DNA from: Gamsiella multidivaricata
Taxonomy: Eukaryota; Mortierellomycota; Mortierellomycetes; Mortierellales; Mortierellaceae
Length of the DNA: 64,000 nt
Reading direction: 5' to 3'
Assembly: GCF_025024155.1 (NCBI RefSeq)
Contig: NW_026251816.1
Coordinates: forward strand, 1-64,000
Shown: positions 1 through 64,000 of the stretch, piece after piece
Layout: each line of letters begins with the position of its first letter
Position numbering within the stretch: position 1 is the stretch's first letter
Program-made: the position numbers and the translations under genes
The notes under the pieces: generated by a model
Seen by the model: the letters and a program-made list of their open reading frames with translations, nothing else
Database searches by the model: none
Told to the model about the DNA's origin: nothing

Positions 1-527
1 TTGAATGGGACGCACCAGGACCCTTATGCACGATTCTTTCTGACGAGTTCAACACTATTAACTCTTCTCGTGTGCCCTTTTTTTTTTTTTCTTTATCTCG
101 TCATACAGATCCAAAGATCGCGCCTGCGATCCAACATCAGGCTGAGGAACTCAAGCGTGCCAAGTTGGAGACAGCGTTGGCCCACAAGATCGAGAACCGT
201 CCTCCAGTGTCGGAGCTCATTGATCACAATATCTTACATGGTAGGGACAGAAGGATGTTTAGAGCGTGCGCCACTGGTTTTTTTTTTTTGTTCGTCACGC
301 ATTGTATACAACTGTGCTGCATACCAATTCACATTAACATGGACGCGGTCGTTCTTTTCTTTCTTTACTAAAAATACACGTTAGCCTCGAATGTGGCACC
401 TGCATTGCAAAGCAAGGAGGCCGAGTTGAAGCGATCACAGCTCGAGGATGTTTTGAAAACCAAGATCCAGGAACGCCCTTCGCCCGATGCGCTTGTTGAG
501 AAGCACATCCTTGGTATTACCATTTGA
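1..527 (+). CDS. RPEL-repeat protein, 3' part (gene runs off the left edge)
   Basis: Two coding exons are clear. One starts at 109 after a T-rich stretch ending CATACAG and ends at 240. The second runs 385-527 and stops with TGA. The intron 241-384 (GTAGGG...GTTAG) joins them in phase (one base carried over). Each exon carries one RPEL-type unit: a Lys/Glu-rich helix, then ENRPPVSELIDHNIL in the first and QERPSPDALVEKHIL in the second. RPEL motifs are known G-actin-binding elements in animal MRTF and Phactr proteins, and small fungal proteins made of a few RPEL units exist. An actin role here is inferred from the family only. The exon before 109 cannot be placed: bases 1-69 are open in one frame but no convincing donor is visible, so the start lies outside or is unresolved. 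Confidence 0.65.
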
Positions 528-1093
528 GTGGTTTTATTCTCCATTTTCATAGGGAAGTGTGGGTACTTACGCGTTCTTCTCATTTATACACCATGTTTTT
601 CAATGAATAGAAGAGGGCCAGGTTGCATAAGGGATCGGTTGATGTTGTTTGTTGAAGCGTAGGAACAAGGAGACAGAGGATATTCGACGGCGTTTTTATT
701 TTATTTTTTTATTATTGGCTTTGCAAAGGACGGTTGATAGTTGAGAAGGGACAGGAAAGAGTGTATCAAAAGCTATGGAGTTGTCTGTACATCGCGTCGA
801 GATAAAGTATATATGCCACACTTTTGCTTGAGAAAAAAAAGTTGAATCTGGCTCATCTGAACGACGACGACAAGAATCAGAGCAGAGCTGTACACAATGA
901 TGTCGTTCCTCAATCATCATCATCCAAACCCTTTTCAAACCGTGCCGTGTTATTCAATTGAAATAGATTATATTTATTTATTGGTGAGTGGTGTGAATAC
1001 AATTACGGATATCAGATGCTGAGATGTAATGCATGAGCATGAGCAAACTATCCTTCGCTCGCTTGTCCAGACGTTGGGCTTGGTACCATTTCT
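528..1093. other. Intergenic, convergent 3' flanks
   Basis: This 566-nt stretch lies between the stops of two converging genes. It is AT-rich with a T-rich run near 693-715. I see no supportable gene; it probably holds both 3' UTRs. Confidence 0.5.
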
Positions 1094-1686
1094 TTAGGCC
1101 GGTGCATTCTGCAAGACCTGTGCCTAAAAGAAGAGTGAAGAATGAAACAAATGGGCGGATGATAATGTTAGGTTCCAGAAGAATAAATAGAAAAATGAGA
1201 GCTGAGAAAAAAAGAACAATCGTCCATCGTTTCGTTCGTTCCGTCGCGTATCAGTGATGGGCGTGTCCTTACTGGAGGGTTAGGAGAGCCGTAGATGGCG
1301 GCAATCTTTGGGATCATCTCCAACCACTGCATCATCTCGGCCCAGGGGCAGGAGTTGGTTGGGTCGAGACAGGTGCCCCAGAGCTTGGCCTTGTACTCGA
1401 CAATGTCCCACATCAGGGCGGTGAGGCAGGCAAAGCCAGTGGGGTCCTGGGTGCTGTAGGAACTTATGGAGGAGAAGGCGTTCTGGCCGAGGATGACCTT
1501 GTCAAGGGTCTGGAGCTGAGTGGCAGAGAGGGAGGTACAATTGCCGACAGTGGGGATTGCCTTGAGGATGCAGTTGTGGCAATTGGTGGACTGGGCTGCG
1601 ACGTTGGTTGAGGAAGAGGAGAGGGCGAGGAGGACGAGGAGGACGAGAGGGCTGAGGGCGACCCAGAGGAGGGATGAGGAACGCAT
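1094..1686 (-). CDS. Small secreted cysteine-containing protein
   Basis: Two exons: 1273-1686 and 1094-1123, with intron 1124-1272 (GTAAGG...TTTTAG) in phase 0. The product is 147 aa. Residues 1-31 are a classical signal peptide: a short polar start, a Leu/Val-rich core and Ala-Ala-Gln near the likely cleavage site. The mature part has six cysteines, with C36, C39 and C50 near its start, then FACL and GTCLDPTNSCPW. This spacing is compatible with three disulfides. I recognise no enzyme or carbohydrate-binding motif. It resembles the small secreted proteins common in soil fungi, and an extracellular role is inferred from the signal peptide alone. The last exon codes only nine residues. All three possible acceptors there keep the same frame, so the tail could be shorter by two or five residues. 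Confidence 0.7.
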
Positions 1687-2348
1687 GGTGAGGACGAGTC
1701 TGATGAGAGTGGAGGAGGCGAGCGATGAGGAGAGATGGAAGAGGAAGAAGAAAGGCGGATACGATGCATGAAGTAATAATAAAGAGGGAATGGCTCTTTG
1801 TTGTCAACGCCCACAATGACCACAATGACAGAATCAAAATTCAGGGACTGGGGGCCCGCTTGAGAACGCTTTGACGCCCTCGTTCGTTGCAGAGCAATTT
1901 TCATATCCATTGGCTACATGGCCACCCCCTTCTGGATCCTGCACGCAAACATGCATTCCCTCCCGGGACTCCGAATGTCTCCCTGAAGAGTGTCTGTACT
2001 CGCTTCCCGCCTTCATCCTCGTTGCTTATCGGTGTGTGAGTGTATCGAGGGTGGGACCAGGCTCCCAGGTCCCCGCGCTCACTGCGGTCACGCCGGGTAG
2101 ACCAACCGATCGTATTTCTTTTCTGGTCCTGGCAATACAAAGAAGGTCTGCGTGATCAGAGTCAAGGTTGCCCAACGCCTTTTTCTGACGACTCAACACC
2201 AGCGCGACAATCTACAAGAGCAAAAGGAACACCTGTCAACATTAAGGACGCGCCTTCTTGCTCTCTTTCTCTCTTTCATTCTCCATCGAGCACGATCGGA
2301 TCCATCCCGACTATCAGCAAGGAAACAAACGGAATTTCTGACAGAGCC
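1687..2348. promoter_or_regulatory. Divergent intergenic region, promoters inferred
   Basis: This 662-nt region separates two genes transcribed away from each other, so it should hold both promoters and 5' UTRs. No specific factor site can be named. The frame of the downstream gene stays open back to 2040 but has no ATG before 2349, so 2349 is taken as its start. Confidence 0.4.
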
Positions 2349-4383
2349 ATGGCCTCGTGGGTGAACCACACCTCCGCGACGATGCAGAGCCACGCTCCAG
2401 CACGTCGCTCAGGACCCTCCGGATCCGAACGTGCCTCGCCTGTACCCTCTAACTATTCCACACGCGGTTCCAATCGCCAACAGATCCAACCCCAGCAACA
2501 ACAACAGCCGATCCAACCTCAGCATCATCAACCTCAGTACCACCAACAGCATCAGTTCAAGGTATACCAGCCTCAAACGCAGCAACAACAGCACACACAT
2601 CCCTCCGCCATGCCTATGCAGCCACGTTATCCCGTGCACGCTACACCGGCTGCTGGAGCTCCATATGGGTACAGTGCTCAGTACAACACTACAGCGAACG
2701 CAAATTCAGCCTCTAGGATGGCCAACGCTTTTGGAACCTTTAGCACCTATGCTGCAAGGATACGGGAGGCAAACAGCGCCTTAATCTTGCCGCCTGCACT
2801 GGGACGGCGTGCCAAGCGAGCCGTGGTATCGATGGCAGAGAGTGATGATGACGATTGGGATTTTGATGACTCGCCTCGCAGCACACCGACTAGGCATCAG
2901 AAGCAGCAGGCCTTGTTAGAAAAGGAGAGGATGGAGAAGGAGAAGAAGACATGGGCACGTCGCCCCCGAAAGACGCGTCATGTCTTCAAGTAAGTAGCAG
3001 CATCGCTTCAGAGCACGCACTCAAAGACGCCTTGCTTCTTTTTTTTTTTTTTTTTTTTTTTTTGGACTTTATAATCTATGCTGCGCTTCATTATGCATGC
3101 AACTGATGGTATTTGCACTGCTTCCTAACATTGATAGTTCGCAAAGGGACTTGGAGGCGGTTGCAGATCAGGATGCGATTTTGGTCCCCATCCGCCTGGA
3201 CATTGACACAGACGATCACCGACTGCGCGATACATTTACCTGGAACGTGAACGAGCAGCTGCTGACGCCAGAGAAATTTGCAGAGATTCTGTGCGATGAT
3301 CTGGATTTGAGCACCACAAAGTTCGTCCCCGAGATCGCACAGTCGATTCGGAATCAGATCGCAGAGTTTGAACCAGTCGCGGAGGTCCAGGTCCCCACCG
3401 AAGGATCTAGAGTTGTCATTCAGGTAATGTCCAATATGTGGGACGTAATCCAACCTGATTGAAATCGAATGAAAGAACCGTTACTAACAAGACTCGATTA
3501 AAATAACTGGTGACAAATAGCTGGATCTGCATGTTGGAGGCATCAATCTTCGGGACCGTTTCGAGTGGGATGTAGGCTCGGACTTGACGCCAGAGGAGTT
3601 TGCGAGACAGTTGGCGGCGGATTTGGGTATTGGTGGTGAATTCGTTTCGATGATCGCACACGAGATTCACGAGCAGCTCTACCGCTTCAAGCAGGATCGA
3701 TTACTAGATCGAGGATTCGAGCCAGAACCGCTTTATTCAGGATTCCGTTTTGCTGACGAAGGCGAGAGCTGGAGCCCAGCTCTTGAGACACTCACCACGG
3801 AGGAGTACGAAAAAATTTTGGAGGACAGGGAGAGGAGTATTCGGTACGACAACCTCTCTATATGGTGGCAATGCGACTAGGTATTATGGCATCTCTTCTT
3901 TCGGTCAAGGGCTAACACTGTGCCTTTTTTTTTTGTCGCCTTCCTTACAAATCTAGACGAAACCGAAGAGCGACATCCAGTTTTACGAAGCGTCGCGGTG
4001 CCTCGTCGTACAGCGTACCAGGCTATCAGAGCAGAATCACAAAACGTGGTCGATTGACTCAGCGACATCAAGCCATGAACATGGACGGCTACAAGGACTG
4101 GCAGTGCCAGCAATGTGGGCTAGGCGCATATTCGACCTTTATGTTACGTTCGGGACCTGGAGGCGAAAAGACGCTGTGCAACACCTGTGGACTCTATTGG
4201 GCCGTCCATGGAGGTCTCCCGGAAGATAGGAAGGATCTGTTCAGGTTCAAGACTGAGAAGGAATCGACGACTGCGGCTCCATCGACAGTTACTACGCCCT
4301 CGGCTACTACGATTGCGACACCCCCAACGGAAGCACCAGTGGATTCAGCCATGGAGTCAACACCAACGCCTGTTGGCGTATGA
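2349..4383 (+). CDS. SNF5: SNF5/SMARCB1-family chromatin remodelling subunit with C-terminal GATA zinc finger
   Basis: Four exons, 2349-2989, 3138-3423, 3521-3843 and 3957-4383, join in phase to 558 aa. SNF5/Sfh1 proteins are core subunits of SWI/SNF- or RSC-type nucleosome remodellers in the nucleus. Residues 1-205 are low complexity (Gln/His/Pro/Ser) with an acidic SDDDDWDFDD patch. The two imperfect SNF5 repeats follow: the first (about 220-309) contains TFTWNVNEQLLTPEKFAEIL, and the second (about 310-400) contains INLRDRFEWDVGSDLTPEEF. Residues about 467-494 form a GATA-type finger C-X2-C-X20-C-X2-C followed by GLYWAVHG, close to the classical GATA CNxCGLYxxxHG. The first intron has a run of 25 T. 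The gene is convergent with its neighbour, 170 nt between stops. Whether it is the SWI/SNF (Snf5) or RSC (Sfh1) paralogue cannot be told here. Confidence 0.88.
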
Positions 4384-4553
4384 GAGCTCTAGAGGATGCT
4401 GCCATGCAATCCTTTTTTTCTTAGCTTTTCTCGACTATTTCATTGTATGCATCGTAATCTGCTACAATCGTCTTTTGTTCGATTAAAACTTAATCTTAAT
4501 AGAACCACTCTTGTCATCACTGTGTATTTTGCTCATTTTTGAAAACATAAAGT

Positions 4554-7500
4554 CTAAGGTGTCTGCTTGGATCCATCTGTTGACGCCTTTTTTACTGTTG
4601 CTGCCTTGGATACTCGCTTCGATTTTGAGGACGAACTGTTGCTGTTGGTGCCTCCATTGTTTGCTGTTGATCCTGAGTCCGATCCTGCGCTTTTGGTCCC
4701 GTTCAACAGCACCTGTGTCTTTGGTAGGACAGGAAACTCCTGGTATTGCTGTTGATGTTGCCGTTGCTGTTGTTGTGAGCCCTGCTTCTTCGGAATAGCG
4801 GCTGTGTCCCTGACGTGGCTGTGGGACTGGTTGATCTGATCATTGTAGCTCTTCTGATCGTTAAGGACCTGTATCGGCTTCGTTTGAGTGACTCTGCGCC
4901 CTGTCTGTGAGGGCACCGCATTAGCAGCAGAGTCGGCAGTAGGCCCTGCTGCAGAAACCTTCAAAGAATCTTGATTCCGCTGCTTCGATGTCGTATTGAC
5001 AGAATTCTGCGTATAGTGCATCGCTCGCGCCGTAGCCCTCCTGTACCTGCGTTGTCGGGACGTTGACTCTAGGTTGGTGCGAGGATCGTCTTTGTGGCCA
5101 CCGTCTTCATCCCCAGCGCTCTTGTTCTCATCATTTGCACGATCCTTGTGCGCCGGATGGGCTGCAGGAACTGCCGGCGCTGTAGTTGCAGGTTGTAAGG
5201 TTGTTGCCATATCTGTCCTGATCGACGGTGTCTTCTCTGGCCCTGGTACATCAGCACTAGGCAGAACGGGTGCTGATGTGGATTTCGGAAGCTGCTCTCT
5301 CTTTCGCTCATGCTTCCACTCAGTCTTTCTCTCCCTCGGCCGATGGGTTTCCGGAGCTCCCGCGGTTGTAACGACAGCGACTGGTACGGCACTCGTTTGG
5401 ACTGACTGCTTCTGCGATTGCTTCTGAGTCTGTGTCGGACGCTTCGGCTGCTTCGGCTGCTTCGGCTGCTTCGGCTGCTTCGGCTGTTGCTGCCGCTGCC
5501 GCTGCCACAGCGGCACGCTGTACTGTTCAAGCGCATACTCAGAGATGGGTTCAAGCGCCTTCTCGAATTCGCCCCTACTCAAGTTCAGATACACCACCTC
5601 AAAGATCTTCCACACTCTAACCAGGTGTCGCCCCGTACATGATCCCGCTACGTTGCGGTCTCGAATAAACGGGTCCATGACCACCAGCTTTTTCTCCCCC
5701 TTCCCATGCTGCGGTAACCGTTTGTTGTTGCCGTCATTCCGTGCTGCTTTCTCCCTGGCTCTCGTAATCTCATCGCGTGTCCTGACCCCTCCACCAAGTC
5801 GAACATTGACCTCCTTAGTCTGGTAGTCAAAATAACGCGTAAAGTACTCGAAGAACTCGATCAAGAGCTGGCCGACCGACTTCGTATTCGCCGCTCCGAA
5901 ATCCTTGTACCGGGTAAAATCGCGGTCGAATGTGCAGTCCATCATGTCCTTGCCTCCTCGGCCCTCGTGATCCATTTGAACAAAGAGGGCGCTCATGCGC
6001 TCCTGGGGTTGTGCCTGCAATGACGGCAAGATCGGCGGCTCCTATTTTGTTTTCGTAATCGTAGAGTGGATATGAGAATTTGGTCCGCATGTTTCCCAGC
6101 AATAAATGGGTCCAATACCAGTCGTTCACATACCTGCGCTTGCAAGAATCCGATCGCCATCATCACATAGGCATAACTGCTAAGCCAAGCCTGACTGGAG
6201 TCATTGATTTGATGCTTCTTGACAAGGGCTTTGATGTTGTACAGCAATGGTCGTACACGATCGTCGATGAGCGTGTAGCATCGTATCAGCTCGCTGTTGT
6301 GGATCCCAAGAACATGGTTCGTGTTGATATCGCAGTTAATCCTCGAGACTGGGTCCACAAACTTGACGATCGGCACTCGAGCGTTCGTGATCGGTTGCAC
6401 TTGAATCATACCTGCCCGTCGCAAAACTGTCGCCAATATGCGCATATTGTTATATGATTTTGTCTGTTGGAACGTAGTCGTTGTGATACACAAGTCTGCA
6501 TCACTCGACTCTGATCCCAGTCCACTGGCATATGAACTATTCAACGAGAGCCATTGTATAAAGAAAAAAAAACCTTTGTATTAATGTATATCGCGTATAT
6601 GCGTATATAAGCACTTGAAGATGATATATTCGGCATGGGAGATCGTTACCCAAAGACCTCTAAACGAAGGCTCTCTCCCGGGAAGGCAGAGTCCAGGAGT
6701 GCCTGGAGCTTCTTGATGAGTCCCGTCCGCTTGGTCCTATAATCCTGACTTGGCACCAGGCGCTAGAGTGTCCATGAAATCGAAGCAATCAAAAGTTAAC
6801 CTTCAGCATGATGTCGCTAAAGCCAGGCGACATCCAATACAGATACTTCATTTGCTGCAACAGATGCCTCCCTTACTTGATAAAGCGCCATCATGGGCGC
6901 GCTGACTTTCTCATAGGCATCATTTTGCGGTATCACGACAGGAAGATCAAATTGTCCCTGAAGTCCATACGTGACTCTACTCCGATCCGTACTGATAACG
7001 AGTCCCGCCAACTGGTGTGCGATCGCCGCTGCATGCTCGCTGTTCTTGTGTGACAGTGCTTGGTTTGCGCTGTTGCCAGATTTCTCGACAGCCTTTTGTT
7101 TCGTCTTCTTGGTTTTCAGTTCGAAGGACCTTGATGTGTACAGAAAGATCGCCTGGTCCAACACACGATCCTGCTCCGCGGCCTGTACCATCAGGTTCCA
7201 CAGTTTCGTTCGCAGACTGTAGACAACTCGAGCAATCATATCCTGACATGCTGATTCGGCCTCAGCGTAGAGTCCCTCAAACCGTTGGATGTGGGTTCGA
7301 TCAAGGATCGGGACTTGGATACCCTCCGAAATCGACATATCCTCCTCCTTTGGAATAAGGACCCTTGGCTCCAAGTCGTCCTCCTGTTCATCTTGTTGAA
7401 TTTCATCGGGACCCTGTTCATGTTGCGGTAAAACAACCCCGTTGCAGCCTCCATTCGCGAGGATGTACTCGCGGATTTTCTTGTTGTCACTCAAACCCGC

Positions 7501-7947
7501 CTGCTTAAACTGCGACTCCATTGCGGCGCTCCCAGCATCCCCAGGGTGTCCTTCGTGGTAGATTCGACAAGTTTCCTGAGCGAGCTTGAACCCGGCTGTC
7601 AGCTCCTCGAACGAAACAAAGGCATAGTTCGGTTTGGTTGATTCAAGAAGGGTCGGGTCGAATTTGTTGGACCGCGAGGCGGTTGCTTTCTCGAGCAGGA
7701 TGGTGTCGTAGAGGAGATCGACAAGCCGGACCTTTTTCTTGGGACTGCTGGTGATATGGCTGTCATTGCTGCTGGTAGCCAAAGACTCGTCGGGCTGATC
7801 TACTGGAGCCTAATGATACGACCATAAAATAAAAGACAACGATAAGTTGCCACAGCTCACTTGAACGCCCAAGCGCGGAATCAGACTAGGAATCAGATGC
7901 GCCATGAGAATCCCTGCTAAGTGCAGGAACGGCATGCTTACCTCCAT
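4554..7947 (-). CDS. Cid1-family non-canonical poly(A)/poly(U) polymerase
   Basis: Five exons: 7942-7947, 6877-7809, 6650-6762, 6134-6536 and 4554-6014. All splice phases agree, giving 971 aa. The family adds A or U residues to RNA 3' ends. The nucleotidyltransferase core starts near residue 313 (RLVPSQDYRTKR). It has GLGSESSDADLC with catalytic Asp363 and Asp365, and a third Asp420 in NCDIN. The PAP-associated domain follows, with VMDPFIRDRNVAGSC around residues 597-610. The N-terminal 310 residues are poorly conserved. The C-terminal 320 residues are disordered, with tandem KQP units (a 12-nt DNA repeat near 5440-5490) and Gln/Asn/Ser runs. The first coding exon is only ATG GAG. Whether the product prefers ATP or UTP cannot be decided from sequence alone. 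Confidence 0.85.
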
Positions 7948-8166
7948 GCTGTCGCCGAGAGAGTGTGTGGAATGATTAGGAAGTGGCGAGGCAAAGAAGC
8001 ATGAAGAAAGTTAGGTGCCTTCGCACTGCGCCGCTCTCTCTGAATTAGCCGCTTTTTAGTCTAGAAGCACAAGGCTGGCAAAGCATAACTACATCGCCCC
8101 GACACATCGTTTATCATGCAATATTGTGGCACTGTGAATGTTTATATATGAACAAAAATGCGCCTT

Positions 8167-10309
8167 CTACTGCCTCTTCTTCAAAATGGCCGTTTCTGTC
8201 GAAGCGACTTTTGTTCGGATAGGAAGCTTGCGCACCTCGGGCAGGATTCTGCTTGCCAGAATTGTCACGGCTGCAACCGCCAGAGATACAGCTCCGTAGC
8301 AAACCAGTGGTCCCACACGCCAGTACAAACTGCACGCTGCGATCGGGCCCATAGCACGGCCAAGTTGGCCCCAGGAACGGAAACGGCCCAAAGCGAGGCC
8401 CTTGCCGATCGGCTGCACCGCATCAGATGTGTTATCCTTGGATCTCGACGCTGCAGAGGGGCTATCGGATCCCATGTCGCACACCAGGCTAGCCAAACTA
8501 GTCAGACAATTGACGACGGTCGCGCTGGTGACGGCCAGTCCCGTTGCTCCGGCATAAAGACCCCACATCCGTGTCTTCCTCGACCAATCCTGAGCGTTGA
8601 GCCACAGCACTACGTTCCTGAGTACGGACGACTCAAGTTTCTCGTTCAGGACTAAGAAATCTTCTGAAGCTGAGCCGTCACCGGAGACGAGCGCAATGCA
8701 TCCCAATCCGATTGCGGCGGCGAACATACCCTGGAGTACCATGCGCTTCTCTCCAACCTTGTTCGCCCGTCGACGCACATAGCCGCCCTGAATCAATGAG
8801 GACAAGATCCCGATGTAGCCCAGCAAGGCGCCCTGCTGCATGTGAGTGAAGTCGAAGAGATGAAAGGTCAAGAATGTCAAGGTGAACTCCATTCCTGAGA
8901 ATAGGAACAAGTGTGCAAAATGCGTGAACGAAAGCCGGCTCAGATATCTGTGCTGCAAGTGAATGATGCTCGCCGTATCCATCACAACTGGAGTAATGTT
9001 TGATGATCCGTTCGCGTTCGATCCTAAAGAAGCAGACGAAGTTCCTCCGTTGCCTTCGGCTCTAGTCTTCTTCTCGTCCTCCACGGTCTGCCGCACTGCC
9101 ATTCTCCAGCTCTCTGAGTTAGTTTCTGGCAGTTTGCCATACAAGTAGAGGGTCTCAACCGTCAAAAGCACCATCGCCAAGAGTGCTGATCCAGAGAAGG
9201 GGTGCAGCCCATACAGTGCCAGTCCAGGGAACGCAGCGACCAGGTCCTTGTTTGCAAAGTACGCTCCTAATGCTGGTCCGACCGTGAAAGCAATCGCAAA
9301 CGCAATTCCCACCATAGCCAATCCTCGTGATCGCGTTGCTGGAGTTGTGATGTCGGAAATCATGGCGATCGATAGCTGGACATTGCCTTCGCTAAGTCCA
9401 CCAATGATTCTGGAGAGTACAAAGAGCTCAAAGGAGCCAGCAAACAGCCAGACGCCGCACGAGATCAGGTTTCCAAGCTATGTACGATTCAACATATAAG
9501 AGCGGTCAATATTAGATAGAAGCCTAACAATATCTGCAAGTATTGTTCGTGAAGTAAAAAGTCCCTACCATTGTCATCAAAAGCACCCGTCGTCGTCCCA
9601 GGACATCAGAGAGCTTTCCAATGACTGGAGAAGCGACAAACTGCAAGACTGAGAATAGCGATCCGAGTGCACCGCCCAGAAGGACAATGTCCATTTTCGG
9701 TGGCCGCTTGATGGACTGGGATCCTGAACCCTGGTGATCGTTCAGCCCAATGATATTCTGGAACTCTGTTAGGCGCGACAGCGACCATGCCAGTAGCGAT
9801 GTCTACAATGTTATTAAACAGCGTGATTGAAATTAAAAAAAAAAGATCTTGTGCAAGCTGAATTGTCATCCACATGGATACGTGAGTGCCCGTTTTAGGC
9901 AATGAAAGTCCATCACATCATGATCACATCAAAAACGGATTTGCATCAACGGGTCATGGCAATCCAGGGTGCATGCACCAACGTCATCATCAGTTGTTAC
10001 TGATTCGCCGAGGCAGCGATCGCTAATCCAAGTAAGATTCGTTTTCCTTTGTGCACACCCTCAGTAATCACGATCAAAAGCAATGGAACATTGAAGCTGA
10101 TAAAAAGAATTCCATACCTGGTCGCCATGCTCGCTCTCACGATAGAACTGAAGCAGCCTTGGAAACAAGGGCAGGATGATGGTGAAGGCCAGGATGTCGA
10201 GCAGTAGTGCCGTGAACACGATCCGTGTGACCTTAGGGACCGACACTGCAGTCGAGGGTGCTGCTGCCTTTGAGGCATTTCTTGCTGTAGATGACCCGTG
10301 GTGAGTCAT
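8167..10309 (-). CDS. MFS transporter related to MFSD10/TETRAN
   Basis: Three exons, 10118-10309, 9569-9802 and 8167-9477, all phase 0, give 578 aa. A short Ser/Ala N-terminus leads into the first membrane helix (FTALLLDILAFTIILPLFP). The MFS signature between helices 2 and 3 is visible as GKLSDVLGRRRVLLM. Helices 4-5 carry RIIGGLSEGNVQLSIAMISD followed by RGLAMVGIAFAIAFTVGPALGA, which matches the MFSD10 subgroup of the major facilitator superfamily (organic-anion efflux proposed in mammals; yeast YCR023C is a relative). A central hydrophilic loop of about 60 residues splits the two six-helix halves. The substrate is unknown. ATG 10309 is the first in frame; the frame stays open further upstream without an ATG. 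Confidence 0.82.
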
Positions 10310-13300
10310 TGGTTTGAGATCAATCTTTTTGAATGTAGACAGGAGGATCGATAATAGAGAATGCAAAACAGAAAAGAGATGGAGTCCAGACAAGTGAGGA
10401 AAAGAAAAATGCTCGAAGAAGTGCAGATGATGTGTATATGAGGAAAAAGATATACTTCTTAGGAGATTGAAAAAAATAATCTGATAACCACTTTCAAACC
10501 TTGTTGATAGCACCAGTCCTTTGGGCTGGACCCTCAACTACGCTCTTTCGCTTATCAGATGCTGCGATGACCCCATCCATTTGCATAGTACTGCTGCGCG
10601 CGTATGGATACAACCTATAATAATTCGTCTAACCTTTTTGCTATTCTTTCTTCTGGGTGAAAAGCGAGGCCATACCGACGACGCGAACCTGAAGCTGCCT
10701 GCTCATCAAGGACTTATTTCCTCTACCTGTTCGGGAACGCGAAAACGACGCGTGCTTGGGCTATGCTTCACTGACTTCAGTTTCATTCTCTCCATTCATT
10801 CTCACTTGGGAGTACTGACCATTCTTGGCCCACAATCGACATTTACGTCGCGCACTATATTCGCATTGGCATCTATGCATAGCTGTAAGTGCAATCACGC
10901 ATATCTTGGCCATCAAGCCACTTTCCTTACACATGAAGTGCCTCAAGAATAAAGTATATTTCAACTTTACTGCTGTTGCTCATGTACACACAACATACTC
11001 TGAAAAGATATATACAATTGGAATAGCTGTGTTCTTCGAATGTTACGTTTTATTATAGTCCAAAGCGCACACAAGGCCAGCTGCGAACTAGTATAAGATG
11101 GCGGTCTAAATCTCATTGAGATACATTGCTCGTCATAATATGACTTCAGAAACGAGAGAACACGCCTCTCGGGTAGTCTTTGCTGTAGGTCCATTTGGGT
11201 CCATTTCATTCCCTTAAAGCGCCTTTACTGCTAGGAACAAGTCCTTTCTCGCTTTCATCTTCAGCGAACATATTTTTTGGACAGCATTCGGACAAAACGA
11301 AGTGCTGTTGTGCTGTTGCTCGGAAATGAAAGCCCAAGAAAATACAAAGCAAACTTATACTAGGCTTTACGGCTACTTAGCAGGCCCATACGAACAAATA
11401 CGCGCCAAATCGCAAGCGAAAGTACTACGGATACGTTATGCGAGCATAGGTGAGCAGTAGTAGGAAATTGACCATGCTAGCAGAACCCGTCGTGAACGCT
11501 GCGGAGCTGCTCTGTCTCGCTCCTTGCACAATGTAGGGTTCGACAAAACACATGCACACACATCCAGCACCGCATGGGAGTTTGAAACAGCGACCCTCTC
11601 CACACAGTACTGCATGTATATGGCAGCTTGTCGACCCATGCTTCATTTGTAAAGTGCCGCAGGAGGGTAAACGTAAAAGAATGAAGAAAACGCGTCAGCC
11701 CACTTGCGAAGCGTACGTAGATCGACTGTCGTCACTGTTCGACTCTTCATATCGGGATGAAGGTATTGTATTATTATTATTATTTCCAGAGAGAGAATAA
11801 ACGAAAAAAGCGCCCAAGTCGACTGCACAATAAGAAGGACAAGCGTCAAGATCACTATTTTGAGAGCGATAAAAAGTTATAGATGCGATCGCTAAAGCTC
11901 ATTCTACTCTTTTTATTCGATTTTCATGGTTTAGAATAGCCCAATACTTCACATCAACTTCGATTGGTACGATGATATTGGACTGGAGGTTGGTCACTTG
12001 GTCGCTTTCTCAATACAAAGCAGGCTAAGGCAAATGTGGTTGAAAGCCATAGCGTCTTTTATTACAACGTAGTGCTCACTTAGTGAGCCACTGGTGTCTG
12101 CAGATTGAGGTCAAGGCGCCGAAAGCGCGTTTGAGACGTTGGAATAGGTTCGGGGAAGGAAAGGTTAGAAGAGCATTTGGCAGGTTGCCGAAGATTACAG
12201 AGCGAAAGTGATATTGCCCAGGGTCAATTCAAGGTGGAATAAGGTCAACTCCATTCTTATCGTATTATTTTGTAACATCGTGAAGAGAAATCCGCGGGAA
12301 AGTCGGCGAATTTGCTGGATAGTAGTACATTCGTATCATTGACGCTATGGATTCAATGCGTTTATACGCTGGTTGATGCGGAAAGGTTTGTCCTGTTGAC
12401 AAGTTCAAAGACTTGCCGCGTTTTTTTTTGTAATGCTCGCTCGCAAACAAAGAGTTACTAATCATCGTCTATTCGTCAACTACATGCATCGCCATGCTGT
12501 CGTTCGTTTATCGAAATACAAGTTTACTTAAGTCCTGCAAACATTTCCCTTATATCCGTTTCGCGTAGCATCATGCTAGCCGAGGATGAAAGAGCAAATC
12601 AAACTTCTTGAAGCATCCCGCACTTTTCTAGAGACCCTACCCTCTTGATCACTCGGTTCATTAGCAACCCTCTTTTCAAATCAGGGGCAACCTGCCTTCA
12701 AATACCAAGTTCTTGTTTTCAAATCGGCCGTTTGCCGAGTATCTTGTGCAACGCTTGTTTTCCTCAACTGTGGAGGGTACATGTATTTTTGACGTGTGTA
12801 ATGAGCGCATCTCCCTTCATTGTGCATGATATGAACAAAAGAGGAAAAAAACCGGTGGCGATGGTGATGACCTATCATGTCTTCTAGATTAGCCTCAGCG
12901 GCAATGGTAAGATATGGCAGCGCATAATCCTGGCGTCCACTTCTCATTGCGGCCCCTGGGAACAAGGCTGTGTGCTCTGTAATGATTATTTCTCCAGGCG
13001 CACTCTCAATGACAATAGGTATTGTATCATTGGCCACATTCCAGCCCCTATGTTGCGCCATTGGCCCATGGTTTTCTCGCATCTTGTAGCACACGAGCAC
13101 AACAGTTCAATTGGACACAGATTAAACACCAGCCAGCGCTCTGTGTATCGTATTTTCTTCGACATAAGAGGCCATGCACCGTTTTGGATCCCCCGCGGGC
13201 GAGTCTAGGTAGATGCACTCATTTGCTTCGGAACAGCAGCTTTAATAGGATTCAATAAGGCTCCTGGGAAGCATGAGCAAATGCCGTATCCAATCAAACA

Positions 13301-16300
13301 TCCGTTAGACGACTTGGTTGGATCGTATCTGCGTCGTTCTGCGTACATCCACAATAGGGCCATTGTGGTAGGTACTTCGGCAGATACCACTCTGAAGCGC
13401 ATCATGTGTCAGCTGCGCCTGACGGTTAGATATAGTCTCGGAAGCTGTGCCGGGAAAAAAGCGGGACTGAATTCATTACGCTAATCTGCAAGAGGAGAAG
13501 AATGCGTGTGTACGATATGTAGACGACGATATCAAGGTCTGGCCCTTCAGCATCCACATTTTCTTCGCTGTAGCCCAAGGAGGTCACTTAAGAAAGGAGC
13601 AGGGACAAGGCTACCAGCGATAACCTGATCACCGCTCGCTGGTGATTTATCTCTGTTTTCTTTAAACAAACCGAACCATGAAGTGAACTTACCTTAGTCG
13701 ATATTCCATTCACGTCGCGTTAGTATGCTGGATTGACAACCAACGACCCTCAAAATGCATTATTTACAGTTGTACCCAGTTGCTGCTCATGCTTTTCTAA
13801 TCTGATGCCCTTGCCAAGAACACCCAGGCGTCCGCTTCGGAAATAATATTAAAATAAACAAGGTCATTTGTAGGACACGCAGCAATCAAGGACACCATGC
13901 ATGTTGTATGCAGGCAACGCTTCGGGATCCGTTCCCCTGTACTGGGTATGCCTCTTTAGTGTTTGCGGTGCGAACTCCCCAGAGCGCGGCTTGTGATCGC
14001 TCGATATGGGATTCCTGTAAAAATAACTCTTTCCCTCTCAGGTAATGTCACACAGAGAACGAATGCTTCATGCATCTGTCAGCGAATCGCCCGTCAGTCT
14101 TGTAAGGACAGGATTGTCCAAGCAGAGTCCCGATTTTAAGTTGCGGACAGGGACGCTTCGATTTTTCTTAACTTATTTTCCATACTCATGATACGTTAAC
14201 CCAACTTTGACACTTCTAATCTATTAAGTCCATGACGCGTGAACAAATGGGGAAATTGTAACCATGCACATTGACCATGCATGAATATTCAAACTTCCGC
14301 GGAGAAAATTTAGGACGCTATTAAGAACAAAGGAGGTGCAGTCGACATATGGCCGTCATTCATTCTAGTGACGCGGGGGGCGAGGTGGACAGACAAGCGC
14401 TCTTCCAGGAATCCTAGAAACGCATAGTGGACTAAAAAAAATAGATAATAAAAGCTATCTTGTATGGTCACCTATTCCGGGCTTAAAATAAAATAGAATA
14501 GAATAAATAATGGTCGAGCGGCTAATTTTTTAAAAGTTATTTTGTCGCGTACAACGCGACGGGCATGGCCGAGTGCCTTGAGAATCTACTTTATCTAATG
14601 CTCGACATTTTTTAACATCGAGCTATGAGCCTTCCATCGATTTAGCCTAGGATCTTCTGGCGCTTAAGCATCTCAAGTAGCCGCTTTGGCTTCCGTAGAT
14701 GGCGTATTTGCTCCAAGAGTCGCCCCGCTTTCTGGAGCCTAGCTGGTGGATCATCTAAATTTAGGCATGCCGTACCGGATTTTTGTTCAGGCTCCCCTAG
14801 TTTCCGTATTATTCTTTGACGGTTCATACGTTCGAACGACGATAGATTATCGAGAAGTGTGTCATTTTCTGTGCACAGTATGTCCTGTGCGCAGTAATTC
14901 TATAGGATTCCATAGCCTGACACGAAAGAAACTGATCGCTTTGAATGTGCTGACCCCTGATCATCCTTTCTCCCAACCAATGCGTTCGAATTTAATGAAA
15001 AGCTAGCACTGCTCTCTTGCGCTTGCGAAAGAAAATTAGCCTGGATTGGCGCCATGGTGATAAGGACCAATTAGCTGTCAGTACTTCTGGATCTATTCTA
15101 TTGGAGTCGGGTGCAGCTAGCAGCGCGCAAACGGGTTTGATGTGAACGCGACTTCGACTTAATATTTACACAGCATTACTAATTAAGCTGAATAATATCC
15201 GTGGTGGCCACGATTGTCGCTTAGCCCAGCTAAGGTTTGAAGGGACCTCTTTTGTGATCACACATCATAGACTACAATAGACTATTAGCCATCCCTGATA
15301 CACAAACAAAACATTTTATTCAGTTTAGTTTAGTTTTTCATTGACTCGAAGGAGAGCACAACAGAAGAACGGAAAAGGCTGCATGGAGATTGGGTCAATC
15401 GTAATGGTTTAGTACTACACTGTGTGCAACTTGCTCGATTCTTGTGGCCATTTGCCCCGATCATTCTGCGAATATTTTCTTTTTACGAACGATCGAGTGT
15501 TGCAAGTTGTTGTTGTTTGTAGGCATTTAATTAAGTAATGGTGGCAAACGGTTCATCACTCGTCTCGATTCGCACGCGTCGATCGTATACGAAATTGAGC
15601 AAAACGGCTAAGGCGTCCCCTTAATTCTTCTGCGTGTTGTGCCACCAGTTCGATATTGAATTATCATGGTCTCCTTTGTTTGTCGCGCTGGCATGTAAGC
15701 AGGGCTATGGCCAATAAACAAGATTGTCAGGTAAGGAAACTCAATTGCTGCCTCATAAAAAACGAGACAACGAGTGAGCCGCCAGAGGAGATTTTGACAA
15801 TGAAGAGGAGCAGCAAATAGAGGAGCAGGCCTCTGCAGTACAGTAGTCTATGATGTTGAGCAACGTGGTGTTTCACAGACGCTCATTCGCATTTCATTTA
15901 AGATCCCTTGATAGTCCATTTTTCTGACGCCGTCCATAGCACGCCCTTCATAGAGAGCACATTTTAATAACGTCCATTCCTCGGAGGTTGAGAAGGGGCA
16001 GGCTTGGTAGTCGCCGGACGGGAATTAATGCACTTCTGACCATTGACAACGCACGACTCTGAATCATTTTTATTATTTTTTATTAATTTTTTGTACGCGT
16101 GCCTGGCAATCATGTCAAAAAACGATGGAGATACTGGTAGCGGCGCTTCTTGACGTGGGGTTTCCAGCAACGTATGATGTCACGGTAAAGAGAAAGAGAA
16201 AGAGAAGGAAGGGGCTTGGAAAGTTCGGCGGATGGTTTTTTCAGGGTATGACACGGTGCTCTTCTATCTTCTCTGTGATCAGAAAATCAAAATTCCGCGG

Positions 16301-19300
16301 ACAATTTTTAAGTCTTCCACCCCTCGGGTCTGGCTCCATTTAAGGTAATTACCAGCATTACAGTTTTCGGCTGGGACAGGGGCTTGAGTATGGAACATTG
16401 AGAGCCAGAGAGGCTGCGATTATGACCGAGAAGGGGCCGACGAAAAAGAACGGGTAAAGTTAAGGTCTAGGATGGATGGTGATGAGTGGAAAGTGAGCTC
16501 CAATTCGATTGGATCTATAACATGACATGATCAGCTGAACGTGGAGCTACAGCTGCTGGGCAGCGAATGTTAAGGTTCCTTTACAAGTGGGTGTCCCAGG
16601 TACAACTACCAAACGAGGAAATTTTTGTAGAGGCACGAATAGAGTTGCATTTAATGTAAAAGAAAAAGTGTAGATTGATTTTTCTTTGCTTTATATCTTT
16701 GTGTCGTCCGAGGTTCCACAGCGATATCAGTTACTCGGGAACTATTTCCACGTACGATTACCCTGCACAAGTTGGCCGCACGTACTATACCTCTGGAGGA
16801 ACGGTTCAGCAACCCATTCATAGGTTCACACCAACAAAGCTAAGCACATCTTAACATTCGTTTACATCTGCCTGTCAAGGGAGCAAGGAGGGAACGTATT
16901 TAGGGCAGCGGTGCGCACTCTCTGCCATTTTTACCCTTTTATCTTTCTCGAGTGCACCATGCAGTATCTGCATATTGGCGGATTGTTTCACAAAGAACCA
17001 TGCACAAGCGACCAAGGATGCACACACGCAAGCGTACTCACGACACATCCATCCAAGCATTGCTGCATCGCCCGAAATAAAGGAGTTTTGGTCTTATGTG
17101 GCAGAATCAAGCATGCCACACATTTTGCCTATGATTCATCATAGTACACCAGACCTTGGTTATCAGGGAACTGCCGCTTTGAAATTTGAACAGGTGAGGC
17201 TGAATGTGTGCGCTCATGCTTTTTTTTTTTTTTTTTTTTGATGCGGTAACAAGGGCATAATCTTCGTTTACCTGTCCGTGTGTGTCGCTACTGGCCAACC
17301 GAGTTTGTTTTCACGTAACAATTTAACCTGGCACCTTGGAAGAGCAATATACGAGATCCCATCGGTATTTCTATGCTGCGAATATTTTTTATTATTTTTA
17401 TAAAAACAGAGCAGTTTATGGGACAGAGAGGTAAAGGCGCATCTGGTGCAGGCGAGAGCGTGGTTCTCGTTCGGAGCATGTGGCCCACGTTGCGAGAAAA
17501 TTTCCTGGCGCCGTTTAAAAATAATATAATATACATCTTCAACAAAACTGGAGGTACCGGCCGAGGCCTTTACGAATATATAAAAAAGATGGAGTAAGGA
17601 TATTCATGTGCAAGAGGAGTGTTTTATCTCTGTAAGACGTATTGTTACCTTGTTAGCGCCCATGAACAAAAGCATATAGGGCTGTGTAGGATGAGGTTGT
17701 CCAGATATAGGCTAAGAGAAGAGATAGCACGTTTCTCACTCCTCGTAGGGGGTTCTCGGCAGCCAATGCACCAAAGGGACCCTTTTTTCTTTCATTATGA
17801 GAGACGGGGCTTGGATAGGTAGTTTAACGTGAACTATGTTAGCGTTTGCATTGTCAAGTCCTTCGGGGTTTGCCAGGCCAGCATGAACATTACCACATTT
17901 ACGTCCATCGGATGCCCTTCTTGTGTTTGTTCGTCTTGTCGTCAGAGGATGGGGATGGACGTTGCAACTTTGATCGAGAACCTTAACTCAGCGTGTCCAG
18001 GGGCTACTTTTTGAGGCGTTGCTCTGATTGCATGCATTTTCCCATGGCGTTGATGAGCACTCGGCCAGATAATGAGAAAGCATAAGAAACCGTTCCGATT
18101 CAGAACATTGCAGAGTACGGAATTAAGGCATTGATACATAAGTGGCTGTGGCATATAGAGGTTAAAATAATAAAAAATAGGCGGCGAGAGAAACCAGAAG
18201 AACTTCAGATGCCATTATGCGTCAGAAATGCATGAATCATAAATACGAGGAAAATACTCAGTTGACAGAAGTTCTACAGAAGAAAAAAGAGAATCTGGCT
18301 ATAACTGGGTATTGGTAGCTATAACACTGGTTAATTTACATTGCGAGACAAGGACGTAATTGCTCCTTGGACACTATCTGATCGGCCATACCCTTGAAGG
18401 TGATAAGAGTTCATTGCAGTTGTTTATTGCTCGACCCAGCGCACGATGGCATGCAGGAGTGCAAAGGTCGCTCATCTATTGGCTCTAGGTGCCGCGCGAG
18501 CACTGCAGCAGATATTTCGTAGCTTAAAAAATAAAAACTGCGGCCCGGGAAGTGAGCGAGATAGGAGTAATGTGCTTATGGTATGCGAATGATCGAATGA
18601 ATGACTATGTAGGGAAGCTAGTAAGCGGGGAGGACGAGTAGATAAATTGATGTGGAGTGTGAGCGTGCACTCATGCCAATCGGAGAGGAGACATTCCTTT
18701 CTATTAGGCAATGGCGGCAGTAACAGCAGCGGCAGCTGGTCTTTCAGTGCATGGGCATTGTTGAATGTGGTAGACTAGCCCACTGCTTTATCGCTTCAAG
18801 ATACGTTAAGTTGTAGAAATTACGGTAATTCTGAATCGAATGCTCTCACAAGCAAGAAAAAAGTATTTTAATTCCTCGCTCCCGTTATATTCTTAAGAAG
18901 CATGCATGTATGCCACGTCGGTGGTGGAACATGCCATTGTCAAAACAAGTAAAAGGAAGGTACACACCGCCCACCGTTGCCGACCCAATTGAGTTTTCTA
19001 TTCAGTCGCCCTATTCATTTGCCCTACTCACCCTTACCCTTCGTTCTTGTCGCTAAGCTGCTGCTCGTTTTCGTACAAATAGACAACAAATCGCCGTCTC
19101 CTCTTTCCCTCCCTTTCCCAACCTCACCCACCCATCCTCTCTTTCTTCCTTCTCTCTCTCTCTCTCTCTCTCTCTCATACAACCTCACACTTTCTGTTCC
19201 TCGCTCTCGCTGTTTCATCGCCCGTAACGGCCTCTCGCGTCAGCACCTTCGCATCCTCTCTCTTTCCCTGTCTTCTATTTGCACGAGCAGCCGATCTATT

Positions 19301-19528
19301 CCAGCAGGAACTGCGGCTTCGCCATCTCTCCTTCCACTGATACCTTCATTGTCCACCACACCCCCTCGCCCTCGCCTTCTTTTGCCCCTCCTGTGCCTTT
19401 ATACCCATCAGTCCCCTCCCTCCTCGGGCTCGGCCCTCTTGGTACTTCTTCAGAAGCACTCTTTTCCGCACTCGTTCCCTCCCTCTCTCTCGTCCTGTTT
19501 ACTTTTCTCACCTAGATCTCAGTCACCA
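10310..19528. other. Long gene-poor region (9.2 kb)
   Basis: I find no gene I can support in this stretch. Reading frames are short, scattered on both strands and lack recognisable motifs or signal peptides. The longest candidate (12681-13082 on the minus strand, about 130 aa) shows no family features. The sequence is AT-rich with some repeated short words, a run of 20 T at 17220-17239, and a (TC)13 tract at 19151-19176. The last 550 nt, just before the next gene, are strongly pyrimidine-rich and are probably its promoter and 5' leader; the frame there stays open from 18977 but has no ATG until 19529. Confidence 0.5.
19151..19176 (+). repeat. (TC)13 microsatellite in a pyrimidine-rich leader
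   Basis: Thirteen TC units lie within the pyrimidine-rich leader upstream of the C2H2 gene at 19529. Confidence 0.9.
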
Positions 19529-21190
19529 ATGCTCTCCGCGGACTTCCCCTCCGAGTTGTTTCCATCTTCTCAATTGCCCCTTTTTACGCCAACCTATCCG
19601 TCTCCCGATATCTCCAGCGCCTTTGAACACAGCTCTAGCGACCTTCCCTCAAAACACCACAGCCAGCCTGATCTCTTTATCGGTGGTTTGATGTCACCGA
19701 CCTCATCTATCAAGGAACTGTCCGATTCTATCGACGACGACGACGACGACGAAGAGATGGACGAGTACGATATCTTTGCCGCTCCTGGCCACCACGTCAA
19801 TGACCAGCAGCTCCAGATTCCTCAGACCGAGTGCAAGTCCATGACACCACCAATGACCCCTCTTCAGGTCCTCCGGCCGACACATCGTATGTTCACAAAG
19901 AACGTCTTTCATGTCCCTTCAATGCCGCCACCACAGCGGCATCCTTATAGCGGACTGGCGCCTGTTGACATCACACACATGCACCCATCACTCCAGCTCC
20001 AGCTCCAGCAGAATCCTCTGCAGCAGCACTTTCAAAACTCTCAGTTCCTAGCCTCGGATGTACAGTTGCAGCAGCAACAACAGCAACAGCTACAACAACA
20101 ACAACAGCAGCAGAACATGATCTACTCTCCCTATCTTCAGTCGACGGTCTCTCCACAGACTATCCCAGTCGCCCTTCCGCCATACTGTTCATACGTACCC
20201 GCAATGCAAACCCAACAGCAACGCGGTTCTGCCTCGCTGCATTACTACCTTGCTTCGTTGGAGCATCCACAGCAATCGCTGCCTTTGGATGGCTCCTTCC
20301 AGCGCCCTACTCTTCAGAACACTGTACCTGCGTTTGAGCAGAATATGGATCTGTTGATAGTTCCAAAGCTGGAGGGCTGCAGTGGAGCCGATCCATCGTC
20401 TTTGCTAGTGTCTTCGGCGCCTTCGTTGGTCCAATCACCCACCTTGTCCTGGGCTTCTGTTTCGCGTGAAGCCTCCCCAGCTTGTGCACCCATCATGCCC
20501 GTCTACAAGCGAGTGAACTTCCGGTCTCCTAAGAAGCGCTCGAGCTCTACGTATTCTAGATCTGGAGCCAAGGTCTCGAAGACAAAGGGCCAGCTTTCTG
20601 CTAACGATAACACAGACATCCCATCGTCATCCACGATTAAGATCGAGATCATGACTCCGTCGACTCCTGCACCATACGGTCCCTCAGCCATGTTAGACGA
20701 TCAAGAAAGGGAGTCCTTGAATGAGCCTTTGTCCTCTACTCCAGCCATCGGTGTGCCTGCCAAGCGCAAGCGCAGGGTTCGCCAGGTCAAGGCCAAGGTT
20801 AAACCCACGTCCTTTGTATGCGAGTCCCCCGGTTGCGGCAAGATTTTTTCACGGGCCTATAATCTGACTTCGCACATGAAGACCCATTCTGACGAGAAGC
20901 CCTTCTTGTGCGGATCGTGCCCTCTTGCCTTTGCAAGACGCCATGACCGCGAGCGACACGTTCGATTGCACACTGGCGAGAAACCTTACACGTGTGAAAG
21001 CTGCGGTTGTGGCTTTATGAGGAACGATGCCCTTCATCGCCACCAACGAATTTGCGGACAATCTCCGGCAGTATTGATGGTATTATTACAGCAACAACAG
21101 CAACAACAACAACAGCAGCAGCAGCAGGGTCAAGGTACTAAGTATCACACGTCTACAGGATACGAGGTCAATTTCCCCCAAGAAAACTAG
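19529..21190 (+). CDS. C2H2 zinc-finger transcription factor (Crz1-like finger arrangement)
   Basis: A single exon of 553 aa. Three C2H2 fingers lie at residues about 431-511. The first is CESPGCGKIFSRAYNLTSHMKTH, a C-X4-C type; then C-X2-C with FARRHDRERHVRLH; then C-X2-C with RNDALHRHQRIC. Linkers SDEKPF and TGEKPY are canonical. Finger one (RAYNL), finger two (ARRHDRERH) and finger three (NDAL) resemble the calcineurin-responsive Crz1/Prz1 family, but I see no clear PxIxIT calcineurin-docking motif, so orthology is uncertain. The N-terminal 420 residues are disordered, with a DDDDDDEEMDEYD acidic stretch, Gln runs and a basic KRKRRVRQVKAKVK segment (probable nuclear localisation signal) just before the fingers. 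A second Gln run ends the protein. ATG 19529 is the first in a longer open frame. Confidence 0.8.
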   Translation: MLSADFPSELFPSSQLPLFTPTYPSPDISSAFEHSSSDLPSKHHSQPDLFIGGLMSPTSSIKELSDSIDDDDDDEEMDEYDIFAAPGHHVNDQQLQIPQTECKSMTPPMTPLQVLRPTHRMFTKNVFHVPSMPPPQRHPYSGLAPVDITHMHPSLQLQLQQNPLQQHFQNSQFLASDVQLQQQQQQQLQQQQQQQNMIYSPYLQSTVSPQTIPVALPPYCSYVPAMQTQQQRGSASLHYYLASLEHPQQSLPLDGSFQRPTLQNTVPAFEQNMDLLIVPKLEGCSGADPSSLLVSSAPSLVQSPTLSWASVSREASPACAPIMPVYKRVNFRSPKKRSSSTYSRSGAKVSKTKGQLSANDNTDIPSSSTIKIEIMTPSTPAPYGPSAMLDDQERESLNEPLSSTPAIGVPAKRKRRVRQVKAKVKPTSFVCESPGCGKIFSRAYNLTSHMKTHSDEKPFLCGSCPLAFARRHDRERHVRLHTGEKPYTCESCGCGFMRNDALHRHQRICGQSPAVLMVLLQQQQQQQQQQQQQGQGTKYHTSTGYEVNFPQEN

Positions 21191-22273
21191 TGCATTCATT
21201 TTCAGCTTCATATCAACACTTTCTTTTGTTTCCAGTATAGTTCCTATTCTTTTCTCATATCCCATGTACATTATCTATATCAAGTTTTATAGCATATCCT
21301 TGTTTCTCTGGAACAGTAAGCAGCAGCCATATCATATATCATCATAACACGCTTGCGCTTATAGACTATTTGTCCTTGATAGTGCTCATTTGGCTGATGC
21401 TTAACGAATGTAAATCAGATGCTAAGAGACCTACGACACCTCATAGCCTACACATTGCACGCGTTTATGATGGCTGGGGAGCTCGCAAGCAGTTTGTATG
21501 GTGCTTGCAGGTCATTTGGGGATAGGATATGGAGGTGGGGCGTGTTATTGCCATCCCAGGGCGTATGATTTTCCCAAAATGTATTTTGAGTTGGAGTTGT
21601 GTGCTCGATCAGCTCCCCGCAAGGATGCTGAACCCACTTTTTTTTGGTCGCGAGAAGGTTTGATTTGCTATTGCTTACAGATTCACGGCGGATTCCGGCG
21701 CCTTTTCTCCTCTGTGGTCTGCACTCCTTGGAAGCACGAACGTGGACAGGCAGGAGTGCTGCTGCTCTTCGTCGTTGTCGTTGCCACTCGTTCGCCTTCC
21801 TTTCACCGCCCTTGTCTCCCCACACACACTCTCTCCTCATCTCTGCATTCACACCCACACTCCACTCATTCCTTCATTCCTCATTCTTAACCCACTCTCT
21901 CCCGAAAACAACCAGTGTTCACTTTGTTCTCTCGCTCACTGCTACATAGCACACTCCAGGTGGCCATACTTCTTTTCTCCCCTTCTCTTCTCTTCTCTTC
22001 TCTTCATATCAATGAGCCACACATCCTGACAACGGCACTCCCAGCACCACTACTCCCCCCCTCCTCTTCCTTTACAGTCAATTGCACGTCTCTGACCCTT
22101 CAATTGTCCTCCCAACTTCACCCATTGCTCCTGCCAGCCATTAACTACCACCCTTTGGAGCGACAGACGCTTGTGCCTGTTGTCCAACCCCAGTACCTGC
22201 CAGAGAATACAAAAAGATACTCTCGGACCCACACCTCCTGCAGAACGTGCCCCTATCCACGTTTTTAAAGGCC
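21191..22273. promoter_or_regulatory. Intergenic, pyrimidine-rich promoter-like tract
   Basis: The first part is the 3' flank of the zinc-finger gene. From about 21830 to 22160 the plus strand is dominated by C and T, including TTCTC units at about 21982-22005, like the leaders of other genes here (19.0-19.5 kb, 46.5-46.7 kb). It probably drives the following gene. No gene is supported within it. Confidence 0.4.
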
Positions 22274-25200
22274 ATGGTCCCATCCTCAACCCCCTCGCCA
22301 TCTGTCCTCTCTATCCCACATCAACCTCCATCCTCATCCTCATCTATATCATCCCAGGTACAGATATCATCCTCACCACTAACATCAGCCATGTCTGTTG
22401 TCGGTGGTACCATATCGTCGTCTGCCTTATCCAGTAGTGGTGCCACAGCAGGAATTACTTGTGGAGCTCAGTCCACCTCTTCTTCATCCACATCAACTCC
22501 CCCGCCGTCGCCGCCTCTTTCGGCCTCTGCAGAGGATCGTCCGTCCAAATCGAAACAGATGATCCTCCTCCCAGCGGGGAATGCCTTGACGGGACACAAC
22601 GGATCTGGAGAGCACCGTCGGGATGAGTCCAAGGCTCAGACCCAGGTGGGACAGAAGAGTGCGGAGGTGGTAACCATATCTGCAACGATGAGATCGAGTC
22701 TATCTCCCGGGAGTGAGGGCGCAGCTGAGCAGCGTGATCAGCAACAGCTGCAGGAGGAAAGGCGGCCGTTCCGTGTAACACCTCTGTCGCCACTAAACGG
22801 AATTGTGGATGCGACAGCGACAGCGACAGCAGCAGCAGCAGCGGCTGCCGCGGCAGCGTCGTATACGTCCCAGGAACTTGCAATTGCATTCTCGATGGTG
22901 ACCTCGACTCGGGAGCAACAACAGCAGCAACAACAGAGGCAACAACAGAAAGAGTTGACTATGAGACATGAACAGCAAGGTACGAACATATTACACGCTA
23001 GCGTGGATGGTTGGTGTTGTTGTTGCTATAGTTTGTTGTTCATACATCCCCAATCCCCACCCATTACACAAAGTCCTAAAAGAGGTGCTTTTTACCCCGC
23101 ATTTGCTCCCCTTTGTTTACCTGGAGGGCGAATTTCCCACCGTGGATGAGGGGTGATGATGGAGATAGGACAGGATGACAGGGGTGAATTAAGCCCGAGT
23201 CAGTGTTGCATGGCATGAGATGGCATTGCATGTGTGTATGGGATTGGTTCTGGATGGGGGCTGTTCACTGTTCCCGCTACCCTGGCGCCCTTTATCGGGC
23301 TCAGAGTCTCTGGGGAATATGAACGGGGGCCTATGTGTTCTTGTAGGTCGTTATCATCGGAGTAAGGGGAGGCACGCTGTTGGTCTGCGATATGAGGTGC
23401 TCCCCTCCTCCTCTTGCTTTCCCCCTTTCCCTTCTTCCTTTCTTTCCCAACAACTTCAACCGCCATCGCCACCATCACCAGCCCCTGCTCTCCGTCTTTA
23501 TTTCCTCCAGCTGTTGCCACTGTCCCACCTCCGCTATTTAATTTCATATGGAGGTCAACAGCGCAGAGGACCATCCCTCTGACCACCATCCCCACCACCG
23601 CCACCACCACCAGCCTGGATACAGCGCTGCCTCTACTGCCAAGCCTACCACTACTACTACTGCCGCTACTATTACCACTGCCACAACCACTGCCACAACT
23701 ACCGCGACTGCTGTCGTCCAGCAAGAGCAACAGCATGGCCATGCTCGACTACCGCAGGAATACGCCGGCAAGCACCGCCACCATTACCAACCGTTATCCC
23801 CGCAACAGCAACAACAACAACAACAACAACAACAAGGACATGGACATGCACATGAACATGGACAGCAAGGGCATCAGGAAGACCGCCGTCCGCATCACCA
23901 TCACCACCAGTCTTATTCCGACAGGGACTCGAGGATGCCACTACAGAGCCATCCCAATCTTAATCAACGTACACAACCTCATCACCTCGATCACCCACGG
24001 ACGACAGCAGAATCAGCACCAGCACCATACTCTCACGAACAACACCCTCGTTCGCATGGTCATCCTGCTGCTCTTCAGTACAGCCAGACCGAAGGAGATC
24101 GCAACCACGTGAATGGAGACAGCAATAGCGACGCCCTTCTTGTTGGGCGGCAAGATAGGGATCTTGATCGGGAACGGGAGCGAGAGCAAGAACGGGAGCG
24201 ATACGACTACAGCAGCAAGCTGGAACAGGATCATGTTGGTGGCAACAGCAGTGGCAGTATTGGTGGCAACAATAGTGGCAGCAGTACAGGGCACACAGGG
24301 CAGCATCAGCATCCTAGGATACGTTCAGCACCACACTCTTTTCATTCTTATCCTATCGGACATCCTTCATACTCTTCTGCCACAGTCTCACACCATCCTA
24401 ATGCCCTCAACCGATATCCATTCTCTATCCCCTCCATTTCAGACAAGCTGAGCCAGCCGGCTCCAGATGATGGAAACGATGCTCTTTCGTCTCTGTGGAA
24501 GGTAAGCCTGCTACATTTGGACGCTCAGAAACTGCTCATTATCATTCCAATTTTGTCCCGGGCACAAACGACCTCTCATCTTCCGGAGACTCCCATGCAC
24601 ACACTGCACAGACACATTAATTGTTGCTCTTATAACACAGAAAACGACGCCGATCCAGGAACCCTACTTCCAAACGCGGCACACAATCGCCTCGCAACAC
24701 ACGCTCTCGACACTCGGAGGAGGTAAGGGTCCAAACTGCCTGCACTCCTGGAGCGATGGTAAGAGTTCGATCAATTGGTACTAATTGTTCAATCGCTCAT
24801 TGTGCTGTATCAACCTTATAGTGCTATTTTCGCTGGATGAAGTGCCACTGGAGTTCACACAGGATATGTATATCGCTATGAGGAATCGCATCTTTGAATT
24901 AGAGGCAAAATCAGTCAACTATTCACCATTTTCATCTTCACGGAAGCGATCTCTCGACAGAACTGGCTTTGATGTCTATCCTGATCGCTTTGGGCCCGAC
25001 TACGAATCAGGATACTACTACAAGCGGCCAAGTTATGGATATCCTCCACACTCATCCTCTCGTTCACATGGTCCACCCGATGACGGCCGACCGCTCTCTC
25101 CAGTCCACAGATATTCATCGTCCTATCCATCATGGTATACTCCAGAGGTGTACACCAATGGATCGCGTTATCCCCCTCATCACAGCAGACGCCCATCAGA

Positions 25201-27557
25201 TCGCGACAGAGACTACCGTCCCTCAGGAACACATTATTACGATCGTGATTCACGTCCTGGATCCCGTCCAAGCTCCCCTCCGCCTGGCAACAGTCCTATG
25301 GCGATGCCTTCTACGCGCTCTGCTTACAGCCCTCCGCCTCCTCTATCTACATCTTCCAGGCCGCCGGAGCACCCTGGCCATCCTCATCCACATGGTGCGC
25401 CGCCACAGGAATCCCGCCCACCTCACCATCCTGACGATAGGACTCCTCAGGGCCCTTCACATAATGGAGCATACCCCACAGGCATCCATTCACACTCAGC
25501 ACCACTGTCTCTCACTCAGCAACAACCTGGCCATGCTCCTCGTCCCCATCATCCACAGCATCCCATAAAACCCCATACTCAGCCTCCAGCTCATCACCAA
25601 TCACCTCCCCAGCACCCTTCACACGGTCAACAACATCCAGCGCAACCGTCCCATGGATACCCATCGAGCCATCAACAGCAACCGCACCAGCGACAAGTAA
25701 TACTGCCCAATGAAGCAGCTGGCGAAACAGAGATGCGTCAGTCCATCCACCAGCAGCGGCACAGAGCACAGCAGCAAGCACAGTCGGCTCATTCAAGGTC
25801 TTATCATCTCCACAAGCATATGCGCATGCTGGATCAGCAGCGTGCGGCGCAAGCGGTGACTCAACAGCAGCAGCAACAATTGCAGCAGCAACAAAAGCAG
25901 CAGCAACAACAACAGCAACAGCAGCAGAAACAGCAGTTTCGACCGATCCAGAGGCATTATCAACCCCATCAACAGATGTATCCAGTCCACAACCAGCCGA
26001 TTCCTATCAAACCGCATCCACAGCCACCATCGCAGCAGCCGCAAGTGCAACCTCAACCTCAAAAACCTCAACAACAACAACAACAACAACAGCAGCAACA
26101 GTCTCAGCAGCCTCAAATGTCCGCACTTCGAGCAGCTCTTCTGCCAGCTCAGCAGCGCTTGACACAACAGCAGCAGATGTTGCAGCGATACCAACAACAT
26201 CGCCAGATGCAGCAGAAGCAGCAGCAATTGCGTCAACTGCAGTACTTACGCAGCCGCCAAGCAGGGTCCTACCCCACACAAAAGAATCCGCACAACGTTA
26301 CAGCATCTCCTGGATCACACTCTCCAACCCCACCCCGGGTTTTTGGGCCGCAGGTGGATCGACCAATCAAAAAATCGACCCGACCCCTGGAGTGTTCAAA
26401 CTGTATGGCGCTGGATTCGCTGGCCTGGAGGCCCAAGGCCGAGCTGCAGATCGTTACACCAGATGGTTCCACACCCTCTGGGGCACCCCCGGAATCCGCA
26501 ACAGAAAGCAAGATATTATGTCCAGCGTGTACACAATATCTGCAGATGCATGGAAAGCCCAGACCTGTGCCTCCGTTCCGCGCCAACTTTCTGAAAAAGA
26601 TTCACACTCGCTTCAAGCGAGAACTGCAGGAGGTTCGGTTCCAGGGATGGCAGGATGCGCAAGTGCTTGAGATCGAGGACCGGATGGTGGAGCGTGAGTT
26701 CCAGATGGTGTTCAATGGATTGGACGAAGGCGATGCGTCTTTGATCCAAAATGAGCAATCGTCCGGCACAGGATCGCCGGCCCCACCCGCCCCTGTAGCA
26801 ACGGTTGAAGTCTTTGCTTCTACCCCCAGTGAAAAACCTTCTGGGGAGAGCACGGCTATTCCTTCCACTGCCAAGGAACCAGAGACCATTATCATCAAGA
26901 TTGAGGATGATGATGATGATGACATGCCTTTGAAGACATCGGAGCCAGATCATGTGGAGGTACGTACATTTCAAAGCGAGGCGTCTGTCGGGGAACTCTT
27001 TGGTCATCGATGGAGGACTGAGCCCGTGGTCGGATATACGCTGGTGCATTTCGGTGGATCGGACCGTACCCGCATGGTACCCATGAACCCCACGGTTCCA
27101 TCCCTGAGTAAGTATCGATGCTTGTGTTCGTATTGCATAAATGACTATGTTCTTATTGCCAAACTTTACTGACGATTGCTTACTATGTTTCCATAAATTT
27201 GCAGCTGTGACATTCAATCGGTCGACTTCGACGATCACCTTTGCGTTCAGAGTTCTCGTCAATGGATTGTGTTTGCTTTCTTCAGGAGGAGGTCCACCTG
27301 CCCTGCATATGCCGGAAATGGCAGACGACGAGGAATCGGAAGGTGAGGAGGAGGTCGTGATTGTCCCGGATAACGATAAGGACGACCCATCGCCCTCGCC
27401 ACCAGCAGCATCATCGGCAGCAACAACTACGTCTGATGCACCGACGGGAACTAAGGAGGGTGTTGTTAATTCTACTACTGACGTCTCGGAAAAGAGCTTG
27501 ACGGCGACTGAGGCGATGAGCATGGATGTAGATGAAGTCGGCTCCAAGAACATATAA
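22274..27557 (+). CDS. Large Gln/His/Ser-rich nuclear protein with divergent GATA-like zinc finger
   Basis: Modelled as five exons: 22274-22979, 23567-24501, 24641-24722, 24822-27107 and 27205-27557. They join in phase to 1453 aa. Most of it is low complexity: Ser/Pro/Thr, an Ala run, His-rich, then long Gln runs. Ordered islands are LDEVPLEFTQDMYIAMRNRIFELE at the start of exon 4, and a finger at residues 1099-1144, C-X2-C-X38-C-X2-C, followed by a basic helix (FRANFLKKIHTRFKRELQE). CSNC, then LAWR, then CPAC and YLQMHGKPRP recall GATA fingers, but the loop is about twice the usual length. After it come an acidic stretch and a segment with GHRWRTEPVVGYTLVHFGG. A transcriptional role is inferred. 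The 587-nt first intron is the weakest join: the part from ATG 23548, itself preceded by a pyrimidine tract, could be a separate gene. Confidence 0.6.
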
Positions 27558-27981
27558 GCAGAGGGTGCCCCTTTTTTTCTTCCTAATCTTTCCAAGAGGC
27601 ACTGTCCACACAGCAGCATTTGTATCAGCTAATCTCCCTGTGTATGTTTTTTGTACTTCTAATCCTTAATACAATTTCTCTTATTACTTCTGCCTTGTAT
27701 GTACAATACTTCGTATCCCTTTTGCTTGCAATTTGTAAAGCGGCTGTTGAATGAATGTTTATATGTTTATTGCAAGTTGCAAAAGTTGTTTGTTCTAATG
27801 GGCGCTCTGTTACTCTGTTAATCTGCTAATCCTGGCTTTGCTTTCCCCCCACCCTCTTTTGATGCATGGTATGAACATGTTCACTAGTTTCCAAAAAAAA
27901 GTGTCCTGCGGATAAACTATCGCTTATCCTGACGGCGAAAAAAGAAAAGGAAAAAAAAAAAACCATCCCGAAAGCCTAAGA
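27558..27981. other. Intergenic, convergent 3' flanks
   Basis: This 424-nt region between two converging stops is AT-rich and contains several A- and T-runs. It probably holds both 3' UTRs. I see no gene in it. Confidence 0.5.
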
Positions 27982-28617
27982 TCAAACACTAAAGGAAGAC
28001 TCTGAGGGGATGGGTTCCTTTGGATGTTTCGCTTCCATGTGCTGGACGATCAGCTTGTAGTTGGCGATCATCAACTATTGGACAATCAAAATAAATTGTT
28101 CAGAAACCAAAGGGGTGATTTGGTTATCAGTCGAGTCTCTGACTGAAGGCGTTACTCCGAGGAAAAGATGGGGTAGAGGAGGACGGACTTACCATGCACT
28201 TGGGACACTTGAACTTGTTGCCCTCGACCATGGCCTTCAATTGACTCTTGGGAGGTGCATTGGCCGCGGCACGCTTCTCGGCGTTGGCTCTATAGGATGA
28301 GAGCAGATGGCGATGGAGCGGGAGGGGTGAGTGTCGGGTCTGCTTGGTTTGGTGAATCAGCGATACGAAGCAGGCAGGCAGGACGGGATCCTGTTGTCCA
28401 TAATTGCTTTGTCTCTTCTATATCCAAGGTTATGGTGGCGCTGTTGTTCCTGGTCCAAATCGAGCGGCGCTAGTTCTAATTCTCACCTAGCTTGTTGCTA
28501 AAAAAAGAGTATGGAAGAAAGCTGTTAGGCGAAGACGTTCCTGGCAACGAGTCGATATGATACCTAGACAGGTGGAGGGGGACGAGTGCACGGTACCTTT
28601 TGCAGTCCGCGGGTCAT
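27982..28617 (-). CDS. Small 4F5/SERF-like protein with one C2H2 zinc finger
   Basis: Four exons: 28597-28617, 28487-28497, 28193-28289 and 27982-28074. They join in phase to a 73-aa protein. The N-terminus MTRGLQKQQARANAEKR matches the basic 4F5/SERF-type start (MTRGNQR-like). It is followed by Cys-Pro-Lys-Cys and, across the last splice, His-X4-His in IVQHMEAKHPK, so the finger is C-X2-C-X12-H-X4-H. This arrangement is typical of the small zf-met2/At2g23090-like proteins, whose molecular role is poorly known. The second exon is only 11 nt (CAACAAGCTAG), flanked by TTTTTTTAG and GTGAGA; without it the frame is lost, which supports it. The start codon faces the dCMP deaminase gene across 273 nt. 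Confidence 0.78.
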
Positions 28618-28890
28618 GGCGAGCGAGGGAAAAATATATATGTCGATTTGGACAAAGAAGGTGGGTTTGGTCGGATGGATGATGGCGAAAGCAAGCGATG
28701 CCGAGAAGGGAGGGTTTCTTTTCTTTCGTTTTCCCGAAATCGTGGCTTATTGGATCTTGACTAGCCGGAGCTGGTTGGGTTGGGCAGGAGGAACTGTGGA
28801 GCGCCCTTGATCTTAAGATCAGCTCAGGGGCAAGACAGACAGGAACCGCCAAATCAGGACAAGGACGAACCAAACCATACAGTATTCAGA

Positions 28891-30356
28891 ATGTTTGTTG
28901 GAATCGTTGGATCATCGTGCAGCGGAAAGCACGAGGTGATGAATCAACTCGCATCGCTTTACGGCTTCACGCGGCTGTACCTTCAGCTCTCGACTTCAAC
29001 TTTGTCCTCAACGTCGTCCAATATTAGCCAGCCTCGTAATGGATATACTCGACCACAGAAGCAGGATCAGAAGCGGGATCAGAAGCAGGAAGATAAGGAG
29101 TTCAGCTCAATCGAAGCGATGCTGGACCACGTTACGCTGAACTGGATGCAGCACTTTGTCACCTGCGACGTCCAGACAGTTCAAGGGATCGCTATTCTTC
29201 GGAAGCGTCCCTTCTTCTTGTTGTTGTCCGTCGAAAGCCCGATGATGATGCGGTATCACCGCTGCGTCGCCCGGTAAGATCCAATGGCTTCGAAAAAATG
29301 TATTAAAGCGGACGAAAATCAATTACATTGAAGTATAGGGTGCTGACATGGTGCGTACTTTTGGGGGTAATTTGTAGGACCCAGGCGCAAGGAAAGGATG
29401 CTCCGACACTGGAAGAGTTTGTAGAAGCGACGGATACGGCACTTTATAGCACACCCACAACCGCGACGACGCCTACAGCGTCCAGATCGCTTTCGGTGTT
29501 TCCAATACGATCTCTGGACTCGGAGCAGGATGTAACACCACTACCATCTCTTGAAGATACCGTTGACCAGTCGCGCTCGCTATTATCCTCACCCAACCCT
29601 GACTCTATCATGTCGCCCTCACTGTTTCATTCGCATTCCTTCTATACTTCCCCGCCCTACAAACTCCTCTCGATGTCCGACCTTTCGCTCCTCAACAACC
29701 ATTCTGATCTCGTCTCCCTCCAACAGTCTCTCATTTCACTTGATATTACAAATCCGGATCTGTTGCGGCCCTCTTGGGATTCTTATTTCATGTACCTCGC
29801 GAATCTGGCGGCACGTCGATCGAATTGTATGAAACGGCGGGTCGGTTGTGTGCTCGTGCGAGAGAAACGAGTGATCGCGACAGGATATAATGGCACGCCG
29901 AAGAATCTAACGAATTGCAACGACGGCGGATGCTTGAGGTGTAATCAGGCCACGCCCTGTGGAAAGGGACTGGACCGGTGTTTGTGTATGCATGCGGAGG
30001 AAAATGCGTTATTAGAGGCCGGGAGAGAAAGAGTTGGTAGTGGAAGTACGATCTATTGTAACACTTGTCCGTGTTTAGGTAAAAGAAGCTATGTTCTGAA
30101 GGCATTGATGCGTCGACAGAGCGGGCTCTATTCTGATACCATTACCCTCTTTTTTTTTTTCTTTTTCTTTTTTTTTCTTTTTTGGGTCTCTTCTGTAGGC
30201 TGCGCCATTAAAATTGTTCAGGTCGGGGTCAGCCAGGTGGTGTATTCAGAGTCGTATGGGATGGACGATCTCACAGCTGAAGTGTTCCGGAAAGCTAAGG
30301 TGGAGCTCCGTCAGCATGCCACTCCGGGCATAAAGCTCGATCAATCCAGTCCATGA
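28891..30356 (+). CDS. DCD1: Deoxycytidylate (dCMP) deaminase
   Basis: Exons 28891-29273, 29378-30078 and 30199-30356 join to 413 aa. The enzyme deaminates dCMP to dUMP, feeding thymidylate synthesis in the cytosol or nucleus. The C-terminal domain is clear: RPSWDSYFMYLANLAARRSNCMKRRVGCV, a cysteine/glycine-rich loop, the zinc and proton-shuttle motif HAEEN (His333, Glu335), and CPCLGC split by the last intron (zinc ligands Cys360 and Cys363). The N-terminal part, MFVGIVGSSCSGKHEV, has a nucleotide-kinase-like P-loop look, as in fungal Dcd1 proteins, which carry a degenerate kinase-like N-terminal domain. A Ser/Thr-rich segment of about 100 residues lies between the two. The first intron has a good CTGAC branch point before TTTGTAG; the second contains a long T-tract. 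Confidence 0.9.
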
Positions 30357-30655
30357 TAATATAGATATCGTATAATAAAAAAACGAATACGTGTTATTGC
30401 TTCAAAGAACAATAAAGGGTCACTTTTTCGTTTGCTTGAAAGTGGCCACTGGTGATCTTCCATAACACGAATATGTAGCTCTGCGAGCAAAGGACGACAG
30501 AGAAGAGCGAGTGAAATATGCACTGCCACATTGGACAGGCCATGGCCCACATCGCCAGGAAATCTTTATCTTTATTATTAGATTTGATCGTTGGTTTTTT
30601 TTTTCCCTTTAAGTAGGACGACGTTTTCATTCTCAAAGAAACCAACGTTCACAGC

Positions 30656-30973
30656 ATGACCACCAGCTCGCGCCGATACCCTAGAGCTGTTACCAATCCC
30701 ATTTTTCTCTTTCCACAAGAACTTCCTCCCGTGGTCTTGGCCCATGATGTCTCTCTCTCCATGCCGTCCCAAGTCCTACCGCCAATGGAAGTACCCTTTC
30801 ACGCTGCATTGGATCTCGATGCGTCTGATGTTCAGCTCGAGCGATCGCTCATGCCTGATCTCCAAGAAGATGACAACAATGCCATTGAAAGCTACATTAC
30901 GTCCTTCCCATGTATCAAAGTTCTTTCCGTTATTGCACTATTCATGTCCCTGTGCTTTTACTTTGTCCTTTGA
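30656..30973 (+). CDS. Possible small tail-anchored protein
   Basis: An uninterrupted 105-aa frame with an ATG start. Most of it is hydrophilic with an acidic stretch (LQEDDNNAIES). It ends in a hydrophobic segment, VLSVIALFMSLCFYFVL, that could be a C-terminal membrane anchor. No family is recognised. There is no intron or coding-bias evidence beyond the frame itself, so it may be chance. Confidence 0.3.
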   Translation: MTTSSRRYPRAVTNPIFLFPQELPPVVLAHDVSLSMPSQVLPPMEVPFHAALDLDASDVQLERSLMPDLQEDDNNAIESYITSFPCIKVLSVIALFMSLCFYFVL

Positions 30974-31699
30974 GCCAACGCCAGTTGACAGTAAGATGGA
31001 CCCTGCCCCTCGCCCCTTTTAGATATAAAATCACACAGACCACAGAATTTCAGTTGTACCTGAAATTCCGTTATGATTGGGCGAATGGGTTTCTAGAAAT
31101 AAGCAATACGCACAGACACGCTAGAAGCCTGCATGCCGAACCCACGCTCATAAATTTTCTTTCTCACATAAACGGCTACCTATTGTATGAATACAACGTG
31201 CAGCTTGGTAGGAACTGGAGTCTTCGTACTTAGCTTTACGATTAGCATGTTAGGATACGATTGTATGATGCAAGTTTAAGAGCTGTTTGCGCTCTCTCGA
31301 TCAAAATGGGTCAAAGGCAGGTCTCCTAGGGGCGCTTCGTTGGGCTGATGTGGGATCGTGCTGTGGCGAAGGCTCAACTTCAGATTTAGAAGGAATGGGT
31401 TCAAGTTGTGTCTTGAAGTCGCGGTGGTAAAAAGGGTGCTTTATTTATTCATAGTCAAGCAGACAGAAAAAAGTATGATTGAAAAGATATCTTTATTTGA
31501 TGCAGAAATCTTCCTGCTCCATCCATCATTATCGCCCAGAATCATTGATCTCGTTGCCATCTCGTATCGCTGCATTTCGTATCGCCGATGTTCCTAAGGT
31601 ACTCAAAAAAAAGAGAAGATGCCGCCAGTATTTTCATCCTTATTGTTCAGCTTCCATTGTCCATGTAAAAATCTTCTCACCGTGAAAGCCCACCCCTTT
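30974..31699. other. Intergenic, nothing recognised
   Basis: No gene, RNA or repeat is recognised in these 726 nt. They lead into the repeat array that follows. Confidence 0.4.
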
Positions 31700-32330
31700 C
31701 CCACAGACCTTTAAGGCCGACCTTGATCTTCCAGACTTCTGCCCCGAAGGGTCGTGAGCCGGGTCATGCAGACTTCTGCTCCGAGGAGACCTGAGTCGCG
31801 TCATCCTTGCTTCTGTCCCCGAAGAGAACGTGGGCCGGGTGTTCCTGAATGTGTCCAGTACATCTCGATCCTGCATACTTCTATACTATCCTGATGCTAC
31901 GTCATGCGGCCCCTTCATCCGTAGATGGTGCGGGTCGCGCCATGCAGACTTCTGCCCCGAAGGGTCGTGAGCCGCGTCATGCTGCCCCTTCATCCGTAGA
32001 TGGTGCGGGTTGCGCCATGCAGACTTCTGCCTCGAAGGGTCGTGAGCCGCGCCATGCCACCCCTACGTGCTAAGACGGTGCGGGCTGCGTCCTGTATAAT
32101 CCTGATCCTGCATGCTCCTATACTATCCTGATACTACGTCATGCGGCCCCTTCATCCGTAGATGGTGCGGGTCGCGCCATGCAGACTTCTGCCTCGAAGG
32201 GTCGTGAGCCGCGTCATGCTACCCCTACGTACTGAGACGGTGCGGGCTGCGTCATGCAAACTTCTGCCTCGAAGGGACGTGGGTCGCGTCATCCTTGCTT
32301 CTGTCTCCGAAGAGAGCGTGAGCCGGGGAT
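31700..32330. repeat. GC-rich minisatellite-like array, imperfect unit of about 75-80 nt
   Basis: Recurring blocks include CTTCATCCGTAGATGGTGCG (near 31910, 31987 and 32147), CAGACTTCTGCCCCGAAGGG variants (near 31945, 32022 and 32183), and GTCGTGAGCCGCGTCATG variants. The spacing of the first block is about 77 and then about 160 nt, with a diverged copy between (near 32065, CCTACGTGCTAAGACGGTGC). The composition is clearly more GC-rich than the flanks. The frame through 31849-32073 stays open across two units, but I see no sign that it is a gene. Confidence 0.75.
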
Positions 32331-32470
32331 AGGTGCTGGGTGCTGAAGATGGATGCTGGGTGCTGGGTGATGAACGATGGGTGATGGGTGCTAGGTGATG
32401 GGCGATGGGCGATGGGTGATGGGTGATGGGTAATGGGTGATGAGTGATGGGTGATGGGTGGTGTGTAGTA
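32330..32470. repeat. Heptanucleotide satellite (TGATGGG-type)
   Basis: This is a near-tandem run of seven-base words, TGATGGG with variants (TGCTGGG, CGATGGG, TAATGGG, TGAGTGA). It directly follows the GC-rich array. It is strongly G-rich on the plus strand and pyrimidine-rich on the minus strand. Confidence 0.75.
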
Positions 32471-32639
32471 GTGTATTGTTGGTTTGTGGAGAGGGTGTCC
32501 GTGCGCGTGGGTTGTTGTGCTGTGTGAGGGTTGGTTCTGTGGAGAAGTGTGGGAAGACAAGAAAAAGTATGTCAGAGAAGGAGAAAGTCAAAAGTGAAGG
32601 CGGACATGTGTAGAGTGACGTGAGAAAGTAGAGAGTGGA

Positions 32640-32790
32640 GATGGAAAGTGGACGTGAAGAGTGTACGTGCAAAGTGGATGTGGAAAGTGGACGTGCAAAG
32701 TGGTAGAGGGTGTAAGTGGAAAGGGCAAGTGGAAAGGGCAAGTGGAAAAGGCAAGTGGAAAGGGCAGGTGGAAAGGGGCGGAAAAAGAGA
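32640..32790. repeat. Purine-rich tandem repeats (AAGTGGACGTG and AAGTGGAAAGGGC units)
   Basis: First come imperfect AAGTGGACGTGCA units (about 32643-32705), then a near-perfect 13-nt unit AAGTGGAAAGGGC repeated about five times (about 32715-32780). The plus strand is almost entirely A/G/T here. This is the third distinct tandem-repeat type within 1.1 kb. Confidence 0.7.
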
Positions 32791-33738
32791 TAAAAGTGGG
32801 CTTATGAATATTACTTACCTTGATAGCTTTGTTGCTGTCTTGCGCCCAGTTTTATCCAGTCGATCCTGTAGGAGACATCAGATTAAGAGGTGATGGTGAA
32901 GCTGAAGCGAAAGAAGAGAACGCCTCCTTTTATAACCCCCTGGGACAAGTCACTCCCAATTGACCGTGGTGGGATCCTCGTTTTTCTAATTGCACACAGT
33001 AGCCACAGTTAGGCCTTGAAGGACTAGCAAAGGCAGTTGAAATTGGCGGTCACGTTCTGCCTATCCGTATGATATCCAGGGTGTAATAGCAAGCAATGGG
33101 TGCTTCAATCCACCCTCCTTGGACTCCAGATGGAGTTTTTCTACGATAATTTCCTCCGGTCAAGGCAGGGCTCATTTTCAGGCGTAGACACTTGTTTAGG
33201 TTAAGCATCTTCCCACCAACTTTGCTCAGCATGACCTAAACACAGATCGGCCTATGAGCATGAGAGCAAATAGGAGTATGAAACTTAACCACATCAACAA
33301 AATAAGATTGAACCGCACACAAGAAACGTGCTTATCTTCTTCCTTCGCGTTTGATCTTCTCGTCATGCATGTATGCATTAATCAAATTCACGGTTTTGAC
33401 CGTGTTATATAACTCTCAATGAAAAAAACACCTCCTCAATACTAACGGTATCCCCTCGGTCCCCAACGTTAATGAGGACCTAATTGAGTCCAGGTGGCAG
33501 TGCCTTTCCACATTTTATTTTAAATGAACTTCATCGCGACAAAGATTGGGCATTTCTTCATCATCACCCTTCGATCTCGCTTCAGAATCAGCGCCTTTCA
33601 CATCGAAACATATCATTGTCTCCACAAGCACCAGTTTGCTTATGTCAGCCGAAAACGTTTCTCTCAATATTCACTTCTTCATTCTCATCCAAAATCACAT
33701 CATCCCTGGATCTCATTCCTGACCTGACTTTCCGCAAA
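32791..33738. other. Intergenic flank of the mobile-element relics
   Basis: No gene is recognised. A short perfect inverted repeat, CACGGT-TTTG-ACCGTG, occurs at about 33390-33405. The 5' edge of the transposase relic should lie in or near this stretch, but no clear element end was found. Confidence 0.35.
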
Positions 33739-35907
33739 ATGAAGCACGGCATCGTCTTCGCAGGCACCGATTTAAAGCACATTTTCAAAATCGCCATTTG
33801 CCGGCCATTACTTTTAAATGGCACACAAGCAATATCATGCCGTGTCTGTCATGTACCAAATGAAGGAAAAGGCATTCATAACCCTATTATTTTTTATTTA
33901 GGCTGTGGCCGGTGTAAGAAGGAGCGCCGTGAGAAGAAGGCCGATGAACAGATCGCGAACGGGCAGGCAGCAAGTTGGTAATATACTATAGCTGCTGTGG
34001 ACCTCGAAGACTATGATGAAGAAGTTGCCAAAGCCCTGTCCCTGTCCAATGCCCAAGCTACTTCACCGGGCGAGTCCTCCATGGTCATAGGTAATTTGAG
34101 AAAACGCCCCCGCCCAGATCCCCTTTTTGAGACTCGGCCCAGCGATCTGGTAGAAGGGCAAGAGCAGGTAGCCTGGGAGATAATTCAAAGATTGCAGAAG
34201 AAGGTCAAGGAGCTGCAAAGTCAGGTCAGACAAATACGACAAGCCACGCCTCCGAGCAACACGTTCGTTTCAATCAAACAACACAAGCGGCCTGCAGGAA
34301 AAAGCTGTTTAACGGAGGAACGCAAAGCACTGCTTCGTTGTTACGAGATTTGTAGAGGAGAGAAGGAACATGCGAAACTGGTAACAACATCGGATCCCTT
34401 ATTGCGAACGACTTTTTACGTAGGATATTCCATCAATACCGTCAATAACACTGTGCTAAGAAGGGATAATAGAGACACCTGAGACAAGCCTTTCTGCAAA
34501 AAGTCAAGAGGATACTCGGTGGTTGAGGCATATATGGTGAGAGGTTCTAGTAAACGGGGTGTGGGCTGTGCTCGGAGCTGCATCGAGGCTGTACGTAACC
34601 GTTTGCAATCCCCGCTATAACCATACTTCATCGTTTGCTTCAGACCTTCGACGAATTGCTACCGATTTGAACGCCAAGAGACAAGTCGTTAACATTAGAA
34701 CCCTTTTTAACCACATCAAGGGGCTATTCGCGGATCAGTCCAAGCTCCCGATCAAGGAAGCGATCCGCCTACTGATGAGGAAAATGGGCTAGATGCCGAG
34801 AACGCTTGGAGATTTGTCGAGACCGAGGATATCAAGGCCAAGGGGCGGCACTACCTTCGAGAACGGCGGTCTGACAAGTACAAAGATGCTGCGTTTGTGT
34901 ATTTGGACGGATCGTACTGTGACCAGAACCATGTTAACAACAAGGTTAATTTATGTTTGTTTTTATCATATGCAAATAAACTCATTTTCAACTTTTATCT
35001 TGTCGTAAACATAGTTCTGGTTCACTCATGGAATGATGATGCATCGTACGAACAAGGGCAAGCGATACTGCGTTATCCATGCTAGTTGGAAGCACGATTG
35101 GATAGGAAACTACGGATCTGGCCAGCTAAACATTGAGGAACTAACGCCTTAATTTTCTCGACGAGCTTTGTCGTTACGCAAGGATAATCTTAGGTTTCCC
35201 AACGTTGTATCTATAATGGAATAATGGACAATGCCAAGTATCATCGCGGGGGACAGCAAGGATAAAATCAGCAGAACGATGAAGCCGAGCAAGGCGATAC
35301 TGAACAAGACATCCAGTCTAAAAACACGATCCTTTCGCAGCTCAGCAAACATGAGCTGTATCAGCGTCTTCAGAGGATGAATGTTGATGTCAAATTGCTC
35401 AATGCACTCGAGAGGAAACAACTGTGTGAGATGGCTAAGAGGCAGCAATACAAGGTTCCTCTTGCCTCAGACGCCATTGCTCAGGAGTAAGAACCCATCG
35501 CAGTATCAAGATCATCGTCGCGTTATGCCTTATTCAGCTGTTAGACTAACTACAACGCTGATTTCTCCTGGATATGGCTACCATATTCCCTGGCTACCCC
35601 CTTACTATCCTGATCTCGATTCCATTGAGGAAGCCTACGGAATTGTGAAGGTTTATGTGGCCTTCCGTAACGACGGATCCAACTTCCAAAGTTGGTTTTG
35701 AAAGGCATAGAGGAAGCAGGTCCAAAATAGGTGGACCTGATGAGGTGGGTAGAGGGTAGCAAAGGGGGATACAGAGCAGCATCACATATAGATGGGCGTC
35801 GCCCTTCCCCTTTACCGATCGACCTTGGTGAAGAATCAGGCGAAGAAGAGAGAGAAGAGGAGGATAGCGTAGATTGGGAGGTTCTATTGTTTGGCTTGGA
35901 GATTTGA
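33739..35907 (+). pseudogene. Broken Tc1/mariner-type (DDE) transposase relic
   Basis: The N-terminal pieces include GCGRCKKERREKKADEQIANG (stop TAA about 33979, same frame continuing) and a region with a coiled stretch, IIQRLQKKVKELQSQVRQI. The catalytic region is recognisable in shifted frames: YLDGSYCDQNHVNN (first Asp, near 34900), HASWKHDWIGNYGSG, IMDNAKYHRG at 35221-35250 (second Asp), and WLPPYYPDLDSIEEAYGIVK near 35590-35650 (third acidic residue). This is the DDE_3-like pattern of Tc1/mariner superfamily transposases. An intact GT-AG intron (34945-35014) separates NNK from FWFTHGMM. Several stops and frameshifts break the gene, so it cannot be active. I could not identify terminal inverted repeats or a target-site duplication. 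Confidence 0.75.
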
Positions 35908-36529
35908 GATACGAATTAAGGTTGGAATTAAAGTTATGCAGCCTATACCATGCCGCAGCCCGATGTTTTTTTCTTGATAAACCATGCTAAATGGTCCCAT
36001 CCGGACGACCTAGTGATATATTTTGAGCAGCTTTCTTCCATCCGCACTTGTTCTGTCAGGAATCCGACGCTTAATACTTTCCGGTGCTGTTTCGTGGTCT
36101 AATTGTTGCACTAATGACCGCGTAAAAAGTATAGCTATCGGAAGCCTTTAATGCTGGACTTGAGCGCGCTTGGACCGAATCGTTGGTTACATGGGAATGC
36201 CCTGTAATTTGGAAAGTTGTAGTTTTGGACCGCGTGAGAAACTTTGGACCTAAAAAACAGCTCTTTTCTCAACAATGCTCAACAACCCTTTTCCTCTTAT
36301 CCCCATCCATATCCCTCACTACACCTCAGCACCTTCCGGAAGTCTCATCCTAGGTCTGTCCTTCTGCCTCATCTTCACTCTACCACCCGACGTCATGCCT
36401 TCCTGTGTCGCAACTCCCATCCTCCCTCTTTTTTTTTAGGGCAACAGTATGGAAATCCGAAGACAGAAAAATATAAGTGCACAAATCTCACCTCTGTCGT
36501 CTGATTCTGCACTACATTGTAACTACCGC
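35908..36529. other. Spacer between transposase relic and Fanzor-like relic
   Basis: This 622-nt stretch follows the last recognisable transposase codons. No gene is supported. It ends with a pyrimidine-rich segment and CTTTTTTTTTAG (about 36428-36439), which could be the 3' end of a 5' intron or the leader of the following gene. Confidence 0.35.
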
Positions 36530-39225
36530 ATGTCTGGGAATAAATATGAGGCAAACGAGTTCACCCAGCCTGACTTTAGCGCCGATCAGGTTGATACGAT
36601 CGAACCAGACTACGTCAAGAGCAGGAGGCAGAAAGCCAGGTCCAAGGGAAAAGGGAAGGGCAAGGCCGTCAATAAGAAGGCCAAGACCAAGTCCAAGGGC
36701 AAGAAACCCTGTAAAGAAAAATTCTGCGCAATCCCGCTTCAAGAAGGACTCGGCAGCAGGAGGACTCAGAAACAGCCAAAAAAAGGACGAAAGCGAAGCA
36801 TTGGAAGCATGGTTGGAGAATGATAAACGGCAATTTCGCAACAATAACGATGAGCCTTGGAGCGATTGATCGCCGCCTTCGACGTGGATTCCTGATGAAG
36901 GACAGCACTGTTGAAGACTTCGTGGCGAGTCAGCACATCGAACCTACTATTCAGGACATCGTTAAGCTCAACGCGAATATGATCAGATGTGGGAGCCTGG
37001 CGACGTTCAGCTATATCAACACGATCATGACAGAGTATCCGCCAATAAGCCAGGCTCAGAGGATATTCTAACCCGTCGCGACAAGTTCCAGTACAATTCG
37101 CAGGAGAAGCATGGATTTTTCAAGACGCACGTGAAAGGGCTATACCACTGGGATGACGGACTCTAGGGCAGCGGCGACGGTTTTAATTCGGCTTCGGCGA
37201 CACCTGAATCCTTTAAGACCCTGCCTGGGAACAAGGACGCCATGGTTCAAAAAATCAAGGGGCATCTCGACAACGCGGCCTCAACTCGATGTCTGGATCA
37301 AGTCGGCCAAACACTGGGAAACCTGATCAGATGCCATATCCGTGCTTTTGTTTCAAAGTTAAAAATATACATCATCTTTGCATAGATCGAGGCCTGGAAC
37401 CCAGAGTGAGCAGCGATTCAGAAAAGAGCGGCTTTCTTAGGCACGGTCGACGACCAGAGCAAGCCCTTAGTCCATGATCCGGTGTTCTTATTCTGGGCCA
37501 TCAATACCGAACTGTCATCCTCAAAACAGTTTGCGTATCTCCCAATGCCAGCCTACAAAGACAACCTCTGCCTGATCAGTGAATGGCATTTGGCGGAAGC
37601 TGTTTTGAGAACTAGAGGAGTGAATTTCAAAGTTCGGAACAAACTGACTAGGATGTTCGGAGGACCCACAAAGGCCAAATTAAAGACACAGTCTCATCTG
37701 GGAGAGCTTTTTCGAAAGCTGTTTTTCCATGGCATGGAAGCCAACCACGACCGACATGCCTGTGTCGAATTCCCTGATGACAAGTCCTTGCTGCGCTTGG
37801 TCTATCTGGATTCTTTGCTTTGCCAAAATGAGCTTGACATACCCACGACTCAGCTTGTGGACACACCAGAGCACAAAAGGGCCAAGGAGGATGTGAAGAC
37901 AGCACTCAAGAAGAGTATCCTGGCCATAGACAACGCTACTCGGGCGAGAAAGTACGTGCTCGCTAGCACTTTGCAAACCGATGGGCATCGGCGCGAGATC
38001 CACTCCTACAGTCTGATTCAGCGCAAGAAGAAGGAAAAAGGAGGACGAGGACAAGGACAACAGTAAGGAGGCATCTCAGAGCGGCGCCTCCTGCTCCACA
38101 AAGCAGCCGAAGGTGAAGAAGAATGATCAGCAGGACATCACAGGCGCTAGCATGGCCTCAGCCATGCCCATGAGGTCTATGGTGAAGTACCTGACCGAAG
38201 CGATCCCGGGTCCAGAGGCACTGCAAAAGGAATTTGACAATCAGGAGAGCCATGTTGTGCTCGCCATCGACCCCAGCATAAAGAATACTGCCGCGGCTGT
38301 GATCGTGGATTCGCTTATCCCTGAAATGTCCTGGAACCTGTCGCTACCCAAAGGATGCCACACCTGGAACAGCCGACGATACACAAGGCTGTTAAGGTGC
38401 CTCAGAAACAAAAAATGAATCGAGGCTGCAGAGGAGATGGTGAGCATCAAACGACCTGGATGCAAAGACTCAGCCGGTAAAGTGTTCCGACCCTCAAGGA
38501 GTCGACTTGGCTCTGCAGTTTGAAGAACTCAAGGATCCCTGGCAACAGCATGCAGACTCAGGCTTCACGGTCGAGCAAGACTTGAGGGCCTTTTACGGAT
38601 CGAAGCGTCTGAAGGTCACTCGTCATTGCAAGGAACAAGGGGGAAGTCCGAGGCAGGACGCGCAATCGGTAGGATGCTTAAAGCGGCGCACAGGAGGGCA
38701 AAGACTGATCAACGACGACCTATGGTCGTCATCGGTGATGGTGACCTCAGGGGCAAGGGCGGGGGACCGGTCAAGCCGAACAGGTTCACATCACGGCTGC
38801 AGTCTCAGGTAGGTGGAAGCTGCAGAAACGTTTTATTTGCATCGATGAAGGATGGTACGATATATGTTAGTCACTAACATTTTACTGCTACAAACACTGC
38901 TGTGCATATAGGCTACCAAGATGGGGATCTGGTGTGCTGCGTCAACGAATTCCGAACGTCGATATCTTGTTGCAGATGCCACAAGGGAGTCGAGGCTCAG
39001 GGCCGCTCGGTCGTGTGCCCTGACTCGACATGTGGAGGTTGTCGGCCATCGGAATATGACTTAACACACAAGTTGGCCTTAACACCGGGCTCCAGCGCGA
39101 TCGAGACCACAACGCTGGCCAGAGCATGGCCAACGCTGCCCTTAAATAGGTTAAGGACTTTAAGTGGCTCGAGGCACTGGATTGAAAGCAATAGGCAACC
39201 ATTGGAATGGCGTTTATCAATATAG
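36530..39225 (+). pseudogene. Fanzor/TnpB-like (RuvC plus zinc ribbon) nuclease relic
   Basis: The pieces read in order through changing frames. There is a Lys-rich N-terminus after ATG 36530, then SLATFSYINTIMTEYPP, then a long intact block (37431-38040) with HGMEANHDRH. The RuvC-I-like motif VVLAIDPSIKNTAAAVIVDS has its Asp codon at 38269. Then come FYGSKRLK (38591-38614), VVIGDGDLRGKGGG, and NEFRTS (38944-38961) followed by a Cys-rich ribbon (SCCRCHKG ... VVCPDSTC). RDHNAGQSMANAA at 39102 (Asp 39105) matches the final RDxNA motif. This order is that of TnpB/Fanzor proteins, RNA-guided nucleases found in fungal transposons. Defects are in-frame TAG at 37164, TGA at 38416, and frameshifts near 36716, 38038, 38484, 38641 and between 38990 and 39102. 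A GT-AG intron fits at 38809-38911. Both ends of the gene are uncertain. Confidence 0.72.
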
Positions 39226-39333
39226 CTAGTAAGTCTCATGTCTTTTTCATCTACCATGCGATTTACGTACAAAAATCATGTTTGGGTAACATTCTTAGAT
39301 CTATATGCCTTCTCTATTATGTATCCATCTTCC

Positions 39334-42300
39334 TTATGCGCCGTATTGGTCGCGCATCATCTGACGCTGGTATGCTATCTGGTCGCGCTTCGCCTGAGCC
39401 CTGGCTTCTCTGGCTTTCGACTGCGTCTCGATCACCTGCTTCAAAAAGTCTTCTACACCAGGATCGGGTCGCATCCGCAAGATCCTCAGTACGGTCTCTG
39501 GGTTGGGAGTCATCGAGTCCGCACTCGGCCGCTTGGCGCCCACAAATCGTCGGTCATAGTCACTCTGCTGACGACCCAGTCGTCCGCGTCCTGGCACAGT
39601 CAATGCGCGGTTGTACTCTGCAACAAGATCCTCCATTGACGAGTCGTAGATCGGACGCACCGTCAGCAAATCACGGTACTTGGGAATTTCGAGGACCTTC
39701 AACGGGAATCCGTCTCCTGCATCACCGCCATTCAGGTACAGCTTGATGAACTGGGTAGAGGGGAGCAAATTATCGCGTTAAGGCTAATAACTCTTTGTGT
39801 ATCGTATACTCGTATACATAGGGTCCCACAACGCAGCCCAGTAGATATCCAGGTTAAACATATACCTCAATGATCTTAAAGACAACATGCATCTCGATTT
39901 CGGTCAATGGCGTCCGATCAGAGACAATGTTCGAGAGAGGAGGCATCAGCAGCGACTCGATGGTAATCAGTATCTCTTTCCACAGCTTGGTGATCACCAT
40001 GGTCATTCCTTCCGTAGTTAGATAGTCGTACAAGACTGGAAGCGATGCCTCTAGATAGTCGATCAATTGACCAAGCGCGTTATCGCAGTCCTCGTCTGAG
40101 ACCTTGGTCACTTTGGCTGACGACACGGAGCTGCCAAAGAATGGGAACATGGCCTTGGACCTAAAGTTGTTGAATAAGACCTTTTCCGTCAAGCACTGCT
40201 GGACGCATGGAATCATCTATCCACAATATACAAGTACTATAATTAGTGTTTGAAGTTAATGGTCCAAAAGCGCTAGATGAGATCGAACAATGCTACTGCC
40301 TACCGCATCCACAATCATGCCGCTCATGTCTGCCTCCTTGCGCTTCAGAGATCGGAAAGTCCTGCCGAAAAAGAACTGGACGTCCTCGCGCTCTCCTTTC
40401 ATCGTTATACGCAGCAAGAGACGACCGACTTGAATCAGATCCAGCCAAACGTCGTGGGGCATGTAGTCCTCATACTCTTCAGGATCGATAGTGAGATGCT
40501 GCCAACCACAGAGTCGGTCCTTGTGAACCATGTCGGCGTCGAAAATTCGAACCATATAGGTGATACTCTTGGTCAGCGTCACCTCGTACACCTCATTCCA
40601 GCGTGGATTGATATTAGCGTAGATGGTTTTGGACCTGAACACCTCTTTGTTGTCGTGCGATATGATAATGAACGGGTCGCTGGCCTCGTTTGAATCCATA
40701 GGCATCAATCTCTCTGCAGCGACAAGCACGATTTCAAACTGCTTGGGCGCATTTGGATCCGGTGTAACGTCAGGCTCGTTATCACGCATAATCTGTGCGA
40801 CTTCGTCCACATCCATGTTGCGATACAACTCGTCCAACCGCTGACGGACAGCCTCGATGTTGTTCATAAGAACGCACATCTAGATGACCAAGGGGTGACC
40901 GTTAGCATGACATTCCTATACTCATAGTTCACTTACTGATTCCCAGCGCACTGATCGTCATACCTTTGGCGTAAATACAAATTGGGTGGCCTTCTTCGCT
41001 TCTGCGCTCTCCGACCGGAAAGTGAAGGATGCCAGCTGTTCTGAAAGTGTCTTGACTTCGGTTGTTCCAACGGACGATACGGAAGATGGCATACAACCAT
41101 TGAACATTGTTTCCATGTACTGGGCGTACAGATCGACAGCCTTGCAGAAAACCTTGGCTAGTTTTGAGATAAAGGTCGCTCGCTGGTAGTCGTTGGGCCA
41201 ATTTAGCCCTTTGACCCATGTCAAAGGCTCGTAGAAGAACGCAAACAAATCACTTGCTGACGAAGAGTGGCCAGCTCCAACACTGACTTCCTCAAACTAA
41301 TTGGGCGGGAGTAGCAAATAAAAACATATCAGTGGCCTTGCCTAACTATCCATTGCTGTCAAGCAGTGATAGGCGGCACTTAGTCGATACCTGGTCTTGT
41401 TTGATGGCAGCTGTGACCCATTCTGTGATGGAAGCATCCAACGTTTCCAAGTACTTGAGAACGTAGGGTCGGAACCACGTTGAAATATTGAAATGGACAC
41501 TTGAGCTATAAAGGCGAAAAAAAAAGAGTCTCAGCAATGGCAACGTAAATGATCGGAAATACAGAAAAGAGGGTGCCGGTTGCTTTACCTGGGTGCGTAC
41601 AGCTCAAACAGAGTGACCAGCTCCCGACATAGCTGATACAATGGGAACACATCAGACATGGGCAATTTTCTGGCATCCATGTTCGCCATATTTTGCATCA
41701 GCGGCACAAAGTTTCTCAAGTTGTTCTCCACTACAATTGCTGCGACGTCCACCGTACTATCGCACAACGGCATAGAATGTCAGTCAGCTGAGTTTCGTGG
41801 AAAACATGCATAGAGAAGTTCAAAATGCATCCGTGCTTACCCAAATAGTGCTTTCGAGAACCGCTTCTTCATCTTTCCATGCTCAGACACAATGTAGAGT
41901 GCCATCTTTGTGAGTGGTACGGTCTCATTCTCGTATCGTTCCTTTTGAACCTCCTCGTCCTTAGCGTTGTAACTTCGAATGGACTCCAAAAGTACTGTCT
42001 CCTTGATGTCCTCAAAGAACGGCGTCAGATTGATATTCAGTCGTTGATACACCTCCTGCTGATGCACTCTGTCGAGGATATCCAACATTGGCTGGAAGTA
42101 GCCCGCACTGACATTTTCCAAATCCTTGATATCATGGTTTATGTTGTCGAAAATCATATGGTTCAAGCCGCCATAAACGTCGCCTAACATGTTGACCTAT
42201 TCATTCAATCGTCCGCCCCAGGCGATATTGAGTGAGCGTGAGAAGACATCATACTGTAATGAAACGAAAACACCAGGTCCCTTATCCAGTAGATGTATGC

Positions 42301-45300
42301 ATACCTCAGAAATATGCCATTGATGGATCTCAGTGTCCTTGTAGAACCTGTTTTGAAGGAAGTCCAGCAAAAAGTTGACGGAAACCTTTCCTTCTCTGTA
42401 TCGCTCCTTGATAACCTCCATCAAAATAATTTCTCGCCAGCTTGAGGTCAGCCTCCACCGAACGCCACAGTCAATAAGCAGAGCCCTTGTAGGGATGGAC
42501 AGGAGACTGACTGCAGGGTCGTTCTCTCCACGAGTGGCCAAGGCATAATCTACACACATCTCCAAAAGAAGGTGGTAATAGGCCTTGGGGTTCTGAGGAA
42601 TGAACGTGAACTCGCTCTATTCAACGCGCACATAGGAAGGGACTGTTATTCCCGTCTGTTCGTCATGTCGGATCAATCAAAAGCGGCATCCAGAGAGCTG
42701 TAAACATACCGGATGGAACTGCCTAGTGGGCATGTCTATTGATGCTAGATTGGGATGCCCGGCAGAGAGACCGCGGATAAAACCGTTCAGGGCAGCTCTT
42801 TCACGGTTCTTGAACTCTTCGTGGTGTTCCTTGTGATGATAATCTGCAGTGCCTGGATACGGGAAAGAATCCAGATCAAGGTTCGATGCGCACTTCTTCA
42901 GGTCCTCAATTGCGACCTATATTTGATTGATGATGTGTCAATGCTACCGAAAGCAAGCAGAAAAACGCTCTTGTCATTATACAATAGGATCTGGCATTCT
43001 TACCTGTCTTGTGGAGTTCCGACGAAGATCATTCATGCGCTGATGTCTCACGCTCTCCGGGTATCTGAACAGCTCCTTGATGACTTTGGTGAGTTCATCA
43101 GCCTGCGCAGTTGAGTTATTGGGCTTCACGGCTGTTGTCTTCACTTGCTTATCTAAACGCTGCAGGATCGCCTCATGTCCATCGAATGGGGTTTGTTGAA
43201 TGGCTTCACGCAGCAGATTCACCATAATCGCAATTTGGGCGTCTCGGTTGTTGGTCGGTATATTCATCGACTGTTGGATCCTGGACATCTCGATTGAAAA
43301 TCCAACGATCAGCTCCTCAGCATTCGTTGAGGCCTTGAACTGCTTCGGTTCCATGTTACCAAGAGCCTTCTTCACAACAGGATCCTGATAGGTTGGGTTA
43401 TGATCCTTTCCAGACAGGATATCCTTCACTCTTCCCCTCAATGCCTTTACAAGGTCTTTATGGGTGTCCTTGTTTGTAATTGGCAAGGCTAGCGCTGGTG
43501 GCGGCGCCTCGTCGGCTTGGGCGAGCAGGATAAGTCTGAGCAAGTACGGATAAAGATCGTCGGGTGTCACCTTGGCAAGTGGAAGAGGAGCAGCAACAGT
43601 TGACTCCGGCTGGTGGGCCGCTCCTGTCATTCCCGCTGCTCTTCTGAGGGTTTTTGCACGTCTTACCATTGATGGCGCCTTCTGAACAGGCTTATCAGCA
43701 AGCGCTGCCATAGAGGTGATTGGGTTGTGGGCGAATTCTGGTTGATTGAAGAGCAGCATCGCATCGCCACCAATGTGACTATGGTTGTGATTATGAGGAG
43801 GATGTGCCTGCGCCATAGGTTGATGGAAAGATATTTGCTGCGACTCTTCCTGTCTCTGAAATTGTGGTGGAGGGAAGAAAGGATGGCTATCGGCGCGAGG
43901 CTGGGGGCTTACCAGGGACTGACTGGATTTGGGACTAATAGAAAGCTGAGCGGGGCTGGGAGCTGTGTCATTCTGTAGTTGAGTCCCATGAGTACCGATG
44001 AGCGGTGGCGGCGGCATATATGAGCTATTGGGTCGTTTTGGGACCAGGCGCAGGACTGCTGGGGACTGTGATGAACTGGAGGTATCTGCAGGTCCATCGG
44101 ACAACGAGTATCGCTTCTGCTCCATATCGTCCTCGCCAATAGCAGGTAAGGGCTTAAAGACGTCTACTGAACTACTTGGTTGCGCGACGCTAGGGTTCTG
44201 GTGGACACTAGAAAGCGACGAGGTGGAGCTGGGTTTCGCCATTGCTTCAATACTCTCCATTAATCCATCCAGAGAGATCGGGCTGTCTATAAATGGATCG
44301 TTTTGCTGCCGATGGATTGCGGGCTTCGTCATATCGCCTACAGCAACTTTGATGTTGTCACTGTTGTTGAAGCTGCTGGCATACGTATTGGAGGGTCTGA
44401 GATCCGATACCTCGACCTTGACTGTCGGATCATAACTGCTATTGCTGGCGGGCTGAAGTGATGGCAGCGGCTGAGGCGTCGACAGGGGGTTTGTCGTGTC
44501 TTTCTTTGTGGGTATATAAGTAGTTGAAGGCACAAATGAAGTGACAGCCGGGAACTTTACTCCAGGGGTCGGCAGAGGCGTTAACGGTGTCTTGGACATG
44601 GGCTGCACAGCTGGTGGCGGCTCAGCCTTTCTCGGCGGCTCAGCCTTTCTCGGCAGCTCAGCCTTTCTCAGCGGCTCAGTCTTTCTCAGCAGCTCGGGCG
44701 ATTTGATAGCGTCGTGTGTTGTCATTTCTGTGGGACGGCTATCGGAATCAGATGCGCTGGGTGATGCTGGAAGATAAGAAATCGTGGCAAAAGACGGCGA
44801 AGGTGACACAGCTGTTGAGGTTGGAACTGAGGAGCCACCGGTAGGAGATTGTATGGTAGCTAGAGGAGCGATTTTGGACGAAGAGAACGATGTTGGTGGC
44901 TGATGAGTCTGCTCGTCATCAATAGGAATTAACTCCGTGGGCCTGTCATCCGCGTCAAAAGACTCTGCGGTGTGCATTGGCGGTCGACGTTGGCTGTGGG
45001 AAGCCTGATATCCGTTCTGGCTCATAGCAGGCGCACCCAACGGCGCCGATTGCCATGAAGAGCTTGGTGATGGCGCCCCAGGCGGTTTCTTTGTGTCCTT
45101 CTTCGGCGAACCAGCCGCTGTAGACTGGTAGCTGGTCTTCGGCTTGTATGACGTGACATTGGAAGGCGGCCTGAGGCCTGGGAATGTTGTCGATGGTGTA
45201 GCTGCTGGTGGAGCATTCGTCATACTCGTTGGAGGGGCAGTGTGAGCCATGTTTGGACTGTGCGAAGGGTGGGCTGTGGTATGTCCACTGTATGGGGGCA

Positions 45301-45994
45301 TTGCTGGCTGAGGTATCGGGGATGGAATGTAGGGCCTAGGCGGATAGGTCGAGGATGGGCCATGCCCAGGTCCGGCTCCAGGTCCCGATGGCATTGATGT
45401 GGGAGGATAGCCTGGGCCGGCACTGGCAGGCGGATAGCCACCCCCTGTTGACGGCGGTCTGCCAGCGATGGGCCATTCCTGATGTCGAGGAGCCTGTGGC
45501 ACCACTACAGGCGAGGCTATAGCGTGCTGAGGTGGTGGGGTGCCTGGACCATAGTTTTGTGCAGGCGGATATGGTGGTCTCGGTCCTCCTGATCCTGGGC
45601 CATACATTGATCCTGGTCCGTGTCCTGGTCCATGTCCTGGTCCATGTCCTGTTCCATGTCCCGGTCCGTGCCCTGGTCCATGTCCTGGTCCAAAGTGTGG
45701 TGAGTTGAATCCCATATTGTTGTTGCCATTGATACTGCCGTGGCTGTTATTGAAGGCAGGTGGATATAGCGGTCGAGGAGGCGCGTTGTTGAAGTGAGGC
45801 TGTGGTGGCATGGGCATGCCTCCCTGGAAACCCGAATGCGGTTGCTGAGGATAGTATCCTGGTCCATAGCCCTGTTGCTGCTGCTGCGGCGGCGGCGGTC
45901 CTCCAGGTCTGCCGAGCATAGGTGAACCCATGTTCTGCTGAGGCGGGTATCCTGGGTTATAAGGACCTGGCCGATAGCTGCGTGGGTCCGCCAT
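39334..45994 (-). CDS. Munc13-like protein (Pro-rich N-terminus, MUN region, C2 domain, MHD2)
   Basis: Ten exons: 43004-45994, 42710-42916, 42305-42616, 41841-42196, 41589-41756, 41391-41505, 40964-41296, 40304-40879, 39866-40216 and 39334-39750. All phases agree, giving 1941 aa. Residues 1-830 are disordered and rich in Pro, Gly, Gln and Ser, with tandem GPGHGPGH and RKAEPP units. The MUN-like helical region follows (about 970-1490). The C2 domain is in exon 8 (about 1540-1640: FEIVLVAAERLMPMD, ASDPFIIISHDNKE, INPRWNEVYEV). The MHD2-like region (about 1687-1800) contains LGQLIDYLEASLPVLYDYL. Munc13 proteins open syntaxin and prime SNARE-dependent vesicle fusion; fungal relatives (Git1/Unc13-like) act at the plasma membrane or in exocytosis. 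The C2 Asp ligands look only partly conserved, so calcium dependence is uncertain. Confidence 0.83.
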
Positions 45995-46725
45995 CTATTA
46001 TCGTGATCGGTTCTTTTACTTTTTCCGCGGAGAAAAGAAAGTGGGGTTAGCATTTGGTCTTGCTCATAATGGTCTATTAAGGTCGAGTCGAGTCGGGTCG
46101 AGGCATAGCCACGCGGTGGACAGGACATGGTGATATCGGTCTTTGAGTCTCTGGCGTGTTGGCAGCACCTGCGACGGACAGGCATTGTACCTCGTACTTA
46201 CCACTTATGACTGAGACAAAATTGGATGCCAATTGGATATGGAGGAAGACGGTCGAATGAAAGGGATGAGTGGAGAAAGTCAAGGATGGTGATGTCGAAG
46301 ATGCGAGGACAGCGGCAGGGTAGATGGCAAAGGGGGTGTCCTTTGCCAAAAAGTTATATTTGGACCACATGGGGTGTAATGATGCTCACACTCTTTAAAG
46401 TAAATAACTTAAAAGAAATGAAGTGCACTCCGCTGTTCAATTTATACAGTGCCTTAAAACGTCTTTTCAGGGGAAAGTGTGCACCGCAATCTCGCTGATC
46501 TCTTCTCATTCAACACCATCTGCAAGGGACAACCTCGCTTTTCCCTCCTGCTTCCTTCTTCACTCTCTCCCTTCTCAACGCTACTCTGTTTTGTACCAGC
46601 GCACAAAGACTCTCCTTCCTCCCTTCCCTCCTTCTCTACTATTCGTTTATACCCACTCACCTTCACCCCCTCTCTATCATATACTTTCGTTATCCTTCCT
46701 GTCACTTCTAATTCTCATATCAGTC
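45995..46725. promoter_or_regulatory. Bidirectional promoter region
   Basis: This 731-nt gap separates two genes transcribed away from each other. The half nearer the plus-strand gene (46500-46720) is strongly pyrimidine-rich, the same leader type seen before the C2H2 and GATA-like genes. No specific sites can be named. Confidence 0.45.
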
Positions 46726-48297
46726 ATGGCAACATTGGCCAGAATTATGCGAGGCATTGCCATTAAGGCGCTGCAATGTGGCTCCATACCTCAGCATGTT
46801 GGCTTTATTATGGATGGCAACCGCAGGTATGGTCGCAAGGTGCAAGTTGGAAACGGCAAAGGCTATTATCTAGGATACGAGACGCTAGAAGAGGTACGAG
46901 TATCATCTCCCCCAAAATATCCTATTTACAAATCAGCAAGGAAATCATATCAGCTAAACTTAGCGACAATTTGATGGTAACTCCCTTTAGATTTTGGCAG
47001 TGTCAATGGAACTAGGCGTCAAGGTCGTCACTGTGTACGCCTTCAGCATTGAAAACTTCAAGCGCCCGCCAGATCAAGTCGAGACGTTGATGGAGCTGGC
47101 CAAGGCCAAGCTGGCAGAGCTATGTGAGCACAGGTAATTACTGGATTTTGATGGCTGTCTGCAATGGCATTTTGGGAATCCCTGCAAGGACACACACAGG
47201 CACCTATGTGTATTATCCGAATTAGCATATGAAAACAAAGGTGAAACTCAATTATTACAGCGATAATTCAGTGCAGGCTCTGAAAAACAGCAAACATACA
47301 TGGGTGGGAACCGATGTGCAGAAAGATTTAAAGAGCAGAGTGCCGTTTTCGATTACGATATTACACTTACCACAACAAATCTGCAACGTGGCATCACACG
47401 CATTCCATTCCCGCCCCCTGCTCGTGTCATTGACATTCTATTTTTTTTTATCATCATAGTGAACTGGTCAATCGCTACGGCATCGGTATTCGAGTACTGG
47501 GAGACGATACTCTGCTCCCTGAGGATGTCCGTAAAGTCGTGCGTCGTGCGGTGGAACTCACTAAGAAGAATAACAGGGCCATCCTCAACATGTGCTTTCC
47601 ATATACCTCACGCGAAGAGCTCACCATGGCAACACGTTCCCTCGTCAGCGGCATTGAAGCATATGAGCTGGATCCAAGGTATGGTTCTATTTATTGGGAG
47701 GGAAGGATTTCGAGCTTCGCACGATTAACACTTAACTGAATCATACGCTATGATTTCGACTATGATAGCGATATCACAACAAGTGCTTTGGAGAACAGCC
47801 TTTACACGCGCTCTTGTCCTCCCATGGATATTTTGATCCGCACCTCAGGTGAAATTCGACTCAGCGATTTTATGCTTTGGCAGTCTTCCCGGGCATGTCA
47901 TGTTGAGTTTATTGACTGCTATTGGCCCGAGTTCACGTTCTGGAAACTTGTCCCGATTCTTCTGAGATATCAACTTCGTGCCGGATCTATAGCACAGTCC
48001 AGGCGGGAGTACGAGAGAAGAGATGGAACCGATGCAACTATATTCGCATCATCGAGCTGTGGTAGCGCCGCATGCGAGCAGGATGCAGTAGAGGATGCGT
48101 TAGATAGCCGATGTATCAGTGAACCGATAACCCTTCACCGCAATTCTTCAGAGTCAACCTTAATTACCGAGGAGCTCGATGACGACCGAGACTTGGACAT
48201 GTATGACTGCCAGGCAAAGGAGAAGAGACGGCGTGTAAAAGAGTTCTTAGCCCATCGGGGACATTTACCGAACTGTCCACTGGTCCAGCTACAATAA
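46726..48297 (+). CDS. RER2: cis-Prenyltransferase (dehydrodolichyl diphosphate synthase, Rer2/Srt1 type)
   Basis: Exons 46726-46893, 46991-47133, 47460-47678 and 47769-48297 join to 352 aa. The enzyme condenses isopentenyl diphosphate onto farnesyl diphosphate to build the dolichol backbone at the ER. The catalytic motif [15 protein letters not shown] lies at residues 24-38 (Asp30). [12 protein letters not shown] follows, and [15 protein letters not shown] at about 201-215 is the conserved C-terminal motif of the family. The segment [13 protein letters not shown] matches the usual ending of the core. Unusually, about 95 residues follow the core (acidic, Ser-rich, ending [10 protein letters not shown]), more than in yeast Rer2. 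The N-terminal helix is short. The gene name is assigned by family; the Rer2-versus-Srt1 choice is not certain. Confidence 0.88.
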
Positions 48298-48531
48298 AGT
48301 GCTTTTTGTGTTCAGCTTATTTTCTTGGTGCCTGAAAAGATTGAAAAAATATATGCAGTCCCAGAGTGAATCGATAGCACTGAACGCGATGTGTGTTGTG
48401 CCTCTCAAGTTGATTGCAGCACTTCGCCATCATCTCGCGCAAGATCCACCGTTGCACTCTTCCGCATACAAACAGGGTACAGGATACAACAGGAGCTATA
48501 GGACAGCTAAGACGGACCAAGCGATTCAGGG

Positions 48532-51500
48532 ATGCGTATCGAGGAACTCATTATCGACGGCTTCAAGAGTTATGCCACCCGTACATCCATCACTGGCTGG
48601 GACCCTGAATTCAACGCCATCACTGGTCTCAATGGTTCTGGCAAGTCCAATATTCTCGATGCGATCTGCTTCGTCCTCGGCATTACCAACTGGGCACAGG
48701 TACCTCAACTATTTGCAATCGTGGACAGTGTGGAACTTAGATACACCATGACGCCGCAGTGGTTGAAGCAAGTCGCTCAAAGCATTTTTTTTTTTTTTTT
48801 TTTTTTTTTTTTGCCCCTCATATTGGGTCACTGATTCTAGGTGCGAGCAAGCAGTATCCAGGACCTGATTTACAAACGTGGCCAGGCTGGCGTAACCAAG
48901 GCTTCAGTCACTGTCGTTTTCAATAATCAGGATCGTGAGCAAAGTCCTGTCGGTTTTGAGAGCAGCAAGCAAATCACCATCACTCGACAGGTACGCTCAG
49001 GAACCAACGATTACATCATGGGCCCTGTGGAGACTCCTTTGCTGACATGACTTGGCTTCTATAGATCTTGATTGGCGGACGCAGCAAGTTCTTGGTCAAT
49101 GGACACACAGCTCAACAACAGGTCGTCCAGACCTTATTCCAGTCGGTACAGCTCAACATCAACAACCCACATTTCCTAATTATGCAAGGAAAGATCACAA
49201 AGGTTCTCAACATGAAGCCACCAGAGATTTTGTCCATGATTGAAGAAGCTGCTGGAACCCGCATGTTCGAGGAGAGAAAAGAAAAGGCGCTCAAGACGAT
49301 CGCGAAGAAGGAAAAGAAGGTTGCAGAAATCACTCAGTTGCTGGCGGAGGAAATTGTGCCCAAGTTGGACAAGCTACGAGGAGAGAAGCGAGCATATCTG
49401 GAGTTTCAGAAGACCCAAACAGAAATCGAGCGACTGTCAAGGATCGTCGTCTCGTACGACTACTCCCGCTATGAGGTACTTATTGCCTACGCCTCCGATT
49501 CAGCAAGGATATGAAAGACAACATAGCGGCCTAATTTCCATTGTTCTTTATGTTGTCTACGCACTACTTTAGCAACGATACTCCAAGACAAAAAAGGATC
49601 TTGCGGATAAAATTACATTGACGGAGCACAAAACAACAGAGATCCAACAACTGCAGTCGGCTATCTCCAACATCACTCAGGACATCGAAAAAATCACGGC
49701 AAATCGGCTCAAGGAGATGACACAGGGCGGCAAATTTCAGACATTGGATATGACGGTAAAGGAACTTTCCAAGGAAATGGTCAAAGTGAGAACGCAGCGT
49801 GATCTGAAAGGCAAGGAAGCTGAGGAGGAGGATCAAAACCGAATAGGTCTTCAGGCTACGCAAAAGGAGGTATGGCTAGGTGCATTATTTTGTTTCGAAG
49901 AGACGACCTAGATGACTGAACATTGCAGATGAGTCCATAAGGGTTTGGTTACTCATATCATTATTATCTTGTATTTTATAGACTGACAAAATTCTTCGCG
50001 AGAAGCGGGCGGAGTTCCAGAAACTCCAAGTCACCTACAACGACCTCAAGAGAAAGCATGATGAGCAGCAGGAGCAGGTGCGCATGAACGAGGAATTAAT
50101 CCAGACACTTTCCACGGGGTTGGCCGCAGAGGAAGGCCATGAGAACGGTTACATGGAACAGTTACAAAGGATCAAGGCATCGGCGGCGCAAGCGACGACG
50201 ATCGTGGAGCAATCGAAACTGAAGATGAAGCATCTACAGACTGAGCTGGTAGAGAAGCGCAAGCAGGTGACAGTGGCACAGAAAAACAACAAGGATCTGA
50301 GTGCTGGGCTTTTGGCGACTAAGCAGCAGGCGAAGCAGTTGGAAGGCGCTCTGAGCAGACAGTCGTTTGACCCTGAAAAGGAGCGAGCGTTGTTGATGGA
50401 GAAGGCAGCTCATTCAGAGGGGATCCAAAAACTTACGGAGCAAATCGAATATACTTCACGGAAGGTCTCTGGTCTCGACTTTCAGTACTCAAACCCCACA
50501 CCAAATTTCGACCGATCGACCGTCAAGGGCCTTGTTGCAGAGCTGTTCACAGTGCATCCAGAGAACATGAATGCGGTGACAGCACTGGAGATTTGCGCCG
50601 GGGGTCGTTTGTACAATGTAAGTCAGCACGAGGTCGCTATGGGTTTCTTTACCACGCTTTACTTCAAACAGGTCATAACCCCAATATGTTCTCTAGATCG
50701 TTGTTGACAATGAAGTGGTCGGATCTCAGCTGCTTCAGAATGGCAGGCTCCGCAAGCGTGTTACAATCATTCCTCTTAACAAAATTTCTGCGTTCAGGGC
50801 GCACGCCCAGGTACTACTCTCGATCTTGGATTATCTCCATTTACTAAAACAGCATCGATTTTTAATTTTGAACGCGCTAACGGATAGTTTTTGAATTATG
50901 AAATAGAAAATCGCCACTGCACAAAAACTAGCCCCAGGCAAGGTAAACCTGGCCCTGACATTGATCGGGTTCGAGGAGCACCTGGAAACGGCCATGGCGT
51001 ACATTTTCGGCAATACCCTAATTTGCGCTGATGCAGAGTCCGCTAAGAAGGTCACATTCCATCAAGAGGTCCGAATGAAGTCTGTCACGCTCGACGGCGA
51101 TGTTTACGACCCAAGTGGAACCTTGCAGGGCGGATCTAGACCTTCCGGTGGCGGCATTCTTACTAGTCTTCAAGAAATTCACGAGCTGAAGGGTCGACTG
51201 GCTGAGCGCCGACAGCAGCTTCAGCAAGTGGAACATCAACTCGCTGGCTTGTCTCAGGAAGGAAGGGCGTATGCTGAACTGAAGCAAAAGTTGGAGCTGA
51301 AAACCCACGAACTCCGCTTGTCTGAACAGCGGATTTCTGCCAGCGAGCACGTTCAACTGACGGAACAAGTTGAGAAACTGGAAAAGGAAATTGAGGCATT
51401 GGAGCAAGGAATCCAAGAAGGAAACGTTAAGAGGGCCGATGCTGTCAAGCGTTGTCAAGAGATTGAGAAGGAGATGAACGACTTCAAGAAGAACAAGGAC

Positions 51501-53193
51501 GGCAAGCTGCAGGAACTTATGGTAACAACCTGGCACTATCTTATGCACTACCTGGCCGTGCTTGTTTGTCAATAGGTAGAGCTAATGCGGCTATTTTTTA
51601 TGCCCCTTTCTTCTTTTTAGCAAAAACTTGCAAAATCCAAAGCAGAGTTGGTCAAGAATGCACCTCGGGTAAAGGTCATGCACCGTGAATATCAGACCTT
51701 GGAGCTCGAGTTGGGTAAGTATAGTGTACTCCAAAGCGCCGCCACTATACAGCATATCCTGCAAGCGCGCGTAGCCGCTGACACCCATCTCAACTCTACA
51801 ATAGAACAACTCGAAAAGGACATTAAGACTGCCAATCAGGAGTTGGCGGACAGCGAGGCCCTGATTTCCAGCTTCAAACAAGAACGCGATCGGCTTCAGG
51901 AACATTCGAGGAACCTGGAGGAGTCCTATGAGAAGGCACAGGCAGAGTTTGAGCGGGAGAAGGCACAGCTCACGGCATATGATGAAGAGTTGAAGGAGCT
52001 AGAGGCTCTTTCGAAACAAAAATCCGAGGTTGTGGCTGAAATTCAGCTGGAGATTCAGAACTTGGCGCACGAGACGGACCGGCTCTCGAAGGAAAACCAG
52101 TCGTTACTGAAGGCCACCGAGGAGCTCGAGGCTGCTAATGATTGGATCCAGGACCAGAAACAGTATGTGAACTAATGCTCAGGCTACGATGTTGCTGCGG
52201 TGATGCACTTTTGAAGGAATGTTCACGCTAATATCCTATGAGTTTTTTTTTTTTTTAGTCTGTTCGGACAGCTCAATGGCCCGTACGATTTCACGTCTCA
52301 AAATCCGTCGGAGAGTCGCAAGAAGCTGAAGCAGCTCGACGAGAAGCACTCTGCCATGAAGAACAAGGTCAATCCTAAGGTTATGACTATGCTTGAGAAC
52401 CAAGAGAAGCGTGAGGCATCTCTGAAGCAGATGTTAGCTACTGTGCAACGTGACAAAACCAAGATTGAGGATACGATCGCTTCTTTGGATGACTACAAGA
52501 TCGAGGCACTCGAAAAGACCTATTCAAAAGTCAATGGGGATTTTGGAGCCATCTTTGGCGATCTGTTACCCGGAAACAACGCCAAACTGCAGCCTTTGGA
52601 GGGCAAGGACGTCACTGGCGGACTGGAGGTCAAGGTCTGTCTAGGGGGTGTGTGGAAGGCCAGCTTGACAGAGCTGAGTGGTGGACAGCGATCGTTGATT
52701 GCCCTGTCCTTAATCTTATCCCTGCTCCAGTTCAAGCCTGCACCAATGTATATTCTGGACGAGGTCGATGCAGCTCTGGATTTATCGCATACGCAGAACA
52801 TTGGTCAACTGCTTCGCACGCGGTTCAAGGGATCACAGTTTATCGTTGTGTCTCTGAAGGAAGGAATGTTTAATAATGCCAATGTGCTCTTCAGGGCGCG
52901 CTTCAGGGATGGTATTTCTATTGTCGATGTAAGTATCGCTTCCAAGCCCCATGCATACATGCTTTGGATATTAAGGAAGCTACTGACGAGCCACAACATT
53001 TTTTATCAACCTCTAGCGCAACGCACAAAATCAGAGAAGCAATGCCAAAGCAGTTGCTGGTTCTTCGTCAACCACAGGAGGACGTCGGGGAGAGAACGAG
53101 AAGGAGAACGATGTGTCAGCGGCCAACGTTGCGACATCCGAAGGATCTGGGTCGCTCTTAGACAAGAAGCAGGCCAAGAGGATCAAAGTCTAG
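48532..53193 (+). CDS. SMC2: Condensin subunit SMC2
   Basis: Ten exons: 48532-48699, 48841-48990, 49065-49475, 49573-49869, 49982-50617, 50697-50810, 50907-51521, 51621-52162, 52259-52928 and 53017-53193. They join in phase to 1259 aa. SMC2 pairs with SMC4 in condensin and compacts chromosomes using ATP. Walker A GLNGSGKS is at residues 32-39. [16 protein letters not shown] and [13 protein letters not shown] mark the SMC2 head. Two long coiled coils flank the hinge (about 519-665, with [16 protein letters not shown] at its end). The signature [14 protein letters not shown] starts at residue 1117, and Walker B/D-loop [11 protein letters not shown] has Asp1145 and Glu1146. PYDF after HLFGQLNG matches SMC2. 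The C-terminal 60 residues are a Ser/Asn/basic tail. The first intron contains a run of 28 T. The stop lies 150 nt from the convergent neighbour's stop. Confidence 0.96.
48785..48812 (+). repeat. Run of 28 T inside SMC2 intron 1
   Basis: An uninterrupted T homopolymer lies between the donor at 48700 and the acceptor at 48840. Comparable intronic T-runs occur at 3039-3063 (25 T, SNF5 intron 1) and in DCD1 intron 2. They mark the T-rich intron style of this genome. Confidence 0.9.
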
Positions 53194-53343
53194 AGCCGTG
53201 GCCTATCTGCCTCTCAGCTTCACTATGTCCATTATAGTAAATCCGCGTATTCATTGTACATACACTTGTATTGCGACGGAGACGTGTTTTCAAGTACACC
53301 ATCTCTTTATTATTGGACACCCATGACAAGCGAATGTTTTCCA

Positions 53344-56079
53344 TCATGGAAGACCTGCTTGCGTGTGCCGTGCGCGGCTAGGATCTGATCCTTGACTAGG
53401 CATCCTCCTTTGTGTGTGGACCAGCTCTTGTAGGAAGCTATGGCAGAGATGAGCAGAGAATGGTCGACGACGGTTTAGTCGCTTGCCTAAAGCGTAAATT
53501 ACTCTCATTTTTGGAGTACACACCGAACGACAAGAACCACGGTTTACCTCTGACTGTTATGAATGCTCGTGCCTCCAAAGATAATACGTGCCCCGGGAGT
53601 AGCGGCATTCAGCATGGAAATATATCTCGCCTCTTCATATGTTGCTCCGCCCACCATAAAGACAATGATATCCTGAGGCCGATCCCGACTAGCTGAGCCC
53701 TCGACAAAGGGGTAACTCGCCTCCTTGAGTCGCATCTTTAGCAGCTGTTCCAGAATTTGGGCCAGCTGAGGTTGATGCTGCGTGTACACGTTTTCAACTC
53801 CCTGTGTTGCAAAAGAAAAACGATAGCTACGTTAGGCATGCGTCCTGAAAAGGCATAAGCCCAGGAATCCTGTACCTATGTATCCCTGTACCTTAAGCCC
53901 TTTGAGCGCACTCCTTCCACGCGAGAGAATACTTTCGTTCGAAAATAAATCGTCCTGTCTTTGAGATGCACCGCCATATTGCATCAGGGTATCTAGTGAC
54001 TACATCAATCGCAAACAAAAGGACATTGCGTTAAAATATCGAAAACTACCTTGGATGTACAATTCCGTCCCCAATATCATAATGGACCCAGGCTCTTGGA
54101 GACTTACAGCGATTTCGCGTTCACTCAATCCACTCTTGTAAAGCAGATCGATTAAAGAGGCAACGGCGTTACCCTGGAACTTTTCGTAGCGTAGCGCGTA
54201 CAACTGGACCAAACGGATCTTACTGCCATCGCTGACCTTTGGGCTGCTGATCAGGCGTTGCAAGTTCTAAGCATTATCACGAAGATACGGTAGTGGATTA
54301 TTTGTAAGCGTAGCGTATCAAATACATGCGGAAAAAAGAAAAAGAAAAAAAAGCCGCACTTCGCGTCTTGCAGTTTCGTACGAACCTTGAGATCGTTGTT
54401 GTGAGAATCCGAGCATGCCAAACTCTGCTCCAATTCCGAGACCTCCAACACATTTCCTTGATCGACTAGTCGACTCAGTTCGCCCACGAGCGTCACATGC
54501 TTCGAGACATTCCCGGACAACTTTCTGAACTCGGGATAGTCCTCCACAAAGCGCTTCATGTCTGCAATCGACTCGATGTTCATGTTGGACTTGGTCTTTG
54601 TCTGATATTCATCCACGTAACTCTTGATATTGGCGCCCAAATCTCCCAGATTCAGAAACATGTTCTTTTGAAAAAAGGCGTCCTGGTCGCATGACAGCAC
54701 AACTTCCTAGAGAACGATAAGAGATGCAATATTAAATTTAATCTGCCTTCTGTTTTGGATTGTCCTGTACTCTGAGAAAAGACGGCGGTACAAAATAACG
54801 AAAGGCCAGTCGCGGGTGCCTACCTTCAGTTCTGGTTTGATCCCTGGCACTCCTGATAGGTCTACTCTTCCATTACGAATTCCGATCAACTCATGGACCA
54901 TGGCCTGGTATGTCCATTGAGAAAGCAGTGGTGTCACAGGATCGTTGCGACGATCAAGAATCAGCAGGATGGGCGGTGTGTCCGACTTTCGGAAATCAAA
55001 TAGTTGTCCTTCCTGCTGGATTTGGAACTAGTTGTAGAATGACGAACATTTAGCCACGTTGCAGTGTCCAGATCTCTCTCTCTCTCTGATTTTTTCTCAG
55101 TTCCTCGCGCGTGTATAAGAATGTACCTGCACTTCTGTGGCGAGTCGCTTGGCCATTGCGCTTCTCTGCTGATACCGGATCAATGGTTTCTTTTTCAAAG
55201 AGAGAAGCACGCTCAGCAGCCCGTCTACAGTCCTGGTGAAGCTAGTGTTGTCCCATGCCGTGAAAGAGTCCCCATACAACGGTATCGTCGCTGAATCGAG
55301 ATTGATCGAGAAACAATCTGGATTGATGGCGTAGTAATCAGCATAGTATTCCTAGAATGAGAATGTATCCGAGTACAGTTATTGAGTAGGACATGCCCTG
55401 GTATCACATCTAGTTCCCTGCTTTCTCAATGGTTTAAATGAGTCCGTACTTGAACTTCCCGTACGACTTCGTGCTCATCCATCTCTGCAAGGCGCTCAAT
55501 TACAGTCTTCTTAATGCGGTTGCTGAAATCTAACCAAGGTACGAGCATGCCAAGCGGCGATGGCAGTGAGTTGACCATGAGACGTGTTCTTCGTTAGAGA
55601 CATTCCGTGAGAGTTCGTATGTCTTAATCGTGCCGGGAAGATGTTCGACTACTTACAGAGATAGTAGTCGCCATAACACGGGTCCCGAAGTTCCTGGATC
55701 AGCTTCTCTATCGAGTCAGGAGTCGGCCTCAGGAAACAGACACACTTCAAGTGCCGCATCTTATCCCTGGTACTGTTTTCGATGCGGTCCACGAGGTAGG
55801 TCTCCTTTTGGAGGAGATGAGATTGGGTCGCCACCATCGAGATGATGGGTGTCTAGATTGCGGTTGTGACAACGGCATGGAGTTGTTAGCGCCCCAGTTG
55901 TCTCGTTTCTGCTTTACACGACCAAAAGAAAGCTGTGGAGTGGTAACGCCTAGGGCGGGATGCGAGCGCAGTCGGCTGCTGTGGTTTACCGTTTCCTGGT
56001 CTAGGAGAAGGACCTTCATGCCTGGCGTGTCGCTAAGCATCTTGTCGATGTAGTACTGCAGTGCTGTTATGGTGTTCAT
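53344..56079 (-). CDS. VPS45: Sec1/Munc18-family protein VPS45
   Basis: Ten exons: 55990-56079, 55657-55852, 55450-55529, 55127-55351, 54824-55027, 54386-54706, 54108-54266, 53892-53999, 53548-53801 and 53344-53437. They join in phase to 576 aa, the usual length for the family. VPS45 binds the Tlg2/Pep12-type syntaxin and regulates SNARE assembly in Golgi-to-endosome traffic. Recognisable blocks are [11 protein letters not shown] near the N-terminus, [53 protein letters not shown] followed by [13 protein letters not shown], and the C-terminal [21 protein letters not shown] and GTSIHNSQS. Intron 54267-54385 begins GTTCGT, an uncommon but GT donor. The gene is convergent with SMC2. Confidence 0.94.
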
Positions 56080-57984
56080 GGCGCGAAGGAGTGATGAATG
56101 TGTAATGAGCGGAGGCGCGAAGAGCTGCTTGTACCGCAGGGACTAAAGACACGCCACGATTTTATGCAGCTGCCTGGAATAAAATCTTGGGTAAATTCGA
56201 CTTAAATAGTGGAAAATAGTGGACATGGCTCATCCTGTACATGTACGCTGTCGCGCCCCCTTCATTCAAGGAAACGCTTCGTTGCTATCCTTCAGACCCC
56301 ATGCGCACCTGGCTCCCGAATCTAGGCCGTTGCAGATTATAGCAGATCAAAGACGCCAATACGCTCAGGTAGAAGCAGATTAAATCCACAATATCTTTCT
56401 TTGCCAAGACACGTAAATGTACAAGATGGATGTTGGCACTGACTATGTGTTTCTTGTCCAATAAGTGAAAAGGACATGGTCGATATCACTAGAAGTCCGT
56501 GATGCGCCCTGTATTTCCTGTAACATGAAACCGCCTCTGTGAAAGCGATGTAGTGCATAACATCCACTTTTTTGCTGGCCTCCCTCCTCTGCGAACTATC
56601 CAAAGAAAGCAACGTCAAACGGACCTATTAGATTGTCTTACAGCAGCAGCAGTAGCTTTTTGTCGCACTAGTCTAGTTGGTGTGTGTGTATTTAGAACCC
56701 GAGGAATTTGTGTTGAACACAGCGAGCCTCATAGCAAAGGGGTTGCGCGAAGTGCATGTAGCGCAAACATTTCCCTGGGTTTATGCGGCGGCCTCGTTGG
56801 TTGCTCGCTCCATCTTGCTAGACTCTAGTCCCGTCTCGCCGTTGTGTGGATAGGATTCATTGAACAAACTCTGTCAAGACGGTATGATGGGAAGTACGGT
56901 ACTCATGTCATGCAAATACCTGTCTCTTGTTATACTTACATTCCCACCCCAGGATTCTCTGCAACTTTTACTCGGCATTCTCGGGGCGTAGAATCGGATC
57001 TTTGCGACGTAGTGATGCCCTGTAATCTGTAGCAAATTTCGTCGCGGTGCTTGGATCGCCTTTCAGTGGCGCTCCGGCAGGTTCCATCCCAAAACCCCAT
57101 ACTCCTTCCACCATATGGATGTGTGCGATGGAGGAGGCAACAGTGCTTAGGAGAGTTGAAGGGAAATAGAGATGAGAACAGGAGAACACATTTATTAGAC
57201 GTCTTTCTGCTTGATTGCCCAGCTTTTCTAAGCTTGTTAAGGACTCAGGCGGGGTCACGGTCGAGTTCGCGCTTTCTACCAAGCAATGCCCCGATATGTC
57301 GCTTTGTATGTAAGGCAAGTACTACTCTTCCACGTTCTGTTCAAATCCTGGCCCTTTCCGCTTCAATCCTGCATATGAACAACTAATCAAAAGGCGATCA
57401 GGTTCGACCAGTTTTATCGAGCTACATATCTGTTTTATACGGCCATCAGCGCCCGTTGTTGACTGGAGGTAGTTAGTCCTGACAATTGAATTTCAAAGAT
57501 TCAATTACAGTTCACCAAGTATGGTCCAACCTCCAAAATACTCACCAAACGTCTTCATTCCACTGTAGCAGTTTTGCTACCCAAACTCATGATTCAGTTC
57601 TCGAGAGAGGAAAAGTTCTCGGCAGAGGAAAGAACAGTGGATCCTCGCCATGCACGACTGTCGTATTGAACTGATGAGTTCCAGGCGAGGACTCGGTAGC
57701 GATAATGAGCGTTACTTAGTCCTTATAACATGCACGCCCATCCTGCCCCTTCCCTCTCCTCTTCTCTCGTCACAGTACATGGGGCTGACGACCTTTCCTG
57801 CCATCTCTGTCCTTTTTCCATTGGGTGGCTGTGCCTTCCTCCCCAGGCGCGCTGAGTTGAATATAGGAATTCCTAGAAACTTTACTAGTACTCGTTCAAG
57901 GGCCTATGCGAGCTAGGCGTACTTGACTATTCACATTTCTTTGTATCTTTTTCGCTATCCCCTCTATAACTTCTTTACCACCAG

Positions 57985-58019
<35 letters not shown>

Positions 58020-58506
58020 GGCTGACTTATGCGAATGTCTACCGCCTCACTTTCTCTCAACTCTTCTGAGACATCCTTGCGAACAGAAAGGACGGAAGGC
58101 AGGACGAGGCAAGATCAGGGTGCGTTCACATTTTTTTCCGAGTGAAAAAGCGAGGACCAAGTAGGAGGTGGCGCATGCAGCCATTGGCCATTGGCACAGA
58201 TCAATCGCGCGTGGCAGATGCGGGCTTTGACATGCTCCTTCAACTGCGCAGGATAGATAAAACGATACAGATCCGCTTCAACACAAATCCAGCAGCCGAT
58301 TTCCTTTTGACCGTGCCCCATATTGTTTATTGATGATTGTATTTACAAGAAAACACTCCTGTCGATGTTAATGTCTATCGCGCAACCTCGCGTTTAAAGA
58401 AATGAGAGAAAGAAAAGAAAAGAAAAAAAAGAAAAAAAAAAAAGATGTCGTCGAGCTAAATAAATGGATCTGCAACGCGAAAAACTGTCCTGACCGAGCG
58501 TATCCT
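56080..58506. other. Intergenic (2.4 kb) with a 32-A tract
   Basis: No gene is supported. A minus-strand frame at 56968-57318 (116 aa) and an overlapping plus-strand frame have no recognisable motif. A run of 32 A lies at 57985-58016, and A-rich sequence near 58406-58443 is probably in the 3' flank of the lumazine synthase gene. The first few hundred bases are likely the VPS45 promoter. Confidence 0.45.
57985..58016 (+). repeat. Run of 32 A in intergenic DNA
   Basis: A homopolymer of 32 A. It could be a microsatellite or the tail of a very old retroposed sequence, but no target-site duplication or recognisable body lies upstream. Confidence 0.85.
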
Positions 58507-59157
58507 TTATAGCGTACGGTTCTTCAACAGTGCCATCTCCACTGCGCCAGAGCCCCAGTCCAATCCATGATTGTGTCCCTTGCCCTCCTTGTCCATGCCG
58601 GCACGGCTCAATGCCTGATCCTCGTTCAAGCAGGTCAAGACTCCAAAGATCACTGGCAGACCCGAGTCCAGGCCAACGCGCATGATTCCCTGCGTGACAG
58701 CCTCGCAGATGTACTCGAAATGCATGGTCGAGCCCTTGATCAACACTCCGATACAGATCACGGCATCGAATGCCTGCTTGCTTCCTGTAGCAGTAGCACT
58801 AGTGGTACTGGCACCGATGGAGGCGGGTCTGGCTGAGGTCGTGGGTGAGGAGAGGTTGAGGCCGTCCAGGAGGTTGACATTGCCCATCAGGTCATTGGCT
58901 CCTTCGGCGGCACGGATCTGTGAGACCTCGATGAGCTTCTTGGCCGCAAAGGGCAGCTCGTAGGCGCCGGGTACGGACTCGATAACGATGTTCTCGGGCT
59001 TGACTTTGTGCTGCTCAACCATCGCCTTCTTTGCACCCTCGACCAGTCCCTGGACGATGGCCGAGTTCCAGCGAGTGTGGACGATGAGGATGCGGAGGCT
59101 TGAGCCGTCCTGGGCAACAGCTGCGGGTTCGAGGCCCTTGTGGAAGTCGTCGAGCAT
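58507..59157 (-). CDS. RIB4: 6,7-dimethyl-8-ribityllumazine synthase
   Basis: A single exon of 216 aa. The enzyme condenses 5-amino-6-ribitylaminouracil with dihydroxybutanone phosphate in the penultimate step of riboflavin synthesis. ILIVHTRWN (the aromatic/Asn substrate region), VPGAYELPFAAKKL and the catalytic GSTMHFEYI (His146) are present. GVLTCLNEDQALSRAG carries the phosphate-binding Arg. Yeast Rib4 is about 169 aa; here roughly 45 extra residues (about 84-128), mostly Ser, Thr, Ala and Leu, sit between the second strand-helix unit and VICIGVLIKG. The reading frame is continuous through this insert with no splice signals, so it appears to be translated. A TG-rich segment (59183-59213) lies just upstream of the start. 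Confidence 0.93.
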   Translation of the reverse strand: MLDDFHKGLEPAAVAQDGSSLRILIVHTRWNSAIVQGLVEGAKKAMVEQHKVKPENIVIESVPGAYELPFAAKKLIEVSQIRAAEGANDLMGNVNLLDGLNLSSPTTSARPASIGASTTSATATGSKQAFDAVICIGVLIKGSTMHFEYICEAVTQGIMRVGLDSGLPVIFGVLTCLNEDQALSRAGMDKEGKGHNHGLDWGSGAVEMALLKNRTL

Positions 59158-59397
59158 GATGAATGAAGAAGAAGGAGAATGAGTGTGTATGTGTATGTGT
59201 GTGTGTGAGAGTGAGGATCGAGTGGAGTTCGTTCAGAAGGACAGGGGCCAGGGGTGGCTGACGCAAAATGACCTCACGCGCATGAAAAGCGCAGCGCGTT
59301 TTCGAGTCGGAGACAACCACCGCCACTGACCACAGCAAGTTACACTGATGGACTAAACAAAAAATATCTACAGGGTTTATTAACTGGTCTTTCGAAT

Positions 59398-60447
59398 CTA
59401 TCGCCGACTGTGGTTGCGGCTGCTCCGTCGAAGGTTATCGTTCACAGTGACGGCAGCCGGTCTGTCGAACCCACCATTCGAAGACATTGCCGCTCCAAAA
59501 ATCGAGCTCAAATCAGGCACGATATTCGAACTTGGACCTGCGAGCGAGCTCTGGAACGCAAAGTTCCCAAACGAGGCTTCCTTCTGCCTCCTCTCCTCCT
59601 CCTTCTGATGCGCCTGCAAAAATTGTCCAAACTCAAACTGCTGTTGAGGCGTCAACACCAAATCCATCCCTCCCGGACTCGACGTGACCTTGCTCACCAG
59701 CTGATGGTCTCTTTGAAAGGCCAATGTGAACAAATCCGCCAGATCAAGCTCCTTCCGGTGCTGGGCCCGTTGCTGCTGTCGTCGTACCAGCCACTCCTGA
59801 AGCAACGTTTGCTGCCTCTCTTGCTGCTGCAACTTCTGCTGCATCTCTTGGAACTGCTGGAACTGTCGGAGGTCTTGCTCTGCCTTATTACGCTTCTCAA
59901 GCTCGATTTGGTACTGAACTAACTCTTCTTGCTTGCGCTGCTGGTCGCGCTGCTGTTGTGCCAATTGCTCCTGGAACCTCATGTACGATTGCAGCTGCAG
60001 AAACTCTTGTGGGTACTCGGTCGCAAACGTGTTCATATGCGCGAGAAAGCCATGCGGGTTCGTGACCTGGAGCTGGCGAAGGAATTGAAGGTACTGGACT
60101 CGAAGGTCCTCTTGTTCCTTCTGCAGTCGTGCAGCCTCGTGGAAGGTCCACGGTGCTGCACCCTGGGCAATAGCCTGTGCCGCAGCGGCGACCGGAGGCA
60201 GAGGACGGAAGAGCGAGGGGGGGTCGGAGAGGAGTGGGGACGAGTTCTCGAACGGATCTGGGGTATTGGGATCACATTGTAGCATATACTGGAGATCGAC
60301 GTCCATGAACGACTGACGCGTGGTGCGGCGAAGCATCCTTGGGACAGCCGCGGGCTGGTTGGGGTTGGCGCCGGCACCATTGGCGTCGCCGTTAATGCCA
60401 CGGTTGCGGCTCTTCAAGGGAGCCTTCTGCTTCATCTGGGGCTTCAT
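59398..60447 (-). CDS. Gln-rich coiled-coil protein of unknown function
   Basis: A single exon of 349 aa. The N-terminus is basic (KPQMKQKAPLKSRNRG), followed by a Pro/Ala-rich stretch. From about residue 125 to 260 lies a long charged, Gln-rich coiled coil (repeated QQ, QK, QE pairs). The C-terminus is Ser/Asn-rich and ends RRSSRNHSRR. No catalytic or known binding motif is seen; a scaffold or nuclear role is only a guess. ATG 60447 was chosen because the frame stays open further upstream but contains no other ATG. Confidence 0.6.
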   Translation of the reverse strand: MKPQMKQKAPLKSRNRGINGDANGAGANPNQPAAVPRMLRRTTRQSFMDVDLQYMLQCDPNTPDPFENSSPLLSDPPSLFRPLPPVAAAAQAIAQGAAPWTFHEAARLQKEQEDLRVQYLQFLRQLQVTNPHGFLAHMNTFATEYPQEFLQLQSYMRFQEQLAQQQRDQQRKQEELVQYQIELEKRNKAEQDLRQFQQFQEMQQKLQQQERQQTLLQEWLVRRQQQRAQHRKELDLADLFTLAFQRDHQLVSKVTSSPGGMDLVLTPQQQFEFGQFLQAHQKEEERRQKEASFGNFAFQSSLAGPSSNIVPDLSSIFGAAMSSNGGFDRPAAVTVNDNLRRSSRNHSRR

Positions 60448-60830
60448 GATAGTGAGCTTTGTTTTTGAAGGATAGGTTTGTGGGGGATGTGTTATAGGTC
60501 TCCAAGTAAGGAAGAGGTAGTCAGGATGAAGAAAAAAGAAAGGGAAGATGTTCTTTGGACCAAGGTTTATATATTTTCTGCACAAATGAGCAAATGAGCA
60601 AATGAGCACGACCTTTGCCACTATCTCCAAGGATGCCTTATAAGGGAATTCTTCTGTCTGATGTTGACATCGACGAGTCTAATCCAACGTCCCTCCCCTG
60701 TGTGCGGCCATGCCGAGAGCACCGCCCTTGGGTGGCCTGGACCTCCATGAGATCCATCCGCTCCATACCGTCTCTTTTTCTTGACGTCGAAGAGGTCGAA
60801 GAGTGTGAGCGACAACCAAGAGATCCGCTT
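60448..60830. other. Short intergenic region
   Basis: This 383-nt gap lies between two minus-strand genes. It should contain the promoter of the coiled-coil gene and the 3' flank of the membrane-protein gene. The frame seen on the minus strand in it lacks support as a gene. Confidence 0.4.
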
Positions 60831-62148
60831 TTATTTGATGCTCATATCCTTCTCGCTACTACTATAGCTGCATATACTCGACCGTCCTGACCCCACGACT
60901 CCCACGCCCATCATCTCCGGGATCGATGCCGCAACACTCCTAATACTGCTCGCACTACTGAGCAGTCCGCCACCCAGCCCCAAGCTGGCTGCAACCTCAC
61001 GTTCCCACACCCCTCCACCACCACCACCACCACCACCACCAATACCACTACTAATGCTCATGCTCTCCACATCCCCATACCTCACATAGCTGCCACCCCC
61101 TCCAATGCTACCTCCCATGCTACCTCCCATGCCATGATATCCCTCCGCAAACCGACCGAGCCCCAGTCGTTGCCCACACCTGGTCCCACAGAACCAGATC
61201 CACAAACGTGCAAGCACAGTCCTGGGCCGCGGCTGGTTCCTCAAATCCCTGATCAACACCAGCAGCGACCATCCGTGCACCAACGCAATAATAATCTCCA
61301 GCGCCATAACTGTCATTCCACCGCTCAGCTTCTCCGCGTATCCGCCACCCGTCCCCGTATTCGGATTGTTATTACTGTTGCTGTTGCTGAAATCCAGATC
61401 TAGTGGCAGTGGGTGCTCCTTCCGGAAGTCGTGCCCGGCGAGCAGCATGAATAGTACAGAAGCAAGCGAGAGGACCCGGAACAAGAAACGAAGACACCAG
61501 ATCGCGAGCGCAACCTGAGTTAGTCGTAAAGATCGACGGGTGGCGACCATGAGTCCGATGGCATTATCGATGATCGAGAGGGAGGCGATCACCAGAAGTG
61601 CGTACACCGCTGCGGCCTCCGTGTGTCCGTCCACATCCCGCTCGAAAGCTGACGACTCGACTAGGCGGAAGTGGTTGAAGAGAAATGGGGTGATTCGATA
61701 GCTGTCGAGAAACGTATCCCGTTCTGGCCGACGGCTGTTCTCCTTGGTGTGAGGTTTGTTATTGCCCTTGTAGTGCTTATCCCTGCTGCTGTTGCTGGTG
61801 TCGTCCTTGCCACCGGGGTTGAACGAGAGCTGCTTCTGAGGCGGCGAAAACAAAAGATGCTTTGTGTCTTGAAGTAGAGTAATCGGTGGTAAAATTGCAT
61901 GTTGGTCTAGTCAAGAGTCAAGAGGCAAAGAAGCTTATATATATGTATATATAAATGCATCTATTAAGTAAGACCGGCCTCGTTGCTTGCAACTTACAGT
62001 CGGCAAAGCTGTCGAGTGCTTGGATGTGTTTGCTGGTCGACAGGATGATGGTGGTAGCGAAGTAGATCCCATAGAGCGACACCAGGGCAACAACCAAGCG
62101 GGGCCATTCCCGGAGGCGACTGCGGTACAGGGTAAATGTCGATGTCAT
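60831..62148 (-). CDS. Multi-pass membrane protein of unknown function
   Basis: Exons 61998-62148 and 60831-61906, joined with one base carried over, give 408 aa. Hydrophobic helices are visible at LVVALVSLYGIYFATTIIL (about 18-36), AVYALLVIASLSIIDNAIGLM, ALAIWCLRFLFRVLSLASVLFMLL, and VMALEIIIALVHGWSLLVLI, so about four membrane segments. A basic hydrophilic loop lies between the first and second. The C-terminal 130 residues are Gly/Ser-rich, with a Gly run encoded by a CCA/CCT-type repeat at about 61012-61040. No family is recognised. A TATATA-rich stretch sits in the intron (61934-61952). Confidence 0.65.
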
Positions 62149-62551
62149 ATATAGATATTAGTACGGGATGGGGAGGGGTATATTGGCGCGAATAAGGTAT
62201 GTGTATATGTGTAGTGAAGCAATTGAGGCTGTTGAAGCAAGTGGTTGTGTTGTGGAGAACGTCGGAGGAGTGGTGGTGGGGAGGATGAGGGTATATGAAG
62301 AACGCGGGAGGGGTAAGCAGGAGCAGGAGCAAGGAGAACAAACAACAGCCCACCCCCAAGGTATCAAGACATTACCCTCCCTCCCCCGCCCTCCCTTCCC
62401 CCCATATCTGAAGGCGAGCACAATTCATGCCAAGCATGTTTTTTTTTTTTTTACGTGTTCAAGCGTTTATACGTGTTTGTGTGCTTTTGTGTTTATTTCA
62501 GTAGAACCATCGTGTACGTTGCTGGCACAGAACACAGTAGTATAGCTCCAT
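62149..62551. other. Short intergenic region
   Basis: A 403-nt gap between two minus-strand genes, with GA-rich and CT-rich patches and a run of T near 62440-62451. It probably holds the promoter and 5' leader of the membrane-protein gene and the 3' flank of the separase gene. Confidence 0.4.
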
Positions 62552-64000
62552 TCAGGTACTGCTTCTCTTCAGGAAGCAAGGTATACCATAGACCACCGAT
62601 GCAGCCCCAACCAGATACTTCAGTCGACACTCCTCCCTCGCCTCCTTAACTGCCTCCACAAGCGACAATTGCGTCTTGTCTGACTCCTTCGCCTCTCCAG
62701 AGCCCTCGATTCCCTCCATCTCCTGCGTCTCGTCCTCTCGGAAACTCTTCGTTGTCTTCAGAGCCTGACTGCCCTCAGCACCACCTTGAAGATTCTCTTC
62801 TAATCCCCAGTATCTGAACGCCGCCATGCTGAATCGATCCAGGTCCTTGTCCGTCACATCCCACAAGTTGGCTACAACTGTAGGGCATCCAGCCAGCAGA
62901 TAGTTCATCGCGTTACCCGTCGGGTCGAACTCTCCTCCGCCTCGCATCTGTCCTGAACTACAACCCAGTAGAAGGGAAACAGCGCAATGTCCGAGCTGTC
63001 GGATCTGGGTCGACTTTACGTATTGCTCGCCTCCAGAGTGACCAAAGTAGCTGAAACGATATAGCCCCACAAAAGGAAACAAAGAAACGGATCCATTAAG
63101 TACATGACATATCGGTGACTCTTATGATTCAAAAATCACTTCCCCCTAGGAAAGATAGATAGCCGACTTACATATAAAGGTCGTTCTTGGAGAGACCATC
63201 GATGCATTCCAGATCCAAAGGCGCCCTCCCAATGATTCCGTCCCAACCTTGTTGCTTCCCTACGTATTCCTTGAATTCGTCCTCCGTATTCTTCAGATCC
63301 CCTTCAGGGTTAAGCACGTAAAATGTCTTTTGAGGGTCCACCTCCAGGTCCCGCCACTCACTGCCCCACTGCTCTCCTGCCTCGTCCATAGAGTCCTCGC
63401 CTGGGATACTGAGGCTATTCCGCGGATTCCTAAAAGGGTCTTGACCCCGCTCTTCTTTGGATATCAGATATTTTTGTTGAAGGATACGATCTCTCAGGAA
63501 ACACATCGAGGGCACTCTTGAAACTGCCTCAGAACGCAGCCCTGGGCAAGACTCCCATGGGAACGTCTGCAGATGCTTGTCTAGAATCAAGATCACATGC
63601 GCCCCATCATCAAATCCGCTGTTGTTGGCCTTTGTCTCCTCTAACCAATAACGATGCAGCGCTTCCTTGATCTGCAGCGCAATCCGGCCAAACTGGACCT
63701 CTGAATATTCTACAACAGTGGATGCGGCAGCCGGCGGTGGCGCATCTACTCCTGTTGCTGATGAAGACGAAGATGAAGATGAAGTCGAAGAGGTCATGTG
63801 CTGATATAGGTAGGCGTCCAAAAGAAAATAGATCAGATCCTTGAGCACTGCGAACGAGGGCTGGTCTCCAAGGTGCAGGATCACTCGGCAAAGTTCAATA
63901 TTGACCTCCAGCTGGATCTGCGACCCTTTGCTCGAAGTTGCACTAACACGCCGGCCCACTGCACGACCTCCCAGAGCAGAAGAAGCCGAAGACATGGTGT
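62552..64000 (-). CDS. ESP1: Separase (C-terminal protease domain; gene runs off the right edge)
   Basis: Two exons are visible: 63172 to beyond the window and 62552-63050, joined across intron 63051-63171 with two bases carried over. Separase is the CD-clan cysteine protease that cleaves cohesin at anaphase. HVILILDKHLQTFPWESCP and SRVPSMCFLRD are the family's pre-catalytic blocks. The catalytic His lies in LYIYFGHSGGEQYV, created by the splice. The catalytic Cys is in SLLLGCSSGQMRG, followed by GNAMNYLLAGCPTVVANLWDVTDKDLDRF, which is highly typical. The usual GHG around the His reads GHS here. Full-length separases are very large, so most of the gene lies beyond 64000; the ATG at 63995 may be internal. 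Confidence 0.92.

Follow-up and report, generated by a model that had tools for sequence, protein, structure and literature searches.

Fanzors are eukaryotic RNA-guided nucleases. A stretch of 64,000 nucleotides from Gamsiella multidivaricata (contig NW_026251816.1, positions 1 to 64,000; hereafter the window) contains broken reading frames with Fanzor-like motifs, raising the question of which protein this locus once encoded and what kind of element carried it. Comparisons with published systems refer to the portions of the cited papers that were available to us.

A decayed Fanzor1-type gene in the window

The first-pass annotation had called a dead, TnpB-related, Fanzor-like gene, with the motifs AIDPS, FYGSKRLK, GDGDL, NEFRTS plus a Cys ribbon, and RDHNAG in that order. 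When the codons were checked, all of these motifs were found on the forward strand in the order claimed, spread over different frames (Table 1). Open pieces start at 36440, 36715, 36966, 37167, 37410, 38017, 38444, 38524, 38878 and 39096, again in different frames. The gene contains at least six frame changes beyond what two suspected introns explain, and four in-frame stops, three of them listed in Table 1 and the fourth at 39183-39185. All three RuvC acidic residues, the TDG motif and the ribbon glutamate are kept. A tblastn search with P0002, a predicted protein from another fungus (see below), aligned its residues 361-1168 to the window in five rows; two linked rows shared an E value of 3e-64, and the other three had 6e-68, 4e-21 and 4e-7. 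The motifs are therefore more than chance resemblances. Motifs, tblastn match, frame breaks and stops together bear out the original call: window positions 36440-39225 (forward strand) are a decayed gene that is, by its sequence, of the Fanzor1 type, and this copy itself is an ordinary fossil.

Table 1. Features of the element in the window
Feature	Position	Strand	Basis and remarks
Element extent common to copies	35955..39294	+	blastn (query: window 34000-42000; targets: 17 merged copies) and alignment of the ends; termini approximate
5' non-coding block	35955..36162	+	lies ahead of the FEN1-like domain in C105, C126:118k and C129
Stretch between 5' block and Fanzor part	36163..36434	+	272 bases
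Start of Fanzor part: basic linker, start of REC	36440..37071	+	frames from 36440 and 36715; tblastn with P0002 and among copies
REC, continued	36966..37385	+	broken by stop 37164-37166
Open piece of 218 codons	37410..38066	+	TDG motif at 37977-37985
RuvC-I piece, AIDPSIKNTAAAV	38017..38418	+	catalytic Asp codon 38269-38271; terminal stop 38416-38418
Two overlapping frames, FYGSKRLK and VVIGDGDLRGKGGG	38444..38877	+	FYGSKRLK at 38591-38614; GDGDL begins at 38734
RuvC-II and zinc ribbon	38878..39056	+	Glu codon 38947-38949; CxxC 38968-38979; Cys 39016-39018 and 39031-39033
RuvC-III, RDHNAG	39096..39149	+	RDHNAG at 39102-39119; Asp codon 39105-39107; stop 39147-39149
3' non-coding end, common to several copies	39225..39294	+	

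A read-through query, in which the window pieces were joined with X, retrieved five proteins, P0001 to P0005, none of which carries a precomputed Pfam domain. P0001 (partial) is from Dissophora ornata, P0002 (1168 aa) from Dissophora globulifera and P0004 from Entomortierella lignicola; P0005 is a jgi entry, filed as hypothetical. Where covered, these proteins read A[IV]DPG, FYGS, GDG[DN]F, DEFRTSIFCCRC and RDRDHNAG. Unbroken predicted proteins of the window family are present in other species, and every relative with a species name belongs to Dissophora, Entomortierella or Mortierella (lineage checked for two), in agreement with an early-diverging fungal host.

Fanzors are described as carrying DPG at RuvC-I and a glutamate that precedes the ribbon by six residues, and a TDG motif in the WED domain is described as a Fanzor1 trait (PMC10711439). 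The layout reported for Fanzor1 is D...[TS][TS]xx-C4-...RD (PMC3627910). This layout is present in the window, with its codons distributed over several frames, and the distance from Asp to TS is about 228 codons before subtraction of a possible intron, inside the range 125-275. The alternative glutamate is likewise in place and precedes the first CxxC by six residues; the window reads NEFRTSISCCRC, and P0002 and P0004 read DEFRTSIFCCRC. The window spacing, Glu-x6-CxxC, is that described for Fanzors in the available text (PMC10711439). TDG is found in the window and in P0001 to P0006. DPG was present in six of six relatives covering the site; the window reads DPS.

In profile comparisons, single window pieces produced no Pfam match above a curated cut-off; against PF07282, whose cut-off is 26.3 bits, the window ribbon piece scored 9.2 bits, P0002 22.3 bits (E 1.5e-4) and P0004 19.1 bits (E 0.0014). 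In scoring under this cut-off the window family differs from SPu-1/SpuFz1 and its kin. When the family ribbon profile was compared by hhalign with PF07282-positive Fanzors of the same genome, the match had E 2.1e-5 and a probability of 77%, with DEFRTS aligned on HEYYTS. Those PF07282-positive Fanzors were in turn searched against PDB, where 16 of 17 rows (E up to 1) were chains labelled TnpB, OrfB/IS605, Cas12-type, LaTranC or Transposase, three such rows falling below E 0.001 (best 1.2e-5). For the window ribbon piece, a TnpB-like protein (L79) was the top of six PDB rows, a weak match at E 0.09. Profiles built from the window family only gave no significant TnpB-type chain in PDB: one search returned none, and another a single Cas12m row at E 0.75. 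The AlphaFold model of the Fanzor half of P0004 had a mean pLDDT of 40.7, too low for a fold search. PF00239, the serine recombinase expected of a Fanzor2/IS607 element, had no match in the genome at E 0.001. On sequence grounds, we assign the window family to the Fanzor1 type.

Extent of the element and its copies

The sequence shared among copies extends further than the region first annotated, since some copies also have the block 35955-36162 upstream, and homology continues downstream to about 39290-39294. No two ends were paired as terminal inverted repeats by a repeat search, and neither such repeats nor a target-site duplication was seen by eye in the end alignments. A DDE_3 (Tc1/mariner-type) transposase fragment lies just upstream on the forward strand at 35381-35701 (Pfam E 0.009, below the cut-off). 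It was rejected as a part of the element: in four copies, the 350-610 bases of available upstream flank show nothing in common beyond 35955. Downstream of the 3' end, the reverse strand carries an open piece without Pfam match (39334-39777) and then a C2-domain gene (40256-40879, Pfam E 2e-13). Further away on the same strand is an ordinary host gene, for lumazine synthase (58507-59232, Pfam DMRL_synthase E 1.8e-48).

The 37.5 Mb assembly (180 contigs) was searched with the window at the DNA level. There were 48 matching pieces including the window, and the other 47 were grouped into 20 places at 65-86% identity. Fourteen copies offered 60 or more codons for comparison, and every one of them carries stops, from 2 to 15 among the matched codons. 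Rough estimates for the window against these 14 copies, obtained by summing tblastn rows that may overlap, were dN/dS 0.41-0.69 and dS 0.26-0.97. Together with the stops, these values are in keeping with an initial divergence under some selection, followed by the death of the lineages. The residue following the RuvC-I Asp-Pro is S, D, N or G among the copies. The first-pass annotation had suggested that the genome might hold intact paralogues. For the window family, no unbroken copy was seen in G. multidivaricata; for a far-diverged Fanzor subfamily, locus L083, which has long open pieces, is a candidate. L083 and five other loci (L001, L002, L003, L007 and L008) are Fanzor-like subfamilies with DAG or DLG (DFG in one) at RuvC-I, not DPG, and with RuvC-II motifs of the NEYYTSKKC type.

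Genome-wide searches scored the best candidates, so that the counts of ribbon, FEN1-like and transposase places given here are lower bounds. Within 8 kb of the 109 ribbon places we found 2 of 73 DDE_3 matches, 0 of 11 Helitron_like_N matches and 0 of 8 MULE matches. None of these three transposase types, nor serine recombinases, is thus a regular companion of the ribbon places. Profiles A3 and A1 were also run against viral contigs, and no viral relative was confirmed.

Predicted proteins of relatives carry an N-terminal FEN1-like domain

Predicted proteins related to the window gene have an N-terminal nuclease domain of the FEN1/XPG type, which the first-pass annotation had missed. The modelled domain of P0002 has the fold of the FEN1/XPG/EXO1 superfamily, as judged by Foldseek and VIA-align. 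Among the fold matches, the 49 ranked higher all belong to FEN1, EXO1 or XPG/Rad2 or to repair complexes containing them; the VIA-align list has good coverage for residues 2-309 of the model only. Acidic residues are conserved at D81 (17 of 17 sequences covering it), E175 (15 of 18), D177 and D197 (each 18 of 18), D199 (17 of 18) and D247 (17 of 17 covering); D31 was judged by eye. The domain passed no curated Pfam or NCBIfam cut-off and gave weak matches only, and on L079 and L080 DUF4776 outscored XPG_N and XPG_I_2. What is claimed here is kinship at the level of the superfamily, as distinct from membership of those Pfam or NCBIfam families.

How the two halves might act together can be sketched tentatively. 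The Fanzor half would be guided by an RNA encoded in the element and would cut matching DNA. The tethered FEN1-like half would then trim the 5' flaps or ends left after the cut, and such trimming would hinder simple rejoining, so that repair might copy the element back from its other copy. A division of labour of this kind, guided cutting by one half and flap or end trimming by the other, is possible, and we put it forward with reserve. Were the fusion real, its FEN1-like domain could instead act on RNA, for example by trimming the guide, or merely bind, with no processing of DNA flaps. We consider this less likely: the other sequences retain the full complement of acidic positions, and the higher-ranked fold matches are the FEN1, EXO1 and XPG/Rad2 entries and repair complexes named above. 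A search for a guide RNA by conserved folding at the 3' ends of eight copies yielded nine pairs, of which one was changed on both sides, at an energy of -5.2, and gave no support for such an RNA.

One fused protein or two genes

Five predicted proteins from different sources (P0002, P0006, P0007, P0008 and P0015) cross from the FEN1-like domain into Fanzor sequence. P0002 continues to the end, P0006 (Mortierella sp. AD010) past RuvC-I, and P0007 and P0008 into REC; P0015 (Mortierella sp. AM989) reaches the start of the Fanzor part. In the G. multidivaricata genome, the FEN1-like domain occurs at about 100 places. Three FEN1-like queries, merged, gave at least 108, and these were compared with the ribbon places (at least 109), a pair being scored when both lay on one strand with the FEN1-like place no more than 6 kb upstream. 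Such pairs were found for 55 of the 109 ribbon places, and for 47 of the 109 when one FEN1-like query was used in place of three; of the 21 window-family places, 10 were paired in this way with the three queries. For the ribbon places the median gap was 2.9 kb, with an interquartile range of 2716-3041. Chance alone would give about 1 of 109, and counts of 3, 4 and 3 were obtained for the three other arrangements. Strand, order and spacing rule out chance adjacency of two nucleases.

The same places could in principle hold two separate neighbouring genes, one FEN1-like and one Fanzor, merged by gene predictors, so that the products would be partners and not one protein. The annotated protein P0013 of D. 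ornata (355 aa) is a FEN1-like domain alone, the database ORFs P0009 to P0012 stop at the junction, and for 42 of the 108 FEN1-like places no Fanzor place was found in the next 6 kb downstream. Against this stand the five proteins of different origin that read across the junction, and the sequence of the junction itself. At C131:65-70k, a GT-AG stretch of 95 bases separates YLQE from FKAANK, where P0007 reads YFQEFKAANK; taken as an intron, this stretch joins both readings, although in this broken copy the result is out of frame by one with the FEN1-like match that precedes it. GTAAG is found at the end of the first part in C102, C105, L074 and L075; in C159 and C126:245k there is no GTA at that point. 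Such an intron would explain why P0009 to P0012 end where they do. We therefore regard two separate genes as unlikely and a fused protein as the better reading.

Besides the unpaired FEN1-like places, 54 of the 109 ribbon places had no partner. Unpaired places may stem from decay, limited sensitivity or truly separate genes. L074 (G000:C170:89953-90555, reverse strand) consists of a 464-aa FEN1-like ORF and then an exon resembling a Fanzor N terminus, with no ribbon place detected downstream; some unpaired FEN1-like places may belong to Fanzors with a ribbon that escaped detection.

The window copy lacks the FEN1-like part

When residues 1-372 of P0002 were used in tblastn, no FEN1-like remnant was found in the window; the best window match had E 0.47 and lay elsewhere than in the 272-base stretch. 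Directly after this stretch comes a T-run with AG at 36438-36439, which on comparison of sequences resembles an intron acceptor. The window therefore has the order 5' block, 272 bases without FEN1-like trace, T-run and AG, and Fanzor part. The window copy most likely lost its FEN1-like part by internal deletion. Descent from a form that never had the domain would equally leave no trace of it, and in C107 the 5' block and the Fanzor part are likewise close together. An ancestral absence is nonetheless improbable: at least 10 of the 17 merged copies of the same family retain FEN1-like parts, at E 3e-4 or better and with differing break points (C131:257k has residues 13-71 only), and the block and the AG persist in the window.

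The evidence computed here comprises homology, motifs, FEN1-like sequence and modelled fold, domain order, strand and spacing, two-domain predicted proteins, and decay. On this basis the window probably contains the remains of a mobile element that ancestrally encoded a fusion of an N-terminal 5'-flap-type nuclease (FEN1/XPG/EXO1) with a Fanzor1-type nuclease; the FEN1-like part was most likely lost here.

Discussion

Fanzor1 proteins such as SPu-1/SpuFz1 and its kin share with the window family the RuvC and ribbon layout, the glutamate, TDG, a transposon setting and a fungal host, whereas the available parts of their descriptions do not mention an N-terminal FEN1/XPG-type domain (PMC3627910, PMC10432273). 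In the present family about 370 residues precede the Fanzor part. PpFz1 of Parasitella parasitica, with its FRI insertion, is likewise a Fanzor1 that has gained an extra domain in an early-diverging fungus; there, as far as the accessible text goes, it is a cyclophilin-bound RuvC insertion, and here an N-terminal nuclease (PMC11423790). In the Mariner element PGv-1 a second nuclease, GIY-YIG, also travels with Fanzor1, but as a separate protein of another fold and with a Mariner transposase present, according to the part consulted (PMC3627910). The FEN1, EXO1 and XPG(Rad2) 5' nucleases have about 15% identity to the FEN1-like domain, which here appears joined to a Fanzor and occurs at about 100 places in one genome.

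The available portions of PMC3627910, PMC10711439, PMC10432273 and PMC11423790 contain no mention of an XPG/FEN1-type Fanzor fusion. Full-text searches of the papers within reach, which do not include most subscription papers and preprints, gave nothing on a fusion of Fanzor with FEN1/XPG or on a Mortierella Fanzor. The flap-nuclease-plus-Fanzor lineage looks new, with testable predictions, and the window copy looks to be its dead derivative. More broadly, the Mortierellaceae probably harbour a large, old lineage of FEN1/XPG-Fanzor1 fusions, with about 100 places in one genome and several far-diverged subfamilies, in which the flap nuclease would process the strands of the guided cut and from which the window copy would descend as a dead form without flap nuclease.

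To our knowledge, the reason why transposons keep Fanzors is still an open question. The present family also shows that a Fanzor may score under the Pfam ribbon cut-off and end up annotated as a hypothetical protein. A partner domain of the 5'-flap type points to a step after the guided cut, namely the processing of ends and repair that copies the element in. With two separable active sites in a single protein, a direct test would be possible, and full-length predicted proteins are at hand in named species.
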